Shown here: in pieces, positions 1 to 64,000 of the stretch
Layout: each line of letters starts with the position of its first letter
Position numbering within the stretch: the stretch's first letter is position 1
Assembly: GCA_031256035.1 (NCBI GenBank)
Contig: JAIRRJ010000087.1
Location: forward strand, 1-64,000
DNA from: Treponema sp.
Lineage (GTDB): Bacteria > Spirochaetota > Spirochaetia > Treponematales > Breznakiellaceae
Length of the DNA stretch: 64,000 bases
Reading direction: 5' to 3'
Made by a program: the position numbers and the translations under genes
Notes under the pieces: model-generated
Told to the model about the DNA's origin: nothing
Seen by the model: the letters and a program-made list of their open reading frames with translations, nothing else
Databases searched by the model: none

Positions 1-112
1 TCCATTGATAATATGTTTCAGGTGGAATATTAAACGCTTCTTTCAATTCCAAGAAGGTATGTCCTTCATTTTTGTAGGCTACTGCCCGCCGTATAAAGTC
101 TATGCTATACAT
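1..112 (-). CDS. IS630-family transposase, N-terminal HTH part (partial)
   Basis: Partial gene running off the left edge. The start codon is the ATG at 110-112. The 37 visible residues begin MYSIDFIRRAVAYKNEGHTF and continue into a LKEAFNIPPETYYQW-like helix-turn-helix, the pattern of the DNA-binding part of IS630-related transposases that are often split into an HTH ORF and a DDE ORF. No catalytic residue is in view. The family call rests on recognition of this N-terminal motif only. Confidence 0.65.
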   Translation of the reverse strand, partial: MYSIDFIRRAVAYKNEGHTFLELKEAFNIPPETYYQW

Positions 113-160
113 ATTCTACTTATCGGTTTTTCTTTCAAAAACTTAACTTGATTGACTATA
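1..160 (-). mobile_element. end of an IS630-type insertion sequence
   Basis: The window opens inside an insertion sequence. It contains the first 37 codons of a transposase-type HTH protein on the minus strand, followed outward by about 48 bp of noncoding end. The outer end reads TATAGTCAATCAAGTTAAG on the minus strand and abuts the methyltransferase gene at a TA, the usual target of IS630 elements. The other end lies outside the window, so the length and terminal repeats cannot be checked. Confidence 0.6.
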
Positions 161-1775
161 GTATGCGGCAGCTTTTGTGTTGTTTGATGTTTCGGACAAA
201 ATCGTCTAATTCTTCCTCTGTTAATATAATGGTAATAGTATCATTTCCTATAAAGTTAATGGCATTTTCAAGTTCAACTAATTCTCTGATATGTTTTAGA
301 AGTTTGTCTGCATATTCATAATATAATTTATCGCTGATAGGTATATAATCTATTTTGAAATATTTGAGGCTTGTAGAATAATTTTCTTTTTTTATTACTC
401 GTTTTATTCGTTCATAAGTAACATCACGGCAAATATTATTTTCATTGTTGGTGCAAAGAATGAATTTGCGCTTGCCGTTATCTTCACTATTCAATCCCAT
501 AACTGCATGACCTGTTGTGCCTGATCCAGCAAAAAAATCAAGAACGATAGCATATTTACTATTTGTCGCAACTCTAAGGCAATCTTCAACAGCATATAAA
601 GATTTTGGATAGTCAAATACTTTTTTATTCATTATTGACATTAGTAAATTATTTCCGTGTGCTGTTGCTGAATATTCCGTTTTATCCCACCATGTTAAAG
701 GTAACATTCCCTCATCTTTCATTCTTGATTTAATATATACAGCAGGATTTTTATTTCTATCAAAACCGAATTTCATTTCAGATATTTCTGATTTAGCTCT
801 TTCAATACTCCATTTCCATCTCCTCTCTCTACCGTCATCATCTAATGGGAATACCATGACTTCATTTGTTTTTGTTTTTTCAAGGATTAACCATTCTTTT
901 TTATCATCATTCCATTTTACTGATGGAATTCTTATCAATTTATCTTTGATATTCAAAAATATAGGAAAATACATTTTTGGTGATTCCTGTCTGTATCCAC
1001 CATGTTTTCTAAAATTTACCCATTCAAAATTTCCAATAATGTCTTTTTCTCCATATCGTGAAATTTGTTTTTCCGTTCTTTTTAGTCTGCCAATTTTTAC
1101 TTCAGCAGTTCTACCATAAAATAATGCGTACTCATGTGCTATTGCAAAACCTTTTGATGTTGAACGTCCTGAGGGATTATTTTTAATTACTACTGTACCT
1201 AAACGGTTATCTTCGCCAAATATATCATTTGCTAAAAGTGTCAAAGGTGATATTTCATAATCATCAATGGTTATTAAAATTACGCCCTCTTTTATTAATA
1301 ATTTTTTAGCAGTTTTTAAGCGAATAGACATCATACTTAACCATTTGCTATGACGAAAGGTATCGTTTTCATCAACAAAATCATTATCATATTTCCAGTT
1401 TGTTGCGCCTGTATTATACGGCGGGTCTATGTAAATGACATCAATTTTTCCTTTATGTGTTTTAAGTAATAATTGTAACGCTGCCAAATTATCACCCTCA
1501 ATCAGAAAATTGACTTGCCCTCCATTATCAATGAATAGTTTTTTATTTTCTGTTAGTACGGGTGTATGGGTTTCGAGAGTTTCATCTATGGCTTCCCGGT
1601 GTTCTTCAAAGACAAGCCCGAATTTTTTGGCGTTTATTTCCTTTTCTATTTCGGTAAGCCATGTCAGAAAATTTCGGGTGTTTTCGTCCTGTTTGACAGA
1701 AGCGATATATTTGTGGATTTTCTGAATTTTTTGAACGAGGTTGGTTCGCTTTTGCTTTGATACGTTGGTTGACAT
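156..1775 (-). CDS. type III restriction-modification DNA methyltransferase (Mod), C-terminally truncated
   Basis: Adenine-specific DNA methyltransferase of the EcoP15I/Mod (beta) class: the catalytic motif DPPY lies at residues 117-120, and the AdoMet-binding motif FFAGSGTTGHAV follows about 300 residues later, the order IV-then-I that defines the class. In a type III system Mod supplies sequence recognition and methylation and works with a Res helicase-nuclease. The last residues, KSCRIL, are followed by a stop TAG that lies at the border of the IS630-type element; Mod homologues as I recall them continue past this point, so the extreme C-terminus is probably lost. No res gene is visible; it would lie beyond the IS. 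The start ATG at 1773-1775 has a weak AGAGAA upstream. The gene is divergent from the HTH pseudogene at 1918. Residual activity cannot be judged from sequence. Confidence 0.85.
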   Translation of the reverse strand: MSTNVSKQKRTNLVQKIQKIHKYIASVKQDENTRNFLTWLTEIEKEINAKKFGLVFEEHREAIDETLETHTPVLTENKKLFIDNGGQVNFLIEGDNLAALQLLLKTHKGKIDVIYIDPPYNTGATNWKYDNDFVDENDTFRHSKWLSMMSIRLKTAKKLLIKEGVILITIDDYEISPLTLLANDIFGEDNRLGTVVIKNNPSGRSTSKGFAIAHEYALFYGRTAEVKIGRLKRTEKQISRYGEKDIIGNFEWVNFRKHGGYRQESPKMYFPIFLNIKDKLIRIPSVKWNDDKKEWLILEKTKTNEVMVFPLDDDGRERRWKWSIERAKSEISEMKFGFDRNKNPAVYIKSRMKDEGMLPLTWWDKTEYSATAHGNNLLMSIMNKKVFDYPKSLYAVEDCLRVATNSKYAIVLDFFAGSGTTGHAVMGLNSEDNGKRKFILCTNNENNICRDVTYERIKRVIKKENYSTSLKYFKIDYIPISDKLYYEYADKLLKHIRELVELENAINFIGNDTITIILTEEELDDFVRNIKQHKSCRIL

Positions 1776-1860
1776 GGTTCAATTCTCTTTTACATAAAGA
1801 GGCTTCATTTCTGGAATATTTCCTTTTTATTATCGTCAATAAGCAGATAAATTACAAGTA

Positions 1861-1909
1861 TAATAATACGTCATATAGCCGATTGTACGCTAATAATACG
1901 GCTATTAGC
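1861..1909. promoter_or_regulatory. repeat pair and palindrome between divergent methyltransferase and HTH gene, likely operator
   Basis: The decamer TAATAATACG occurs at 1861-1870 and again at 1891-1900, exactly 30 bp apart, which is close to three helical turns. The second copy overlaps a perfect 7-bp inverted repeat, GCTAATA (1889-1895) and TATTAGC (1903-1909). The site lies 9 bp before the ATG of the HTH gene and between it and the divergent methyltransferase, where controller proteins of restriction-modification systems bind. Binding is inferred. Confidence 0.5.
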
Positions 1910-1917
1910 ATATAAAA

Positions 1918-2274
1918 ATGACTTTAAAACAGATTTTTATCAATAATTTGAAGGAATTTCGCAAAAAAGAAGGTTTAACTCAAGTGAAACTGGCAGAATA
2001 TTGTAATACTGGCACTAGTTATATTGGGGATATTGAGATTTGACGGAGATTCCCCTCTATGGAAATGATAGAAAAAATAGCAAATATACTTAGAATAGAG
2101 CCGTACTTTTTTTTCAAAAGCCCTAAGAAAAGCATGAATTTAGAAACTGAAAGCCTCTTTCCTCGTCTCCCAAACTCCATGAAAAATCAAATTAATACTC
2201 AAATAAAAACCCAGATTAACCAACTTACGAGTGAAATTATTAAAGAAACTTACGAAATACTGAACAAATACTGA
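1918..2274 (+). pseudogene. XRE-family (controller-like) HTH regulator inactivated by a nonsense codon
   Basis: Reading from ATG 1918 gives a helix-turn-helix protein beginning MTLKQIFINNLKEFRKKEGL and continuing LAEYCNTGTSYIGDIEI, then TGA at 2041-2043, then in the same frame RRFPSMEMIEKIANILRIEP and a 47-residue basic tail ending at 2274. The family normally has Gly before the Arg-Arg or Arg-Lys pair at this spot, so a single GGA to TGA change explains the stop. The second half (from ATG 2059) could be translated alone but lacks the recognition helix. By position it was probably the transcriptional controller of the adjacent methyltransferase. A paralogue of the same type is intact at 48841. 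Confidence 0.75.
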
Positions 2275-2332
2275 GGTTACTACATTTTTATTTTGATATG
2301 TTGATTGATATTTAGGTTTCTTGTATTTATCC

Positions 2333-3427
2333 TTATGAATCTAGTTGATATTTCAATTGCTTTAGATTATTTGCTTTGGACAACAAAAATAGACCTATTT
2401 CGATGCCAATATTTTTTGCGAGTCTAAAATATTCAACATTTGCTGTAAAGGAATGACCGCCTTCTGAATGTAAAACCTCAATATATTTGTTAATCAACTG
2501 ATGATCATTATCAGATAATTCTAATTTACTTCTTAAGTAATATCTACAATTACCTATATCTTGCATACCTTCATTTTTTGGTATTTGTTCATTATTATTC
2601 GCCGCAATCTTCCTGGCTAAGTCAGTTACTAAATCTTGCATAAATGAACGCATGTTACTAATCATTCCACTTGTTACTATGGTACTATTTGTATTGATGT
2701 ATTCGTCTATTTCTTTAAGTAATTGCTCATATTTTTGATCAAAACCATTATTTGAAAATATTGTTATTATTTTTTCCTTATCCCTATTGATTTCAATGTT
2801 TACCCCTAAAATACTTTCTTTTATTTCTTCATAACCAATATTGGCTAAACCTAATTGTAAATTGTTTATTATATCATTATGGAATGGACAATCACTAATA
2901 ATCTGATTCCGTGAAAAATGCAGTAAAGATGGAATTATTTCAACATTTAAATATATTCTTTCAGTTGATAACAAATCATATAAAAAATAAACAAGTGTTG
3001 CATTTGTGCAATCATACATCCTACAGTTCTCTGTAAGTGTTCTTATGGGTTCAGGTAATTTGTTATGAAACCCCAATTTCAACAAAGTAAAAAAAATCAA
3101 TGCGACAGAAGAGCTAATGTATTTTATTTCTCTTTCAAATTGATTTTTATTAGCAATATTTATTTCTTCTTTTTCATTTTGAAAGGTATGAAGAAGATTA
3201 TTTATAAAAATTTCTTTCAACTCGGCAGTTTGTAACCCAGCATAAATATTCACAAGTGTATCAGAGTGCTCATATATTATTGTATTCTTATTATTTTCCG
3301 CTAGAATAAACCATGTTTTTCCCTTTGTTTTGAGTAGAATTTTTTCTCTATTAAAAATTATGTGTATTTGTTTAGCTAAAGTATCTCCATCCATAAAATA
3401 TCCCTGTGCGTTAGATTTTTTCCACAT
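2333..3427 (-). CDS. unrecognised protein in accessory island, HEPN-like C-terminus possible
   Basis: A 364-codon AT-rich gene with no function I can name. I choose ATG 3425-3427 because AAGGG sits 5 nt upstream; a GTG at 3464-3466 would add 13 residues. The protein is predicted mostly helical with no signal peptide or membrane segment. The most distinctive stretch is near the C-terminus, where LHSEGGHSFT is followed by a long helix (NIGIEIGLFLLSK); an all-helical tail with a conserved Gly-His-like motif is seen in several defence-associated proteins, including HEPN-type ones, but I cannot confirm the family. It stands between a crippled type III methyltransferase region and a tRNA gene, so a defence or mobile-element role is plausible inference only. 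Confidence 0.6.
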   Translation of the reverse strand: MWKKSNAQGYFMDGDTLAKQIHIIFNREKILLKTKGKTWFILAENNKNTIIYEHSDTLVNIYAGLQTAELKEIFINNLLHTFQNEKEEINIANKNQFEREIKYISSSVALIFFTLLKLGFHNKLPEPIRTLTENCRMYDCTNATLVYFLYDLLSTERIYLNVEIIPSLLHFSRNQIISDCPFHNDIINNLQLGLANIGYEEIKESILGVNIEINRDKEKIITIFSNNGFDQKYEQLLKEIDEYINTNSTIVTSGMISNMRSFMQDLVTDLARKIAANNNEQIPKNEGMQDIGNCRYYLRSKLELSDNDHQLINKYIEVLHSEGGHSFTANVEYFRLAKNIGIEIGLFLLSKANNLKQLKYQLDS

Positions 3428-3466
3428 TGTACCCTTTTTATAGCAAAATTCTAATCTCGTTCTCAC

Positions 3467-3724
3467 AAACTAATATTCAATCCTGTTTTATACCTCCTCA
3501 ATCCCTAAAAACCTTCTTCTGCATCTCAATATACCCATTTTGTGCGGCGGAAAGAGTGGCAAACCGTTACTTGAGCAAGGCTTTCTCTATTGGACTTAAA
3601 TCCGCGGGGGCTATGCCGATACTATTTACCGAGCCAATCCTATTCAAATTCAGTCTCCATTTTGGATGCTTTGTGACACCACCATTGCGGTTAATTTTTT
3701 CACTATTTCAAAGAAGCTTTTCTT
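3467..3724. other. gene-free stretch with a degenerate reading frame on the minus strand
   Basis: No intact gene. On the minus strand one frame reads through about 40 residues (NRNGGVTKHPKWRLNLNRIG and on), meets TAA near 3566-3568, and continues in frame to a TGA near 3508, as if it were a decayed gene or element remnant. Its position between an accessory gene and the 3' end of a tRNA gene is where integrative elements leave scars. I do not recognise the product. Confidence 0.3.
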
Positions 3725-3798
<74 letters not shown>

Positions 3799-3845
3799 GT
3801 GAGTTTCCTCACTATAGTCAATAGACGGATTTGTGTCAAGCTGAG

Positions 3846-3857
3846 TACAATGCTCCA
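3846..3857 (+). promoter_or_regulatory. -10 element next to a leaderless start (DUF1848 gene)
   Basis: TACAAT at 3846-3851 is followed by 5 nt and then the ATG at 3857. There is no Shine-Dalgarno sequence. Transcription would begin at or within a base or two of the start codon. No good -35 box is visible. Confidence 0.45.
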
Positions 3858-4693
3858 TGATTGTCAGTGTTTCGAGACGGTGTGATATTCCCCGGTTTCA
3901 GTTTGACTGGTTCATGAAAAGGCTTGATGCGGGGTTTGCCGAGGTGGTAAACCCCTTTAACTCCCGCCAGATAAAGCGTGTTCCACTGCTTCCGGGTAAG
4001 CCGGGAATGAAGCCGGAGGACGGGGTTGACGTTTTTATCTTTTGGACGAGGGACCCGCGGAAAATCCTTGCCAATGCTGAGGAACTGACAAACCGGGGCT
4101 TTCCCTTTTATGTGATGGTAACGGTAACCGGCTATCCCCTTGAACTTGAGCCGAGTATGCTCCGTACAGAAAAAGCCCTGACGGCAATGAAGGAACTGGC
4201 GCGAAAAATCGGATCGGACAGAGTGATATGGCGTTATGATCCCGTCATTTTCACATCCCTTACAGATGCAGATTTTCACCGCGCTAATTTCAACATTTTG
4301 GCGCAAAATCTTGCGGGTTCTGTCCGGTGGGTTATTGTCAGCTTGTACAATGAATACACGAAGACAAAGAAGCGTTTGGAAGGGCTGGAAAGGGTTGGCG
4401 CGTTACGGATACTTGATAGCGGCGGCAGTCTTGCAGACTTGCTTACCGGTTTTGCAAAAAGCGCCGAAGCCGCCGGAATGGAAATTCAAAGTTGTGCCGA
4501 AAAGGAGGATTTTTCGGCGTTCGGAATTAAGCCGGGCGCGTGTATTGACGCTGAATTAATCAATAAACTGTGGGGGCTGGAATTTTCGGGCAAGGACAAA
4601 AATCAACGTCCCAACTGCCTGTGCTGTAAAAGCGTCGATATTGGCGGTTACGGAATTTGCAGCGCACATTGTGTGTACTGTTACGCCTGGTAA
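3857..4693 (+). CDS. DUF1848 family protein with C-terminal cysteine cluster
   Basis: A 278-residue protein of the DUF1848 family, recognised by the start MIVSVSRRCDIPRF, the FIFWTRDP motif around residue 60, the IWRYDPV motif, and a C-terminal cluster CLCC...CSAHCVYCYAW that ends the protein. The family is of unknown function; the cysteines look like metal or Fe-S ligands, and I do not assign a reaction. Length is normal for the family. The start follows a -10 box by 5 nt with no ribosome-binding site (see promoter entry). It stands alone between the tRNA and a repeat region and appears monocistronic. Confidence 0.85.
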   Translation: MIVSVSRRCDIPRFQFDWFMKRLDAGFAEVVNPFNSRQIKRVPLLPGKPGMKPEDGVDVFIFWTRDPRKILANAEELTNRGFPFYVMVTVTGYPLELEPSMLRTEKALTAMKELARKIGSDRVIWRYDPVIFTSLTDADFHRANFNILAQNLAGSVRWVIVSLYNEYTKTKKRLEGLERVGALRILDSGGSLADLLTGFAKSAEAAGMEIQSCAEKEDFSAFGIKPGACIDAELINKLWGLEFSGKDKNQRPNCLCCKSVDIGGYGICSAHCVYCYAW

Positions 4694-4712
4694 AAAAAAC
4701 TCGTGATTGGAA

Positions 4713-4862
4713 GGCGGGGGTTCATACCCCGCTGCTTGCGGCTGTTCAGGTTACTACGTTGAGCATGAAGGTATATATTATGGTGCAGGGGTATGACCCC
4801 CGCCAGTATAATAAATTTCCTCTCCAACGAAGATACCCCACCGGCTTGCCGCGGGGTTCTTC
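4713..4862. repeat. palindromic repeat cluster (REP-like hairpins)
   Basis: Three inverted structures lie together. GGCGGGGGTTCATACCCCGC (from 4713) is itself a hairpin and is also nearly the reverse complement of GCAGGGGTATGACCCCCGCC at 4785-4804. A third hairpin spans 4829-4862: GAAG...CTTC outside, CCCC...GGGG inside, with ACCGGCTTGCCGC between. GC-rich hairpins of this kind are typical of REP or IS200/IS605-derived elements; no transposase remains. No protein-coding signal is seen from 4700 to 4890. Confidence 0.55.
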
Positions 4863-4890
4863 ATTTGTGTATCTTGACGTATAAATCATA

Positions 4891-4932
4891 ATACCATAGA
4901 ATATGGTATAGTAATACCATAGAATATGGAGG
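4891..4932 (+). promoter_or_regulatory. tandem palindromic operator-like repeats overlapping the ribosome-binding site
   Basis: ATACCATAGAATATGGTAT at 4891-4909 is a perfect 8-bp palindrome around GAA. Sixteen bases of it recur at 4914-4929, 23 bp downstream, where the second copy runs into the Shine-Dalgarno sequence GGAGG (4928-4932) of the next gene. A protein bound here would block both promoter and translation start. The binding protein is unknown. Confidence 0.5.
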
Positions 4933-4938
4933 TTAGAA

Positions 4939-6198
4939 ATGGCTTATTTCCACAGGCTTCTGGAAAGTCTTTTGGAAGATACCGTTAATACAAGGGCTTT
5001 GGTGTATTTGAATGGCATGAGGCAGTGCGGGAAATCCACTATTGTACAGAACTTATCCATCCGCAAGAAATTAAACTATATAACTTTCGATAATCCTCCT
5101 GTTTTGGCATTTGCCCAAAATGATCCCGCCGGGTTCATGCAGCAACTGCCGCAGGATAAACTCAACATTATAGACGAAATCCAGCTTGCTCCGGAGTTGT
5201 TTCGTTATTTCAAGATGGCCATAGACGAGAAACGCCTTGGCACCAAAGACAGGGCGTTATTTTTGCTGACGGGTTCGGCGAACATTTTTGCCCTGCCGGA
5301 ACTGGCGGATGCGCTTGTTGGGAGAATGTCAACCATGACTCTCTATCCTTTTTCAATATCAGAAATCAAAGGAACCGGAGTTAATTTTATTGAGAAATTA
5401 TGGAATACTGACTTGACCCCCCAAAAATACACCAGGGCAAAAATAGCCGAAATAATTTCGGCTGCAACTTTTCCCGAAATTGCTCTAAGCAAGAAAAAAA
5501 ACAGGCATCAGTGGTTCAATGATTACATCACTACCATACTCCAGCGGGATGTGAGAGTTCTTGCCGACATTAAAAATCCTGAGAACATTTACCACCTGCT
5601 TGCAGCGCTTTCGCAAAGAGCCGCATGTCTGTTGAATAACGCGAATGTGATGAAAGATACAGGATTTGACGCAAAGACTTACGAAAAATACAAAGCCCTG
5701 TGTTCAAGTACGTTCCTCATATTTGAACTGCCGTCATGGAGCAAGCCGAATAAGCTGGACAAAAGATTCGTAAAACAGAAAAAACTGTTTTTTACCGACA
5801 CAAGCCTTCTTTGCCACCTGATGCAGCGTGATATGAATGAGGTCTCTGCTAATGATAAAACAACAATGGGACATTTATTCGAAAATTTTATAGCGACAGA
5901 AATCATGAAAGCAACAAAATCACTGGGCGCGTTTAGTGTATCACATTTTAATCCGGTGCAGTATCAGGGGAAAGAGGTTGATTTTGTTATTGAGAATCAA
6001 AAAGGAGATGCCGTGGGGATTGAGGTAAAACTTGACGGAACAATCAATGCAAAAGACTGGGCGAATATGACTGTGTTATCTGAAACACTGGGAAAAAAAT
6101 TTACGAAAGGCATCATAATTTATACGGGGACTGAGCTTGTGCCTGTCGGGCGGAACATTTGGGCAGTACCGGTGAATTATCTGTGGGAAAAAGATTAA
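4939..6198 (+). CDS. AAA ATPase with DUF4143 domain
   Basis: A 419-residue protein of the widespread bacterial AAA_14/DUF4143 group. Walker A is GMRQCGKST (residues 26-34), Walker B is LNIIDEIQ, and sensor 1 is LLTGSAN. The C-terminal third is the DUF4143 region, with GKEVDFVIENQKGDAVGIEVK, which resembles the acidic core of PD-(D/E)XK-like folds. The biochemical role of the family is not established; such genes often occur in variable regions and in many copies per genome. The start ATG 4939 has a strong GGAGG 6 nt upstream. Two palindromic repeats directly upstream suggest tight control. Confidence 0.85.
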   Translation: MAYFHRLLESLLEDTVNTRALVYLNGMRQCGKSTIVQNLSIRKKLNYITFDNPPVLAFAQNDPAGFMQQLPQDKLNIIDEIQLAPELFRYFKMAIDEKRLGTKDRALFLLTGSANIFALPELADALVGRMSTMTLYPFSISEIKGTGVNFIEKLWNTDLTPQKYTRAKIAEIISAATFPEIALSKKKNRHQWFNDYITTILQRDVRVLADIKNPENIYHLLAALSQRAACLLNNANVMKDTGFDAKTYEKYKALCSSTFLIFELPSWSKPNKLDKRFVKQKKLFFTDTSLLCHLMQRDMNEVSANDKTTMGHLFENFIATEIMKATKSLGAFSVSHFNPVQYQGKEVDFVIENQKGDAVGIEVKLDGTINAKDWANMTVLSETLGKKFTKGIIIYTGTELVPVGRNIWAVPVNYLWEKD

Positions 6199-6261
6199 GG
6201 GAAGGCAGTCTGCTGTATCGTAAATGCGTTGACGTTTTACATCATACGCTGCTTCTGCCGG

Positions 6262-7203
6262 TTACCCCAACAGCTCCTGCGCCTTCTTCACCAGACTTCC
6301 GACATCAAGCCCGAAGCGATCGGTCAGGTAATCCTGAGTGCCCACTTCGCCGAATTCGTCCTTAATGCCGATGCGGGCGAACTTGCAGCGACAGCCGTTT
6401 TCGGCGAGGATTTCTGCTACGGCGCTGCCAAGGCCGCCCGCAATTTGGGCGTTCTCCGCGCTGATTATTGCGCGTACCTTGCCGGCCTGATTCAGTATTG
6501 CGTCACGGTCAATGGGTTTCAGGCTGAGTACGTCCAGAACGCCGGCGCTTATGCCGGAAGCGGCAAGGGTTTCGCATGCTTTCAGTGACTGGTTGACCAT
6601 GAGGCTGCCAAGCGCAGCAAAGCAGAGGTCTTTTCCTTCTTTCAAAATTTTTGCCTGCCCGATTTTAAATGTTTCATTTTCCGGATACAAATAGGGGACG
6701 GGCTTACGCGGAATCCGCAGGTAATGGCAGCCGTAGTCATCGGTCATTTGGCGTATCAGCGCCGCGCATGAGTTGGGGTCTGATGGTTCAAGAATGGCGA
6801 GTCCGGGAACAGTCCTCATCATGGCGAGATCTTCGAAGGGCATGTGAGTTCCTCCGTTGAAGGCGGCGGTTACGCCGGGATCGGTACCAATCAATTTAAC
6901 GTTTAGCCGGGCATAATTTGCCGAAAGGAAAAATTGATCGAATATCCGCCGTGACGCGAAACAACCGAAACTTGCCGCAAAAGGAATTTTGCCCAGAGTG
7001 GAAAGCCCCGCCGCGATGCCGATCATGTTCGCTTCGGCAATTCCGACATTGAAAAAACGGTCAGGATACGCTTTTTTGAAAACGCCGGTGTTTGTGCAGC
7101 TCATCAAATCAGCTTCCAGCACGACAATATTTTTATTTTTTTCAGCTAACGCCACTATGGTGTCCACATAGGCGGCGCGCATTTCTTTTGTTTGTTCTGC
7201 CAT
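6262..7203 (-). CDS. tktC: transketolase, C-terminal subunit
   Basis: A 313-residue C-terminal half of transketolase (pyrimidine-binding and C-terminal domains), which with the N-terminal subunit forms the thiamine-diphosphate enzyme of the non-oxidative pentose phosphate pathway. It starts MAEQTKEMRAAYV at ATG 7203, chosen because AAGGAG precedes it; the reading frame is open further upstream but without a suitable site. The conserved EANMIGIAAGLS region supplies the glutamate that activates the cofactor in this family, followed by GGTHMPFEDLAMMR. The N-terminal subunit gene ends 1 bp upstream, so the two are co-transcribed and probably coupled. The split form occurs in many anaerobes. Confidence 0.93.
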   Translation of the reverse strand: MAEQTKEMRAAYVDTIVALAEKNKNIVVLEADLMSCTNTGVFKKAYPDRFFNVGIAEANMIGIAAGLSTLGKIPFAASFGCFASRRIFDQFFLSANYARLNVKLIGTDPGVTAAFNGGTHMPFEDLAMMRTVPGLAILEPSDPNSCAALIRQMTDDYGCHYLRIPRKPVPYLYPENETFKIGQAKILKEGKDLCFAALGSLMVNQSLKACETLAASGISAGVLDVLSLKPIDRDAILNQAGKVRAIISAENAQIAGGLGSAVAEILAENGCRCKFARIGIKDEFGEVGTQDYLTDRFGLDVGSLVKKAQELLG

Positions 7204-7204
7204 A

Positions 7205-8032
7205 CTACACTCCTTGTTCCAGTGCGGCAATCGCTTCTTTTGCCTTCGCCATGTCAAAAGCCATGCTGTGATTTTTCTCAACGCCTTCGGCGAAATTGCA
7301 GCCCTTCCCCTTTACCGTGTGCATCACAATCATTGAGGGTTTATCTTTCTGCGCCAGCGCTTTTTCCACGGCGGCGTCAAGGGCTGCGACATCGTGGCCG
7401 TCCACTTCCTGTGTGAACCAGCCGAATGAAGCCCACTTCGCGGCAAGGTCGCCAAGATCGATAATATCCTTGATGAAACCGTCAAGTTGCTGTTTGTTGT
7501 AATCGGTAAAGGCAATCAGATTGGAAAGTTTCTGAACGCCGGCAAAAAGGGCGCCCTCCCATATCTGACCTTCATTTGACTCGCCATCTCCGATGATGGT
7601 GTAAACTGTCGAAGCCTTCTTATCCATTCGCAGGCCAAGGGCAATGCCGATTGCTGCTGAAAAACCCTGTCCCAGTGAGCCGGTTGTCATATCTATGCCG
7701 GGGGTCTTGTTGCGGTCGCAGTGGCTTGGCAGGCTGGTGCCGCCCTTGTTCAGGGTTGAAAGCCAGTCCATGGGGAAAAAGCCTTTGAGCGCCAGAGCCG
7801 CGTATACAGCAGGGCCGGAATGTCCCTTGGAAACTACCAGTTGGTCGCGTTCTTCCCAGCGAGGCTGACTGGGATCAACCTTCATCCGGTGAAAATATAA
7901 CAGCGCCAAAAGGTCAACAATGGACATGGCGCCTCCGATATGACCGGTACCCAGGTTTCCTATTTCTTCAATGGTTAATTTCCTGATTTCCTTTGCCTGC
8001 TTTTTCAGATAAATTTCTTTCTCTTTATCCAT
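7205..8032 (-). CDS. tktN: transketolase, N-terminal subunit
   Basis: A 275-residue N-terminal half of transketolase, binding the diphosphate and Mg of thiamine diphosphate. Visible motifs are GHIGGAMS (substrate and cofactor histidine), VVSKGHSGPAVYAAL, the GSLGQGFSAAIG loop, and the cofactor motif GDGESNEGQIWE...TDYNKQQLDG. The start ATG 8030-8032 has GAGGAG upstream. It is first in a two-gene operon with tktC. Confidence 0.94.
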   Translation of the reverse strand: MDKEKEIYLKKQAKEIRKLTIEEIGNLGTGHIGGAMSIVDLLALLYFHRMKVDPSQPRWEERDQLVVSKGHSGPAVYAALALKGFFPMDWLSTLNKGGTSLPSHCDRNKTPGIDMTTGSLGQGFSAAIGIALGLRMDKKASTVYTIIGDGESNEGQIWEGALFAGVQKLSNLIAFTDYNKQQLDGFIKDIIDLGDLAAKWASFGWFTQEVDGHDVAALDAAVEKALAQKDKPSMIVMHTVKGKGCNFAEGVEKNHSMAFDMAKAKEAIAALEQGV

Positions 8033-8130
8033 GTTTTAACTCCTCACGATAGGAATTATTTTAGCTTGTTTTACATAATGTGAATACTGCCAATGACAGG
8101 TATAAACAATTCGAAAATTTTCCTGAAAAG

Positions 8131-8146
8131 TGTTATACTTTCATTG
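8131..8146 (+). promoter_or_regulatory. extended -10 promoter next to a leaderless GTG start
   Basis: TGTTATACT (8131-8139) is a TGn-TATACT extended -10 box. Six nucleotides later comes GTG at 8146, the best start for the DUF2804 gene. There is no Shine-Dalgarno sequence, so the transcript would begin at the start codon. Confidence 0.55.
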
Positions 8147-9195
8147 TGTATACCAGAGAAATTCTGCCTCCAAGAGCCTCGCCCATTGAAGATGGGAATC
8201 CTTTGCAGGGGACATGGAACCAAGCTTTTGAAAAGGTTGATTTGCTGGAAATCCGCAAACCTTTCCGGTATCCCATGCCCCGCTGGGCAAGAGACAGCCG
8301 CATAAAAGAATGGGAATGTTTCAATGTTCAAGATGACCATTTTATGCTGGAAGCTATTTTGTGCAATGTTAAATTGTACCGAATGGCTCAGGTTTTGCTT
8401 TACGACAAGGATAATGGAAAAAAATTTATTTTCAGAAAACTGATGCCCGGCACGGGCTGGCATCTTCCCAACAGTCTTGCAAATGCTTCGGTGGACAGCC
8501 GCTCTTCCCGGTTTTTTTTTCGTATTCATGTCTGGCTTGACGCCGATACTGTAAAACTCGATCTTAACATTGAAGCGACACGCCGGCGCCCTTCATTAAC
8601 AGTTCATCTTGCGTATAATATCAATAGTCAGGATGTTACTCCGATGGCGGTTTCTCTGGGGTTTACCGGCCAGCGTATCATGTATGTTTACAAAGCGCTT
8701 GCCCCGGTACGCGGAGACATGGTTTTCGGCGGGCATCATATCAGCCTGAAACAGGATTCCTGTTCAGGGTTTTTTTGCGATTACAAAGGTTTTTTTCCTT
8801 ACCGTATGCAGGAAACAATATGCAGTGCGGCGGGTTTTGACGCGGAAAACAGGAGGTTTGGTTTCCATATTGCCGAAAATCAAACAAGGGAAACCAATAA
8901 AAACAACGAAAATGCGTTGTGGGTAAACGGACGATTAACTCCCCTTCCGTCAGTGCGTATCACAATGCCCAGCGGTCCCGATGCCGATTGGGTTATTCAG
9001 GATGTTGAAGGAATGGTGGATTTGACATTTACTCCGAAAGAACAAAACAAAAGCGAGGCGAGGCTGATTTTTACAAATACTGATTTGAACGCTCCGCTGG
9101 GTTATTACAACGGGATGCTGGTAAATGCCGAAGGAGAGCAAATACAGGTTCGCAATCTTTTTGGAATGATAGAGAAACTCTATTTGAGGGTGTGA
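8146..9195 (+). CDS. DUF2804 family protein
   Basis: A 349-residue soluble protein of the DUF2804 family, whose function is unknown. Recognisable features are the N-terminal REILPPRASPIEDGNPLQGTW, and a beta-rich body with FGGHHISLKQDSCSGFFCDY and a late VEGMVDLTFTP. I place the start at GTG 8146, because family members begin just before the REILPP motif and a TGn-TATACT promoter element ends 6 nt upstream; a GTG at 8080 would add 22 unrelated residues. The next gene follows with 2 bp between, so the two are probably co-transcribed. Confidence 0.8.
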   Translation: MYTREILPPRASPIEDGNPLQGTWNQAFEKVDLLEIRKPFRYPMPRWARDSRIKEWECFNVQDDHFMLEAILCNVKLYRMAQVLLYDKDNGKKFIFRKLMPGTGWHLPNSLANASVDSRSSRFFFRIHVWLDADTVKLDLNIEATRRRPSLTVHLAYNINSQDVTPMAVSLGFTGQRIMYVYKALAPVRGDMVFGGHHISLKQDSCSGFFCDYKGFFPYRMQETICSAAGFDAENRRFGFHIAENQTRETNKNNENALWVNGRLTPLPSVRITMPSGPDADWVIQDVEGMVDLTFTPKEQNKSEARLIFTNTDLNAPLGYYNGMLVNAEGEQIQVRNLFGMIEKLYLRV

Positions 9196-9197
9196 TT

Positions 9198-11285
9198 ATG
9201 GCTAAAAAAACCGAAAATGCAGTCTACGCGCCGGGTGAGCTGGGGCGTGTCCGGGATAGGTTAGGTACTCTTGATGATACTGAAGCGAAACGGGTAGCCC
9301 AGCTTCTCGGCGGAGAGGTAGGGACGGAGCGGAACGCGGAACCGGATGCAAAAAGCAAAAAACCGGTCAGGCGTGAAACTGTGGAACTGGTTGTCGGAGG
9401 ATCGGGACGGCGAAGGCGCGGCCGCGCAATTGATATGCCAGGAGATGAAGATGAAGGAAGCGGTAAAAAGTTTAAGCTTAATGAGCCGTTCCCAGGAGAT
9501 GATCCTTCGACTCCGGCAAAGCTCGGTTATTTTGAACGGGTAAAAATCGATCAGTTTTCAGGCCAGCTTGCGTTCGAGATAAAAAGTTCCATTCAGGTAC
9601 TGACTTCGATGCTGTCTTTTTTCAGGGAACCTATTGATTATGTAAATCCCCGTTTTGTAACCAAACGGATGAATGAATATTACAAAAAAATTGAACAACT
9701 GGTAACTTCATCCAGAAATCTTTTTCCTCAACATAACACAAAACGTAATAATCAGCTTAAAAGAGCATCTCCGTTTGTTTATAAAGTGCTGGATACCTTT
9801 CGCACATGGAACATTGAATCACTCGCAGGTAACATAGCTGAGTTACAGGCTCATCCCCGCAGTACAAAAGTTACTGATTTTGTGGAAATTCTGAAGGCGG
9901 TATATAAACCGCTTTATGTACTGGATGACCTTAACACTGAAAGCATCAAATCCGCATTTAAGTTAATTTACAAAGTTCTGTATATTGAAAGCCCTCTGGA
10001 TGCGAAGGAAAAGTATCAGGATATTATCCGCAACATAATCACCGCGCTGGTGACTATCCGGCGTGATGTGCAATTCGGCATGTATCCGCTTCTGATGAAG
10101 CTTATTTCCGACCGTTTCATTCCCTATGAACGATTTTTCATTGAACGCCGTCGGCGCTTTATGGCTTTTTTGAATGTTACGGAACAGGAACAATTAAACG
10201 CGGCGGATTTAAGCATCCAGCAAATTGAAAATATGGATGTTGAAGCCCTTAAGGAAAATCAGGAAGAACAGGTCAATACCGAAGGCGGTGAGAATTCAGG
10301 AGAAGATGTCCCTGAAGAAGACCTGAATGATCCGAAAGTGATTGCCCGAAAGGCAAAGGAAGAGGCTGAAAAAGCTGAAACTAAAGCCCTGGATCAGGGT
10401 AAATCGGCGCTGGAAGCCCTTTTCCCCAAGGCAGGCTGGGATAAACTGGAAGAGTACCCGGATTTATACCCGTATTTTTCGGATTTATACAGCATAAAGC
10501 GCGGTTATGAATTGATTGCACCTACCGATCCGCTCCAGCAAATTTCCATACTCATGCATATTCTTGAGGATATTTTCTACGGAATGCGTTATGTGAAATT
10601 CGGGACTATCATTGGTCCTGACGGCAACTCTGTAAATGTAGGCGAGGAACTGGGCGAAATAGTTAATAACTGGAGAAGATATATAGAGACCAGCTTTGCA
10701 AAGGATTATCTGCCGCGCCTGGCGGAATACTGCCGTATGCTGGAAAATTCGGAAGAAGCAAGAACATCAGCCTACGCGAGAAAAAACATTAATGAACTCC
10801 ATTGGATTAAGCGGCTTTACTTCCTTCCGTACTACAAATTTGAATCATTGGGGCCTCCCCCGTTCCACAAACAGGATGTTACCGCCATTTACAGTCAAAT
10901 CAGGAAAATGCGTAAATATCTTACCTCAATAGCTATGGGTATTGAACAGGGTACACAGGCCGGAGGCGCAGCTGTTAAAGCTCCCTGCGATGGCATCTAT
11001 AACCCTTGGGAAGCGTATAATTTCGAAATACCAAACTCAGTATCCAAACGCTTAAATATGATGCTGCCGTCTGAAAAAAGAATAAACGCAACTCTTATTT
11101 TCTTTTCACTCTCGACAATCGCAGTGCTGGACTACATTGTAAATAATGAAAATAGCTGGGCTTACGGAGGCCGTCCGGGGCCGCTTTTCCGCAGTATCAG
11201 AGATGAAGGAATAACGCCCTTGTTTGGAGTGGACATAAAAGTTGATGCAGATAAAATATTCAAGGATTCGTTGAAAAAGGGATGA
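9198..11285 (+). CDS. large cytoplasmic protein conserved in treponemes (possibly DUF5312)
   Basis: A 695-residue protein without signal peptide or membrane segment. Residues 1-100 are charged and of low complexity. The middle is helical, with conserved-looking blocks such as YVNPRFVTKRMNEYYKK. A strongly acidic, Glu/Asn-rich linker lies around residues 355-400, and the C-terminal part has further helical blocks (ELHWIKRLYFLPYYKFE). It resembles the large spirochaete-specific family that I believe Pfam lists as DUF5312, but I could not verify this. No enzymatic motif is visible. ATG 9198 is preferred over an overlapping GTG at 9192 because GAGG lies upstream. It is the middle gene of a run from 8146 to 11682. 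Confidence 0.7.
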   Translation: MAKKTENAVYAPGELGRVRDRLGTLDDTEAKRVAQLLGGEVGTERNAEPDAKSKKPVRRETVELVVGGSGRRRRGRAIDMPGDEDEGSGKKFKLNEPFPGDDPSTPAKLGYFERVKIDQFSGQLAFEIKSSIQVLTSMLSFFREPIDYVNPRFVTKRMNEYYKKIEQLVTSSRNLFPQHNTKRNNQLKRASPFVYKVLDTFRTWNIESLAGNIAELQAHPRSTKVTDFVEILKAVYKPLYVLDDLNTESIKSAFKLIYKVLYIESPLDAKEKYQDIIRNIITALVTIRRDVQFGMYPLLMKLISDRFIPYERFFIERRRRFMAFLNVTEQEQLNAADLSIQQIENMDVEALKENQEEQVNTEGGENSGEDVPEEDLNDPKVIARKAKEEAEKAETKALDQGKSALEALFPKAGWDKLEEYPDLYPYFSDLYSIKRGYELIAPTDPLQQISILMHILEDIFYGMRYVKFGTIIGPDGNSVNVGEELGEIVNNWRRYIETSFAKDYLPRLAEYCRMLENSEEARTSAYARKNINELHWIKRLYFLPYYKFESLGPPPFHKQDVTAIYSQIRKMRKYLTSIAMGIEQGTQAGGAAVKAPCDGIYNPWEAYNFEIPNSVSKRLNMMLPSEKRINATLIFFSLSTIAVLDYIVNNENSWAYGGRPGPLFRSIRDEGITPLFGVDIKVDADKIFKDSLKKG

Positions 11286-11292
11286 CCTCGTT

Positions 11293-11682
11293 ATGAGGAA
11301 AGCAGTTTTTTTGAGCATATTAATTTTTGTTTCAGGTGTTTTACCCGGTCAGGAGTTAAACCATGCTGATTTTTTCCGCAATTTAAATGATACGATAAAT
11401 AACTTTGATTTTGCCAATTACAAACCCGGCAGTGATGGTCTTTTATTTTTGCCCAGTGTATACCTGAGCAAAAAGTGGGAGACTTACGCCAGTTTCGGAA
11501 TTATGATAAACAATCCGTTTTATGAAAGACCGCATTTTGAAAACGATGAACTGGATGAAAATCGTGTAACTACTGTGTTCAAAGCCGCTATTCTTGTTCA
11601 TCACAGAAAAACAAATCTTATGTTGTATGTCGATTATTACAGCGATTATTCCTGGGGACTGAGCTTTAGGCTGAAATATTAG
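11293..11682 (+). CDS. small secreted protein of unknown function
   Basis: A 129-residue protein with a typical signal peptide (MRKAVFLSILIFVSGVLPG, cleavage probably near residue 19-20). The mature part alternates aromatic and polar residues (GLLFLPSVYLSKKWETYASF, later SWGLSFRLKY) and ends in a tyrosine, consistent with a small beta-sheet or outer-membrane-associated protein. It lies 7 bp after the 695-residue gene and probably shares its transcript. I do not recognise a family. Confidence 0.65.
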   Translation: MRKAVFLSILIFVSGVLPGQELNHADFFRNLNDTINNFDFANYKPGSDGLLFLPSVYLSKKWETYASFGIMINNPFYERPHFENDELDENRVTTVFKAAILVHHRKTNLMLYVDYYSDYSWGLSFRLKY

Positions 11683-11728
11683 GCTGACTTGTCTTGATGT
11701 TTACTTCAAAAGTTCACTTCAGGAAATC

Positions 11729-14272
11729 TCACTTCAAAAAGTGGCGCAGTTTTTCCATGACTATGTTGAAATCCAGAGGTTTCCCGATATGATCATCCAT
11801 TCCCGCTTCCAAACATCTGTTGACATCCTCCACAAACACATTTGCGGTCATGGCAATAATTGGCGCGCGCTTATATGGTTTTTTGTTTTTTGCCTGTTCG
11901 ATTGCGCGTATGCGGCGTGTTGCATCGTAGCCGTCCATTTCGGGCATTTGCACATCCATCAAAATCAGCTCGTATTTTTCCGGCGCTTCATTGAATATAC
12001 GAACAGCTTCCGCTCCGTTTTCCGCACACTCTATCTCAAGTTGTGTCGGCTCAAGCAGGGCTAATACAATCTCGCGGTTAATCTCGACATCTTCAGCTAA
12101 CAGTATGCGCCGCCCTGCGAATATTCCATCAATTTTGAGCTGCGCTTCTTCTGTGTGCCGCTGCCCCAGACCCAGCGATTCGCTTATAGCATCCGATATT
12201 GCCGATGGGAACAACGGCTTTGACAGGAATTTATCAACACCCGCTTTTTTGGCTTCTTCCGCTATTTTGCTCCATTCGGCGGCAGATATCATAATCACCA
12301 CGGAATTTGCGGATACCCGCCCTTTCAATTCTCTTGCTAGTTGAATGCCGTCCATGCCCGGCATTTTCCAGTCAACAAAATAAATGTGGCAGATGCCGTT
12401 CTGCGCAACAAGCCGGAGCGCTTCGTCTCCACTGATGGCAGTTTCGCAGAATATGCCAAGCCCCTGAGCAATTTCGTTGAAATATTTCAAAATATCGGGA
12501 TCATCATCCACTGCCATGATGCGGACATTGCCCCAATTGATGCCGCGCGCCAAAAGCCTCTGTCTTTCCACACTGCCCCGTTTCATCATAAAGGTGAAGG
12601 CAAAAGTAGAACCCTTTTCAGGTTCGGAGTGAACCCAGATTTTGCCGCCCATTAGTTCAACAATGTTTTTGGAAATCGAAAGACCCAGCCCCGTACCGCC
12701 GAATTTGCGCGTTGTGCTGGACTCGGCCTGTTCAAATGAAGTGAACAGACGTTCCTGTTGAGCGGGGTTGATGCCAATCCCGGTGTCAGTTATTGAAATC
12801 TGCACGGTACAGCCTTTTTCATCTTCTTCCACAAAGCGCGTATTGAGGGTGATTGAACCCTGTTCAGGCGTGAATTTAATCGCGTTTCCAAGCAGATTTG
12901 TAATTACCTGCGCCAGCCGCTGGTCATCACCGATCATTGTTTTTGGGATGTCTCTGTCGATGTGTACTGTGAACTTGTGCTGTTTTTCATCCATGCGGAA
13001 GTTGACGACATTCACCACCCGTTGAAGCATTTTCTCGAAATCAAACTCATCCGGTACAAGTTCAAATTTGTTCGCTTCAATTTTTGACATGTCCAGAATA
13101 TCGTTGATTACGCCGAGCAGGTGGTTCGAAGCATCCTCAACTTTAGAAAAGCAATAATCCTTGCGTTCAGAGTTGGCGGCTGATTTTCCGATAGTGGTCA
13201 TGCCAATGATGGCATTTAACGGCGTGCGTATCTCATGGCTCATATTTGCCAGGAATGCGCTTTTGTGCCTGCTCTCCGTGTCCGATTTTTCTCTTGCCGC
13301 GTCAATGCGAATCAGAATGATGCTCAGCAGCACCGTAAACGCCGCGCCCAGCATACTGAGGATAGAAATCATGTTTGTCGCATTGTGATAGTATGGGCGT
13401 TTTGGCGCCACAAGGCCAAAATACCAGCCATTTGAAAGACGCCGGAAAAAAGCGACAGACTTTTCGCCTTTGTAACTCATCACCGAACGTTCGGAAATTT
13501 CCACTCCTTTTTGCAATTCATCCGCAAGATTTGAAATTGGGAGCGTTGGGTCATGCATGCTTCTGCCGACATAATCCTGGTTTTCATGGGCGAGGATTAT
13601 CAAATCCCTGCTAATCAACATTCCATAACCGCCCTGGGCCAATGATGTTTCGACAATTTCCCTTCCGAGGGTCGCCATCCTTATTCGAAGAACAATAACG
13701 CCCAGCAGGCGGCCTTCATCATCAAAAATACATTGTGAATATATTAGGACGGTTTCTCCTGTTATAATATCTTCATAAGACAGCGTTTCTGCAACATCGC
13801 CGTTGGCCGCGACAGCGTTTATGTACCAGGGACGTTCTTTAGGATGATAGCCGGCCAGCCGGTCCCAGACAAAACTTTCTATAAAGAAAGGGCCGCCGGG
13901 AAGCATTTCAAAATAACCTGCTATGCCCATGAAACAATTCATATGCTTTTCACTGGAAGCCATACTCTCGGCTATTTCATTAAAGTACCCATGTATCTTG
14001 TCCTCATAATCGCCGTGTAAAATCATGTTACGCACTGAATGTGCAATTATGTCCAACATTCCTGCATGTTCCTGGACATCGGACTCGGTTTTCGCCTGCT
14101 CAAAAGCAAGCACGGTCTCCGTGTTGCGAACCAGCTCTTTTTGTATGATCCTGCTTATGAAGAAATAGCTCAAAACTACCATCGCCGCAAATGCAAGCGC
14201 TGTGATCAGCAATTGTATATACAACGAACGTTTGGGCTTTATTTCCCGTATCAAGACATGTATTACTGACAT
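11729..14272 (-). CDS. membrane hybrid sensor histidine kinase with two receiver domains
   Basis: An 847-residue kinase. TM1 is at about residues 20-42, followed by a ~250-residue periplasmic sensor of the double-Cache type, TM2 near 300-322, HisKA with FLANMSHEIRTPLNAIIGM (phospho-His in the HE motif), and HATPase_c with TDTGIGI and GGTGLGLSISK. Two receiver domains follow: the first has VDDDPDI and phospho-Asp in VDWKMPGMDG, the second has AEDVEINREI and MDVQMPEMDG. No Hpt or output domain is present, so signalling must pass to another protein. The start ATG 14272 has AGAGAG upstream. It is separated by 9 bp from the following kinase gene on the same strand; the two look like paralogues. 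Confidence 0.93.
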   Translation of the reverse strand: MSVIHVLIREIKPKRSLYIQLLITALAFAAMVVLSYFFISRIIQKELVRNTETVLAFEQAKTESDVQEHAGMLDIIAHSVRNMILHGDYEDKIHGYFNEIAESMASSEKHMNCFMGIAGYFEMLPGGPFFIESFVWDRLAGYHPKERPWYINAVAANGDVAETLSYEDIITGETVLIYSQCIFDDEGRLLGVIVLRIRMATLGREIVETSLAQGGYGMLISRDLIILAHENQDYVGRSMHDPTLPISNLADELQKGVEISERSVMSYKGEKSVAFFRRLSNGWYFGLVAPKRPYYHNATNMISILSMLGAAFTVLLSIILIRIDAAREKSDTESRHKSAFLANMSHEIRTPLNAIIGMTTIGKSAANSERKDYCFSKVEDASNHLLGVINDILDMSKIEANKFELVPDEFDFEKMLQRVVNVVNFRMDEKQHKFTVHIDRDIPKTMIGDDQRLAQVITNLLGNAIKFTPEQGSITLNTRFVEEDEKGCTVQISITDTGIGINPAQQERLFTSFEQAESSTTRKFGGTGLGLSISKNIVELMGGKIWVHSEPEKGSTFAFTFMMKRGSVERQRLLARGINWGNVRIMAVDDDPDILKYFNEIAQGLGIFCETAISGDEALRLVAQNGICHIYFVDWKMPGMDGIQLARELKGRVSANSVVIMISAAEWSKIAEEAKKAGVDKFLSKPLFPSAISDAISESLGLGQRHTEEAQLKIDGIFAGRRILLAEDVEINREIVLALLEPTQLEIECAENGAEAVRIFNEAPEKYELILMDVQMPEMDGYDATRRIRAIEQAKNKKPYKRAPIIAMTANVFVEDVNRCLEAGMDDHIGKPLDFNIVMEKLRHFLK

Positions 14273-14281
14273 ATATTCTCT

Positions 14282-17200
14282 CTAGTTAATGTTACCACTT
14301 TTTTGCAAATATGTGCGCAATTTTTCCAAAACTATTCCAAAATCCAGAGGTTTCCCCACATGGTCATTCATTCCGGCTTCCAGACACCTGTCAATATCTT
14401 CCTTAAATACATTAGCGGTCATTGCAATAATGGGGACTTGTTTCCCGGTTTTCCCTTTCCGTTCAGCTTCAAAAGAGCGTATGCGGCGTGTTGCATCGTA
14501 GCCGTCCATTTCGGGCATTTGCACATCCATGAAAATCATCCTGTATTTATCAGGTTTTTCAATGAACATATTGACGGCTTGTGTTCCGTTTTCTGCGCAG
14601 TCAATCTCCAGAAGCGTTGGCTCAAGCAGCGTCAGCACAATTTCGCGGTTAATCTCCACATCTTCGGCGAGTAGTATACAATGTCCCGCAAAAACGCCTT
14701 CGGTGATTTCATCCGCCTGCTGTTCTTTGGACATGTCATGAATGTCCTGATTTTTCTCCTCGCCGCGCTTTGCCTGAATCGTAAAAGCAAAAGTAGAACC
14801 CTTTGCAGGTTTGGATTCGACCCATATTTTTCCGCCCATCATTTCTACAATGTTTTTGGAAATCGAAAGCCCCAGCCCCGTGCCTCCGTATTTGCGAACA
14901 GTACTGCTCTCCGCCTGCTGGAAAGACTGGAAAAGTTTTGCCTGCTGTTCGGGGCTTATGCCGATTCCAGTATCTGTTACCGAAACCTGTATGATGCAGG
15001 AGGAACCGTTGGTTCCTTTCGAACCTTCGGTACCCTTGGAATCTTCTTCTCCCAAAAAGCGCGCGTCAAGGGTGATGCTGCCATTTTCGGGTGTGAACTT
15101 GACCGCGTTTGCCAGCAGATTTGTAACGACCTGCGCCAGCCGCTGATCATCCCCGATCAGAATTTTTGGGATGGCGGGATCAACATTCACCAGAAGCTTT
15201 TGCTTTTTTTCTTCTACGCGGAAGTTTATGACGCTCACTACCTTTTGTAACATTCTCTCAAAATCAAATTCGATGTATGACAATTCAAGCTTGTTCGCCT
15301 CGATTTTTGACATGTCCAGCACATCGTTGATTACGCCGAGCAGGTGCGTTGATGCGTCTTCAATCTTGGTTAGCGCGTAATTTTTACGCTCCATGTTCGC
15401 GGCGTTTTTTCCAATCGCCGTCATGCCGATTATTGCGTTCAGCGGCGTACGCATTTCATGGCTCATGTTTGAAAGGAACTCGCCTTTCGCCCTGCTTGCC
15501 ACTGTCGCCTTTTGAAGAGCATCTTTCAGCATTGTGTTGTAAATGTCGCGCATGATAACGCCCGCGATGGTACTTGCAGTCATAGCGACAAAAGATTTTT
15601 CGTTATATGTCCAATGGCGGGGCGTATGACATTGCTCTACAGCCAAAGCCCCCCATAAATGCCCTTCAACATAAAGCGGCGCGCAGATGAACGCACATAC
15701 ATCAGCAGTTAACAGCTCATGAAATGCCTCAACAGGGCTTGCGGCAATATCCTCGCAGGAAATTACCGGTACGGTAGAACAATCGGGCAGCCATTCGGGG
15801 AAGTTGGATCTAATCAAGCCCAGCAAATCGAATTTTACCATGCGCGGCGGCAAACCGTCTGCAGACCAATGATGCGCAGGCCGGGTTGTGTTCTGCTTGT
15901 AATCAATACTAAAGATAAACACCAAAGATACATTATGATAATGACCCAGCTTTGCGATGGCTTCTTTGGCATGCGTTTCAGAATCGCCGGAGGCAATAAA
16001 ACCTCGTGAGATTTCGGAAATTAATTCCTGCTGCTCCAGCCGGATTTTAAGCAGTTCGCTTTGTTCGCGTATGTTTTCCATCATCTTTTTGGAGCCGCGC
16101 AAATCGTATTTGAACGAAATAAGAAATTTTTTACCCTTGTGTGTTACCTGCGTCAGCGTGTTCTCCACCGGGATCAACTCACCTTCAAGCGACTTGTGTA
16201 CCCACTCGTAAACAGTTTGTCCGCTGGTGAACGCTTCATCCATCTTCGTCTTTGCTTCTTCAAAGGATTCAATCCCGCCGGACTGCGATTCGGGTACAAA
16301 ACGCTCCCAATAATTCTCCAACAGGTATTGTTTGTCAGTGCAGGCAAACATCCGCATTGTGGCGTCATTGCAGTCAATTGCGTGCATGTCCTCATCAAAA
16401 AGCACATACGGAATGGGGCTTGCTTCCGCTATGGCGCGGGTCTGTTCATTCGCATTGGCTACATTTTGTTCCATTTCGGAGCGTATAACTATGTTCACGC
16501 ACAACAAGCCCGCCGAGCGCATCATATCAACATTGTCATTCTCAAAGTAACGTTCGTTATGCCGGTCTTCAAAAAGCATGAAGCCCCAAAATACGCCGTT
16601 GATAAACACCGGCATGATAAAGACCGATACAACTCCGAACGCTTTCAGCATGGCGGCTTCGGGCAGAAGGTGTACCGGACTGTTAATCACTTCGCCGCTT
16701 GACAACAGCCCTTCCCAGCGCGGCGCAAGCCTCGCGTATGTAACATCTTCGAGTCCCGGCGTTGGTTCGGTAGTTCCGCCCGATTTACGGTCCCACCTGT
16801 AAATCTGCGATACATGCAAACCATCGCTTTTCATGAAATTGCGCCAGATGGACATTCTGTCCAAATTGAGCATGTCGGCAATCAATGTAACGCCCGCCGT
16901 CATGGTATTCTCGAAGGATGCGCTGCTTTGTGAAAGGAAGATGATTGCAGCTTCATTCAGTGTTTCCGTCATTTTTTCCCGGCGGATGAGAGTAGTCAAA
17001 ACATCGTTGGCGTTTTTTGATGTTTCAGCCCTGATGATAGCGTTGGCGCATAAACGAGCGGCTGAATACAGTAAATCGATACAGCCTTCGTCAAAATATT
17101 CATCACGGGTATGGTCCTGCAGGGCAACACCGCCCCAAAATTCTCCGTGCGTGAAAACGGGCACGATCAATATCGACTTAATGCCGAACATATCCAGAAA

Positions 17201-17557
17201 GGCGCTCTCATCTTCCGTCATGCCGCTTTTCCTGATTTTTACGTTTTCGCCATTCGACAATATTGATATCCAGCGCGCCAGTACCGGTATGTCCGGCAAA
17301 ACCTTTAAGTCTTCATCTAAAAAAATCAGCCCGCCTTCCGCTTTGTCCCAGCGGTATATCTGCCCAAACCGTTTTTGCCCGTCAATATCCAGCCTGCGGT
17401 AAAAAACGACGCGATCCAGACCAACCGCTTCTGCTATCGGTCTGATGCCGTTTGTCATTACATCGTCAAATGTTTTTTCATCATGGGAGGTAAATATGTC
17501 TATCGCTTTATTCAAGGCGTCAACTATGGCGGCTCGGCGTTCGGATAAATTTTTCAT
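14282..17557 (-). CDS. soluble GAF/PAS hybrid sensor histidine kinase
   Basis: A 1091-residue cytoplasmic kinase with no membrane segment. Order: GAF-like domain (about 1-185), GAF-like (200-365), PAS (375-490, ANEQTRAIAEASPIPYVLFD), GAF (505-660), HisKA (FLSNMSHEMRTPLNAIIGM), HATPase_c (TDTGIGI, GGTGLGLSISK) and one receiver domain (AEDVEINREI, MDVQMPEMDG). The first two GAF domains share FWGG/FWGF-type motifs and look like an internal duplication. A low-complexity insert, repeating KGT with Ser and Glu, sits inside the ATPase domain just before the TDTG motif. The gene is upstream of the 847-residue kinase in one transcription unit. The start ATG 17557 has only a weak CGGA; a TATAAT lies 9 nt upstream, so the leader may be very short. 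Confidence 0.92.
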   Translation of the reverse strand: MKNLSERRAAIVDALNKAIDIFTSHDEKTFDDVMTNGIRPIAEAVGLDRVVFYRRLDIDGQKRFGQIYRWDKAEGGLIFLDEDLKVLPDIPVLARWISILSNGENVKIRKSGMTEDESAFLDMFGIKSILIVPVFTHGEFWGGVALQDHTRDEYFDEGCIDLLYSAARLCANAIIRAETSKNANDVLTTLIRREKMTETLNEAAIIFLSQSSASFENTMTAGVTLIADMLNLDRMSIWRNFMKSDGLHVSQIYRWDRKSGGTTEPTPGLEDVTYARLAPRWEGLLSSGEVINSPVHLLPEAAMLKAFGVVSVFIMPVFINGVFWGFMLFEDRHNERYFENDNVDMMRSAGLLCVNIVIRSEMEQNVANANEQTRAIAEASPIPYVLFDEDMHAIDCNDATMRMFACTDKQYLLENYWERFVPESQSGGIESFEEAKTKMDEAFTSGQTVYEWVHKSLEGELIPVENTLTQVTHKGKKFLISFKYDLRGSKKMMENIREQSELLKIRLEQQELISEISRGFIASGDSETHAKEAIAKLGHYHNVSLVFIFSIDYKQNTTRPAHHWSADGLPPRMVKFDLLGLIRSNFPEWLPDCSTVPVISCEDIAASPVEAFHELLTADVCAFICAPLYVEGHLWGALAVEQCHTPRHWTYNEKSFVAMTASTIAGVIMRDIYNTMLKDALQKATVASRAKGEFLSNMSHEMRTPLNAIIGMTAIGKNAANMERKNYALTKIEDASTHLLGVINDVLDMSKIEANKLELSYIEFDFERMLQKVVSVINFRVEEKKQKLLVNVDPAIPKILIGDDQRLAQVVTNLLANAVKFTPENGSITLDARFLGEEDSKGTEGSKGTNGSSCIIQVSVTDTGIGISPEQQAKLFQSFQQAESSTVRKYGGTGLGLSISKNIVEMMGGKIWVESKPAKGSTFAFTIQAKRGEEKNQDIHDMSKEQQADEITEGVFAGHCILLAEDVEINREIVLTLLEPTLLEIDCAENGTQAVNMFIEKPDKYRMIFMDVQMPEMDGYDATRRIRSFEAERKGKTGKQVPIIAMTANVFKEDIDRCLEAGMNDHVGKPLDFGIVLEKLRTYLQKSGNIN

Positions 17558-17643
17558 TCCGTATACATTATACTACAAATGTCAATTTGGTATCTTGAAA
17601 TTTCCTGCGAAAAAAAGAATACTAAAAACATGGAGAAGAATAA

Positions 17644-17865
17644 ATGAAAGCTACAATTATTGGATTTGTGATTATTGCCGCCGCTGTTTTTGCGATTCTG
17701 CCGAAAGACGTAATCGGTTTTGGGCTTGGCTGGGGAATTTATGTTTTGGCGTTTCTTAAGGGCGGCCTTCCGGTTATCGCGATTTTGGTCGGCATTATCG
17801 CGATTTTCATCGGCATTGCCGACATGAAAGACCGCGCCGAAGCGAAAAAAGAAAACGCCCAGTAA
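17644..17865 (+). CDS. small two-helix membrane protein
   Basis: A 73-residue protein with two hydrophobic helices (residues 4-20, after which comes a Gly-rich FGLGWGIY stretch, and 42-60) and a charged C-terminal tail (DMKDRAEAKKENAQ). ATG 17644 has GGAG upstream. It is followed 25 bp later by the NuoE-like gene and could be the first gene of that operon. No family is recognised; a link to the redox complex is positional inference. Confidence 0.6.
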   Translation: MKATIIGFVIIAAAVFAILPKDVIGFGLGWGIYVLAFLKGGLPVIAILVGIIAIFIGIADMKDRAEAKKENAQ

Positions 17866-17890
17866 TATCGGGTAATTCACACTGACAATC

Positions 17891-18382
17891 ATGCAGAGCC
17901 TCTCTAAAGACCAAGTGTTAAGAATAACGGAACGTTACGGAAACGATCCGCAGCAGCTTATTGCTGTGCTGCTGGATATTCAGGCTGCCTCCGGCAAAAA
18001 CTGTGTAGAAAAACAGTGGGCGGAATTGACCGCGAATGTTCTGAATGTTCCCCTCTCCAAAATTTATGATGTACTGACTTTTTACGCCATGTTCAGCACC
18101 GAGCCGCGCGGCGAGTATGTTATCGAAATCTGCAAAAGTACGCCATGTCATTTTACCCGCGCCGAAGAAGTTGCACGGTGGTTTGAAGCGGCGGCAGGGA
18201 TCAAAATGGGCGAGACAACTGCGGACGGTAAGCTTTCGCTTTTTCACACAAGCTGCGTAGGCGCGTGTGACATTGGGCCAGCGGTGAAAATCGGGGACGA
18301 TGTATTCGGCAATCTGACCGAAGAAAAAGTGAAGGCGCTGGTACAGTGCTGCCGTGAAGGGAAGCATCTATGTCAAAATTGA
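17891..18382 (+). CDS. NuoE/HydC-like [2Fe-2S] subunit of an NADH-linked redox complex
   Basis: A 163-residue thioredoxin-fold [2Fe-2S] protein. Ligands are C81 and C86 (CKSTPC) and C122 and C126 (CVGAC), the standard NuoE/HydC pattern; the N-terminal helical part includes VPLSKIYDVLTFYAMFS. In NADH-dependent [FeFe] hydrogenases and complex I this subunit sits next to the FMN/NADH subunit, whose gene here overlaps by 13 bp. Length is normal. No ribosome-binding site is evident before ATG 17891. C-terminal CC and CQN cysteines are extra and probably not ligands. Confidence 0.92.
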   Translation: MQSLSKDQVLRITERYGNDPQQLIAVLLDIQAASGKNCVEKQWAELTANVLNVPLSKIYDVLTFYAMFSTEPRGEYVIEICKSTPCHFTRAEEVARWFEAAAGIKMGETTADGKLSLFHTSCVGACDIGPAVKIGDDVFGNLTEEKVKALVQCCREGKHLCQN

Positions 18383-19635
18383 TTAACCTATTGATACAGG
18401 GCGCGGACTGTTGCGATCCCCTTTCGGTAAGCGAGTATGAAAAAGCGGGAGGTTTTGCCGCGTTGAAAAAAGCCGCCGCCAGTGCCCCCGAAGAAATTAT
18501 CGCCGAAGTGAAAAAGGCAAAGCTGCTGGGGCGGGGTGGCGCGGCGTATCCCGCAGGCAGCAAGTGGGAACATTTGCTGCATATCGAAGAAACCCCCAAA
18601 TATATTGTGTGCAATGCCGATGAAGGCGAACCCGGCACTTTCAAAGACCGGCTGATTATGGACAAGCTGCCGTTGAAATTGCTGGAAGGGATTATCATTG
18701 CGGGTTTTGTGTTTCGCGCGAAAGCGGGTTATATTTATGTGCGCGGCGAATACCGCAAGCTCCAGAAGCGGCTCCTTACGGCAATTGAAAATGTCCGCGC
18801 CGCAGGTTTTCTTGGTAAAAACATACTCGGCACCGGTTTTGATTATGACATTCATGTGATAACAGGGGCGGGTGCGTATGTCTGCGGCGAAAATTCCGCG
18901 CTTCTCAATTCCACCGAGGGCAAGGTGGGCAGGCCGCGCATCAAGCCGCCGCATTTGGCGGAAGTGGGGTTGTTCCTTCAACCGACACTGGTCAACAATG
19001 TCGAGTCCTTTGCCAACATTCCGCTCATCGTTAACATGGGCGGGGACGCCTACCTGCAACAGGGTCATCCCGATTCCGGCGGGAGCAAACTAATTTGTCT
19101 TTCGGGGCATTGCGAAAATCGCGGTGTTTTTGAAATTCCGCTGGGCAAACTGACATTGCGTGACGCGATTTACAATCCCGAAATTGGCGGCGGCATAGCA
19201 GATAACAAGAAACTTAAGTTTTTTCACTTGGGTGGACAGAGCGGCTCCATCGGCAGTGTCGATCAACTGGACACGGTTTACAGTTACACGGATTTAAGAA
19301 AAGCCGGATTGTCTGTCGGCTCCGGGGCAATAGTGGTCATGGACGAAAGTGTCTCAATCCTTGAATACCTGAAAGGCGTAACCGAGTTTTTCATTCACGA
19401 GTCCTGCGGCAAATGCGTACCATGCCGCGAAGGAAACCGCCAGATACTTGTGATTTTGCAGAAACTTTCCGTGCTGGGCGCGGCAACATCCGGCGATCTT
19501 GATACCCTGCGTCGGCTGATTCGCACAATGACGGACGCTTCATTCTGCGGATTGGGTCAAACAGCCGCTGCCGCTTTGAACAGCGCCTGGAAACAATTTA
19601 AGGCGGAATTTGAAGCAAATGTGGGGAGAAAATGA
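18370..19635 (+). CDS. NuoF/HydB-like NADH- and FMN-binding subunit
   Basis: A 421-residue diaphorase subunit: Gly-rich FMN/NADH loop GRGGAAYPAGSKW (54-66), CNADEGEPGTFKDR (81-94), SLBB region, and the [4Fe-4S] motif ESCGKCVPC with ligands C346, C349, C352 and C393. It oxidises or reduces NAD(H) and passes electrons through Fe-S clusters to the partner subunits. It is the short, NuoF-sized form: it lacks both the N-terminal thioredoxin-like domain and the C-terminal ferredoxin domain found in many bifurcating HydB/HndC subunits. The usual CGEE motif reads CGEN here. It overlaps the genes on both sides (13 bp and 4 bp), so the three subunits are translationally coupled. Confidence 0.93.
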   Translation: MSKLINLLIQGADCCDPLSVSEYEKAGGFAALKKAAASAPEEIIAEVKKAKLLGRGGAAYPAGSKWEHLLHIEETPKYIVCNADEGEPGTFKDRLIMDKLPLKLLEGIIIAGFVFRAKAGYIYVRGEYRKLQKRLLTAIENVRAAGFLGKNILGTGFDYDIHVITGAGAYVCGENSALLNSTEGKVGRPRIKPPHLAEVGLFLQPTLVNNVESFANIPLIVNMGGDAYLQQGHPDSGGSKLICLSGHCENRGVFEIPLGKLTLRDAIYNPEIGGGIADNKKLKFFHLGGQSGSIGSVDQLDTVYSYTDLRKAGLSVGSGAIVVMDESVSILEYLKGVTEFFIHESCGKCVPCREGNRQILVILQKLSVLGAATSGDLDTLRRLIRTMTDASFCGLGQTAAAALNSAWKQFKAEFEANVGRK

Positions 19636-21020
19636 GCCATCATAAGCCGGATCCGAATATAAATGTTAATTTGACGATTGACGGGCAGCCGGTAACCGTT
19701 CCCGAAGGGACGCGAATTCTTGAAGCCGCAAAAAAAGCGAATATTCACATTCCTACCCTCTGCGACCATCCTGATCTTTGCAAGCGTGCGGTGTGCCGCG
19801 TCTGCGTAGTGGAGTGTGATGGCAGGGGCAAACTCGCGGCAGCCTGCGCAAACGATGTGTGGGAGGGAGTTAACATTGTTACCAATAATCAGCGCCTCCT
19901 TGCCATCCGCAAAACAATCGTGGAACTCATCCTCGCGAACCATCCGCAGGAGTGCCTCACGTGCATACGGAACACAAAATGCGAACTGCAATCGTTAGCT
20001 GAAAGTTTCGGCATCCGCGCCTCTGTTTTCAGCCGCAGCACAGACAACAAGCCGCCGGTAATTGAAAGCGAAGTCCTTGTCCGCGACATGGAAAAATGCG
20101 TCAAATGCGGACGCTGTGTTGAAGCCTGTCAGGAAGTTCAGACCATCCGGGCGATCAATTCATCCTGCCGTAGTCACAAATACGAAATCTGCACCCCGTA
20201 CAAACAGTCCTTAAGCGAAGGCCCCTGTGTTTTCTGCGGACAATGCGCGGCGGTATGTCCTGTTGGCGCGATTTATGAACATGACCAAACCGCCGATGTG
20301 TGGGCAAGTCTCAACGATAGTGGGCGGTCTGACCACTCACGAGTGGTCGGACAAGTTTCTCCGCGTTTGGCTGATGCCCTGAATGAGGAGTTCGGTTTTG
20401 CCGAAGGGACAATCACCACCGGAAAAATTGTTACCGTTCTCAAACAGCTTGGTTTTGATCAGGTTTTTGACGCGAAAATTGCCGTTGCTCAAGCCGAGCA
20501 AGCGCAAAATGATGAAGTTCAGGCGCGAATTAAAAACAATGGCAAGTTGCCAATGATAACTGGATGTTCAGCTGGTGTCGTCAATTTTGTAAAATATTTT
20601 TATCCCGATTTGACAGCTCATCTTTACACCGGAAAAAGACCCCGGCAAATTTTCGCGGATTCGATCAAAACTGAATACTCTAAAACTGTGGGAATTGATC
20701 CAGCGAAAGTTACCTCGGTCTCATTAACGCCTTGTCTTGCTGCAAAATATCAACAAGGCACATCCGACAAGACAGATATGGCTCTTACTGCCGGGGAACT
20801 TGCGCGGATGATCAAACTTGCGGGAATACAGATCAGCGCCCTGCCTGAAAGCCCCTTCAGCGCAAGCGTCGCTGCTCCGTCAAACCAAAACAGCTCCGTG
20901 AAAAAAGCGACCATTCATGGTTTTGCAGATGCCCGCAAAGTTATGGAAGCCATCAGAAAGGGCGAATGTGACGCACAATGGGTGGAAATTGTAAGCTGTC
21001 CGGCTGACAAGAAAAATTAA
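19632..21020 (+). CDS. HydA-like [FeFe]-hydrogenase homologue with defective H-cluster site
   Basis: A 462-residue protein. The electron-relay part is complete: [2Fe-2S] ligands C44, C55, C58, C72; His-type cluster H104, C108, C111, C117; two ferredoxin clusters C156/159/162/166 and C199/202/205/209. The hydrogenase domain follows (RLADALNEEFG, then KIVTVLKQLGFDQVFD), but its three H-cluster motifs are altered. L1 reads TGCSAG where TSCCPG is usual, so the ligand Cys becomes Ser313. L2 reads TPCLAAK, keeping C368. L3 reads SCPADKKN and then ends, keeping C456 but losing the second Cys and the usual tail. The FGATGGVMEAA block is also missing. H2 chemistry is therefore unlikely; the protein may link NAD(H) to ferredoxin or another partner. 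The next gene starts inside its stop codon, so this is not a simple frameshift. Confidence 0.9.
   Translation: MSHHKPDPNINVNLTIDGQPVTVPEGTRILEAAKKANIHIPTLCDHPDLCKRAVCRVCVVECDGRGKLAAACANDVWEGVNIVTNNQRLLAIRKTIVELILANHPQECLTCIRNTKCELQSLAESFGIRASVFSRSTDNKPPVIESEVLVRDMEKCVKCGRCVEACQEVQTIRAINSSCRSHKYEICTPYKQSLSEGPCVFCGQCAAVCPVGAIYEHDQTADVWASLNDSGRSDHSRVVGQVSPRLADALNEEFGFAEGTITTGKIVTVLKQLGFDQVFDAKIAVAQAEQAQNDEVQARIKNNGKLPMITGCSAGVVNFVKYFYPDLTAHLYTGKRPRQIFADSIKTEYSKTVGIDPAKVTSVSLTPCLAAKYQQGTSDKTDMALTAGELARMIKLAGIQISALPESPFSASVAAPSNQNSSVKKATIHGFADARKVMEAIRKGECDAQWVEIVSCPADKKN
20327..20352. repeat. 12-bp hairpin inside the HydA-like gene
   Basis: GTCTGACCACTC and GAGTGGTCGGAC flank a 2-nt centre, forming a near-perfect inverted repeat with one T-G pair. 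It encodes part of the linker SGRSDHSRVVG between the ferredoxin clusters and the hydrogenase-like domain, where homologues as I recall are a few residues shorter. It may be a small palindromic insertion kept in frame. Confidence 0.55.
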
Positions 21021-21682
21021 TGAAAGAAACCGCGAAGTTCCGCCCTGCCGCTGCAATCTTTGACATGGACGGCCTCATGCTGGAAACAGAAAAGCCGCTG
21101 ATCCCCCTGTGGAAAAAAGTGGGAAGCTCTTTTGGCTTTAACATAACCGAAGCGATGATATTCCGTACCATTGGGGTAGATGATAAAACTACCCGTGGAC
21201 TTTATTTGCGGGAATTCGGCCCCGATTTTCCGTACGATCAAATTCGCGGGGAAATGAGCCGCCTCACCCGTGAAGAATTTGAAAAAGGCATTGCCCACAG
21301 ACCGGGACTAACTGTGTTACTCGATCATCTCTCCGCCTTGAAAATACCTATGGTAGTGGCTACTTCCACCCGCCGTGAAAGCGCTGTATGGAAACTTGAA
21401 AAAGCGGGCATACTGAAATATTTTACCGCTCTTGCCTGCGGCGATGAAATCGCCAACGGAAAGCCCGCTCCTGACATTTTCCTGCTTGCCGCGGAAAGAT
21501 TGGGTTACCTCCCTTCCGTCTGCGTCGGTTTTGAAGATTCCCCGGCGGGCCTTCAGGGACTTCACGCGGCAGGGATACGCCCGGTCTTTGTGAAAGACCT
21601 GATTGAACCTCCGCAGGAAATTCTTGCGACAGTCTGGCGCCGCTACGGTGATCTTGCTGAAGCTGCGGAGCTGTTTGGATGA
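21020..21682 (+). CDS. HAD-superfamily phosphatase or phosphomutase
   Basis: A 220-residue HAD hydrolase of the beta-phosphoglucomutase-like subgroup: motif I FDMDGLMLETE (nucleophile Asp and acid-base Asp), motif II VATSTR, motif III Lys in GKPAPDIF, motif IV VGFEDSPAG. A helical cap follows motif I. Substrate cannot be told from sequence; sugar phosphates are usual for this group. Its ATG overlaps the TAA of the HydA-like gene, so it is the last gene of that operon, although a functional link is not obvious. Confidence 0.88.
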   Translation: MKETAKFRPAAAIFDMDGLMLETEKPLIPLWKKVGSSFGFNITEAMIFRTIGVDDKTTRGLYLREFGPDFPYDQIRGEMSRLTREEFEKGIAHRPGLTVLLDHLSALKIPMVVATSTRRESAVWKLEKAGILKYFTALACGDEIANGKPAPDIFLLAAERLGYLPSVCVGFEDSPAGLQGLHAAGIRPVFVKDLIEPPQEILATVWRRYGDLAEAAELFG

Positions 21683-21738
21683 GAACAGTGTAACATTCTT
21701 GATTTTTATTTATAAAAGTTGTAAAATATTAAAAGAAT

Positions 21739-22080
21739 ATGGTAAAATCTTATGAATTGCTGAAAAATGTATTGTGGGAAATTGAATGTGGTATAAGAGA
21801 GAGTATCAATTTAGATGATCTAACCTGCAAATTTTCTGTTTCATCAGTACATTTAAGAAGACTGTTTCGCTGTGCTTTCAAACAGACTATCACGGGCTAT
21901 ATACGTTCACGCAGGCTGTCGGCAAGTCTGAAAAAATTGCTTGTAAAAGAATTTAGCGTTCTTGATGTTGCCCTTGAACATGGCTTTGAACATGAACAAT
22001 CATACATAAGGGCATTTAAGAAAGAATTTGGAATTACTCCCGGTTTTTTTCGCAGAAGCGGGTGTTTTATTCGGCCCTAA
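21739..22080 (+). CDS. AraC-type DNA-binding domain protein without sensor domain
   Basis: A 113-residue protein consisting of the AraC double helix-turn-helix only: first HTH SINLDDLTCKFSVSSVHLRR, then the AraC signature in LDVALEHGFEHEQSYIRAFKKEFGITP. Typical AraC regulators are 250-300 residues with a ligand-binding domain; that is absent. The following gene encodes a separate protein that could serve as the sensor. No Shine-Dalgarno sequence is evident; a TAAAAT sits 11 nt before ATG 21739. Confidence 0.85.
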   Translation: MVKSYELLKNVLWEIECGIRESINLDDLTCKFSVSSVHLRRLFRCAFKQTITGYIRSRRLSASLKKLLVKEFSVLDVALEHGFEHEQSYIRAFKKEFGITPGFFRRSGCFIRP

Positions 22081-22237
22081 TATTCAGTTCATTGGCTTAC
22101 AGTTTCGGGAAAAAATGTTTTTCAGACGAATATAGTGAAAACTAAAAAAATCAAAATGATCAAAAAAGTTCATTTTTCTTTGGTACATGAAAATAAATTA
22201 ATGATAAGTCCCGTATGAAAGACTTAAGGAGAAACAA

Positions 22238-23356
22238 ATGAAAAATACCAATTATCCGGAAACATTTATCTTGACTGATAAAAGTACAAAAATCCCCGGT
22301 GAAATCAAACATTACGGTCCTGCATATGTGGGTTTTGCCAATGAATTTGCTCATTTTTTGGACTATACGGGGCAGGGATATGGTTTTATTTATGACGGCG
22401 ACTGGTGCAAAGACAGAAGCTATACGATTGCTGATGTTTTGTCTGGTCATGCCATGGAACCCGCGCCTTTGCTTTTTCAGGAAAATGTGGATTATCTATG
22501 GAATGTATCTGGTTTTCAGTCATGCAAAACATATTTCGCTGATCCTTCAAAGGATAATTATATGAGCGAACCTGACATGAGGGAAACGCTGAGACATGCG
22601 CTTTACACTCTTAAACAACCGGTCATCATACCGCAGGAAAACCAATGGTGGGGGAGCATTGTAATCGGATACAAGAATGGCGGGAGTGTTCTGGTTGTTT
22701 ACTATTTTCTGCCCCACTTTATGGAAATGAATAATAATGCACAGCCAAAAACACTGGAAGTAACTGATTGGTATAATACAAAAACAAGCCTGTTCATTGC
22801 AGGTCAGCGGGAAAAGATGCCGCCTCTTTCGGATATGTACCGCATGGGAATTAAGCGGATACAAACCTGCCTTGAAAAAAATATTCGGGGTGAAAAAGAA
22901 CATTATTATGACGAATGGGAAGCTTTTTTGCTTTTGAGTATGGAGGAAATGATCGCCCATGTAAAACGTACTCATAATGTTCCGGGCGGCGAACATGGTT
23001 CTTTTGATGCGGAATCCGGTGATGAAGACGTGTGGAAATTTATTGGCGGCGCACATGACAGTACATGGGCAAACATGGCGGAACGCCGTTTTTATATTAT
23101 GAATTTCTTCAGGCAGGCAAGAGAGTATTTCCCCGAGGCAAAAGATGATTTACAGGCATTGGATACCCACTTTTTATATGCCAACAAAATTATGGGAGAA
23201 GAATACGGTAGAATATTGGGTGATCCGGTTAACATCGAAATTTTCAAAAATCCTGAAGTTCGCAGCCGAATGGCTGACTGCATCCGCAGGTTCAAAAAAG
23301 CCGATGCCAAGGGTCTTGAAATGGTAGAAACGCTTTTGAGGCGTTTTGAAATTTGA
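22238..23356 (+). CDS. unknown protein with C39-like/BtrH-like N-terminal half
   Basis: A 372-residue cytoplasmic protein. The segment ETLRHALYTLKQPVIIPQEN, then WWGSIVIGYKNGGSVLVVYYF, has the layout of papain-like C39/BtrH-type domains, in which a helix leads to a strand pair that presents a ligand; but no clear catalytic Cys/His pair is visible. The C-terminal half is helical (about 210-372). ATG 22238 has AAGGAG 7 nt upstream. It lies between an HTH-only AraC protein and a zinc-motif protein, all in one direction; the three may form a regulatory unit. The fold suggestion is tentative. Confidence 0.6.
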   Translation: MKNTNYPETFILTDKSTKIPGEIKHYGPAYVGFANEFAHFLDYTGQGYGFIYDGDWCKDRSYTIADVLSGHAMEPAPLLFQENVDYLWNVSGFQSCKTYFADPSKDNYMSEPDMRETLRHALYTLKQPVIIPQENQWWGSIVIGYKNGGSVLVVYYFLPHFMEMNNNAQPKTLEVTDWYNTKTSLFIAGQREKMPPLSDMYRMGIKRIQTCLEKNIRGEKEHYYDEWEAFLLLSMEEMIAHVKRTHNVPGGEHGSFDAESGDEDVWKFIGGAHDSTWANMAERRFYIMNFFRQAREYFPEAKDDLQALDTHFLYANKIMGEEYGRILGDPVNIEIFKNPEVRSRMADCIRRFKKADAKGLEMVETLLRRFEI

Positions 23357-23374
23357 AAAAGGAGACAATAATTC

Positions 23375-24556
23375 ATGATTACACATAACATTCCGCTTGT
23401 ATCTTTTTTGCCGCATGGTAAGGTTTCGCTTAAGACTGATAATGATGAACTTCACATTATAACCAACACGACCATAAACACACTGTATCATTTTACTGAC
23501 AACCCAATAAAGTCTTATGCTTATCTAAAGGATAAATATAAACTCCCTTTCCGTATTGACATGACAGTAAAAATAGATTCTCCTGCCATGTACTTAATGA
23601 TAGGCAATGGGCACATTGGTTTTGCCACAAATATGGATAACCGCAGAATAACCGGTATTCTGGGGAATGATAACAAACCTAATACTTATGTTTTTGACAA
23701 CAATATTCCCATAAATAAATATACTGACATATCGGTTGTGTACGGCAAAAAAGCTATGTGGGTTATTGTCAATGATGATATTCGTTGCTTTTCAAACAAA
23801 GCCTCATATATCAAGGTATTAAAAAATGGCGCGATCCCGGAAGAATTCAGCGAAGGTTTCGGTTTAGCAATTGCTTGCGATAAACGTACTCAATTAACAT
23901 TAAAATCACTTACAATTACAGAATACGAGAATGAAGAACCTGTTGCTCCGGCAGTAGTGCCTGAAATTAAAGCTTCCCCTGTATGTTTATCCAAATCGGA
24001 AAAGCCAACGATTGATGAATGTGTGAAAGGACTAACGCCGAATTTACAAAAAGAAATACTGAGAACCGATGAATATTTGCAAAACGATGTTAAAAAAAGT
24101 TTAAAACTCAAACGAAAAATCGAAGGCGGGTATCCTTGCAGCAGGATTCAATATACATCAGACTGGGGCTTTAATTACAGGATACAGATTTCCGATGCCT
24201 GTGTGTGGCATGACATTGGCTGGATTACTTATAACACAAAGCGTGAACAGGAAAAATACGGCGGATATAAAAAAGCTGATCATACCCTGGAAACATTGAA
24301 AAAGTTAGCTGAAGATTCGCCGAAATTTGCAGATGAAATGTTTTTCCGTATGAAAGAATGTGTCGCTTGCGGCGGAGAAGGAGCAAAGAACTGCATACAT
24401 AATGGGCAGTACGAATATAACGGCAGAAAAAAAACATCATGCAACGGTAATATGCATTTCAAAATGTTTCCATCTGATTTTGAAGATGTGAGAAAAATAG
24501 TTGGCGCTATTAATGATGTTTTCTCAGCACATAATGATCCGCAAGGTCGCCGGTAA
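23375..24556 (+). CDS. unknown protein with C-terminal zinc-type cysteine motif
   Basis: A 393-residue protein. Residues 1-185 are beta-rich and resemble a jelly-roll or concanavalin-like fold (MYLMIGNGHIGFATN, NKYTDISVVYGKKAMWVIVN). A Pro-rich linker around 190-210 leads to a helical part and then to a cysteine-rich motif CVACGG...KNC...TSCNG followed by FKMFPSDFEDVRKIVGAIN. The C-terminal motif recurs, as far as I remember, in other uncharacterised proteins from gut anaerobes. AAGGAGA precedes the ATG. It lies 18 bp after the C39-like gene and is presumably co-transcribed. Its last 47 bp overlap the 3' end of the convergent lipoprotein gene. Confidence 0.6.
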   Translation: MITHNIPLVSFLPHGKVSLKTDNDELHIITNTTINTLYHFTDNPIKSYAYLKDKYKLPFRIDMTVKIDSPAMYLMIGNGHIGFATNMDNRRITGILGNDNKPNTYVFDNNIPINKYTDISVVYGKKAMWVIVNDDIRCFSNKASYIKVLKNGAIPEEFSEGFGLAIACDKRTQLTLKSLTITEYENEEPVAPAVVPEIKASPVCLSKSEKPTIDECVKGLTPNLQKEILRTDEYLQNDVKKSLKLKRKIEGGYPCSRIQYTSDWGFNYRIQISDACVWHDIGWITYNTKREQEKYGGYKKADHTLETLKKLAEDSPKFADEMFFRMKECVACGGEGAKNCIHNGQYEYNGRKKTSCNGNMHFKMFPSDFEDVRKIVGAINDVFSAHNDPQGRR

Positions 24557-24929
24557 TTATCTGCCCCTCCATGTCCAAATGGAGCAGGTAACCTTCGCAT
24601 ACTTTATAATATCGCGGGAAATCATTGTTCTCATAAATGACGACATTTCCCGTATCATCCCAATGAAACTTGCCAATTCCGGCTGCGCTGAAGTCTCTGT
24701 CAACATATTTGTAAACGATTGTAATGTTCTGATCCGGGTTTAAAGTAATTTCAACATCAATGCCCGGTCCGTCAGCCGCCGGGATTCTGCCGGAGTATGT
24801 ACCTTCCCAATCTAAACTATTTTTTGAGTTGTGAACCGCGTCAACTGCTTGAGTTGTTGCACAGGAAACCATTCCGGCAACAAGAATGATGGCAATCAAT
24901 ACAAAACTGAAAGCAATGTTTTTTGTCAT
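24510..24929 (-). CDS. NlpE-like lipoprotein lacking the CxxC motif
   Basis: A 139-residue lipoprotein: signal sequence of about 22 residues with a lipobox ending VAGMVSC. The mature part has the NlpE N-terminal pattern WEGTYSGRIPAADGPGIDVE, followed by beta strands. In copper-related NlpE the motif contains CxxC before the Gly-Ile; here it reads AADG, so metal binding by that motif is not expected. AGGAG precedes ATG 24929. The gene converges on and overlaps the zinc-motif protein gene by 47 bp, and its start is divergent from the methyltransferase gene at 24967. Confidence 0.8.
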   Translation of the reverse strand: MTKNIAFSFVLIAIILVAGMVSCATTQAVDAVHNSKNSLDWEGTYSGRIPAADGPGIDVEITLNPDQNITIVYKYVDRDFSAAGIGKFHWDDTGNVVIYENNDFPRYYKVCEGYLLHLDMEGQIITGDLADHYVLRKHH

Positions 24930-24951
24930 ATACTCCTCTGGCTTTATTATA

Positions 24952-24967
24952 TGATATAATCACCAAA
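24952..24967 (+). promoter_or_regulatory. extended -10 promoter next to a leaderless ATG (THUMP methyltransferase)
   Basis: TGATATAAT (24952-24960) is a TGn-TATAAT extended -10 box, followed by CACCAA and the ATG at 24967. There is no Shine-Dalgarno sequence. This is the clearest consensus -10 of the leaderless set. Confidence 0.6.
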
Positions 24968-26154
24968 TGGGAAACATCGAAACAGCCGTTGCTTTGTGCG
25001 CGGTGGGCGCTGAAAAAGTAACCTCCAACGAATTGAGAAAACTGGACATCAAGGTCGAAGACTCCCTTTACGGCAGAGTGCGCTTCAGGACTGACACGGC
25101 GGGGCTGTACCGCGCGTTGATGGGGCTTCGCGCCGCAGATCGTGTGCTTTTGGAAGCTGCTTTTTTCAAAGCCGAAGATTTTGACGCGCTGTTTGAAGGC
25201 GCAGGCGCTGCGGCATGGGAACGGATTGTGCCAAAGGGGATGGGGCTGAAAGTGGTTAAGGTGCGCACTAACCGTTCGCGGCTGAAAGCGGAAACCACCA
25301 TCCAGTCGATGGTTCACAAGGCGGCGGCGCAGCGGCTTTGCGGCAAGTACAAAACCAGCCGACTCCCTGAAGACGGCAAAACTGCGGAAATGCGGGTGTA
25401 TATCGAGAAAGATACTGTTTCGCTCCTTGTGGATTTGAGCGGCGAGCCGCTTTTCAAGAGGGGTTATCGCAGCGAAGGCGGAATTGCGCCGTTACGCGAA
25501 ACAACGGCGGCAGCCATGCTCCTTTTATCGGGATGGAAGCGGAAATTTCCGCTTTACGATCCCTTTTGCGGTTCCGGCACAATCCTGATCGAAGCCGCCA
25601 TGTACGCATGGGACATGGCTCCCGGTCTTGGCAGAAATTTTGCCATGGAGGATTTGCTCATCGCTGATCATAAAATTGAGCAGGCGGTACGCGAAGAGTT
25701 ACGCGGCAAAATTGATTTTGAACGGCTTGTCAGAATCGCCGGCAGCGATGAGGATGCCCGTTCGGTTTCCATAGCTTCCTCCAACATTGCGCGTCTGCGA
25801 GACATAGCCGAGGGAAAAACGCCGCAGAAGGGAATTCGTTCCCTTTCGCAGGATAAAAAAAAGGAAATAATGACTTTGAAAACCGCGCCCATGAGAGAAA
25901 CCAGCGCTCCGTTTTCCGATGCCGGTTTTCTGGTTACCAATCCGCCATACGGAAAAAGACTGGGCGATCAGGCGCAGGCTGAGGAAACATACCGGGAAAT
26001 GGGTAATATTGGACAGCGTTTTCCCGGCTGGAAACTTGCGCTGATAACAGATCACAGCGGGTTTGAAACCTTTTTCGGCAAGAAAGCGGATTCATGCCGT
26101 GAAATAAGTAATGGCGCAATTCCTTCCTATTTTTATCAATTCGATGTATTATAA
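24967..26154 (+). CDS. THUMP-domain rRNA guanine-N2 methyltransferase (RlmL/YpsC type)
   Basis: A 395-residue RNA methyltransferase. The N-terminal THUMP RNA-binding domain spans about 45-165; the Rossmann methyltransferase domain follows, with the AdoMet motif YDPFCGSGTILIEAA and catalytic motif TNPPYGKR near residue 325. Proteins with this layout methylate guanine N2 in 23S rRNA (RlmL N-terminal half) or related targets. An insertion at about 280-310, charged and rich in Lys, separates the AdoMet-binding half from NPPY. It has no second methyltransferase domain, so it corresponds to the single-domain form. The start is leaderless by sequence. Confidence 0.9.
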   Translation: MGNIETAVALCAVGAEKVTSNELRKLDIKVEDSLYGRVRFRTDTAGLYRALMGLRAADRVLLEAAFFKAEDFDALFEGAGAAAWERIVPKGMGLKVVKVRTNRSRLKAETTIQSMVHKAAAQRLCGKYKTSRLPEDGKTAEMRVYIEKDTVSLLVDLSGEPLFKRGYRSEGGIAPLRETTAAAMLLLSGWKRKFPLYDPFCGSGTILIEAAMYAWDMAPGLGRNFAMEDLLIADHKIEQAVREELRGKIDFERLVRIAGSDEDARSVSIASSNIARLRDIAEGKTPQKGIRSLSQDKKKEIMTLKTAPMRETSAPFSDAGFLVTNPPYGKRLGDQAQAEETYREMGNIGQRFPGWKLALITDHSGFETFFGKKADSCREISNGAIPSYFYQFDVL

Positions 26155-26183
26155 AGGAAGCTGATATAATTTGGAGAGACTAA

Positions 26184-26777
26184 ATGTCAATTGTAGTTGA
26201 GCATGATAAACGGCGGAAGCAAATCCTGGAGAAGGCGCTGCTTGTCTTTATGGACGATGGTTTTGAAGACGCAACTTTTCAAAGAATAGCGGATCGCTGC
26301 GGCATCACCAGGACGACATTGTATCTCTACTTTAAGAATAAAAGGGAAATTTTTAATTACAGTATAAAACAATTACTTATAAAAGCTGAAGACAGTATTA
26401 ATGAAATTCGTATTGATAAATCAATTGATTACATTGAAAAAATAACCAGAGTCATTCTGGATATTTTCAGGCTGCTTGAGCAAAACCGGCGGCTTCTTTC
26501 CGTCATACTTGATTATCTTTTGCATCTTTCAAAAAGCGACGGCAATGTGGAAGAGCGTGTCCGCCGCCGCACTGTCAGACTGCGGCACATTCTGTCTTCA
26601 ATGGTGATTGAGGGTATCAAAGCGGGCGACTTGATAAAGGTAAACATTAAAGTTGCAGATGACTATCTTTACAGTATTATTGAAGCTGCGATTTTTCATT
26701 TGGTTGTGTTAAAACATAAAAGTCTGGGCAATATGGAAGAAATGGTGGTCTTTGCGGTAAAGCAATTCGCGGTGTAG
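26184..26777 (+). CDS. TetR-family transcriptional regulator
   Basis: A 197-residue regulator with the TetR HTH at residues 10-55 (ILEKALLVFMDDGFEDATFQ, then TRTTLYLYFKNKREIF). The C-terminal ligand domain is helical and unassigned. ATG 26184 has GGAGAG upstream. It ends 6 bp before trkA, so it is probably transcribed with the potassium-uptake genes and may control them in response to an unknown ligand. Confidence 0.92.
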   Translation: MSIVVEHDKRRKQILEKALLVFMDDGFEDATFQRIADRCGITRTTLYLYFKNKREIFNYSIKQLLIKAEDSINEIRIDKSIDYIEKITRVILDIFRLLEQNRRLLSVILDYLLHLSKSDGNVEERVRRRTVRLRHILSSMVIEGIKAGDLIKVNIKVADDYLYSIIEAAIFHLVVLKHKSLGNMEEMVVFAVKQFAV

Positions 26778-26783
26778 GATAAA

Positions 26784-28292
26784 ATGCATATCATTATCGT
26801 CGGCGCAGGTAATGTTGGCACTCAGTTAGCTAAATTCCTCATTCAGGAAAAACATGATGTCTCAATTATCGAAGCCAATGAAGATCGCGCCAGACATGCG
26901 TCAAACCGCCTTGATTGCATGGTTATTCATAATGAAGGAAACAATCTGTACACATTGGAAGAAGCCGGAATTGCAAAGGCCGATGCGCTGGTATGTGTTA
27001 CTGATTCCGATGAAGTAAATATGATCGTCTGCGGTCTTGCAGCTTCGCATTTTGCAACGAAGTTACCCGCGCATTTTGACACGCCGGAAGACGCAGCTTC
27101 GGGGAAGCTGGCTTTTCCAAAGCTGTTGAAAATCGCCAGAGTACGCAATGAAGACTATGTGCGCCTGATTCATTCGGGTGGCAGGCAAATTTTGGGTATC
27201 GATCACTTTATTCACCCCGGCATGGAAGTGGCGCGTTCCATAATCAAAGCCATTGAACACGGAGTTATGGGAGACATTATATCGTTTTCAAATACTCCTT
27301 ATGAACTGGGTTCAATTGATATAGCCGGGGGCAGCGCCATGGACGGTCTTGCCCTAAGCGATTACCGCAAACTGGTTCCTCATGAAAGCCTTGTTACTTT
27401 GGTGGAACGTGAGGATGAGGTAATGCTTCCATCGGGCTCTACGGTACTTTCCGGCGGTGATCGCATTCACATTCTTGCGAACGGTAAAAACTTGCCGGGA
27501 ATTTTTCATCTGGCCGGAGATACCCACAGGTCCATCCGTAAGATCGGCATTGTCGGCGGCGGCAAGCTGGGTTCTCTGATAGCGGAAGGGCTGCTGAACG
27601 AAGTCAGCTTTATGAACGAACATTTTAAAAACAGGAAGTCTCCAAAAAAACATGATTTCCTTCTTTCGCTGCTCAGCTCCTTAAAACCGAAAAGCGGCCG
27701 TCATGTCACCATCATCGAAAAAGATTACAGACTCTGCAAAGAGCTGGCCGCCCGCTTTCCTGCTGCGTTGATTTTGAACGAAGATATTTCAGATGAGGGC
27801 TTTGTCAATGAGGAACAGTTGGACAATCTTGATTGTCTGATAGCAACAACCTCGAACCAGGAACTGAATATAATCACTGCAGTATATCTTAAATCCAGAG
27901 GCATTGCGCGTACCATTGCCATGGTTACCGGTTCCGGCTATGCAGTTATGGCAAGGCATTTGGGTGTAGATGTTGTTATCCCAATGCAGTCGGTAGTAAC
28001 GGACTCTATTCTTTCCCATCTTATGGGAAGCGGCGTTAAAGAGATTCATTCAATAGGCGACGGTAATATTGATCTTATCGAAGTTGAAATAGGGAAGAAT
28101 GCGCCGATCATTAATAAACCCATATCAGAGTTTAAAATTTCTACTGGCGGCCTTTTGATGCTGGTAAACCGGGGAAAGGTGTCGTTTATACCAAAGGGCG
28201 ATTATGTTTTCAACGAAGGCGACCGCATTGTCCTTATTACCAGAACAGGCAGTCAGGCGGAAATAGATAAATATTTTAACACGGACAGGTGA
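26784..28292 (+). CDS. trkA: Trk potassium uptake regulatory protein TrkA
   Basis: A 502-residue cytoplasmic gating protein of Trk K+ uptake. It has two RCK repeats: the first with nucleotide-binding loop IIVGAGNVGTQLAKFL at the N-terminus and TrkA_C near 150-225, the second beginning KIGIVGGGKLG near residue 254 and ending with TrkA_C. NAD(H) or ATP binding to these loops gates the TrkH channel. It is longer than E. coli TrkA (458 residues), mainly by insertions such as FATKLPAHFDTPEDA in the first repeat and a Lys-rich segment near 280. It abuts the first trkH gene with no gap. Confidence 0.94.
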   Translation: MHIIIVGAGNVGTQLAKFLIQEKHDVSIIEANEDRARHASNRLDCMVIHNEGNNLYTLEEAGIAKADALVCVTDSDEVNMIVCGLAASHFATKLPAHFDTPEDAASGKLAFPKLLKIARVRNEDYVRLIHSGGRQILGIDHFIHPGMEVARSIIKAIEHGVMGDIISFSNTPYELGSIDIAGGSAMDGLALSDYRKLVPHESLVTLVEREDEVMLPSGSTVLSGGDRIHILANGKNLPGIFHLAGDTHRSIRKIGIVGGGKLGSLIAEGLLNEVSFMNEHFKNRKSPKKHDFLLSLLSSLKPKSGRHVTIIEKDYRLCKELAARFPAALILNEDISDEGFVNEEQLDNLDCLIATTSNQELNIITAVYLKSRGIARTIAMVTGSGYAVMARHLGVDVVIPMQSVVTDSILSHLMGSGVKEIHSIGDGNIDLIEVEIGKNAPIINKPISEFKISTGGLLMLVNRGKVSFIPKGDYVFNEGDRIVLITRTGSQAEIDKYFNTDR

Positions 28293-29570
28293 ATGAAAAG
28301 GCAGTTCTTGCTTGTTTTTCTTGCATGGCTTGGCGCCTGTCTTTTTGGGGCGCTGCCTTTTTATTTTTCAGGTTACATTCCGAATTTTACCGATGCGGTT
28401 TTTGAAAGCACATCTGGTTTTACAACTACCGGTGCTACAGTGTTAGTTGACATTGAGGCTCTTCCCAAATGGCTTTTGTTCTGGCGGGCAATAACCCAAT
28501 GGCTTGGCGGTATGGGAATTGTGCTGCTTGTTGCCGCCCTTCTTCCGCTTTTTGAAGCAGGCAGTTTTCATTTGGTAAAAGCTGATACACATGGTATGCA
28601 TAAGGAAAAGTTTGTTCCCCGCATAAGCCTTGCCGCCAAACTCCTTTGGCTGCTCTACGTCAGCCTGACTGCGCTTCAAATACTCCTGCTTGCTTTTTTT
28701 GGAATGAGCTGGTTTGATGCTGTAACGCACGCTTTTTCTACCATGTCTACAGGGGGATTCAGCGTCCGTAATAACAGCATCGCCTATTACAATTCTCCTG
28801 GAATTGAATGGGTTTGCATTGTTTTCATGTTTTTGGCAGGTTTTAACTTCGCCCTTATCTGGCAGTTACTGCGCGGGAAACTTCGTTGCATAATGCGCAG
28901 GAAACCGGATGCTGTTATTCGCAACAGTGAAGCAAGAGCCTATACAGGAATTGTTCTGATTGCAGCGATCATCATCACTATTGCAATTTTCCCTAAAAGC
29001 CCCTCTTTCGGAACCGGTGAAGTACACCGAGCATTACGGCAGGCTTTTTTCCAGGTTACTTCACTAATCAGTACCAGCGGTCTGTACAGCGCTGACTACA
29101 GCCGGTGGCCGTCTGCTGCGCTGGGAATATTGTTTTTTCTTTTGTTCATCGGAGGCTGTTCCGGTTCAACTGCCGGAGGGATTAAGGTCATCCGTTATGT
29201 GATACTTTCCAAACAAATGTGGAATGAAATGAAACGTGTTGTATACCCTAAAGGGATTTTTAGTATTCAGCTTAATGGAAAGAGCGGGAAAAAGGCGGCT
29301 GTTCACGGTGTGGCAGGTTTTGTATTTCTTTATTTTTTGATTCTCTTTTTTACCGCCCTTCTTGTCAGTACAAGCGGCGCTGATGTTTTTTCTTCCATCA
29401 ATACGGCGGTCATCTGTCAGGGGAATACCGGTCTGGGGCTTGGTGATCCGGGAGTTTTCAAATTTTTTCCGGATTATGTGAAATGGGGACTTTGCCTTGT
29501 GATGATAACAGGCAGGCTGGAACTCTGGGCTGTTCTGATATTGTTTACCGGGGATTTTTGGCGGAAGTAG
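28293..29570 (+). CDS. trkH: Trk/Ktr-type potassium transporter, membrane subunit (first copy)
   Basis: A 425-residue polytopic membrane protein of the TrkH/KtrB family. Selectivity-filter regions are visible as ESTSGFTTTGATV, STMSTGGFSVRN, SLISTSGLYS and CQGNTGLGLGDP, four pore loops each with the conserved Gly. It lacks the N-terminal pair of helices that the neighbouring paralogue keeps, so it is the shorter version. Encoded directly after trkA, which presumably supplies its gating ring. Confidence 0.93.
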   Translation: MKRQFLLVFLAWLGACLFGALPFYFSGYIPNFTDAVFESTSGFTTTGATVLVDIEALPKWLLFWRAITQWLGGMGIVLLVAALLPLFEAGSFHLVKADTHGMHKEKFVPRISLAAKLLWLLYVSLTALQILLLAFFGMSWFDAVTHAFSTMSTGGFSVRNNSIAYYNSPGIEWVCIVFMFLAGFNFALIWQLLRGKLRCIMRRKPDAVIRNSEARAYTGIVLIAAIIITIAIFPKSPSFGTGEVHRALRQAFFQVTSLISTSGLYSADYSRWPSAALGILFFLLFIGGCSGSTAGGIKVIRYVILSKQMWNEMKRVVYPKGIFSIQLNGKSGKKAAVHGVAGFVFLYFLILFFTALLVSTSGADVFSSINTAVICQGNTGLGLGDPGVFKFFPDYVKWGLCLVMITGRLELWAVLILFTGDFWRK

Positions 29571-29571
29571 C

Positions 29572-31029
29572 ATGAAACAGAAGCGTTTTGCCAAACAATA
29601 TATTCTTATCCGGGTACTGGCGGCGCTGTTGGGATTTATTCCTGTAATAATGTTTTTCCCGCTGATAATGGCAATAGCATTAGGTGAAACAGTTATGATT
29701 CGCGCCTTTGCCATTCCCATGTCCCTGATTGTCGCGCTGGCTCTGGCAAGTTTCATTTCCCTGCGCAGAAAGAAACTCAATCTTAACGCAAGAGACGGAT
29801 TTTTTCTGGTTTTTGCTACATGGGTTTTGGCAAGTTTTTCAGGCTCAGTTCCATTTTATCTTTGGAATTTAAGTTTTACCGATTCCTTTTTTGAAAGCGC
29901 CTGTGCCTTTGCAACTACAGGCGCTACTATAATCGGCGATATTGAAGCGCTGCCCCGTTCGCTGCTTTTATGGCGCAGTCTGGCACATTGGTTCGGCGGT
30001 ATCGGAATTGTAATGATTTCAGTGGCCTTGTTCCCGCTTTTGGGATTTGGCGGATTCCAGCTTATCAAGGCTGAAGAACCAGGACCTGAAAAAGAAAAAA
30101 TAACGCCGAAAATAGCGGTTACCGCCAAGCTCCTTTGGCTGGTATACGGAACACTCACATTGATACTTTTCAGCCTGTATATATTTGGGGGTATGAACTG
30201 GTTTGACGCTGTCTGTCATTCATTAACGACCATGGCTTCAGGCGGGGTAAGCATAAAAAACGGCGGTATTGCATCATATAATTCAGCTTTTATTGACGCA
30301 GTTACTACGGTTTTTATGCTGCTCACGGCGATCAATTTTACTCTGTACTATCGTCTGCTCCGGGGAAAATACCACGAATTGAAAAACAACACCGAGCTAC
30401 GCACGTACTTATGTCTTTTCATAATCGCATCGCTAATTATAACATTTTCGCTTGTTCCGGTTTATGGTTCCGTTTCAAATGCATTTCGTTATGCGTCATT
30501 CCATAGCATCTCTGTTCTTTCCACCACAGGTTCTGCAATTGCCGATTATGAACAATGGCCTGGTATTGCAAAAATGATTATTTTTGGACTGATGTTTTTA
30601 GGCGGTTGTTCCGGCTCTACCGCAGGGGGAGTTAAAGTTATACGTCATGCGATACTTTGGAAACAGGCAAGAGGCGAATTGCGAAGAATTATTTATCCTC
30701 AGGGAATTTTTAATATACAAATTAACGGGCGGATAGGGCGGAAGGATATAGTTTACGGAACTGCAGGTTTCTTTTTCATGTACTTTTTTGTAATCACCAT
30801 CGTTACACTCATCACCGCAGCCTCAGGCATAGACCTTTTTTCATCATTTAACGCCGCTCTTTCAGTTACCGGCAACATTGGAACTGGTTTCGGTTTAATC
30901 GGTCCAAAGGGTAATTTCAGTTTTTTCGCGGATCACATCAAGTGGCTTTTTTCATTTGTGATGATTGCCGGACGGCTTGAAATGTGGACGGTGTTCGTTC
31001 TTTTTACCACAGTGTATTGGCGCAAGTAG
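29572..31029 (+). CDS. trkH: Trk/Ktr-type potassium transporter, membrane subunit (second copy)
   Basis: A 485-residue TrkH paralogue. Pore loops appear as ESACAFATTGATI, TTMASGGVSIKN, SVLSTTGSAIAD and SVTGNIGTGFGL. It has two additional N-terminal helices (about 10-32 and 40-60) compared with the first copy, which matches full TrkH architecture. ATG 29572 follows the first copy by 1 bp. Only one TrkA is encoded for two channel subunits, so either both share it or they assemble as a mixed dimer. Shared blocks such as the GGCSGSTAGG(I/V)KVIR motif show they come from a duplication. Confidence 0.93.
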   Translation: MKQKRFAKQYILIRVLAALLGFIPVIMFFPLIMAIALGETVMIRAFAIPMSLIVALALASFISLRRKKLNLNARDGFFLVFATWVLASFSGSVPFYLWNLSFTDSFFESACAFATTGATIIGDIEALPRSLLLWRSLAHWFGGIGIVMISVALFPLLGFGGFQLIKAEEPGPEKEKITPKIAVTAKLLWLVYGTLTLILFSLYIFGGMNWFDAVCHSLTTMASGGVSIKNGGIASYNSAFIDAVTTVFMLLTAINFTLYYRLLRGKYHELKNNTELRTYLCLFIIASLIITFSLVPVYGSVSNAFRYASFHSISVLSTTGSAIADYEQWPGIAKMIIFGLMFLGGCSGSTAGGVKVIRHAILWKQARGELRRIIYPQGIFNIQINGRIGRKDIVYGTAGFFFMYFFVITIVTLITAASGIDLFSSFNAALSVTGNIGTGFGLIGPKGNFSFFADHIKWLFSFVMIAGRLEMWTVFVLFTTVYWRK

Positions 31030-31116
31030 TAATGTGCGGCATTTACCGTCTACCCCCTTGACGAGGTACGGTTTTGTAGAGGACTAAATTACTAGCTATT
31101 CTTTACATTAGCAGGA

Positions 31117-31211
31117 AAATGTTGCATACCTCACTATGACCGCAGCGCGTAACCTCAACCGAGCCACAACGTGGCGAAGGTTCCCCTCTTGACGACCAGC
31201 TAAAGCTGGTC
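31117..31211. repeat. 95-bp structured dispersed repeat, copy 1
   Basis: Between the second trkH and guaA. It matches copy 2 (54168-54262) over 95 bp without gaps and with 10 differences. It contains the nested hairpin AACC-GAGCCACAACGTGGCGAA-GGTT and ends in GACCAGC-TAAA-GCTGGTC. In copy 2 the latter is GACTTGC-TGAA-GCAAGTC: two base pairs changed on both sides. Orientation and transcription are unknown. The rest of the 31030-31290 gap shows no gene. Confidence 0.7.
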
Positions 31212-31290
31212 TATTGTCAGTGGTCATGAATGATTTTTCCGGCGCTGGAATGTGTAGAATTACTCATCCACAACCTTCGGTTGCTGTTTG

Positions 31291-32283
31291 TTATTCCCAC
31301 TCAATCGTTGCGGGGGGTTTGCCTGAAATATCGTAGGTTACCCGCCCGATTTCTTTTACAGAGCCGGTGATGCGGGCTGATATTTCCAAAAGGTCTTTCA
31401 TTTCAAAAAGGTATGGTTCCGCGGTCATGCCGTCAAGCCCTGTGATGGCGCGTAACGCAATAACCCAGCTGTACTTGCGCATGTCACCGGAAACGCCAGT
31501 GGAGCGGATAGGCAGGAGTACCGCGAAAGCCTGCCAGATTTCGTCATATAAGGCGCTGCCCGCAGGACTGCGGCGCTGTTTCAGTTCTTCGATAAAAATT
31601 GCGTCCGCTTCGCGCAGAATGTCGCACTGTGTTTTGGTGACTTCGCCAAGTATGCGCACCGCAAGCCCCGGCCCCGGAAAGGGATGGCGGCTGATGATTT
31701 CTTCATCCAGACCGAGGCAGCGTCCCAGTTCGCGGACTTCGTTTTTGTAAAGTTTTTCCAGCGGTTCAATGATCCTGCCCGCTTTGCGCTTCGCTTCCAC
31801 GAGCGGGCTGCCCACATTGTGATGGCTCTTGATTACGTTTGTTTTTCCGCCGCTGCTTGCTGTGCTGCCGCTTTCGATTACATCGGCGCGGATAGTCCCC
31901 TGAGCAAGAAAATAATTTTCCGGCAGCCCAAGACGGGCGACTTCCCTCTCCTGAATCGTGATAAACAAATCGCCGATGGTTTTGCGCTTTTCTTCTGGAT
32001 CGATTTTGCCCTTAAGCGCGGAAAGAAATTCATCTTCGCAGTGGACAATGTGAAGGTATTTCGTTCCCAGCCGCGCCAGTGTCGTTTTAACATAATTTGT
32101 TTCATTTTTGCGCATGAGGCCAGTGTCCATGTACATTAGATGCACCTGTTCGCTGTCGAGTATTTTAAGGAGCAGCGCCCCGACCACCGTTGAGTCAACG
32201 CCGCCGGAAATAAGCAGCAGCACCGGGTTTTCACCAACACGGGTTTTAAGAGACTGACGCTGTTCTTCAATAAACTGATTCAT
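31291..32283 (-). CDS. guaA: GMP synthase, ATP-pyrophosphatase and dimerisation part only
   Basis: A 330-residue XMP-to-GMP amination core. The PP-loop SGGVDSTVV is at about residue 26, the GTIRADVIESG and SHHNVG motifs follow, then HPFPGPGLAVRILG and the C-terminal RVTYDISGKPPATIEWE typical of GuaA. The N-terminal glutamine amidotransferase domain (about 190 residues in one-chain GuaA) is absent, and no class I amidotransferase gene is in the window. The enzyme must use free ammonia or a separate GATase subunit. I place the start at ATG 32281-32283; a GTG at 32301 inside purA would add six residues. It follows purA by 5 bp, joining the AMP and GMP branches in one operon. Confidence 0.92.
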   Translation of the reverse strand: MNQFIEEQRQSLKTRVGENPVLLLISGGVDSTVVGALLLKILDSEQVHLMYMDTGLMRKNETNYVKTTLARLGTKYLHIVHCEDEFLSALKGKIDPEEKRKTIGDLFITIQEREVARLGLPENYFLAQGTIRADVIESGSTASSGGKTNVIKSHHNVGSPLVEAKRKAGRIIEPLEKLYKNEVRELGRCLGLDEEIISRHPFPGPGLAVRILGEVTKTQCDILREADAIFIEELKQRRSPAGSALYDEIWQAFAVLLPIRSTGVSGDMRKYSWVIALRAITGLDGMTAEPYLFEMKDLLEISARITGSVKEIGRVTYDISGKPPATIEWE

Positions 32284-32288
32284 ATGTT

Positions 32289-33515
32289 TTACCGCGCCCA
32301 CGGTGATTTGCGGATTATTGTTGCCTTGCGGTCGTAACCAACCGACACAATATCAACCGGAGTTTCGCAGTAACGCTCAATGAATTCGATGTATTCCATT
32401 GCCGCAACGGGGAATTCTTCGTAGGTGAGCGCGCTTGCAAGTGATTTTTTCCAGCCGGCAAAAGTCCGCAGTATTGGTTTGGCGTTGTTCAACGCTTCAA
32501 TTGAAGCGGGGAAAGTTTCTACTATTTTGTCTCCGATGCGGTAGCCGGTGCAGGCTTTTATTTCTTCAAAGGTATCGTATACATCAAGGTGCGTCATCAC
32601 AAGGCTGTCGATGGAATTTGTAAGGCAGGCATAGCGAAGGGAGACCAAATCAAGATAGCCGCATCTTCTGGGTCTGCCGGTGGTAACGCCGTATTCGCGG
32701 CCTGTATCGCGGACAAAGCGGCAAAGTTCGTCTTCCGAGTTGGGATCGAACTCGCTGGGCAGGGGACCGTTTCCGACACGGGTCGAGTAGGCTTTGAAAA
32801 CTCCAAGCACTTTGTCGATGGCGCGAGGTCCGACACAGCCGCCGACAGCCGCGCCTGCCGCGCAGGACATTCCGCTTGACACATAGGGATAAGTTCCCAA
32901 ATCAAGATCGAGCAGCGTCCCCTGCGCGCCTTCAAAAAGCACCTGAGAATTTTTCCTGTGCATCAGATACGCGCTAAGATCGACCGACATGGCAAGGAGT
33001 CTGTCGATGTACGGCGCAAGAAAATCGCGGTCTTCTTTTTCCAGTTCATTGAGCTTATCTTTCCATGCAAGATCGGCGATGCGGATACCGTCTCGCTCGC
33101 TTTTCATGGAATAGCTGATTCCGATGCCGCGGCCTGTAGTGCCGATTGGTTTTTTACGCGCCGCATCTCTTTCCTTATCAATTTGAATATATCTCGGCAG
33201 CACAAGGTGAGCACGGTCAGAGATAAGAATTCGCCCCTTGGTATCAATTCCGCGGTCTTCCAGCATTTTGATTTCATCGAACAACGCCTTGGGATCGATT
33301 ACCATGCCGGCGCCCAGGATAGTGATTTTGTCAGGATAAAAAATCCCCGAAGGGATCAGGTGCAGGGCGTATTCCTCACCGCCGATGACAATGGTATGCC
33401 CCGCATTTGCTCCGCCAGCGAACCGCACAATTATCTGCGTTTCGTTTGCAAGATAATCAACAATTTTTCCCTTTCCTTCATCGCCCCATTGAGCGCCGAT
33501 AACTACGATTTTCAA
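32289..33515 (-). CDS. purA: adenylosuccinate synthase
   Basis: A 408-residue enzyme that makes adenylosuccinate from IMP, aspartate and GTP, the first step from IMP to AMP. Visible motifs: GAQWGDEGKGK at the N-terminus, the GGANAGHT loop, TTGRGIGISYS, and FEGAQGTLLDLDLGTYPYVSS, with TTGRPRRCGYLDLV later. The start is TTG at 33513-33515, with CAGGAG 6 nt upstream; no ATG fits the conserved N-terminus. Length is slightly below that of the E. coli enzyme (432). It heads a purA-guaA unit. Confidence 0.95.
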   Translation of the reverse strand: MKIVVIGAQWGDEGKGKIVDYLANETQIIVRFAGGANAGHTIVIGGEEYALHLIPSGIFYPDKITILGAGMVIDPKALFDEIKMLEDRGIDTKGRILISDRAHLVLPRYIQIDKERDAARKKPIGTTGRGIGISYSMKSERDGIRIADLAWKDKLNELEKEDRDFLAPYIDRLLAMSVDLSAYLMHRKNSQVLFEGAQGTLLDLDLGTYPYVSSGMSCAAGAAVGGCVGPRAIDKVLGVFKAYSTRVGNGPLPSEFDPNSEDELCRFVRDTGREYGVTTGRPRRCGYLDLVSLRYACLTNSIDSLVMTHLDVYDTFEEIKACTGYRIGDKIVETFPASIEALNNAKPILRTFAGWKKSLASALTYEEFPVAAMEYIEFIERYCETPVDIVSVGYDRKATIIRKSPWAR

Positions 33516-33641
33516 TGAATACTCCTGTTATGAAACAATACTCATACTTTATCAGATTTTTTTTTTTTGTAACAATGCAGCGAAAAGGTATGCCTTGTTT
33601 TTGACGCTGCTTTCTGATATTGTGATGTGAAGGAGCCGCAC

Positions 33642-34127
33642 ATGGAAAAGATTACGAGTTTTCAGGTTGATCATCTCCGGTTAAAACCGGGGGTTTTTGT
33701 TTCCCGAAAGGACAAGTTCGGAGATGTGATTCTTACTACCTTTGACCTTCGTTTCAAAGAGCCAAACAGGGAGCCGGTGCTGGATCAGCCCGCGCTTCAT
33801 ACAATCGAACATCTGTGCGCCACTTTTTTACGCTCCCACAAAGATTGGGCGCCGCGGGTTGTATACTTCGGCCCGATGGGCTGCCGAACGGGTTTTTATC
33901 TGATTTTGGAAGGCGAACATAAATCCCCGGAGATTCTTCCCCTGCTTCTGGAACTGCTTGGGTGGATAGAAAATTTCGAAGGCGCTATTCCCGGCGCTTC
34001 CGCCGCCGAATGTGGTAACTGGCGCGAACAGAACATTGAAATGGCAAAATGGGAATGTAAAAGGTACGCGGCTCTCTTAAAAAAACCAGCCGGAGAAAAC
34101 CTCAATTATCCGAGCGATGTGGTTTAG
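33642..34127 (+). CDS. luxS: S-ribosylhomocysteine lyase
   Basis: A 161-residue LuxS that splits S-ribosylhomocysteine into homocysteine and DPD, the precursor of AI-2. Metal ligands H53 and H57 are in HTIEHL and C124 in SAAECGNW; the reactive cysteine is C81 in GPMGCRTGFYL. ATG 33642 with AAGGAG upstream is preferred to GTG 33627, which overlaps the ribosome-binding site. It appears to stand alone. Its main role may be recycling of methionine-derived thiols; no AI-2 receptor is visible. The AI-2E name of the permease at 38176 reflects a family label and not proven AI-2 export. Confidence 0.95.
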   Translation: MEKITSFQVDHLRLKPGVFVSRKDKFGDVILTTFDLRFKEPNREPVLDQPALHTIEHLCATFLRSHKDWAPRVVYFGPMGCRTGFYLILEGEHKSPEILPLLLELLGWIENFEGAIPGASAAECGNWREQNIEMAKWECKRYAALLKKPAGENLNYPSDVV

Positions 34128-34188
34128 CGGGGCTGTCCAAACAACTTTTCGGACATCACCGAGTATTCCCTAACTTTCAATAATTTTA

Positions 34189-34201
34189 TATAATACCCCC
34201 A
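34189..34201 (+). promoter_or_regulatory. -10 element next to a leaderless ATG (glyS)
   Basis: TATAAT at 34189-34194, then ACCCCC, then ATG at 34201. There is no Shine-Dalgarno sequence and the 6-nt spacing equals that of four other genes in the window. No convincing -35 box is seen. Confidence 0.5.
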
Positions 34202-35571
34202 TGTCAGAATTAACCGAGTATCAGGGAAAAGCAACAATGGAGAAAATCACGTCTCTGGCGAAGAGGCGGGGTTTTGTGTTTCAGTCATCTGAAATTTACG
34301 GAGGCCAGAACGGCGCGTGGGATTACGGGCCGCTCGGCATTGAATTAAAGAATCGGATTGCCGCCGCATGGTGGAAAGAAATGACCCAGCTTCACGACAA
34401 TATAGTCGGGCTGGACGCGGCAATTTTGATGCACCCCCGCACATGGGAAGCGTCCGGCCATGTGGAAAATTTCACCGACCCGCTGGTTGACTGCAAAAAG
34501 TGCAAAACGCGCTTCCGGGCGGACATGATCCCCGAAGACAAACTTGCGGCGAAAATATGCCCTGATTGCGGCGGCGAATTGACCGATACCCGCAAATTCA
34601 ACCTGATGTTCAAGACGCACATCGGCCCCGCGGAAGATACCGCCAACCTTATTTATCTGCGCCCCGAAACCGCCCAGGGAATTTACGTCAACTATAAAAA
34701 TATTATTCAATCGAATAGGATGAAAATCCCCTTCGGCATTGCGCAAATCGGCAAGGCGTTCCGCAATGAAATTGTTACCAAAAATTTTATTTTCCGCACC
34801 TGCGAATTTGAACAGATGGAGATGCAGTACTTTGTGAAGCCGGGCGCTGACGAAGAATGTTTCACTGATTGGAAAAAACAGCGCTGGGCTTATTACGAAA
34901 AACTCGGCGTAAAAATGGATCACCTGCGCTGGCATCAGCACGGCCCGGATGAACTCGCGCATTACGCGAAAGACGCCTACGACATCCAGTACCTGTTCCC
35001 GATGGGCTGGCGCGAACTTGAGGGTGTGCACAACCGCACCGATTACGACCTTGGCAGGCATACCGAATATTCCGGCAAGGATATGCAGTACATCGATCAG
35101 GATAACAACAACGAGCGGTACATTCCCTACATCATCGAAACATCCGCCGGTCTTACGCGAAATGTACTGATGATTCTCTGTGATGCCTACGATGAAGAAC
35201 AAGTCGCCGAAAAGGGGAATGATGATGATTGGCGCACTGTCCTGCGCTTCCATCCGAGCCTTGCTCCCGTTACAGTTGCCGTACTGCCGCTGATGAAAAA
35301 GGACGGTCTTGCCGAACTTGCGCAGGACATCCGCGGAGAACTGAAGGAAGACTATGCCACCGACTACGATCAGGCGGGGGCAATCGGACGGCGTTACAGG
35401 CGGCAGGATGAAGCGGGAACTCCCTTCTGCGTTACCGTGGACTACCAGTCCAAAGAAGATGGCACGGTTACCCTGCGTTTCCGTGATTCAATGGAACAGA
35501 TTCGCGTACCCAGAGTTGAACTTGCCGCCCGTCTGCGTCAGGAGATAAAGACGTACAAACGGATTAAGTGA
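34201..35571 (+). CDS. glyS: glycyl-tRNA synthetase (single-chain, dimeric type)
   Basis: A 456-residue class II synthetase of the homodimeric bacterial/eukaryotic-like type, unlike the alpha2beta2 form. Motif 1 region GPLGIELKNRIAAAWW, an inserted zinc-like site CKKCKTRF...CPDCGGEL, motif 2 in IGKAFRNEI...FRTCEFEQME, motif 3 region ETSAGLTRNVLMIL, and the C-terminal anticodon-binding domain from about residue 345. Start: ATG 34201 with a -10 box 6 nt upstream; a second ATG at 34237 (MEKITSLAKRRGF) matches the family start but has only a poor GGGAAA. The pfkB-type gene follows directly after the stop codon. Confidence 0.95.
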   Translation: MSELTEYQGKATMEKITSLAKRRGFVFQSSEIYGGQNGAWDYGPLGIELKNRIAAAWWKEMTQLHDNIVGLDAAILMHPRTWEASGHVENFTDPLVDCKKCKTRFRADMIPEDKLAAKICPDCGGELTDTRKFNLMFKTHIGPAEDTANLIYLRPETAQGIYVNYKNIIQSNRMKIPFGIAQIGKAFRNEIVTKNFIFRTCEFEQMEMQYFVKPGADEECFTDWKKQRWAYYEKLGVKMDHLRWHQHGPDELAHYAKDAYDIQYLFPMGWRELEGVHNRTDYDLGRHTEYSGKDMQYIDQDNNNERYIPYIIETSAGLTRNVLMILCDAYDEEQVAEKGNDDDWRTVLRFHPSLAPVTVAVLPLMKKDGLAELAQDIRGELKEDYATDYDQAGAIGRRYRRQDEAGTPFCVTVDYQSKEDGTVTLRFRDSMEQIRVPRVELAARLRQEIKTYKRIK

Positions 35572-36495
35572 TTGTTTTTATCAGTCTGCCTAAATCCGAC
35601 TTTACAAAAAACCCTCAGCTTCCCTTCGATAATTCCCGGCACGGTCAACCGTACTGCCTCTCACCGCCTTGACGTTAGCGGCAAAGGAATCAACGTTACC
35701 CGCGTCTTAACCCAGTTGGGAAAGAAGGCGATACATCTGACGCAGCTTGGCGGCGTGATGCGCCCCCTCTTTCTTTCGCTGTGTGAACAGGACAAACTGT
35801 CCGTTGAGTGGGTCGAAAGCGAGAGCCAAATCCGTTTTTGTTATACGATGTTGACAGAATGTGATGACGGTGTTACGGAGCTTGTTGAAGAAGCTGAGCC
35901 TGTCAGCGCCGGTACGGAAGAACGGCTGCTGGAAAGATTTAATTCGCTTCTCGGAGACGGCTCACTTGGTTTGAAGTGGCTGATTGTTTCCGGCACAAAG
36001 GCGGCAGGTTTTTCTGACAAGGTAATCCCCTTCATGGTACAGAAGGCAAAAGAAAAGGGGTTAAAAGTTATTCTCGACATAAGAGGAAAAGATTTAACCG
36101 AAAGCCTGCAATACAGACCGGACGTTGTAAAACCGAACCTTTTTGAATTTGCCTCTACCTTTGCCCCGGAGTTGATCAAGGATAACGATTTGGCAATTAA
36201 TTCTGTGGCAAAAGAACAAATAAAATCCGCGATGCTGGAAATGGCAAAAAAGCACGATTGTCGCGTCATTCTGACCAATGGCAGCCGTAAGATACTTGCC
36301 GCCGATGGGGACAATTATTTCGAGGCGGACATTAATCCTGTTAAGGCGGTAAACTCCATAGGCTGCGGGGACGCTTTCACCGCGGGGCTTGCCGCTGCTC
36401 TTGAGGACGGCGCCAATTTCAACGAAGCCATCGCCGAGGGCATTCGCTGCGGCGCGTTAAACGCCGGTTTTGTAAAGCCGGGAGTTATCCGCTAG
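35572..36495 (+). CDS. PfkB-family sugar kinase, probably 1-phosphofructokinase type
   Basis: A 307-residue ribokinase-fold enzyme. N-terminal VCLNPTLQKTLSF and SGKGINVTRVLTQLG are typical of 1-phosphofructokinase/tagatose-6-phosphate kinase, and the C-terminal catalytic motif is SIGCGDAFTAGLAAAL with the base Asp. The exact substrate is not certain; no fru PTS gene is adjacent. The start is TTG 35572, immediately after the glyS stop; no ATG fits. It is probably co-transcribed with glyS. Confidence 0.85.
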   Translation: MFLSVCLNPTLQKTLSFPSIIPGTVNRTASHRLDVSGKGINVTRVLTQLGKKAIHLTQLGGVMRPLFLSLCEQDKLSVEWVESESQIRFCYTMLTECDDGVTELVEEAEPVSAGTEERLLERFNSLLGDGSLGLKWLIVSGTKAAGFSDKVIPFMVQKAKEKGLKVILDIRGKDLTESLQYRPDVVKPNLFEFASTFAPELIKDNDLAINSVAKEQIKSAMLEMAKKHDCRVILTNGSRKILAADGDNYFEADINPVKAVNSIGCGDAFTAGLAAALEDGANFNEAIAEGIRCGALNAGFVKPGVIR

Positions 36496-36499
36496 CTTA

Positions 36500-37237
36500 T
36501 TAGCTTCTCTGGCGCGCGTCAACTTTTTGACGCGACACTTCATACAGAAGCACACCGGCGGCAACCGATACATTGAGCGAATCAATTCTGCCAACCGAAG
36601 GAATCCCTACCATGGCATCGCAGCGTTCCCGCAACAGCCGGGAAAGACCCGCTCCTTCGCTGCCCAGAACCAGTGCCGTCCTGCCGGTCAAGTCCTTGGT
36701 GTGAACAGCCTCACCCTGCATATCTGCGCCGTATATCCAAAACCCCGCCTCTTTCAAATCTTCCATTGCGCGGACAAGATTGGGTGTCTCAGCCTGAGGC
36801 ACCCACGAAACGGCGCCTGCCGAAGTTTTTGAAATTATATCGGCGTTTTTGGCGCTGCGCCGGTTACGCCCAAGCACAAGGTCTGCTCCGAACTGATCGC
36901 AGCAGCGAAGGATTGCGCCGTAGTTGTGCGGATCGGTGATTTCATCCAGTATGAGGACAAGCGCGTTACGGCGCTCTCCCAAACCGGCGATGAATTCTTC
37001 AAGGCTGATGTCCGCGCGCCCGTCATCATCCTCAACCTGTAAAGCTATTCCACGGTGATTGGGGGCAAGCCCGTCCAAATCGAATGTCCCTACCCTGTCA
37101 ACTCTTATTTTGTTGTTAACGGCGAGCGAAACAAGTTCCTTTGCGCGCGGACCGGCTTTTGCCACAAGCAGCGGGCCGCAGGCGACATCCGCCTTTATCC
37201 TTTCTTCAATTGCGTGAAACCCTGTTAAATATGTCAT
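36500..37237 (-). CDS. rlmB: RlmB-type 23S rRNA 2'-O-ribose methyltransferase
   Basis: A 245-residue SPOUT methyltransferase. The N-terminal substrate-binding domain begins YLTGFHAIEERI; the knotted catalytic domain has LDEITDPHNYGAILRCC (motif 1), LVLGSEGAGLSR (motif 2) and DSLNVSVAAGVLLYE (motif 3). The family methylates a G in 23S rRNA (Gm2251 in E. coli); TrmH-like alternatives are less likely given the N-terminal domain. ATG 37237 overlaps the stop of the upstream gene by 4 bp, and a CGGAG lies before it. Confidence 0.9.
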   Translation of the reverse strand: MTYLTGFHAIEERIKADVACGPLLVAKAGPRAKELVSLAVNNKIRVDRVGTFDLDGLAPNHRGIALQVEDDDGRADISLEEFIAGLGERRNALVLILDEITDPHNYGAILRCCDQFGADLVLGRNRRSAKNADIISKTSAGAVSWVPQAETPNLVRAMEDLKEAGFWIYGADMQGEAVHTKDLTGRTALVLGSEGAGLSRLLRERCDAMVGIPSVGRIDSLNVSVAAGVLLYEVSRQKVDARQRS

Positions 37238-38172
37238 GAGTTACTCCGTATCCCCTTGTATTTTTGCACAAAACCGGACGGCCGGTAAGTCATTTTCGCC
37301 TGGCGCAATCCTTCGTCCCCAATGTCCTGTTCGCGGTTTATCCATGTGAAAAACCCCGGCAGCGCTGAGGCAAACGCCTGATTCATAAACTGATAGATAC
37401 CTTTGTATTCGTCAATCGCTTTTTCAAAATGAATGGCAAACATCCTCCCCCTTGCAATGCTTTCACCCAAACAATAACCGGCGGGTTTTCCTCCGATGAA
37501 GTATATCTCGCCGCGCAGTGTGAGTGAATCAAACTTATCCAGCGCCTCCCGCGCCGCGTTATAATCGCCGTCTTCGCCTTTGTCCTTCCGCCATTGATCC
37601 AGAATCTCAACAGCTGCCGGAACAAGTTCCGCGCTCATCGTTTTTTTTTCGTGTTCGGGGTACATGTGCAAAAACTGATTGACATGGTTTTTCTTCTTGT
37701 GATATTTTTTCCCGCTCAATTCCGCGAGGTCTTTGCGGCAGTATAAATAGTCAAAATTGTTTCGATCTTCTTCGACAATTATGCCGTACCCGGAAAAGTT
37801 TTCGCGTAACGAAGACAGCGTTGATTCGGAAATATTTTTCCAGTAATCATGAGTTTTGAAAAGAGAGACAAGAGTTTCTTGATTCGGAACGCCGCAGGGA
37901 GTCATAAAAAAAGATTTGCTCTGCGGGTAACATCGTTGCGCAGCAACGTGCGCGGGGAACTTCGCTGTTTCGGCGGGCTGTTCCCCGGAAATGATAAAGC
38001 CGCCGTCCTGCCCGTCACGTGAAATGCGATATTTATACCTGTTTCTGAAAAGGTATAAACCTGAGAAGGTAAATTCAGAAACACCATCAACTGTAAGTGA
38101 AAGGCGCGGATGCAATGTATCCTTTTGATCGAGTTCCATCAGGGAAAAATCAGGGTAACAAGGAATGGACAT
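37234..38172 (-). CDS. DUF2156 (GNAT-like) protein
   Basis: A 312-residue protein of the DUF2156 family, related to the C-terminal domain of phosphatidylglycerol lysyltransferase (two tandem GNAT-like folds). Typical blocks: LYCRKDLAELSGKKYHKKKN, NHVNQF, then GGKPAGYCLGE and the late FTWINREQDIGDEGLRQAK. Function is unproven; aminoacyl transfer is suggested by the fold. It overlaps rlmB by 4 bp and begins 3 bp after the AI-2E permease gene, so the three form one operon. ATG 38172 has no clear ribosome-binding site. Confidence 0.85.
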   Translation of the reverse strand: MSIPCYPDFSLMELDQKDTLHPRLSLTVDGVSEFTFSGLYLFRNRYKYRISRDGQDGGFIISGEQPAETAKFPAHVAAQRCYPQSKSFFMTPCGVPNQETLVSLFKTHDYWKNISESTLSSLRENFSGYGIIVEEDRNNFDYLYCRKDLAELSGKKYHKKKNHVNQFLHMYPEHEKKTMSAELVPAAVEILDQWRKDKGEDGDYNAAREALDKFDSLTLRGEIYFIGGKPAGYCLGESIARGRMFAIHFEKAIDEYKGIYQFMNQAFASALPGFFTWINREQDIGDEGLRQAKMTYRPSGFVQKYKGIRSNS

Positions 38173-38175
38173 ATT

Positions 38176-39273
38176 TTACGTTTCGGGTTTTTCGTCTTCT
38201 GTTTTTATTGCGCGCACCGCTTTCCGCGATCCAATGAAGATTGAGATTGGCTCCAAAATGGGAATGTTTTCGCAGATGATTTTAATTATTACCGTCATGG
38301 GAACTGCAACGATCATTCCGGTAAATCCCCATATCCAGCCCCAGACAACAAGAGAGAACAGGATAACAAGAGGAGAAATGCCAACGCGCTCACCGATAAT
38401 TTTTGGATCAAGTATATTTCCAAGTACGATATTTACCACAATTATAATTGCAATTACTAAAATTATCGGACCCGGCTGCGGCCAGAACTGGATCAGCGCG
38501 AAAAGGGACATGGCAACGCCTGCGACAATGCTGCCAAGCGTGGGAATAAAGTTCAGGATAAACTGGAGAACACCCCATACAATGGCAAATTCCAGCCCAA
38601 CCAGGGAAAAGGAGACGGCAAATAATATGCCGTTTATCAGGGAAATTAAAAACTTTGCCGTTAAATACCGGCTGATTTGGTCCATTAAGTCGTGCCCCAT
38701 TTGGTTGATGCGATCTGAGCGGTCTTCAAAGGCCTTTTTTATCTTCTCCTTTATTTGACCGGCTTCCACCAGCAGAAAAACCAAAAAAATAGTCATCATA
38801 AAGGCGCTTCTAATGAATTGAACGAAAAAGTTAATGAAAGAGGGAGTAGAATTCCGTACCCATGTGCGAATTCCCAGCTGCGCCTTTAAATTTTCAAAGA
38901 AACTCAAGCCTTCATCGTAGGATAATTCCAGAAAACGGGCTGCCCACACGTATATTTCCGTTAAACGGTCCTCATATTTGGGATAATGTGAAATAATCAT
39001 CCTGCCGGACGTAAAAAACACCATGCCCAAGCCGTACAAACCGGCAATTATCAGAATAACTACCAAAAGTATCGATAAAATCTGTGGAATATGGAACTTA
39101 TTAAACAATCTAACCAGCGGATACATCGCAAAAGCCAATAATAACGCTATAGTGAAGGGTAAAATCACCGGAGCGGTGATTTTTAAGACCCCGCCCGCGA
39201 ATATGGCAGCGATAAAAGCCATTATGAAAAAGTTCGCACGCCCCGAATTAAAGGTCTTAAACACTTCTTTCAC
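38176..39273 (-). CDS. AI-2E (PerM) family membrane protein
   Basis: A 365-residue polytopic protein of the AI-2E/PerM family. About eight membrane helices; the family signature is in the second half (GLEFAIVWGVLQFILNFIPT followed by GSIVAGV). Members are reported to export various small molecules; no substrate can be assigned. The frame is open to 39423 but I place the start at GTG 39271-39273, because a complete promoter (TTGCCC, 17 bp, TGC-CATACT) ends 6 nt upstream and the added 50 residues do not resemble the family. This makes 39274-39582 noncoding on both strands. Confidence 0.85.
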   Translation of the reverse strand: MKEVFKTFNSGRANFFIMAFIAAIFAGGVLKITAPVILPFTIALLLAFAMYPLVRLFNKFHIPQILSILLVVILIIAGLYGLGMVFFTSGRMIISHYPKYEDRLTEIYVWAARFLELSYDEGLSFFENLKAQLGIRTWVRNSTPSFINFFVQFIRSAFMMTIFLVFLLVEAGQIKEKIKKAFEDRSDRINQMGHDLMDQISRYLTAKFLISLINGILFAVSFSLVGLEFAIVWGVLQFILNFIPTLGSIVAGVAMSLFALIQFWPQPGPIILVIAIIIVVNIVLGNILDPKIIGERVGISPLVILFSLVVWGWIWGFTGMIVAVPMTVIIKIICENIPILEPISIFIGSRKAVRAIKTEDEKPET

Positions 39274-39308
39274 GCCTACAGTATGGCATAAATAGCCGGG
39301 CAGGGCAA
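39274..39308 (-). promoter_or_regulatory. complete promoter next to a leaderless GTG (AI-2E permease)
   Basis: On the minus strand TTGCCC (39303-39308), a 17-bp spacer, then TGC-CATACT (-10 at 39280-39285) and six nucleotides before GTG at 39273. It has both -35 and extended -10, the best full promoter of the leaderless set. Confidence 0.6.
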
Positions 39309-39358
39309 TCTTTTTCGAAAAAAGTACTTGACCTTGGCAGTAAAACTTAGTAACTTCT

Positions 39359-39507
39359 ATGTAGACTGATGGTACGGCAAGGATGAATTCTGCTGCTCCT
39401 GCTATCTGGTGAATCATCAACAAGGTATGACTCCTCGCGCTTTACGGCTGTCGTTCTGTCAGCAGCCCCCCGGGTTTCCTCACCTCCTTTTCCCGGGGGG
39501 TTTTTTT
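39359..39507 (+). ncRNA. candidate small RNA or leader with anti-Shine-Dalgarno loop
   Basis: The 309 bp between the permease promoter and the acyl-CoA synthetase ribosome-binding site hold no protein gene but end in a very strong terminator. A possible -35, TTGACC, lies at 39328-39333; no good -10 is seen, so the 5' end is a guess. The stretch has three CTCCT motifs (about 39396, 39431, 39483), the last inside the terminator loop. It may be a C-rich sRNA that targets ribosome-binding sites, or the attenuated leader of the synthetase gene at 39583. Confidence 0.35.
39466..39507 (+). terminator. strong rho-independent terminator with CACCTCCTTT loop
   Basis: Perfect 9-bp stem CCCCCCGGG (39466-39474) with CCCGGGGGG (39492-39500), 17-nt loop, then seven T. 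The loop contains TCACCTCCTTT, identical to the anti-Shine-Dalgarno tail of bacterial 16S rRNA. It lies 75 bp upstream of the acyl-CoA synthetase start on the same strand. Confidence 0.85.
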
Positions 39508-39582
39508 ATACTCTCTTGCCAAAAGACCCGAAACCCTCTAAAATGACATTATCGTTATTTTTGTCATATTGGAGGATTAATT

Positions 39583-41499
39583 ATGGAACAAACCCTGCCT
39601 TTAATGTTGAGAGCGAGAGCGAAAGATACGCCTGATATTGTCATTCAATATCACAAGGATAGAGAAGGAAATTACCGCTCAGTAACCTACCGGCAATTTT
39701 ACGATGATGTATGTTTTACAGCCGCCGGGTTAATGGAACTTGGAGTAAAGCGGGGAGACAAGATAGGGCTGATAGCCGATAACCGGCAGGAATGGATGGT
39801 TACGGATTTTGGCATTCTTTCCGCCGGGGCAATTGATGTGCCGCGGGGCTGCGACATCACGACTCAGGAGCTTACTTACATTTTGGGTTTTACCGGCTGC
39901 GAGACGGCCTTTGCGGAAAACCAGAAACAGGTGCAAAAGATACTCTCCTGCAAAGCGGAACTTCCGGTCTTAAAAACAATCATCAGTTATGATCCGGTAG
40001 ACAACGAAACCGAAGCCGCCGCTGAAGCCGCAGGAGTAAAAGCATTGTACTTTGCCAGCGTTATTGCGATGGGTCAAAAACGCGAGAATATGCAGCCGGG
40101 AGGCGCGGAAGCTGAAATTGAAAAGGGCAGAGGCGATGATACTGCGACCATCATTTTTACCTCCGGCACTACAGGCGAGCCGAAAGGCGTGATGCTGTCT
40201 CAAAAAAACTTTATGTGCCAACTACCCGCGTTTGATTTGGTTTTGGAATTAAAACCTGGCGACATCTGGATTTCCATGCTGCCGGTCTGGCATGTGTATG
40301 AGCGGCTGCTGGAGTATATCATTTTTTATAACAGTAACAGTATCGCTTATTCCAAAACTATCGGCTCGGTGCTGATGGCGGACTTTCAGATGATACGCCC
40401 TAACTATATGGTCAGCGTTCCCCGCGTTTGGGAAGCGATCATGGACGGTATTCACCGAAATGTTAAAAGCAAGGGCGGCATTGCCAAAAAGATGTTTGAT
40501 CTCGCGGTTTCCCTTTCAATGATGTACACATATTTCAAGGATTTAACTTTCGCCCTTCTTCCGAATTTTCACGGACGCATCCGCCCGCTGGATTCGGTGG
40601 TCGGATTTTTTCCATGGCTTGCTCTTCTTCCTTTCCGGGGCCTTGCCCAGCTTTTGGTCTTTAACCAGATCAAGCGCGTATTGGGAGGCCGTTTCAAAAC
40701 AGGTATTTCAGGCGGCGGTTCACTGCCCGCGAAAGTAGATTTATTTTTTAATTCGATAGGCATCCGTATGCAGGAAGGTTACGGCCTGACCGAAACTGCT
40801 CCGCTTGTTTCTGTGCGGCGGCATAAACGGTCGCGGAGAGGAACCATAGGCCAGGTGCTGCTCAACACTGAGGTGAAAATTATCGACAACAAGGGGCGTT
40901 CACTGCCGCCGGGACGCAACGGTGTCATTTTTGTGAAAGGCGATCAGGTGATGCAGGGCTATTATCAAAAGCCTGATCTTACCGCCGCTGTTTTAAGCGC
41001 GGACGGCTGGTTTAACACAGGCGACATCGGTATGCTCACCCATAACAACGAATTGCGCATAACGGGGCGGGCGAAGGATACAATTGTTCTGCGGGGCGGC
41101 GAAAATGTGGAGCCGGTTCCCATTGAGTGCAAGCTGAGGGAAAGCCCCTACATCCTGCAGTGCATGTTAGTCGGACAGGATCAAAAATATCTTGCTGCGC
41201 TTGTTATTCCCAATCAACAGGCAATTATGGACTTTGCCGAGGAGAACTCCATCCCCATTGTTGACTATGAACTTTTACTTAAACAGCCGGAAATCAACGC
41301 GATTATTGCTTCCGAAATTGCCGACAAGATCAGTCCCAAAACCGGCTTTAAGCCGTTTGAGCGGGTGTATAAATTTACCCTTCTGCCAAAGCCGTTTGAG
41401 GCGGGGAAGGAACTTTCAGGAAAAGGGGAACTGCTTCGTCACCGGATCGCCGCATTATATGTAAAAGAAATTCACCGTCTGTTCAAGGGTGAGACATAA
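39583..41499 (+). CDS. long-chain fatty acid--CoA ligase (AMP-forming)
   Basis: A 638-residue ANL-superfamily adenylating enzyme. The AMP-binding P-loop is IIFTSGTTGEPKGV near residue 190, with GYGLTETAP near 400, then GWFNTGDIG and the hinge region RAKDTIVLRGGENVEP. Long-chain acyl-CoA synthetases of this length activate fatty acids with ATP and CoA; the chain specificity is not predictable. ATG 39583 has GGAGG upstream. It appears monocistronic, closed by the terminator at 41502, and may be subject to the upstream terminator at 39466. Confidence 0.92.
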   Translation: MEQTLPLMLRARAKDTPDIVIQYHKDREGNYRSVTYRQFYDDVCFTAAGLMELGVKRGDKIGLIADNRQEWMVTDFGILSAGAIDVPRGCDITTQELTYILGFTGCETAFAENQKQVQKILSCKAELPVLKTIISYDPVDNETEAAAEAAGVKALYFASVIAMGQKRENMQPGGAEAEIEKGRGDDTATIIFTSGTTGEPKGVMLSQKNFMCQLPAFDLVLELKPGDIWISMLPVWHVYERLLEYIIFYNSNSIAYSKTIGSVLMADFQMIRPNYMVSVPRVWEAIMDGIHRNVKSKGGIAKKMFDLAVSLSMMYTYFKDLTFALLPNFHGRIRPLDSVVGFFPWLALLPFRGLAQLLVFNQIKRVLGGRFKTGISGGGSLPAKVDLFFNSIGIRMQEGYGLTETAPLVSVRRHKRSRRGTIGQVLLNTEVKIIDNKGRSLPPGRNGVIFVKGDQVMQGYYQKPDLTAAVLSADGWFNTGDIGMLTHNNELRITGRAKDTIVLRGGENVEPVPIECKLRESPYILQCMLVGQDQKYLAALVIPNQQAIMDFAEENSIPIVDYELLLKQPEINAIIASEIADKISPKTGFKPFERVYKFTLLPKPFEAGKELSGKGELLRHRIAALYVKEIHRLFKGET

Positions 41500-41501
41500 A
41501 A

Positions 41502-41542
41502 AAGGCTGCCTCATCCGGTCTGGAGCCGGATAAAGCAGCCTT
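41502..41542. terminator. bidirectional terminator
   Basis: AAGGCTGC (41502-41509) pairs with GCAGCCTT (41535-41542), and inside it ATCCGG pairs with CCGGAT. A-rich and T-rich flanks suit both directions. It separates the 3' ends of the convergent acyl-CoA synthetase and outer-membrane protein genes. Confidence 0.8.
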
Positions 41543-41558
41543 AACAGATTAATGTTAA

Positions 41559-43070
41559 CTAGAATTTCAACCCAGCCAGAAAACTGGAGAAGACCAACAA
41601 GCCGCCATTTCCACCACTTACGTTAGAATCATTGAACACACCGACAGTTCTACCATCGCTGACACCTGTCACGGCTTCCAGCCAGATATTTTTTGTGAAG
41701 TTAAAGTTGGCGCCCACATATAAACCGGTGTTGGTATTATCAAACTTTGTCTCTGAAAGGTTTTCGTGTGAATATGGAACTTCTTTTTTACCTTCATCTT
41801 CATATTCAACAGAACCATCGGAAGTTACGGTTATGGCTGAAAGCCGGAGTCTCCCGCCGGCATTCAAGGTAAGTTTATCGGGGACGATCTTGTACTGCAC
41901 GGCAAGGTCAAGCCCCGGTTCAAACTTAAAGACGAACTTGTCAGAATAATCTTCTTTTATCAATTTCCCCTTCTTGCTTGGATCATTGGAAACATAGCTG
42001 GTTGTGGTTTCGGTGCTTGTAAAATCAAGCGGCAGATTCAGTTTTGCTTTCACTCCTACATTCCCCGAACTCCACCCCGCGCTTGCCGAAGGCCGAATCC
42101 AGTTATACGCATAATCAATTTCTTTAACAGTACTGCCAGTGACGGTTCCGTTTACGCTGGCGGTTTTATTTTTCCCGCTTGTATCAAACCATGAATATTC
42201 ATTATCATCGTAAGAACGCAGCCTCAGCCTGTAATCAAGATCTACCGAACCCTTAAAACCGTTTTCGTTATATAAGGTAAAACCGCCAAGATTTAATTCA
42301 ATTCTTGGTTCAATATAATTTGCTGATTGGTTGATTTGTGCGCCATTGGTTTTACCATCAAGTTCGGTGTATTTTTCAACTTTGTTGTTATCCCTAAAGA
42401 ACATCAGGTCCATAGTTAACTGCGGTCTGATACCCTGCTTGGTAAGGTCTTTTGCCATTGCCCATTGCAGTTGTGGAGCAATGAAGCCGTATTCCGCAAC
42501 ATAATTTTTGTAGTAAGTACCTGCAAAGGGATCGCCTGCGCCATGCGCAATGTCGCTCTCACTGAATTTCTGGTGATTTGAAGCATACGAAAGCCGGAAA
42601 CCCATATCCGCAATGCCGATCAAAACCGCAACACGATTGTTGGGTTGTGTAGCCTTTATAGCGGTATAAGGATCAGTACCATATACCGGGAAAAGCATTT
42701 TATTGTCGGCCTTGGTATCATACTTGAAAGGAAGATGCCGTTCAGTATAAGTAGAATCCTGATGCCTCAACAAGCTCCCTGCGTAGTAAGTGCCAAGATA
42801 CGCATTACCCAATTTCTTGGCAAAACCAAGAGCGAGGTCGGTATTCTGAAAAGAGGTCATGGCAAACCAGTTTTCCAGCTTTAATCCTGCGTACGAATCC
42901 GATCTGATAAAATCATCCGCCGCGCTTCGAAACCTTCCCCGTGTAGCTATACTCTGGGGTGATTCCCGGAAACCAATCGGTTCAGACTGCGCCCACAAGC
43001 TGCTGGCCGCAGCCATTAACAACAGCATCGCTGCCATCAATCCTAAAATCCTTTTACTGTTCATATTCAT
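41559..43070 (-). CDS. predicted outer-membrane beta-barrel protein
   Basis: A 503-residue exported protein: signal peptide of about 28 residues ending SSLWAQ, then a long beta-rich chain with alternating hydrophobic residues and aromatic girdles (LGTYYAGSLL, YGFIAPQLQWAM, LYVGANFNFT) ending LAGLKF, a C-terminal Phe as in many outer-membrane barrels. The pattern fits treponemal porin-like or adhesin-like proteins; no family name is certain. AGGAG precedes ATG 43070. It is monocistronic, converging on the acyl-CoA synthetase gene. Confidence 0.8.
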   Translation of the reverse strand: MNMNSKRILGLMAAMLLLMAAASSLWAQSEPIGFRESPQSIATRGRFRSAADDFIRSDSYAGLKLENWFAMTSFQNTDLALGFAKKLGNAYLGTYYAGSLLRHQDSTYTERHLPFKYDTKADNKMLFPVYGTDPYTAIKATQPNNRVAVLIGIADMGFRLSYASNHQKFSESDIAHGAGDPFAGTYYKNYVAEYGFIAPQLQWAMAKDLTKQGIRPQLTMDLMFFRDNNKVEKYTELDGKTNGAQINQSANYIEPRIELNLGGFTLYNENGFKGSVDLDYRLRLRSYDDNEYSWFDTSGKNKTASVNGTVTGSTVKEIDYAYNWIRPSASAGWSSGNVGVKAKLNLPLDFTSTETTTSYVSNDPSKKGKLIKEDYSDKFVFKFEPGLDLAVQYKIVPDKLTLNAGGRLRLSAITVTSDGSVEYEDEGKKEVPYSHENLSETKFDNTNTGLYVGANFNFTKNIWLEAVTGVSDGRTVGVFNDSNVSGGNGGLLVFSSFLAGLKF

Positions 43071-43240
43071 CTCCTAAAAATTCTTTCTCTCTTTAATACA
43101 CGGAAGGATCGCAGCCAACGGCCGCATTATTTCCTTCGCTACCTTAAATATGCAGATGATTTCGGAAAAGAAAAGAGGTTTAACAATTTTCTAATAAATT
43201 AAACAAATAATAAACAATAGGGAAGTATTTGCTGCTGCCC

Positions 43241-43267
43241 TTGACCCGTTCCCCTGCGGCATAATAC
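43241..43267 (+). promoter_or_regulatory. probable promoter of the SRP RNA gene
   Basis: TTGACC (43241-43246), a 15-bp spacer, then TAATAC (43262-43267), ending about 7 nt before the predicted RNA 5' end. The spacer is shorter than ideal. The region 43071-43240 shows no gene. Confidence 0.5.
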
Positions 43268-43273
43268 CATGAA

Positions 43274-43388
43274 GTGTCCCGCGTCAGGTACCATGCGAGC
43301 AGGCGCCGCCTAACCCCGCCAGGTTCGGAAGGAAGCAACGGTAAGCGGAGGTCTGCTGCGCCGTGGCTCCCCTGGCGCGGGGCTTTTT
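43274..43388 (+). ncRNA. ffs: signal recognition particle RNA (small 4.5S type)
   Basis: The conserved Ffh-binding hairpin reads GCCAGGTTCGGAAGGAAGCA with the GGAA tetraloop and the symmetric/asymmetric loops characteristic of SRP RNA. The ends pair: CCCGCGTCAGG (from 43278) with CCTGGCGCGGG (43371-43381), with inner helix GCGAGCAG/CTGCTGCGC. A T5 run follows and serves as terminator. About 110 nt, the bacterial short form without an Alu domain. It lies between the divergent outer-membrane protein promoter and the 3' end of the convergent peptidase gene. Confidence 0.93.
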
Positions 43389-43390
43389 CA

Positions 43391-46300
43391 TCACACAGGC
43401 AGCATTTGCACTTCTGTTCCAAGAGATTTTGCTGCCTGTTCCGCGTTCTTTGTGCCTGTGATGATAACCGGCTCTGAGATTTTTCTGGAAACAAGAGCCG
43501 ATGCCGCCGCCGCCATATCGGCAGTCGAGACGGAGATAAGGCGTTCTTTTCGTCTTTTGCGGTAGTCATCTTCTATGCCGTAAAGGAATCTGAAAAAATC
43601 AACATAGCCTTTTTCAGCGCTGGTTTTCGGTCTTGTCTCTTTCGCATAACAACCGATAATGGCTTTTACCAGATAATCCTCATCGCCGCTTTGCGCGTAG
43701 TCCCCATTCCCGCCGTTTTTCATAATTGCTGAAAAAACATCCAGAGAGCGCAGCGGATTTGGATCGCGGTAAGAGGCAAAAGAAAAACAACCTTCAAGGC
43801 AGTCGCTGTTTACAAAAGCGCCGTAAGCGCCGCCTTTCATACGAATATCCTCCCAGAGCGCTCCGGTAGAAAGCTGATGCGCCAAAATCATTTCCGATAT
43901 TTGTTCATGCGTGTCAAAAGGCGCAGTGTCACCGGTTAAAGCCGCAAAACCAATCTGAAGGGACGGAGATGCGTAAACTTCCGGTTTTCCGGCTTTTGAT
44001 GAAGGCGCGCAAATATTTTCCGGGAAACGGCGGGATGCTTCGGGATTACGTGATTTAGGCGCACCGAACCGGCTGAACCTCTTCGCAAGTTCAGCGCCGC
44101 CCGAATCAAGAGCTGTGCCGGTCAGGTTGGCAATGAGTCCCGCTCCTGTGATTTTTTCCTGTAAATACAAAAGCTTTTTTACTACTTCCGCAGTATCCAG
44201 TTCGGCAAGGCTGTGTACAAAATAAATCTGAGACAAGCCGCCCCAAATTTCTTCCGCCTGCCTGGAACGGGAATTACGGCGGCCTGCCCTGCCGGATGCG
44301 TAACTGTGCCCCATTGGCGCAAGGCTGGAATCAAGTTCATTTTTCATTTCCATAACGAGGTCATGTATACGCCGGTGATCGGAAAAATCAGCTTCGCTGA
44401 TCATGCGCAGGGCAAGGTCAAGAGACGGAGAAGTTTTTTCATCAAGGCATTTTAGGCGATAGATGATCCAATCACGGCCTGCCAAATCCAAAGAGCCAGT
44501 GAGCGTTTGAATAAATTGTGAAGTACCCGGCGCGGCGGAACCGGTATGCAAAAGCGCGTTAAAACCGCCGACTGTTCTGGCAAGCAAGCTGGAAACTTCG
44601 CCGTAGTCCATGCCGGGAAGCCCAACCGAAACAGCCGCGCGTGAAAAGAATGGCAGCCACAAATAATCTTCAGGCGGCAGGACATCAATAGGAAACGCCA
44701 AATCAGCATAGGTAATTCCGTTGGTGTGAAGTTCGTGGCGGAGAACCGGTATCCCGTTCAAATCTTCAAGGCGGCGGGGGATAAATTCAGGCTCAGCGGA
44801 AAGATCGTTACGCGAAAGATGAGGGATTGTTGCGAGAGCTTCGGCGCTGTCGGCTTCACTTTGAATTTTTTCCAGTGTTTCGGATTTCCCGGTAATCTCC
44901 TGACGCTCGCTCCCGGTTAATTTTTTCTCTGTATCGGCAAGCTTTTCAGCCAGCCGCGCTTCCTGCTGCGGTAAAAAATCTTCTTTTGGCTCCAGAACAA
45001 CCAGCGCGCGGTGCGGATTATCCAGGAGATATTTTTTAATGAGGGATTCAAAAAACCGGCTGTCCTTTGCAAGCCGTTCTTTTATATTTGCTATCACCGG
45101 TTGGATGAGCAGACATTCCCAGGGCTTACAGCCGTGAAGCCACCCGCGCAGGGAACGGCGCATCCAAACCAGAGAGAACGGCCCGCCCGCGCGGCGGATT
45201 TCTTTCTGTGAAAATTCAATTGTTGAAAGCGCGGCTTCTATTTCTTCTGCCGGTATGCCTTCGTTGTAAAGCATCTTCAATACATCGATTATAAGTTCTT
45301 CAATTTTCTTGCTTGCTTGATCCGCTTCGCCTTCTACGCCTTTTAAGCCTGCCACGAATATGGTTTCCCGCAGCTCGCCTTCAAGCCCGGAAACCGGCGT
45401 AATATCTTCTCCAAGACCGGATTCAATGAGAGCGCGCGTCAAAGGGGAGCCGTCATGCCCCAAAAGAATTTCGGTAAGCACTGCGAGGGCGGCGCTTTCA
45501 TTTATGTCGAGAACATCGGAGCAAAGCCATGAAAGAAAAATTGTTGACTTGCTCTCACTTCCCGCAGGACAGGAAATATTTATTTTTTTTGGGTTTTTCC
45601 ACCGTTCGGCTTTTTCAATCGGTTTGCAGCGGGAGCCGCTTTCATGACCGGAAAAAAATTGTTCGCTTAAAAAAGAAAGCTGCTTTTCTGTGGGAATATT
45701 CCCAGCCAAAAAAATGCGGCAATTTGCCGGTGAATAACGAATGCGGTGGAATTCTTTTAAACCTTCCCAATCCAAAGCCGGAATTTCCTGCGGATCGCCG
45801 CCCGAGTCAAAAGCATACGGAGTGCCCGGCATAACCGAATTGATCGACCAATGGCCGGCGTAAGTATCCAGGGATGAATAAGCGCCCTTCATTTCGTTGT
45901 AAACAACACCGGTGATGGAGAGCTTTCCGTCTTTGGTAAACTCGTGCCTGTGCCCTTCCTGCATGAAAGTCCACTGAGTGAGCAATGGCCGGAAGACTGC
46001 ATCGCCGTATACTGACATCAGGTTGAAATAGTCGTGTTCGTTGATCGAACTGGCGGGGTAAACTGTTTTATCGGGAAAAGTCATCGCGTTCAGGAATGTT
46101 TGCAGGCTTCCCTGTGCAAGCACCAGAAATGCATCCTTGAGCGGATAACGCTCAGACCCGCAGAGGACAGAATGTTCAAGAATGTGCGCCACGCCTGTAC
46201 TGTCCTGCGGGAAAGTCGTGAAAGCAAAACAAAAAAGATTTTCGCTGTCGTCATTGAGTACATGAAAAACTTCAACGCCTGTTTTTTCATGCTTTGCCCA

Positions 46301-46423
46301 TATTCCCTCAGCCGGCAGTTCTTCCAGATCAACCACATCAAGAATGTTAAAACCGCTGTCCAATGTTTGACCTTTTTTCAGATTTGTCTTTCCGGTTTTG
46401 TTATGCGCTAATGCATCATTCAT
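43391..46423 (-). CDS. M16C-family zinc peptidase (PreP/presequence-protease type)
   Basis: A 1010-residue inverzincin peptidase. The inverted zinc motif HILEHSVLCGS (HxxEH) is near residue 81, with the downstream Glu region TFLNAMTFPDKTVYPASS as in PreP-like enzymes; four M16 domains follow, and length is typical of M16C. These enzymes degrade peptides and unfolded presequences in a closed chamber. No signal peptide is visible, so it is probably cytoplasmic. ATG 46423 overlaps the stop of the upstream FliG-like gene by 4 bp (ATGA), which suggests coupled translation. The 3' end converges on the SRP RNA. Confidence 0.92.
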   Translation of the reverse strand: MNDALAHNKTGKTNLKKGQTLDSGFNILDVVDLEELPAEGIWAKHEKTGVEVFHVLNDDSENLFCFAFTTFPQDSTGVAHILEHSVLCGSERYPLKDAFLVLAQGSLQTFLNAMTFPDKTVYPASSINEHDYFNLMSVYGDAVFRPLLTQWTFMQEGHRHEFTKDGKLSITGVVYNEMKGAYSSLDTYAGHWSINSVMPGTPYAFDSGGDPQEIPALDWEGLKEFHRIRYSPANCRIFLAGNIPTEKQLSFLSEQFFSGHESGSRCKPIEKAERWKNPKKINISCPAGSESKSTIFLSWLCSDVLDINESAALAVLTEILLGHDGSPLTRALIESGLGEDITPVSGLEGELRETIFVAGLKGVEGEADQASKKIEELIIDVLKMLYNEGIPAEEIEAALSTIEFSQKEIRRAGGPFSLVWMRRSLRGWLHGCKPWECLLIQPVIANIKERLAKDSRFFESLIKKYLLDNPHRALVVLEPKEDFLPQQEARLAEKLADTEKKLTGSERQEITGKSETLEKIQSEADSAEALATIPHLSRNDLSAEPEFIPRRLEDLNGIPVLRHELHTNGITYADLAFPIDVLPPEDYLWLPFFSRAAVSVGLPGMDYGEVSSLLARTVGGFNALLHTGSAAPGTSQFIQTLTGSLDLAGRDWIIYRLKCLDEKTSPSLDLALRMISEADFSDHRRIHDLVMEMKNELDSSLAPMGHSYASGRAGRRNSRSRQAEEIWGGLSQIYFVHSLAELDTAEVVKKLLYLQEKITGAGLIANLTGTALDSGGAELAKRFSRFGAPKSRNPEASRRFPENICAPSSKAGKPEVYASPSLQIGFAALTGDTAPFDTHEQISEMILAHQLSTGALWEDIRMKGGAYGAFVNSDCLEGCFSFASYRDPNPLRSLDVFSAIMKNGGNGDYAQSGDEDYLVKAIIGCYAKETRPKTSAEKGYVDFFRFLYGIEDDYRKRRKERLISVSTADMAAAASALVSRKISEPVIITGTKNAEQAAKSLGTEVQMLPV

Positions 46424-47598
46424 ATAAATACATCCTCATCGCTGTATAGAATTATTTCCCCGTTTTCGCGGGCATGCCTGAACCATGTAAGAAATTCTCC
46501 GGCGGCGGCATCGCAGTCTCGTTTTGCAATAGCGCCCATAATATCATATTCATCACGGATTTGTTTTCTGCGGCCTGCTGAGACACACGAAAGAATTTTT
46601 TCATGGAAATCTTTTCCCCTGCCTTTCAATAAAATTGCGATGTCATTATCTGACATGGTTTTAAGTTTTTCCTCCAGGGGGCGGTCTACAGTGTTGATGA
46701 TGTCATCGAGCGTGTAGAGTTTTTCTTTCAGATTTTTCCCGATTTCAGGATTTTTCTCCTCAAGTTCATTTACAATCCTGTCGCCGAATGAATAATCTCC
46801 CTGCTTCAGAATTGCGGCAAGCGCCTGCATACCGTCAACCTCAAAATCTTTCGCACCGCCGGAGACATTTCTTACTTTTTCTTTTAACGCCGCCGATACT
46901 TGTTCAAGCACTTCCGGCGAAATTTTTTCCTGATGGGCAATACGCTTCAGAATTTCCGGCTTGCGATCCGGCGGAAGTTTGCCTATTGTTCCCGCGGAAA
47001 GCTTCGGCGAGAGGCGCGAAAGAACGAGCGCCGCCATTTGGGGAGTCTCCGTTTTAAGCAGCATGGCAAGCTGTTCCGGGGAAAATTCTTCCAAAAAGCT
47101 GAAAAGATTTTCTTTTGAATCGGGGACGGCTTTATTGAGCAGAGCCTCGCCTTTTTCAGGGCCTTTGGCGGCGTACAGTATGCGGCGGGCGGTTTCTATG
47201 CCGCCGTGGGATAAACCTGAAAAACGGTAGCTGCCGGAAAGCAGATTCTTAAATTCGCTCAGAATTTCGTCCCCTTCTTCCGGCTTTATAACCTTGATGA
47301 TGGCGATTTCCTTTGAAATTTCTTCAATTTGTTTAGGATCAAGCTCCGCAAGGATGTCAGCCGCCTGTTCCCCGCCTATAAGAATGAGAAATTTTGCCGC
47401 TTTTCGGTATTTTGACTCAATATGCTTGTTTTCTTTAGCAGCGGGAATTTCGGAGGTTTTTACCAATCCTTCCGTGAATTCCGGTTTTCGGGTATTTTGT
47501 GCTTTTTTGCGGTTTTCCGGCTGAGGTTTCCTTTTTTCATGATCTTGGTTTATTGTCTGTTTATACGCCTTTATACCCTGTTGCAGTATATTTCCCAT
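46420..47598 (-). CDS. FliG-like protein (spirochaete FliG paralogue)
   Basis: A 392-residue FliG homologue. The N-terminal ~70 residues are basic and poorly conserved; the FliG core begins YRKAAKFLILIGGEQAADIL. The middle domain carries TETPQMAALVLSRLSPK where canonical FliG has EHPQTxA, so the conserved His is replaced. The C-terminal domain (LYTLDDIINTVDRPL, then LLKGRGKDFHEKILSC) is complete. Spirochaetes have two FliG proteins; this fits the divergent one (FliG1-like), which in Borrelia affects filament asymmetry, but assignment is tentative. The frame is open to 47748; I choose ATG 47596-47598, with a TATAAT 13 nt upstream. No other flagellar gene is near. Confidence 0.82.
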   Translation of the reverse strand: MGNILQQGIKAYKQTINQDHEKRKPQPENRKKAQNTRKPEFTEGLVKTSEIPAAKENKHIESKYRKAAKFLILIGGEQAADILAELDPKQIEEISKEIAIIKVIKPEEGDEILSEFKNLLSGSYRFSGLSHGGIETARRILYAAKGPEKGEALLNKAVPDSKENLFSFLEEFSPEQLAMLLKTETPQMAALVLSRLSPKLSAGTIGKLPPDRKPEILKRIAHQEKISPEVLEQVSAALKEKVRNVSGGAKDFEVDGMQALAAILKQGDYSFGDRIVNELEEKNPEIGKNLKEKLYTLDDIINTVDRPLEEKLKTMSDNDIAILLKGRGKDFHEKILSCVSAGRRKQIRDEYDIMGAIAKRDCDAAAGEFLTWFRHARENGEIILYSDEDVFI

Positions 47599-47665
47599 AT
47601 TTAGCAATTGTATTATAATAACCGGAGAATTGAAACCGATTATAGCGCGGTTATTAAGATTATAA

Positions 47666-48658
47666 GTGAGCGAAAAAGAAAAAATGACAGTGTTATTCAT
47701 TTTATTATTCATGCTGGCAGCCGGAAATATTTCCGCAGGCGGGAACAAACAGGTTGTTATAGATGAACCTCTTCCCCCGCTTACTCACGTATCTCAATTT
47801 TTTCAGGTCGAAATTGAAAAGACAATTGAGCCTCTTGAACAGCCTCCCGTTTCTGACAGGGCGGAGCTGGTAATGACTGCTCTGGCTGCCGCGTATCCAA
47901 GGCGTATAGAGCGGGCGGAATTCCGCAACGGCGACTGGGCTGTTCTGCTGCGGGGTACATGGTATTATTTCGCGGATGGTAAATTGCTTCCTGAAAATTT
48001 ATTGGAAGATGCCGAAAAATACAATCCTCAGCCTTTTTACGGATACCCGGAAGAACTGCCTCCATGGAGGAAACCTACCCCCGAAGAAGCCGCACTTTAC
48101 AGTGAACTTACAAAAAACAGAAGCATTTCTACATCCCGGCGCTCCCAGGCATTCATGGACGATTTATGGAGGGCGCACAACGCTGACGAAGCGTATCAAA
48201 GGGTAAAAACAATCCGTCTTTTTGGGAGAGAGATTAATGTTCATTATGCGATTCTTGAAGACCTTTCGTTAGCTGAAGATGCAGTTCTGACTCTTGCAAG
48301 AAGCAATCCTCAGGTTCAAACCTGGGTAAACAATATCGGTACGGTTCATGGATGGAATTGGCGAAAAATCGAAGATACGGATGCCCTGTCTCTTCATTCA
48401 TACGGCACGGCAGTTGATATTCTGCCAAAATCATTGGGTAACAAAGAAACATACTGGCTTTGGGCAATGCGAAAAAAACCTGATTGGTGGAATGTTTCAT
48501 ATAACGAGCGCTATCATCCGCCTGCCGCTGTTGTTAAAGCGTTTGAGTCTTATGGCTTTATCTGGGGTGGAAAATGGCAGTCATTCGATACGATGCACTT
48601 TGAGTACCGTCCGGAGATATTGCTTTTAAACGGGCTGGAACTGGAAACGGTTCGATAA
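47666..48658 (+). CDS. exported M15-family peptidase (D-Ala-D-Ala carboxypeptidase/VanY type)
   Basis: A 330-residue protein with an N-terminal signal sequence (hydrophobic VLFILLFMLAAGNIS, cleavage near ISAGG). The C-terminal third has the M15 zinc motif SLHSYGTAVDI (His and Asp ligands), and the third ligand in MHFEYRP. Such enzymes trim peptidoglycan peptides in the periplasm. The start is uncertain: GTG 47666 lies 5 nt after a weak TAAGAT box, and ATG 47684 would still leave a signal peptide; neither has a good ribosome-binding site. It is divergent from the FliG-like gene across 67 bp. Confidence 0.85.
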   Translation: MSEKEKMTVLFILLFMLAAGNISAGGNKQVVIDEPLPPLTHVSQFFQVEIEKTIEPLEQPPVSDRAELVMTALAAAYPRRIERAEFRNGDWAVLLRGTWYYFADGKLLPENLLEDAEKYNPQPFYGYPEELPPWRKPTPEEAALYSELTKNRSISTSRRSQAFMDDLWRAHNADEAYQRVKTIRLFGREINVHYAILEDLSLAEDAVLTLARSNPQVQTWVNNIGTVHGWNWRKIEDTDALSLHSYGTAVDILPKSLGNKETYWLWAMRKKPDWWNVSYNERYHPPAAVVKAFESYGFIWGGKWQSFDTMHFEYRPEILLLNGLELETVR

Positions 48659-48664
48659 TCAACA

Positions 48665-48687
48665 ACCCCGTCCCTTTAGGGCGGGGT
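48665..48687. terminator. GC-rich hairpin after the M15 peptidase gene
   Basis: ACCCCGTCC and GGGCGGGGT pair over 9 bp (one T-G) around a short loop, 7 bp after the stop codon. No T-run follows on the plus strand, so it may be a REP-type hairpin or an mRNA-stabilising 3' end more than a true terminator. Confidence 0.5.
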
Positions 48688-48840
48688 ATTAAACCCCTCA
48701 ATGCGAATAGAACTTTTTCAAAAACTAAAATTTTATTAAATCTCAACGCATAAATTATCAACATTTTTATGATAATTAAGCATTTGTTTACAAACCCGCG
48801 GCGGATTATATTTTGCCTGTGGTTATTTGCAATAATCAAC

Positions 48841-49203
48841 ATGAAAAATCATTTTTATATAAGCATGAAAAACAAAATTAACGAAAATTATATACGATGG
48901 CTGTTAAGCTCGAAAGTAAAACGTTTCAGGTCGGTTCATAATATTTCGCAGATGGAACTTGCCATCGCTACAGGCCTTACTCACAATTTTATAAATGATA
49001 TTGAAAACTGTAAAAAGGGGATATCCGTAAATACACTGGCGAAATTATCAAATTATTTTAATGTGGAGCCGCACCAGTTTTTTCTGCCGGAAAATTCCAA
49101 CAGCGAAACGATGCTCTATGTAAAGGATTTTAACGATTCTCTTCAAAAAATTGTCGCCGATTTAACCGAACAATATCTCGCCAAGGATAAAAAAGCAAAG
49201 TAA
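48841..49203 (+). CDS. XRE-family HTH transcriptional regulator
   Basis: A 120-residue regulator (from ATG 48841) with a Cro/CI-type HTH: HNISQMELAIATGLTHNFIN, then DIENCKKGISVNTLAKLSNY and the family tail NVEPHQFFLPE. The C-terminus is a short helix. Other possible starts are ATG 48769 and ATG 48865; homologues and the dead copy at 1918 suggest the HTH begins about 15 residues from the true start, which favours 48865. No Shine-Dalgarno sequence is clear for any. It is the intact relative of the pseudogene at 1918 and is followed by the 3' end of convergent ftsH. Confidence 0.82.
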   Translation: MKNHFYISMKNKINENYIRWLLSSKVKRFRSVHNISQMELAIATGLTHNFINDIENCKKGISVNTLAKLSNYFNVEPHQFFLPENSNSETMLYVKDFNDSLQKIVADLTEQYLAKDKKAK

Positions 49204-49256
49204 GAAATCTTAAGTAACTTGTTCGGAAATTAATCATTTTTGAACAGTGCGCTTGT

Positions 49257-51194
49257 TTAGCCTTTGCCAAGCAGGGTCTTGAATTCTCTCTCATCCAGAG
49301 TTTCTTTTTCCAGAAGCGCTGATGAAACATTGTCCAGAACGCCGCGTTGTTCTTCCAGGCATTTTTTTGCTTTTGCGTATTCGGTGTCAATAATCCGGGC
49401 AACTTCCTCATCGATGTACTGCTGGGTGCTTTCGGCGTATTCGCGCTGGAAAGAAGGTTCCTGCCGCTCCTGGCCTGTCATGCTCACACCCCGCGATGTC
49501 AATGCCACATGACGGAAACGGTCGCTCATGCCGTAGTCAGTAATCATTTTACGGGCTATGTCGGTCGCCTTGGTTAAATCGTTTGCCGCGCCTGTGGAGT
49601 ACTCGCCGGAGATCATTTCTTCGGCGATGCGGCCGCCGAGCAGTATGTCTATCTTTCCCAGAAGATCCGACTGTGTAACGGTAAAACGATCTTCAAGAGG
49701 GAGCTGTAGGGTATAGCCCAGTGCAAAACCGCGGGGAATGATTGATATTTTTTGAACAGGATCGGCGTTAGGTGTAAAGGCAGCGATAATGGCGTGTCCC
49801 GCTTCATGGTAGGCAGTGAGCCTTCTTTCTTCCGGTTTCAGAACCCTGGTCTTTTTCTGAAGGCCGGCAACAGTTTTTTCGATTGCTTCGTCAAAGTCGC
49901 GCTGAGTTACCATTTTTCGTCCGGCTCTGACCGCCAGCAGCGCGGCTTCATTTACAATGTTGGCAAGGTCTGCGCCTGAAAAACCGGATGTTACACGGGC
50001 GACAGTCTCAAGGTTTACAGCCGGATCGAGTCTTACCGGCTTTGAGTGAATCCTCAAGATAGCTTCACGGCCTTTCAGATCCGGCCTGTCAACAAGCACC
50101 TGCCTGTCAAAGCGGCCTGGTCTGAGCAGCGCGGGATCAAGCACATCGGGACGGTTGGTTGCGGCAAGGATGATGAGGCCGCTTGTACCGTCAAAACCGT
50201 CCATCTCTACCAGAAGCTGATTCAATGTTTGTTCACGTTCATCGTTGCCGCCCGCGATATTGTTGATGCGGCTCTTGCCTATGGCGTCTAACTCATCAAT
50301 AAAAATAATACATGGCGCTTTGTTTCTTGCCTGCTTGAACAAATCCCGCACACGAGCCGCTCCGACGCCGACAAACATTTCCACAAAATCCGCGCCGCTC
50401 ATGCGGAAGAAAGAAACTCCCGCTTCTCCTGCTACCGCACGCGCCAGCAGTGTCTTGCCCGTTCCCGGCGGTCCAACCAAGAGCACGCCCTTGGGTATCT
50501 TGCCGCCGATTTCCTTGTATTTCTGCGGACTTTTCAGAAAGTCTACTACCTCAACCAATTCTTCTTTTGCTTCATCCACGCCGGCTACATCGTGAAAGCG
50601 CGTAATAATATCCCCTTCGGCGACAATCACTGCGCGGTTCTGCCCCACAGAAAGCACATTGCTGCCCATGTTGCCCAGACGCCTCAGAAGGAAACGCCAG
50701 ACAAAAACAAAGAAAGCAATCGGCAAAACCCAGCTAAAAATAAAATTGAGTATAGCATTCCCTTCCCGCGAGACCGCGCCGTAAGCGACATTTTTTTCAT
50801 CCAGCAGTTTTAAAAAATCCTGATCATAGAGAGACACTGTACGGTAAACTCTTTCCTGCGTGGGAATGTAGGAAGTCCGCATAAAGTTTGAACGCGGGGT
50901 CTGTTGTCTGGAAACGCTTGTGTATCCGGTAAAATATGATTCCGTCATTTCTACCCGTTTGATTTCACCTGACGAAATACGGGATTTAAACTCAGAATAA
51001 TCAATCGTAGGATTCATCCTGTTTAGAAAAACATAATTAAAGAGACTTATACCAACGAACAGGATGGCGATATATATCAGCAGGAATTTCCATCCGCCAA
51101 AAGGTTTCATGTCCGGCCAATTGGGTCCGCCGAATGGGAACATGGGTCCGCCCTTGTTTTTTTTGTCTTTTTTATCGCCGGAACTGTCGCTCAT
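49257..51194 (-). CDS. ftsH: ATP-dependent zinc metalloprotease FtsH
   Basis: A 645-residue inner-membrane AAA protease. Two membrane helices (about 33-53 and 155-175) flank a periplasmic domain; AAA core with Walker A GPPGTGKT, Walker [10 protein letters not shown], and [17 protein letters not shown]41 zinc motif YHEAGHA near residue 455. It degrades misfolded membrane and selected regulatory proteins. The N-terminal extension is hydrophilic and Lys/Asp/Gly-rich. ATG 51194 has no Shine-Dalgarno sequence, and a TATAAT ends 7 nt upstream; the gene is divergent from polA, whose start has the same form. Confidence 0.96.
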
Positions 51195-51207
51195 TAATTA
51201 TATTATA
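51195..51207 (-). promoter_or_regulatory. -10 element next to a leaderless ATG (ftsH)
   Basis: On the minus strand TATAAT (51202-51207), then seven nucleotides, then ATG at 51194. A second overlapping TATAAT is closer still. There is no ribosome-binding site and only a poor -35. Confidence 0.5.
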
Positions 51208-51261
51208 ATGTAAATCATAAAAATTGACTATCCCGGTCAGGTGATTTTTGCACCTATGTTA

Positions 51262-51277
51262 TGGTAATATGAAGATA
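51262..51277 (+). promoter_or_regulatory. extended -10 promoter next to a leaderless ATG (polA)
   Basis: TGG-TAATAT (51262-51270), then GAAGAT, then ATG at 51277: again a 6-nt spacing. The GA-rich spacer is too short and too close to act as a normal ribosome-binding site. Confidence 0.5.
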
Positions 51278-54168
51278 TGAATAAATCCCCGCCTCCCCTC
51301 TATTTGATTGATGCATATGGTCTGATATACCGTTCTTATTTTGCCTTTCTGACACGTCCGCTGCGAAACAGCTCGGGACGCAATGTTTCCGCGCTGTTTG
51401 GTTTTGCCCGGACAGTTGTGTCGCTGCTGAAAGACGGCGCTCCGTCTGCTGACAACAAGGGAAAACTGCGGGACAAGCCTGAAAAAACGCTGCGGCTTGC
51501 GGCTGTTTTTGATTCGCGGACACCCACTTTCCGGCACAAGATGTATTCTGAGTACAAGGCAAATAGGCAAAAGGCGCCGGAAGATCTTCATGAGCAGATT
51601 CCGCTGGTTGAAGAATTTTTGACAGCTTTAGGGATTCACAGCCTGAGGGCGGACGGTTTTGAAGCTGATGATATTATCGCAACCCTCGCGGAAAAGTGCC
51701 GGAGCGAAAACCGGCAGTGTTACATCCTTTCATCTGACAAAGACCTTTTGCAGCTTGTCGGCGGCGGAATTTTCCAGCTTCGTCCGGCAAAAATTAACAA
51801 GTCTCCGCAAAACGAAAGTCCTGCCGGCACAGGGCCTTCCTGGGAACTTATCGGTCCGGACGAAGTAAAAGCTGAATGGGAAGTAGAGCCGGAAAAGGTG
51901 CTGGACCTCTTGTCCCTTACCGGAGACGCTTCTGACAATGTTCCCGGAGTCAAAGGAATTGGTGAAAAAACAGCGGTCAAGCTGATGGCGCGATACGGTT
52001 CGCTGGATGGCATTTACAAAAACATTGCCGCCATTGAAGGTTCTACCGGAAGAAAAATGTCAGAAGGAAAAGAAAGCGCCTACTTTTCACAATCGCTGAT
52101 CCGCCTGAAAAGCGAAGTGCCATTGCCGGTAAAAAGTATTGATGAACTGACCGTGGAAAATCTTGACCGCTCCGCCGGCGCAAAGGTGCTTCTGCGCGAA
52201 AGTATTCGTCAGAGCGCCAAGCAGCTTGATCCTGACGCAAAGGCCGCGGTCAAAACCGCTGAAAATGAAGAAGCGGCGGAACAAGAGAATTCTGAACAGA
52301 CCGATGATTCACATTTTGCAGTCGCGGATCAAGCCCTTCTCGGTGATGGTGTCTATAAAACAATTCTCGATCTTGGCGAACTTAAGTCCGTACTGGAACA
52401 AGCGGTAAAACAAAAACTTTTAGCGCTGGATTTTGAAACCGATTCACTTGACGCGTGGAATTCCCGTCCTGTCGGCATTTCGCTGGCGGTTAAACCCAAA
52501 GAGGCATATTATGTACCGCTGGCTCCTCACGGTGTAAACGCGGCAGACGGCGGCACACCTCATGATGCGAGTTCAGCCTATAACGATCCTGAAAAAGTAC
52601 GCGACATGCTTACCCCGCTTTTTGCGGATAGCAAAATGATCATAGCGGCGCATAACGCCAAATTTGACTACAAGGTAAGCCGGGGCTGGGGCATTGACCG
52701 CTGGCAATGCAAAATCTGGGATACTATGGTGGCGGCATGGCTTGCCGATCCTGAACGAAACAGCTATTCATTGGATTCTCTTGTCGCGTACACATTCGAC
52801 TGCACACCCATCAGGTATATCGACATTGTGCCGAAGGGCAGCACATTTGACGCAGTTCCTTTGGAAACCGCAACCCGCTACTCAGGTGAAGACGCTGATT
52901 TTTGCCTTAGGCTGAAACATTATCTCGAGCCGGCATTGAAAAAGATCGATGCCTTCGATCTTTTTGAAAATCTTGAAATGCCGCTGCTTCCCATTCTTGC
53001 CGAAATGGAAGGCGAAGGAATCAAAATTGAGCCAAAGGCGCTCACCGGTTACGGCAGAGAACTTGCTGTTGAACTTAACAACATCCAGAATGAGACTTGG
53101 AAAACAGTCGGGCATGAATTCAATCTTGCTTCCACCAAGCAGCTTCAGGATGTGCTTTTTGTCGAGCGCAAACTCACTCCCGGCAAAAAAACAAAAACCG
53201 GCTATTCCACCGATGCGGCGGCGCTTGAAGAACTGGCGAAGGAAGACCCTGTTCCGGCGTTGATCCTCCGCCATCGTACTTTGTCCAAACTAAAATCGAC
53301 TTATGTTGATACGTTAGCTGATATGGCGGACAACAAAGGGAGGCTGCACACCAACTTTGTACAGACGGGAACTGCCACAGGCCGCCTTTCCAGCAGGGAG
53401 CCGAATCTGCAGAATATCCCCATCCGCGCCGAAGAAGGCCGCCGCATCCGGGAGGCTTTTATCGCCCGTACCGGCAGCCTGCTTATTTCCGCCGACTACA
53501 GCCAGATCGAACTGGTAGTGCTGGCGCATCTTTCCGAAGATGAAAACCTTATTTCCGCTTTCAGGGAAGGCAAGGATGTGCACGCCCGCACCGCATCGCT
53601 GATTTTCGGCACCGATGAAGGCAAAATAAATAACGAACAGCGGCGTATTGCGAAGATAATTAACTTCGGTGTGGTTTACGGTATGAGCGCCTTTCGCCTT
53701 GCCAACGAATTGAACATCAGCCGCAGCGATGCAGCGAATTTTATCAGCGCATATTTTAATACTTATTCCGGTGTGCGGAGTTTTATTGAAAATACTATCA
53801 GAAAAACAGAACAGTCAGGCTTTGTTACCACAATCTCAGGCCGCCGCCGCTACATTCCCACGATTAATTCGCGTAACAAAACGGAAAAATCAGCCGCCGA
53901 GCGCATTGCCGTAAACACTCCCATCCAGGGGTCTGCGGCGGACATTGTTAAAACTGCTATGCTTCATCTGGACAGGCGGCTTGCCGCGGAGCAGAGCAAA
54001 GCCTGCCTTTTACTACAGGTTCACGATGAGCTTATCCTTGAATGTCCCGAAAACGCCGCCGCCAAAACGGCAGCATTGGTAAAAGCGGAAATGGAACAGG
54101 CGGCAAGTTTGCGTATCCCCCTTCGCGTAAGCGTGGAAACAGGACGCCGCTGGGGCGATTTTCATTGA
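51277..54168 (+). CDS. polA: DNA polymerase I
   Basis: A 963-residue polymerase with all three domains. The 5' nuclease is at about 1-300 (IDAYGLIYRSYFAF, ADDIIATLA, SSDKDLLQL, GDASDNVPGVKGIG). A charged linker at about 310-345 leads to a 3'-5' exonuclease that keeps the acidic ExoI motif LDFETDSL and the ExoIII region YSGEDADFC, so proofreading is plausible. The polymerase domain has motif A SADYSQIELVVLAHLS, the O-helix region RRIAKIINFGVVYGMS, and motif C QVHDELILE. It serves in Okazaki fragment processing and repair. The start is leaderless by sequence. A 95-bp structured repeat begins at the stop codon. Confidence 0.96.
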   Translation: MNKSPPPLYLIDAYGLIYRSYFAFLTRPLRNSSGRNVSALFGFARTVVSLLKDGAPSADNKGKLRDKPEKTLRLAAVFDSRTPTFRHKMYSEYKANRQKAPEDLHEQIPLVEEFLTALGIHSLRADGFEADDIIATLAEKCRSENRQCYILSSDKDLLQLVGGGIFQLRPAKINKSPQNESPAGTGPSWELIGPDEVKAEWEVEPEKVLDLLSLTGDASDNVPGVKGIGEKTAVKLMARYGSLDGIYKNIAAIEGSTGRKMSEGKESAYFSQSLIRLKSEVPLPVKSIDELTVENLDRSAGAKVLLRESIRQSAKQLDPDAKAAVKTAENEEAAEQENSEQTDDSHFAVADQALLGDGVYKTILDLGELKSVLEQAVKQKLLALDFETDSLDAWNSRPVGISLAVKPKEAYYVPLAPHGVNAADGGTPHDASSAYNDPEKVRDMLTPLFADSKMIIAAHNAKFDYKVSRGWGIDRWQCKIWDTMVAAWLADPERNSYSLDSLVAYTFDCTPIRYIDIVPKGSTFDAVPLETATRYSGEDADFCLRLKHYLEPALKKIDAFDLFENLEMPLLPILAEMEGEGIKIEPKALTGYGRELAVELNNIQNETWKTVGHEFNLASTKQLQDVLFVERKLTPGKKTKTGYSTDAAALEELAKEDPVPALILRHRTLSKLKSTYVDTLADMADNKGRLHTNFVQTGTATGRLSSREPNLQNIPIRAEEGRRIREAFIARTGSLLISADYSQIELVVLAHLSEDENLISAFREGKDVHARTASLIFGTDEGKINNEQRRIAKIINFGVVYGMSAFRLANELNISRSDAANFISAYFNTYSGVRSFIENTIRKTEQSGFVTTISGRRRYIPTINSRNKTEKSAAERIAVNTPIQGSAADIVKTAMLHLDRRLAAEQSKACLLLQVHDELILECPENAAAKTAALVKAEMEQAASLRIPLRVSVETGRRWGDFH

Positions 54169-54262
54169 AATGTTGCATACTTCGCTATGTCCGCGGCGCG
54201 TGACCTCAACCGAGCCACAACGTGGCGAAGGTTCCCCTCTTGACGACTTGCTGAAGCAAGTC
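54168..54262. repeat. 95-bp structured dispersed repeat, copy 2
   Basis: Begins at the last base of polA. It aligns without gaps to 31117-31211, with 10 differences in 95 bp. The inner hairpin (GCCAC-AAC-GTGGC within AACC/GGTT) is identical, and the terminal hairpin GACTTGC-TGAA-GCAAGTC differs by two compensated base pairs plus one loop base. It could act as a 3' end for polA, but the second copy sits in an unrelated gap. Confidence 0.7.
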
Positions 54263-54271
54263 TCTGTTTAA

Positions 54272-54382
54272 CTAGTGTTCTGTCTTATTCAAATGACACA
54301 ATGTTTAGTTAAGGTAAATCCTTATGACATAAGGATTTACCTCATTTTGTTATCTTGGTAACCGAATAAGACAGAACACTAG
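54272..54382. mobile_element. MITE-like element, 111 bp with 19-bp perfect terminal inverted repeats
   Basis: CTAGTGTTCTGTCTTATTC (54272-54290) is the exact reverse complement of 54364-54382. In the centre is a perfect 14-bp hairpin, AGGTAAATCCTTAT with ATAAGGATTTACCT (54312-54342). No coding capacity. Size, perfect termini and central foldback are typical of miniature inverted-repeat transposable elements moved by a transposase elsewhere. A CTAG forms each outer end, so a target duplication cannot be separated from the repeat. The following 54383-54487 holds two short GC-rich hairpins (54441-54457, 54470-54486) and no gene. Confidence 0.75.
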
Positions 54383-54487
54383 CCGTGCCTGACATGTTTG
54401 GTCAGCTAACTAACCTCTTTATTAGCCGCTCCGGCGGCGGCGCCTCCCAAGGAGGCGTTGTCAATCGAAGCCAAACGAAGTTTGGCA

Positions 54488-54706
54488 CTAACAGTCGCAC
54501 TTACCTGCTTTTTCAGCTTCGTAAGCTTTCACAGCCGCACAGGAACTAGTCGTACAATTCGAAGTGGCAACCCCACCACCCTCAACGGCTTCAGTATAAC
54601 AGTCCCCATCAGCAGGACAATCGGAACCGCAGCTTGCCAGTACCAATCCGCCTGCCAACAGTAGGGCAATCAACCCTACTACCAAAAGTCTTTTGCTATT
54701 CTTCAT
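54488..54706 (-). CDS. small cysteine-rich lipoprotein
   Basis: A 72-residue lipoprotein: a signal sequence with lipobox LVLASC (lipid Cys at about residue 26) and a mature part of under 50 residues with seven further cysteines (pairs such as CPADGDC and CDC). Small Cys-rich lipoproteins are frequent in treponemes and unassigned. AGGAGG precedes ATG 54706. The leader contains the hairpin TTACCC/GGGTAA (54727-54748), close upstream of the ribosome-binding site, which could influence translation. Confidence 0.75.
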   Translation of the reverse strand: MKNSKRLLVVGLIALLLAGGLVLASCGSDCPADGDCYTEAVEGGGVATSNCTTSSCAAVKAYEAEKAGKCDC

Positions 54707-54809
54707 AAAATAGCCTCCTCAATTTATTACCCATCTTTATTTGGGTAACTGAAAAATAGAACCGCGCTTGACAAGCGCTATAATGAGAATTTTGCACCAC
54801 TTTCATTAC

Positions 54810-54880
54810 AAAAAAAAAGCGTGTAAAACGCACAATTTTTGAGAGAAAAAGACGAATTTTTGTGCGTAAACGCACAAAAA
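54810..54880 (-). terminator. tandem terminator hairpins after the response-regulator gene
   Basis: Downstream of the regulator stop, on the minus strand, comes a perfect 10-bp hairpin TTTTTGTGCG-TTTA-CGCACAAAAA (54857-54880), then a shorter GCGT/ACGC hairpin followed by nine T (54810-54832). The first has A/T-symmetric arms; the second has the proper T tail. Confidence 0.7.
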
Positions 54881-54905
54881 CGGTGAAAAAAGGGGCTACT
54901 TCAGG

Positions 54906-55523
54906 CTAAAGCTGCTGCATTATTTCTTCGCGGGTGGAAAAACCGGTCTTAAAATAAATCTTGCTGATATAATTTTCTACCGTTCGCAGGTTGATGCCAA
55001 GCGCTTCGGCAATTTGCTTGTTTGTTTTATTTTGCTTTATCAGGTTGATTACAGCGATTTCCTGGTTGCTGAACTTTGAGTAGCTGCGGGCGGCTTCGGT
55101 TAATTTGACATTGAGTTCGCCGGAAATATAGATATTTCCACAGAGGATAGTGTCAAGCGCTTTTAAGAGTTCCGCCTTGCCGCCTGTTTTGGATAAAAAA
55201 CCTGCGGCTCCAAGTTTTAGGGTGGTTTGGATTTTGAATATATCCTCAATGGCGGAACAAACCAGCACAGGCGGCTTTGCCGTTTTTTTTACCGTGCACT
55301 GTTTTTCCAGCAGCGGAAAAAAATCAAGCCCGTTGTCTTCACCTAACATAAGGTCAAGAATAATGATGCGCGGAAGTGTTTGACAGTTTTCTATATAAGC
55401 TGCTGCCTCTGCAAGAGTCTGTGCCTGGGCACACACGGTAAACATGCCCGTATCCTCCAAAATAGAAACGATCCCGGCGTTTACCATTGGGTGATCATCT
55501 ATTAACATTACTTCCATTTTCAC
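54906..55523 (-). CDS. NarL/FixJ-family response regulator
   Basis: A 205-residue regulator. The receiver domain has the acidic pair DDHP, phospho-Asp in IILDLMLGED, and switch residues in VLVCSAI and LSKTGG. The C-terminal LuxR-type HTH is SKFSNQEIAVINLIKQNKTN followed by QIAEALGINLRTVENYISKI. Its ATG overlaps the stop of the kinase gene by 4 bp, so the pair is co-translated. It ends at a double terminator. The likely target, by position, is the divergent membrane-protein gene at 56883. Confidence 0.94.
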   Translation of the reverse strand: MKMEVMLIDDHPMVNAGIVSILEDTGMFTVCAQAQTLAEAAAYIENCQTLPRIIILDLMLGEDNGLDFFPLLEKQCTVKKTAKPPVLVCSAIEDIFKIQTTLKLGAAGFLSKTGGKAELLKALDTILCGNIYISGELNVKLTEAARSYSKFSNQEIAVINLIKQNKTNKQIAEALGINLRTVENYISKIYFKTGFSTREEIMQQL

Positions 55524-56836
55524 ATCCTTGTTTTCAGGGGGAATTCAAGGCAAATGAGCGTGCCCTCTCCAATTTCACTTACAACGGTAAGGTTCCCGCC
55601 AAGAATTACCGCCCGCTCCTTCATGCTCGTAATACCGATATGGTGTGTATCAACAGCTCTCTTGATGTGCCCTCTGTCCGGTTGCAGTCGGAAACCTTTG
55701 CCGTCATCGCCAATGCTGACAAAAACCATCTCCTTCTCTTCTGTGTAACGCATGGTGAGTATTGCCTCTTTTGCCCCGGCGTGTTTTTCGATATTGGCGA
55801 GTGCTTCCTGGACAATGCGGAAAATCTGCAAACGTTTTTCCACGGGAAGCAAATCAAGTTTAATGCGAGGCTGTTCCAAATTAATTTCCGCGCGGCAGTC
55901 AATCCCTGTTTTTTTGCCAAAGTCATAGCAGAGCTGGCGCAGGGCATCGGACAATTCACTGAACCGGAAGTCGGGCGGAATAAGGTTTGTGCATATATCG
56001 CGCGTCTTTTTAATAAGCAAAGACATAAGCGGCACTGTTTGAGCGCTTAACTTTTCACGCTCATCTTTATCATCAGATGCGCCTAACTTTTCCGTTTCCA
56101 AAAGCACAGCGCGCATATCCTGAATAACGGTGTCATGCAGCTCACGGCTAATCCTCGCGCGCTCCTCGTCCTGTGCAAGCATATAGGCGTGCGAAAAAAC
56201 CGCTCCTTCGGCTTCGCGCTGCAATGAACGGTTGAGCGATTGCTGCAAAAACCATATAAAAATGGCAATGCAGATAATAAAACCAATGAGTGTAACCATC
56301 AAACGAAAATAGGATACGCCGATATAGCGCTGCGCTTCCCCGTCAGCTATCAAGAGGCGAATAAGGGCGCGTGTAATTTCTGTCTGAACAAGCCGTGCGC
56401 TTTCATAGTCCCCTGCGGCGGCGGCATCCCTAAACCGCCGCGCCATGTCCTGAGCAAGATGCGCTTCCTCATTATCGGCAAGACGATGCAACGTGATACG
56501 GCGCTGTGGATACGGCGGAAAAGGAATCGCATGGTAACTGCGGTACAAATCCGACTCCAGATATTGCATGAAGGAAAAGTAAAAATCATCGCTTGCTGCG
56601 GCTAATGCCGCGGTATTCGCCGCGCCTGCCGGTGTTTCAGCCACATCGGCAAAAAGCTGCTCAATGCCGCTCCACTTGTCCGCAATGTTTTGAATCTTCT
56701 GGGTATTTCTGTGCTGGAAACTTCGTTGCATGAGGCGCGTATTTTCACCTGCGCCTTTTGCAACGAAGTTTCCCCCGCAAGACGGCGTTAAAAGCAACGG
56801 AAAGATTAAAAACAGGAACAGGCGCGGCTTTGGCAT
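55520..56836 (-). CDS. NarQ/DesK-type sensor histidine kinase with lipobox-like N-terminus
   Basis: A 438-residue kinase (from ATG 56836). The N-terminus PRLFLFLIFPLLLTPSCGG looks like a lipoprotein signal with Cys near residue 20, though the residue before Cys is Ser and the box is not standard. A periplasmic region of about 150 residues follows, then one strong membrane helix (LMVTLIGFIICIAIFIWFL), HisKA_3 with ARISRELHDTVIQDMR (phospho-His), and HATPase_c with IVQEALANIEKHA, IGDDGKGF and GITSMKERA. The frame is open to 56884, but that start would lie inside the divergent promoter. If the lipobox is used, the sensor would be lipid-anchored at its N-terminus in place of a first membrane helix. 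Confidence 0.9.
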   Translation of the reverse strand: MPKPRLFLFLIFPLLLTPSCGGNFVAKGAGENTRLMQRSFQHRNTQKIQNIADKWSGIEQLFADVAETPAGAANTAALAAASDDFYFSFMQYLESDLYRSYHAIPFPPYPQRRITLHRLADNEEAHLAQDMARRFRDAAAAGDYESARLVQTEITRALIRLLIADGEAQRYIGVSYFRLMVTLIGFIICIAIFIWFLQQSLNRSLQREAEGAVFSHAYMLAQDEERARISRELHDTVIQDMRAVLLETEKLGASDDKDEREKLSAQTVPLMSLLIKKTRDICTNLIPPDFRFSELSDALRQLCYDFGKKTGIDCRAEINLEQPRIKLDLLPVEKRLQIFRIVQEALANIEKHAGAKEAILTMRYTEEKEMVFVSIGDDGKGFRLQPDRGHIKRAVDTHHIGITSMKERAVILGGNLTVVSEIGEGTLICLEFPLKTRM

Positions 56837-56870
56837 CTGTTTTAGCGTATACAAAAAAGCGCTTTTAGAG

Positions 56871-56883
56871 TATAGTGGTTCCA
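56871..56883 (+). promoter_or_regulatory. -10 element next to a leaderless ATG (membrane protein)
   Basis: TATAGT (56871-56876), GGTTCC, then ATG at 56883: the 6-nt spacing again. No ribosome-binding site. The region is shared with the divergent kinase gene. Confidence 0.5.
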
Positions 56884-57515
56884 TGAATGTGACCGCTAGC
56901 CAAGTCCGAAAAATACTAAGCAGAAAAACTGTTCAACTTGCCATTCTCTGTGTACTTGCCGCCGGTATGAATGTTGCCCTCTCGGTTCTTGCCAGGGATG
57001 TTCTGCGCTTGCCGCTTTTTTTGGATACGGTGTTTACCGCCGCCATTGCTTTTGCGGCGGGTCTGGTACCCGGCATGATTGTTGCGGTGCTTACCATGCT
57101 TCCTCCCATGATATATTATCACACCATCAATTATTTTGTACTGTGCAGCATTGCGGAAGTTGCGCTGATATGCGCGCTAAAACCAGTCCCGGTGGTCATA
57201 GTCAGATATGCTTCAAAAGAAAAAATAAGCGCTTCATACGCCGCCATTGCCGCAAAGCTTGTGGTTTTGTACATCGCCTGCGCGCTGGGAATAAGTGTAC
57301 TGGGGGGTGTTATTGATACGCTAACGCGCTTCTTACAGGAATCACATTCACCCTGGATTAGTGTGATTGATGTGTTTAAGCCGGCGCTTATAATGAACAA
57401 TCTTCCCGATCTCGCAGTAAACATATTAGCCCGCATTCCTACAAACATGGTTGACCGCTTTATCGTTATTTTTGGAGGGTATGCTATTTCGCGGTTAATA
57501 GTTAAGCATGTGTAG
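56883..57515 (+). CDS. integral membrane protein, ECF-S-like
   Basis: A 210-residue protein with five or six membrane helices. The block LPLFLDTVFTAAIAFAAGLV followed by PGMIVAVLTML resembles the first helices of energy-coupling factor S components and of related sensor membrane domains. No ATPase or ECF-T gene is near. The frame is open from 56730, but I start at ATG 56883 because the extra 51 residues are antisense to the kinase signal sequence and a -10 box lies just upstream. It is divergent from the two-component pair and may be its target or its partner. Substrate unknown. Confidence 0.75.
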   Translation: MNVTASQVRKILSRKTVQLAILCVLAAGMNVALSVLARDVLRLPLFLDTVFTAAIAFAAGLVPGMIVAVLTMLPPMIYYHTINYFVLCSIAEVALICALKPVPVVIVRYASKEKISASYAAIAAKLVVLYIACALGISVLGGVIDTLTRFLQESHSPWISVIDVFKPALIMNNLPDLAVNILARIPTNMVDRFIVIFGGYAISRLIVKHV

Positions 57516-57581
57516 CGAACCGGAGTATTCTTAAAAAATAGACCGATGACCGAACATTTTATCCCTAAAATGTTATATTTT

Positions 57582-57953
57582 TTACTTCTCTTCTTCCAAA
57601 ACAAAATATTGATCTGGCATCGGCCCTGATATATATTTCACATTTATTAATAAAAGAGCCGGCAACACAAGCCAACAAAAAGAATATCCGATAACAACCG
57701 CAACCATAGCACCCGTTTTTTCTTCTGTTCGTAAAGTGCCTTGGTATGTTTTATACCCTTCTTTTTCAATGATTACCTGATAAGATCTCCCTGAATTATT
57801 TTTTATTTTAATTGAATTTATTGGTGTTTGTCCCAATAATTTCCCATTAACTATTACTTTTGCATCAGTTACATTGGCGTTGATATTAACATTAGTAGTG
57901 GCACAACCTAACAACAATGTTCCAACCACTATTAATCCAATAATTTTTTTCAT
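57582..57953 (-). CDS. PEGA-domain lipoprotein
   Basis: A 123-residue lipoprotein. Signal sequence with lipobox TLLLGC (Cys near residue 17), then a PEGA-type repeat: DAKVIVNGKLLGQTPINSIK followed by YQVIIEKEGYKTYQG. A hydrophobic segment (VVIGYSFCWLVLPALLLI) follows near residues 88-106, so the C-terminus may be membrane-associated. ATG 57951-57953 has GGAGG upstream. Function unknown; PEGA domains are common in surface proteins. It marks the start of an AT-rich patch. Confidence 0.8.
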   Translation of the reverse strand: MKKIIGLIVVGTLLLGCATTNVNINANVTDAKVIVNGKLLGQTPINSIKIKNNSGRSYQVIIEKEGYKTYQGTLRTEEKTGAMVAVVIGYSFCWLVLPALLLINVKYISGPMPDQYFVLEEEK

Positions 57954-57965
57954 TTTTTCCTCCAT

Positions 57966-58358
57966 AAATAAAGTCTATATAGATATATTACAATGAGTAT
58001 CATTATTATGTCAAGTATTTTAATGAACCACCGTACTTTACAACGTATTCATATCCATATAATTTTTATCTCTTCCAAAAAATCAATTTTTTCAGATACC
58101 ATTGTATTCTCCTTTACTTTATATTGTTTAATCCCATGTAATATAATTGAACCTTGGACAATTACTTTTGGAAGAAAAGGATTTGATGAAGAAAGTGTCT
58201 ACATTGTTTCAAAACATAAGATTCAAAAAGTTTTTATAGGCGTTAAAGCAATGCTTATTAAACAGTCTTGAATGAATTAAAAACGAAATTAATAACTTGA
58301 ATGATTTTTTATACATTTCTCAAAAAACTAGCACATACAATCCTGTTAGGCGCAGTAC
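57966..58358. other. AT-rich gap with no supported gene
   Basis: About 390 bp of low GC. A plus-strand frame is open from 57993 to 58271, but it has no ribosome-binding site, an odd composition and no recognisable motif; its last 30 residues look somewhat protein-like, so a decayed gene cannot be excluded. No RNA gene, repeat or strong hairpin is seen. Confidence 0.3.
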
Positions 58359-59063
58359 CTATTGCTTAATATTAAAATGTATCTCAAATATATATTTTAT
58401 CTTATTTATAATTATTTCAAAAATATGTTCATTTTCTATTTTGAAAAATAATATTAACAAAACAATTATTATTGGAACAAAATATTTGAGGATATTTCTT
58501 TCCTTATATTCTTTGACAAATGAATTGTCTCTTTGTTTTATCTCTTTATATTCATAAATATATTCCCTATTTTCCTTTTTTGGTTCTAATATACTTAATG
58601 CTTCATCTCTATTTTCTGGATCAATAAATAATAAATATTCTTCATCATTTATAAATACATCATCACATTGGATATTATTTTTTCTTAATAATAAATATTT
58701 ATCAAATACTTCATCATAATTATTTGATTTAAATATACAGTCATCAAATAATGTTTCTATACAAATATTTTCAATTAATTCTTTTGCCAAATATTTATGT
58801 TTATCATCTACATATAATTCAAATGTTTGTGCATCATTTAATTTTCCATTAAATTCTTCTATAGGAATATTTAATTCATCACGACTTTTCCTTCTTTCTG
58901 TTATTCCACTACCTGTTTTCCTATGATAGAAAGTCCATTCTACTTGGATATACAATTTTATACTGGTTACCTGTATATTATTATCAGCCAATAATCTTTT
59001 AATTGCTATAATTCTGTGTTTTTTTGGCGATTGAAATACCATTGCTTCCATATTTAATACCAT
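58359..59063 (-). CDS. DUF2007-like protein with C-terminal membrane anchor
   Basis: A 234-residue AT-rich gene (from ATG 59063; ATG 59051 is an alternative). Two similar segments, one around VFQSPKKHRIIAIKRLLADN and FELYVDDKHKYLAKELI, and a later VFINDEEYLLFIDPENRDEA with LSIL, have the layout of DUF2007 (signal-transducing) repeats: a short strand, a helix, then a Val-Asp strand ending in a helix. A single membrane helix (ILKYFVPIIIVLLILFFKI) is near the C-terminus. The open frame extends 43 codons further upstream but enters the rearranged segment at 59130. Function unknown. Confidence 0.6.
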   Translation of the reverse strand: MVLNMEAMVFQSPKKHRIIAIKRLLADNNIQVTSIKLYIQVEWTFYHRKTGSGITERRKSRDELNIPIEEFNGKLNDAQTFELYVDDKHKYLAKELIENICIETLFDDCIFKSNNYDEVFDKYLLLRKNNIQCDDVFINDEEYLLFIDPENRDEALSILEPKKENREYIYEYKEIKQRDNSFVKEYKERNILKYFVPIIIVLLILFFKIENEHIFEIIINKIKYIFEIHFNIKQ

Positions 59064-59129
59064 ATCATTATAGAAAATTATGGTCAATAGGTATTGCACA
59101 TAACTCTCTACATATGACAAATATGCCAT

Positions 59130-59301
59130 CTGTTTTTTCAACATTCTGCCGCTCAATGGAAACCGCCTGATACATTTTCTGATCATGTCCAATCTCTAAA
59201 AATGCAGCCTTGCCGCAGCCCTTGCTGAGCATGCTCTGACACCGCCGGAAAATCATGGGCGCGTATTTATTGTAAGAGGCTTCAATGTCAATGTTCCCCA
59301 T
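59130..59301 (-). pseudogene. rearranged scar: sigma-factor start joined to a fragment of the DsbA-like gene
   Basis: From ATG 59301 the frame reads MGNIDIEASYNKYAPMIFRR, like the region-2 start of an ECF-type sigma factor, for about 26 residues. It then changes character and passes through MYQAVSIERQNVEK, which is identical to an internal part of the DsbA-like protein at 59396-59887. The shared DNA is about 38 bp (59136-59174 and 59618-59656) with one mismatch. The frame ends after 77 codons. I read this as fragments joined by recombination and not as a working gene. Confidence 0.6.
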
Positions 59302-59395
59302 GTTTCCTTTTCCTGATTACACAACTAATATAACACCGGGGAAGATGAAAACTGCACCCTGACGAGAAAAAAAACTTATTTGATTAAGGTTTATT

Positions 59396-59887
59396 TTACT
59401 TCAAAAAATCCCGTAGTTCTTCAGCAGTGATGCCGATGCCGCCCTTTGCGTCAAGTTTTTTATCATTCATTCTGAAAGCGGGAACAAACCATACGCCGCT
59501 CTTTTCATAGGCAAGGTCGTTATTTTCGTCAATCTGTTTGGCGTATTTGCCTGATTCCAAAATGGCGCGGAATTTCCCGGTGTCAACGATGTTCTTGAGT
59601 ATGTTGCATAGCACTTCGGGTTTTTCAACATTCTGCCGCTCAATGGAAACCGCTTGATACATTGCGGCGTGGAAAGCGGGCATATCCGCTCCCAGCTCTT
59701 CGGCAATGTAGTAACTCTGGCACGCAAGGTAGGTGTGGGGAGGATGATCCTCCGGCAGCGGGTGAGATTCGATGGGTCGCCATTCAATCTCAATGTCGGG
59801 GCGGCTCCCTATTTGTTTCAGCAGATACTCGTACCCTTTCTTGCAGAAGGGACATTCGTAATCAAAAAAAACCTGCATCTTAGCCAT
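59396..59887 (-). CDS. DsbA-family (FrnE-like) thiol oxidoreductase
   Basis: A 163-residue thioredoxin-fold protein with active site CPFC at residues 13-16 (FFDYECPFCKKGYEYL) and cis-Pro region VWFVPAFRMND. An inserted helical domain lies at about 45-130, as in DsbA/FrnE. No signal peptide, so it is cytoplasmic and not a classical periplasmic DsbA. AGGAG precedes ATG 59887. A 38-bp piece of it is duplicated in the scar upstream of 59301, and glnA ends on its other side. Confidence 0.9.
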   Translation of the reverse strand: MAKMQVFFDYECPFCKKGYEYLLKQIGSRPDIEIEWRPIESHPLPEDHPPHTYLACQSYYIAEELGADMPAFHAAMYQAVSIERQNVEKPEVLCNILKNIVDTGKFRAILESGKYAKQIDENNDLAYEKSGVWFVPAFRMNDKKLDAKGGIGITAEELRDFLK

Positions 59888-59904
59888 AATACACTCCTAA
59901 ATAT

Positions 59905-61350
59905 TTACAGATCAAAACACGTTTCAAATTCAACAGGGTGAGGCAATTGTTTGTAACGTGATGATTCCTTTCTCTTATTTTCGATCCAAATCTCGATCAG
60001 GCGATTGGGAAACACTCCGCCCTCTGTCAAAAAACCGTGGTCTTCGGCTAACGCATCAAGCGCTTCATCAAGGCTCTGCGGCAGGAACTTGATCTTTGCT
60101 TGTTCCTTTTTGGAAAGGTTGTAGAGGTTAAAGTCATAGGGGCCGTATTTTTCACGAGGATCAATTTTGTTCTTGATGCCGTCAATGCCCGCCATCAAAA
60201 TCGCGGAATAGGCATAGTACGGATTGCAGGTTCCGTCCGGGCTTCGCAGTTCAAAACGTTTTTTATCGGGGTCTTTCGCGTACGCCGGTATGCGGATAAC
60301 GGAACTGCGGTTTGAAGTAGCGAAACCGATGGTAACAGGGGCTTCGTATCCGGGGACAAGCCGCTTGTAGGAGTTGGTGCTGGGATTTGTAAAACCGCAC
60401 AGGGCGCGTACATGCTTGAGGAGGCCTCCGATAAAAAACAGCGCCGTCTCACTGAGCTGCGAATAACCGTTTGCATCATAGAACAAAGGTTTGCCGTTTT
60501 TGAACAGGTGCATGTGAACGTGCATTCCGTTTCCGGCCTCACCGTAAATTGGTTTTGGCATGAAGGTAACGGTTTTACCTTCGGCAATTGCCGCATTTTT
60601 CAGGATGTATTTTGTCAGCATGGTTTTGTCCGCCATTTCGCGTAACCCGCCGAACTCAACCTCAATCTCAACCTGTCCTGGGCCGCCGACTTCATGGTGA
60701 TGGTACTTTACCGCTATCCCGGCTTCTTCCATCAGTATTGTTGCCTTGCTTCTGAATCCGCCAAGCCTGTCCCATGGCGGCGTGGCGTGATAGCCGCCCT
60801 TGTGCGGAACTTTGTAGCCCAGATTTTCACCGCTGGACCCGGTGTTCCACTCCGCCTGCGATGAGTCAATCTTAAAGCCGGAATAATGCCCATGAACCGC
60901 ATAGCTCACATGGTCGAAAACATTAAACTCAAACTCCGGCCCGATGCGTATTTCATCCGCTATGCCCGTGGAGCGCAGATACTCTTCTGCGTGAATCGCG
61001 ACATTGCGCGGATACTGATCAAAGCGCCAGTTTTCCGGCAGGTCTATCACATAGACATCGCCAATCATGGAAAGCGTGGGTATTTCCGCAAAAGGGTCCA
61101 TCCGGGCGCTTGCCAAATCGGGAATAAAAATCATGTCGCTTTTTTCAACGGGCGCAAAACCGTAATTGGAGCCGTCAAAGCCGACTCCGTTTTTCAGCGT
61201 ATCTTCGGTCAGCCTCGCGATGGGCATGGTAAGATGCCGCCACCGTCCGTTCATGTCGATCATCATGAAGTCCGCCATCTTTACCGCGTTTTTTTCACAG
61301 AGTTTATTAATGTCGTCCAATGTTACAGGCATTTTTCTCTCCTTCGCCAA
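59905..61350 (-). CDS. glnA: glutamine synthetase, type I
   Basis: A 481-residue GSI. N-terminal beta-grasp (VKMADFMMIDMNGRWRHLTM), then VGFDGSNYGFAPVEKSDM, catalytic metal ligands in IGPEFEFNVF and HHEVGGPGQVEIE, ATP/Glu region GNGMHVHMHL, NRSS loop, and FELRSPDGTCNPY. The adenylylation loop has NLYNLS, matching the Tyr site of GSI-beta enzymes, so covalent control is possible; no glnE or glnB is in the window. It makes glutamine from glutamate, ammonia and ATP, and would supply nitrogen to the purine genes. GGAGAG precedes ATG 61350. Confidence 0.95.
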   Translation of the reverse strand: MAKERKMPVTLDDINKLCEKNAVKMADFMMIDMNGRWRHLTMPIARLTEDTLKNGVGFDGSNYGFAPVEKSDMIFIPDLASARMDPFAEIPTLSMIGDVYVIDLPENWRFDQYPRNVAIHAEEYLRSTGIADEIRIGPEFEFNVFDHVSYAVHGHYSGFKIDSSQAEWNTGSSGENLGYKVPHKGGYHATPPWDRLGGFRSKATILMEEAGIAVKYHHHEVGGPGQVEIEVEFGGLREMADKTMLTKYILKNAAIAEGKTVTFMPKPIYGEAGNGMHVHMHLFKNGKPLFYDANGYSQLSETALFFIGGLLKHVRALCGFTNPSTNSYKRLVPGYEAPVTIGFATSNRSSVIRIPAYAKDPDKKRFELRSPDGTCNPYYAYSAILMAGIDGIKNKIDPREKYGPYDFNLYNLSKKEQAKIKFLPQSLDEALDALAEDHGFLTEGGVFPNRLIEIWIENKRKESSRYKQLPHPVEFETCFDL

Positions 61351-61431
61351 TTTAATATTTTAGCCCAAAGTGTGAATTTCTATCAAGCGGGAAAGGCGGC
61401 GCACACAATGTAGAATTATGAGTGTCAGTTA

Positions 61432-62004
61432 CTATCGTTTGTACGTAACTACATCTTCAACTTTTTTCCGGCTTGAGGCGGAACTTACGGCGTCAACTCC
61501 GCCCTGAATTTTTCCCACCCGAATCAGAGCCACCGCGCTGTAACCGGCGGGAAGGCTCAACTCCGTTTTCATGCTGTTGTTCAAGCTGTCAATGGGGTTG
61601 GTGTAAATGCGGGAACCGTAGCCCAGAGCCTGCGCCGCCAGATAGATGCTTTGTACCGCGAGTGCGCAGTCAAGAATTTGGACATAATTGGTTTTACCGT
61701 CTCCCGGTCCGGAAACAACAATGATAACATTTCCGTCTAGATTATTGGAAACCAGCTTTTTTGCCAGAGTTTGATTTTGTATCACTGTAAAATGCCAGGG
61801 TTGGAGATTCCTTGCGCTGGGAGCGCGGACACCCGCCTGTATGATGCGATCAAGATCGGCGGCAGGTATCGCCCCTTCCAGAAAATTCCTGGCTGCATAG
61901 TGATCGATAATTAACGCAAGAGCGCCGCTGTTCTGGGCAGAGACCGGTTGTCCCCCCAGAAACAATATCATTGCCAAAAGCGCGAATGTTACTATTTTTT
62001 TCAT
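61432..62004 (-). CDS. nitroreductase-family protein with signal peptide
   Basis: A 190-residue flavin-fold protein. After a signal sequence (KKIVTFALLAMILFLGGQPV, cleavage near VSAQ) comes the nitroreductase pattern: HYAARNFLEGAIPAADLDRI, GVRAPSARNLQPWHFTVI (FMN-binding Arg and Ser), and LGYGSRIYTNPID. Nitroreductases are usually cytoplasmic and bind FMN there; export would require another way to load the flavin. ATG 62004 has AGAGGTGA upstream and is preferred to ATG 62055. It is the first recognisable gene after hicA. Confidence 0.85.
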   Translation of the reverse strand: MKKIVTFALLAMILFLGGQPVSAQNSGALALIIDHYAARNFLEGAIPAADLDRIIQAGVRAPSARNLQPWHFTVIQNQTLAKKLVSNNLDGNVIIVVSGPGDGKTNYVQILDCALAVQSIYLAAQALGYGSRIYTNPIDSLNNSMKTELSLPAGYSAVALIRVGKIQGGVDAVSSASSRKKVEDVVTYKR

Positions 62005-62054
62005 TTCATCACCTCTTTGTTTATGGTAACAGTGCCATACACTGTTTTTTCTCA

Positions 62055-62234
62055 TTACTCTTTTCGTAACTCTTTGAGAATTTCCTTTGCAAGAATGTTG
62101 TCTATTTCACCATGCCGGGGAACAGACACTTTTTTTCCTGTTGTGATTTGCCGGTAAATGTCATGTCTCGAACCGCTGCGAAAAAAGACCACATCGTTTG
62201 CGGTAAGAATCTTAATGAACTCGTTGCGTTTCAT
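62055..62234 (-). CDS. hicA: HicA-family mRNA interferase toxin
   Basis: A 59-residue dsRBD-like toxin, MKRNEFIKILTANDVVFFRS and onward, with the catalytic His in GSRHDIYRQ and the family tail KKVSVPRHGEIDN...LAKEILKEL. HicA cleaves mRNA in a ribosome-independent way when free of HicB. Its ATG overlaps the stop codon of the antitoxin gene by 1 bp (TGATG). The gene order is antitoxin first, the reverse of the classic hicAB. Confidence 0.9.
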   Translation of the reverse strand: MKRNEFIKILTANDVVFFRSGSRHDIYRQITTGKKVSVPRHGEIDNILAKEILKELRKE

Positions 62235-62419
62235 CAGGCAATTTTTAAGACACCGTGATATTTTGGTTCAAGTGTACCGTCCTGTATCATCTCATAAATA
62301 TCTCTTAAGTGGTCTTCCAAATCGTTTATATCTTCGCCTTGCGTCGGATATTCGGGATAATGATCAAGGTGGCCTACTAAATATTTCTCGCCTTTTTCAT
62401 ACGTGTAAGACAATTCCAT
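62234..62419 (-). CDS. hicB: HicB-family antitoxin (short form)
   Basis: A 61-residue antitoxin, MELSYTYEKGEKYLVGHLDH...YPTQGEDINDLEDHLRDIYE, the partial RNase-H-like fold that binds HicA. It lacks the C-terminal DNA-binding domain found in longer HicB proteins, so autoregulation by HicB itself is not evident. A run of G and A (AAGGGGG) lies just upstream of ATG 62419. Confidence 0.88.
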   Translation of the reverse strand: MELSYTYEKGEKYLVGHLDHYPEYPTQGEDINDLEDHLRDIYEMIQDGTLEPKYHGVLKIA

Positions 62420-62508
62420 GATGCACCCCCTTTTTTGAATATACCTGTAATTGGAGATTTGGGCAAGTAAATTAGCAGGGAATTGATGTTGTGCCGGACA
62501 CCGAGACC

Positions 62509-62913
62509 TTACTCTCCCATCACCCGCACATAAACTTTTCTTGATCTGGGGCCATCGTACTCATTGAACCATATCCCCTGCCATGTTCCCAGGAGCAGTC
62601 TGCTGCCTGTTACAATCAGGGTGAGTGAAGGTCCGACAAGGCTTGTCTTAGTGTGCGCTGCGGAATTGCCTTCACCATGGCGGAATTCACGCCGATCGGG
62701 GGAAATCATGTCGAGGGCAAAGCCCACATCGCGGGGGACATCGGGATCGGCATTTTCGTTGACCGTTACCGCCGCGGTTGTATGCGGCACAAAGACCACG
62801 CATATCCCTTCGCGCACACCTGAAGCGGCGACCGCTTTCTGCACCTCGCCGGTGATGTTTAGCCATTCACTTTGTTTTGAGGTATGGACGCTGAATTCGG
62901 ACAGATTAATCAT
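62509..62913 (-). CDS. yjbQ: YjbQ/UPF0047 family protein
   Basis: A 134-residue protein of the YjbQ family: VFVPHTTAAVTVNENADPDV with metal-binding His and Asn, then FRHGEGNSAAHTKTSLVGPS and the C-terminal LGTWQGIWFNEYDGPRSRKV. Some members have weak thiamine-phosphate synthase activity; the true role is unsettled. Full length. ATG 62913 has AAAGAG upstream. It is monocistronic and divergent from the EF-G gene. Confidence 0.93.
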   Translation of the reverse strand: MINLSEFSVHTSKQSEWLNITGEVQKAVAASGVREGICVVFVPHTTAAVTVNENADPDVPRDVGFALDMISPDRREFRHGEGNSAAHTKTSLVGPSLTLIVTGSRLLLGTWQGIWFNEYDGPRSRKVYVRVMGE

Positions 62914-63020
62914 ATTGCAACTCTTTGTAAATCTTACTATATTTTATCGTATAGAGGCAATTTTAACTTCCTCTTTTTTACGGCCGGTTGGCTGGATTTA
63001 GTTTTAAGGAGTATTTAGTA

Positions 63021-64000
63021 ATGGGCATCGACATCAGCAAAATGCGAAACATCGGAATCAGCGCGCATATTGATTCGGGGAAAACCACCCTTTCAGAACG
63101 CATTTTGTTTTACAGCAAAAAAATTCACGCCATTCACGAAGTCCGGGGCAAGGACGGAGTGGGGGCGACTATGGATCACATGGAACTTGAGAGGGAGCGG
63201 GGCATCACAATTCAGTCCGCCGCAACCCAGATTGAGTGGAAAAATCATACCGTCAACGTAATCGACACGCCGGGGCACGTTGACTTCACCATCGAGGTTG
63301 AGCGTTCCCTGCGGGTGCTGGACGGGGCGATTCTTGTCCTGTGCGCGGTGGGCGGGGTGCAGTCCCAGTCCATCACAGTTGACCGCCAGCTAAAGCGCTA
63401 CCATGTGCCGCGCATCGCGTTTGTGAACAAGTGCGACCGTACCGGGGCAAATCCTTTCAAGGTGCGGCTTCAGTTACGTGAAAAGCTGGGATTGAACGCC
63501 GTACTGATTCAAATCCCCATCGGGCTTGAAGATAAACTTGAGGGCGTTGTCGATCTTATCACCATGAAGGCGGTCTACTTTGACGGCGATCATGGCGAGA
63601 CAATCCGCCACGCGGAGATTCCCGCGCACCTGAAAGCGGACGCTGAAAAGCACCGCGAAGAAATGCTCGATGCGGTTTCAATGTTTTCTGATGAGCTTGC
63701 GGAAAAATTTCTCGGCGGCGAGGCAATCCCCGAAGAGATGATTCACTCGGCAATCCGCAAGGGAACACTTAGCGAAAAATTTGTGCCGGTGATGATGGGT
63801 TCCGCCTATAAGTTCAAGGGGATTCAGCCCCTGCTGGACGGTGTAACAAATTACCTGCCCAATCCCACCGAGGTGAAAAATTACGCCCTCGACCTTGATA
63901 ACAACGAAGAGCAAAAAGAACTTTCCGCCGATGAGAAAAGCCCCACTGTCGCTCTTGGCTTCAAGCTGGAAGACGGTCAGTACGGGCAGCTAACATACGT
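63021..64000 (+). CDS. elongation factor G, spirochaete/mitochondrial EFG1 type (partial, 3' end outside)
   Basis: The first 326 residues of an EF-G; the gene runs off the window. G1 is [10 protein letters not shown]2 region [11 protein letters not shown]3 DTPGH, G4 NKCD. The block [20 protein letters not shown] and [20 protein letters not shown] resemble mitochondrial EFG1 (GFM1) much more than canonical bacterial FusA, as described for the spdEFG1 of spirochaetes, planctomycetes and deltaproteobacteria, which promotes translocation. A second EF-G for recycling is expected elsewhere. AAGGAG precedes ATG 63021. Confidence 0.92.

Follow-up and report, generated by a model that had tools for sequence, protein, structure and literature searches.

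What does a hydrogenase-type operon do once the site of its H2 chemistry has eroded while the wiring that served it is kept? The question is raised by three genes on the forward strand of the window, a stretch of 64,000 nucleotides from Treponema sp. (contig JAIRRJ010000087.1), whose reading frames overlap one another. The first (17891..18382) encodes a NuoE-like subunit of the HydC type, 163 aa long, which matches 2Fe-2S_thioredx in Pfam and carries the [2Fe-2S] ligands C81, C86, C122 and C126. The second (18370..19635) encodes a short NuoF-like subunit of 421 aa (Complex1_51K and NADH_4Fe-4S), the FMN and NADH subunit, with one [4Fe-4S] cluster held by Cys 346, 349, 352 and 393. The third (19632–21020) is a HydA-like protein of 462 aa, with the Pfam domains Fer2_4, NADH-G_4Fe-4S_3, Fer4 and Fe_hyd_lg_C. 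Its residues 1–222 (HydA-N, 19632..20297) hold the ligands of a [2Fe-2S] cluster (44/55/58/72), of a His-ligated [4Fe-4S] cluster (H104/108/111/117) and of two further [4Fe-4S] clusters (156/159/162/166 and 199/202/205/209). Residues 223–462, with the stop codon (20298..21020), make up an eroded H-cluster domain under relaxed constraint, which matches Fe_hyd_lg_C (PF02906) with 162 bits over positions 2–238 of the 245 of the profile, and where cysteines 312, 368 and 456 remain. An earlier note, made from the sequence alone, had described this operon with all its relay clusters intact, and rightly so: frames and domains are found as claimed, and all the cysteines that it listed, together with H104, are present.

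Nineteen genomes of a single spirochaete order share this architecture, 17 among the 39 searched in the window's genus and two in sister genera, which is more than chance would produce. It follows that we are not dealing with a lone decayed gene, the finding that the note had set as its own refutation, as the eroded form is present in all 19. An intact orthologue, associated with the same short NuoF, was seen at all ten loci found in Deltaproteobacteria and Ca. Adiutrix. The relay ligands were kept throughout: the four NuoE cysteines in 21 of 21 aligned copies, the four NuoF cluster cysteines in 25 of 25, and the HydA-N ligands, invariant, also in 25 of 25. In these counts L052, L060 and L062, which are the same DNA as G050, G040 and G152, were each taken once, while the Deltaproteobacterial L051, L057 and L059 entered the motif and column counts and were left out of the trees. 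In the tree the spirochaete copies fall together on one side, but their support (61/50) is too weak to show a single transfer into spirochaetes.

The H-domain is eroded in every one of the 19 spirochaete copies. In the window, L2 keeps C368 (TPCLAAK, codon 20733..20735) and L3 keeps C456 (codon 20997..20999), but the chain terminates in SCPADKKN before any second L3 Cys, and there is no FGATGGVMEAA-type block, all of which the note had seen correctly. Alignment with an intact relative, the Deltaproteobacterial L049 copy, places the loss of 49 residues after residue 419, at the junction 20888..20889; these are residues 423–471 of L049, with the GGVMEAA block at 430, and the last 77 residues are missing as well. 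With block, second L3 Cys and C-terminus gone, the protein fails the criteria of the catalytic group A, and it reaches 230.8 bits against the NCBIfam model of group A [FeFe] hydrogenases, below the cut-off of 405.95; it nevertheless exceeds that of PF02906. One supposed loss has to be removed from the list. The note had taken Ser313 of L1 (TGCSAG, where the codon of C312 is 20565..20567) for a vanished H-cluster ligand, so that two of four would be missing. TSCSPGW is the L1 of all ten intact Deltaproteobacteria/Adiutrix orthologues, of the Coprothermobacter homologue and of HydA1 in the solved entry 7q4v, an enzyme which we take to be that of Acetobacterium woodii. This HydA1 is the best solved match to the window's HydA-like subunit, differing from it by an intact H-domain (583 aa) and by its association with a 599-aa HydB. 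The L1 definition given in PMC4284687 also allows C or S at this place. Judged from these sequences, the serine is ancestral rather than a lost ligand; no L1 ligand has been lost, and the count of two missing ligands is therefore unsupported.

The erosion comes in degrees. An intact GGVMEAA block is present in none of the 19 spirochaete copies, yet G050, G150 and G022 retain the L1 Cys, the L2 Cys and both L3 Cys, G050 also keeping most of its C-terminus and G150 its GGGQP. These three copies are what would recommend the idea that the complex has remained a hydrogenase, with an H-cluster pocket of an unusual kind. Against the general loss of the block, and with five copies devoid of all three ligand-type cysteines, that idea is highly improbable; it might at most apply to the least eroded copies, and not to that of the window. 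The note had advised looking for a maturase and a catalytic HydA in the genome. HydF is there, and so is an intact HydA, a paralogue that goes with a 603-aa HydB, so that H2 chemistry is available elsewhere in the same cell.

Intact-type HydA is in fact encoded by 13 of the 17 carriers in the genus, and this, together with a progressively shortened and variable H-domain, could be understood as the slow decay of a redundant hydrogenase on its way out, whose surviving subunits would have little function left. We find this improbable in view of the selection that still acts on the operon. NuoE, NuoF and HydA-N have dN/dS ratios that are mostly between 0.04 and 0.17, as expected under strong purifying selection, relay ligands are conserved in every aligned copy, and the unbroken spirochaete HydA-like copies are open frames of 440–568 aa. 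In spirochaetes, unlike in Deltaproteobacteria, the H-domain evolves faster than the partner subunits: mean identity is 69.6% for HydA-N against 42.6% for the H-domain, as compared with 84.5% and 84.2% among the intact copies of Deltaproteobacteria (G012, the two fragments of which were used apart, is outside these means). The H-domain dN/dS is 0.17–0.38 in eight spirochaete pairs and 0.03–0.10 in three Deltaproteobacterial pairs, the values being rough wherever dS is above 1, as it often is; in G022/G050, the pair with the least erosion, constraint on HydA-N is almost as loose as on the H-domain (0.28 versus 0.33). The view of the note, that the H2 site went while selection maintained the electron path and the operon, is thus borne out. 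With intact wiring and an eroded site, the complex therefore probably moves electrons instead of making H2, and the reading we favour, with somewhat better than even confidence, is that of an NADH-linked electron-transfer complex derived from a hydrogenase and no longer acting as one.

The three cysteines that remain in the H-domain tell more about this process. All three are kept in 14 spirochaete copies and none in the other five; no copy is mixed. C312 and C368, whose columns follow the same pattern, are kept in 14 of 14 keepers and in ten of ten Deltaproteobacteria/Adiutrix copies, and lost in five of five losers; among 29 conserved non-Cys columns of the H-domain, not one is lost in all five. 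Parsimony yields three loss events, and placing the five losers in one group is rejected (p-AU 1.3e-6; further tests, 0.0025 and 1.2e-4). G150 was included in the co-loss counts, the identity comparison, the further topology tests and the neighbour scan, and was left out of two trees, including the one behind the p-AU of 1.3e-6. As far as alignments and trees tell, the three cysteines behave as a unit, lost on at least three branches. Because they went together, a cluster may be placed on those that remain, and the co-loss suggests that some cofactor, which may be a [4Fe-4S] cubane by itself, persisted beyond the H2 chemistry and was later dropped repeatedly.

The nature of NuoF constrains where electrons might go. 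It is the short, non-HydB form, as the note had stated: Pfam gives it no extra cluster domain, N-terminal or other, and its C-terminal 60 residues contain 1 Cys, against 9 in the HydB of the same genome. Membership of the HydABC-type bifurcating family (Bfu) was rejected, since clusters B2–B5 of BfuB are not in this protein. The signatures that PMC7311640 gives for telling beta subunits apart assign to the non-bifurcating type an NADH site with T/S and K/S/A, and neither GGPSG nor extra cluster domains. The window's NuoF has the T/K pattern (DEGEPGTFKDR) and not the bifurcating A/M, and reads GGQSG, not GGPSG; at the FMN site, positioned by motif alignment, it has Ile (GSKLICLSG; Val in some relatives) where bifurcating enzymes have Phe and non-bifurcating ones Tyr, so that non-bifurcating signatures are matched at two of the three sites tested. 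The non-bifurcating NADH-dependent [FeFe] hydrogenases of the Hyd1ABC type, as PMC7311640 describes them, share this T/K site and the absence of GGPSG; they have the FMN-site Tyr, and they are active hydrogenases, whereas no second L3 Cys, GGVMEAA block or C-terminus is left in the window's HydA-like subunit. Among the roles proposed by the note, NADH–ferredoxin exchange is possible and not favoured by this type of NuoF, the non-bifurcating homologues being said in PMC9304861 not to interact with ferredoxin; for the same reason the small-carrier acceptor that we favour draws no backing from precedent.

The note knew of no comparable arrangement, overlooking HylABC. As presented in PMC6085437, HylABC-FdhF2 is the NAD-dependent formate dehydrogenase of Clostridium acidurici, where, as in the window's trimer, the HydA homologue of a HydABC relative is devoid of the conserved L1, L2 and L3 motifs. 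It is the nearest precedent, a likeness drawn from this published description. HylABC is described there as bifurcating, whereas our NuoF has no bifurcation signature, and that account reports it from Firmicutes only. Trimeric FeFe hydrogenases of Melainabacteria, as recounted in PMC3787301, include a gut enzyme without L2 and L3 and two ACD20 enzymes with TSCSPGW and an altered L3; they are reported as confurcating hydrogenases, not as a conserved non-hydrogenase set. The HylABC precedent lends substance to the proposal that the trimer serves to link NADH to a distinct catalytic subunit, a dehydrogenase or reductase with its gene elsewhere in the genome, and redox genes do adjoin the operon in four genomes: an Fe-S aldo/keto reductase (G001), an aldo/keto reductase (G022), a flavodoxin (G023) and a hemerythrin (G049). 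We deem this unlikely nonetheless. A molybdopterin oxidoreductase match (PF00384), and with it any candidate for a formate dehydrogenase like FdhF2, was not found in the window's genome, which is 94.87% complete, nor was such a match found in 16 of the 17 genus carriers (drafts 67–100% complete). Among the 19 loci, many of which are truncated where their contigs end, no gene family within 8 kb other than the operon itself is common to more than five. The commonest neighbours reach five loci each, a TPR protein in one set and a 412-aa gene in another (in this count the genes of G022 itself were hidden by a longer antisense frame); the window's HAD phosphatase adjoins no other copy scanned.

Two hybrid histidine kinases lie divergently upstream of the operon in the window, and response-regulator or kinase genes flank it in G023, G047 and G048, with one near G051. 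It might be imagined, accordingly, that the trimer acts as a sensor, signalling the NADH/NAD+ state to a regulator, with no need for substrate turnover. We regard this as very unlikely: none of the three window proteins has a fused signalling domain of the H2-sensor type (PAS, kinase or MCP), the window's kinases match the G023 neighbour in the receiver domain only (31–32% identity), and a receiver-type family is common to just three of 19 loci. Kinase and response-regulator genes are, besides, common in spirochaetes. [FeFe] hydrogenase-type proteins with a signalling domain do exist elsewhere in the window's genome. Rex-like sites (TTGT-8 to 10 bases-ACAA) were seen in none of 20 stretches upstream of nuoE, two of which were shorter than 300 bases.

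Other functional contexts were also considered. An input arm of complex I was rejected, the 49-kDa subunit (PF00346) being found in none of 39 genus genomes while 11 of 14 controls matched, as was compensation for a missing Rnf, rnfC exceeding its cut-off in 34 of 39 genomes, the window's own included. A link with acetogenesis fared no better: CdhC occurs in 3 of the 17 genus carriers and in 6 of the 22 genomes without the operon (p 0.70). The link to nitrogenase is weak: nifH passes its cut-off in 4 of the 17 carriers and in 1 of the 22 other genomes (p 0.15), one partial match would raise the carriers to 5 of 17 (p 0.07), and the window's own genome has none.

Taking what is directly observed in the sequences, namely architecture, conservation, erosion, concerted loss and selection contrast, as a starting point, we may outline how the electron-transfer complex could have evolved. 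The complex probably descends from a trimeric [FeFe] hydrogenase that was NADH-dependent and non-bifurcating, with a short NuoF and TSCSPGW, of the kind still intact in Deltaproteobacteria and Ca. Adiutrix. In spirochaetes the diiron-side pocket of the H-cluster would have gone first, starting with the GGVMEAA block; GGGQP and the C-terminus would have followed, along with the second L3 Cys, which lost its regular spacing or disappeared. The three cysteines left would probably still hold a plain, putative [4Fe-4S] cubane, until they were lost in at least three lineages while the fold was kept. NADH would reduce the FMN of NuoF, and electrons would pass through the NuoF cluster and those of HydA-N to a soluble acceptor that binds to the HydA-like subunit, such as a flavodoxin, a ferredoxin or a redox enzyme encoded elsewhere; the flow might also run in reverse, from the acceptor side to NADH. 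More tentatively, at somewhat less than even confidence, Treponema-type spirochaetes may have evolved a novel class of NADH:acceptor oxidoreductase, in which the cubane, on three cysteines (four with a variable tail Cys), would act as a relay after the loss of the diiron pocket, its site being later removed whole at least three times.

A single operon, mostly within one genus, thus offers a graded natural series, from an intact hydrogenase to a protein in which the three remaining H-domain ligand cysteines are gone; stepwise loss of a metallocofactor, and a stand-alone role of the cubane half of the H-cluster, therefore become testable. There is a practical consequence for surveys, too. Counts of hydrogenases based on PF02906 will score the eroded copies as H2 enzymes, and L1/L3 PCR primers such as those of a termite survey, where the forward primer as given in PMC4070709 reads as TSCC, are expected to miss them.

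The three genes of the operon, nuoE (17891-18382), nuoF (18370-19635) and that of the 462-residue HydA-like protein (19632-21020), each overlap their neighbours, and the families to which the earlier note had assigned them agree with Pfam and NCBIfam; the relay cysteines it had named are all there in the three proteins. The top NCBIfam match of the HydA-like protein is the model for NADH-dependent group A6 [FeFe] hydrogenases, at 438.7 bits, below the cut-off of 765. Against the group A model it scores 230.8 bits, also short of the cut-off (405.95). The hydA-like stop codon overlaps by one base a HAD phosphatase gene that begins there and lies beside no further operon copy among those scanned. 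Divergent from the operon, on the minus strand (11729-17557), stand two large hybrid histidine kinases of the dCache and GAF/PAS types, and a further minus-strand ORF (17554-17892) overlaps the start of nuoE.

A scan of the collection returned 14 named loci, ten from Deltaproteobacteria or Ca. Adiutrix, three from Treponema and one from Coprothermobacter. All ten of the first group have NuoE, a short NuoF (426-429 aa; one ORF is 471 from an upstream start) and a full-length HydA-type protein of 588-594 aa with all motifs. The HydB of the Coprothermobacter locus has 596 aa. L1 reads TSCSPGW in these ten intact copies and in the Coprothermobacter homologue. It likewise does so, by alignment, in the solved HydA1 of 7q4v, which we take to come from A. 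woodii. The definition of L1 in PMC4284687 permits C or S at that position, and a Cys-to-Ser variant at CpI position 300 is discussed there. Because intact relatives and the published definition both accommodate serine, that of the window is inherited, with no loss of its own, and the view of Ser313 as a lost H-cluster ligand is not supported.

It is in the H-domain (residues 223-462 of the HydA-like protein) that erosion is found when motifs are tabulated across the spirochaete copies. Those of G050 (568 aa), G022 (517 aa) and the sister-genus genome G150 (524 aa, counted from ATG) keep the L1 Cys, the L2 Cys and both L3 Cys, with the GGVMEAA block broken or missing; the C-terminus is mostly retained in G050 and GGGQP in G150. 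Beyond these three, the GGVMEAA block, the C-terminus and the GGGQP motif are lost. Fourteen copies keep C312, C368 and C456, and 12 of them have a tail Cys past C456, at variable spacing, with none in the window and G012. Five copies (G048, G023, G013, G049 and, from a sister genus, G152) lack all three cysteines, their chains ending 0-2 residues before the expected place of C456.

Wholesale decay of the domain would also remove such sites together; it is opposed by what these five copies retain. Among 33 H-domain columns at least 93% conserved over the 14 keepers and the ten Deltaproteobacterial copies, only C312, C368 and C456 are lost in all five; none of the 29 non-Cys columns is, 19 being retained in all five and 24 in at least four, and C446, no known ligand, persists in four. 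On a tree built from NuoE, NuoF and HydA-N (residues 1-222, the relay clusters), with the H-domain left out, parsimony requires a minimum of three changes for the cysteine loss. Forcing together the five losers (p-AU 1.3e-6), the four of the genus (p = 0.0025) or G152 with G049 (p = 1.2e-4) is rejected, these values being optimistic as the groups were chosen after seeing the trees. When three losses were distributed at random by branch length, 0.1% of the draws showed the same pattern at two sites, and none of 200,000 showed it at three.

Among 18 spirochaete copies HydA-N has a mean pairwise identity of 69.6%, against 42.6% in the H-domain (153 pairs each); spirochaete NuoF reaches 79.0% (136 pairs). 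The Deltaproteobacterial set shows equal values for HydA-N and the H-domain (84.5% and 84.2%; 10 copies, 45 pairs). Nei-Gojobori ratios, rough for the wider pairs, where dS is often >1, are 0.17-0.38 for the H-domain in eight spirochaete pairs, 0.03, 0.05 and 0.10 in three Deltaproteobacterial pairs, and 0.02 to 0.17 for NuoE, NuoF and HydA-N, with the exception of HydA-N of G022/G050 (0.28).

Within the genus the orthologue is found in 17 of 39 genomes, the window's included, and an intact-type HydA accompanies it in 13 of the 17. An order-wide survey of an even sample of 291 genomes (threshold E 1e-110) yields 11, of which the genus contributes nine and sister genera the other two (G150, G152). 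Every copy retrieved together with its start has NuoF directly upstream, either whole or truncated where the contig stops; NuoE is present wherever the contig extends that far.

The window's contig (145 kb) belongs to a draft genome of 3.12 Mb in 120 contigs. The host is a Treponema-type spirochaete, and a gut origin, probably termite gut, is inferred for it from the Ca. Adiutrix that accompany it, which were described from termites (PMC9137090). The catalytic HydA that seemed worth seeking in this genome is present at full length (610-aa ORF), with a 603-aa HydB and NuoE; the maturase search, made for HydF, found it encoded. Four PF02906 proteins occur, the window copy among them. Two proteins of this genome join Fe_hyd_lg_C, 4Fe-4S and MCP signalling domains in one chain (contig C50, L003:274-2427, minus strand; contig C1, L004:1264-3345, plus strand) and are probable H2 chemotaxis receptors.

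One HydABC relative without H-cluster motifs is already known, HylABC (PMC6085437), and Melainabacteria have been noted for damaged motifs in their trimeric hydrogenases (PMC3787301). The literature searched, by title or start of abstract and mostly outside subscription journals, holds no description of the spirochaete set, and the available text of a 2026 paper on Breznakiellaceae termite-gut spirochaetes names a group A3 confurcating hydrogenase and HDCR without the present set (PMC13067680).

By the criteria of PMC7311640, the window's NuoF resembles non-bifurcating enzymes in two signatures: its NADH site has T/K, and GGQSG stands where the bifurcating type has GGPSG. The FMN-site residue, Ile here and Val in some relatives, fits neither class. 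In the HydB of the same genome the residues are A/M and GGPSG, and there are extra clusters. Non-bifurcating homologues are reported to oxidise NADH and not to use ferredoxin (PMC9304861). Coupling to FdhF2 on the HylABC pattern is unsupported here, because PF00384 is unmatched both in this genome and in 16 of the 17 genus carriers. None of the 39 genomes has a PF00346 protein by this search, which speaks against the operon being a complex I input arm, and no gene family within 8 kb, the operon excepted, is common to more than 5 of 19 loci. On these grounds the reading we prefer is a module for NADH-linked electron transfer whose acceptor would be soluble and unlinked, both acceptor and direction being hypothetical; as the cluster ligands are conserved, electrons would pass from NADH to FMN and on to the clusters.

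Downstream of the operon a TPR protein of 223-309 aa occurs in 5 of 19 loci (L037:3466-4146, L039:11141-11833, L040:1329-2000, L082:4317-4991 and L062:9483-10412). In G023, whose copy lacks the three ligand-type cysteines, a flavodoxin-like gene (L036:3256-3726) begins 16 bp past the HydA-like gene, and its product is a possible electron acceptor. A hydrogenase-MCP fusion, of which none was noticed at the eroded spirochaete operons among the part of their neighbours scanned, lies downstream of an intact Deltaproteobacterial operon (L053:5172-6962; a 77% relative is at L055:8738-10525), which suggests H2 sensing adjoining an H2 enzyme.
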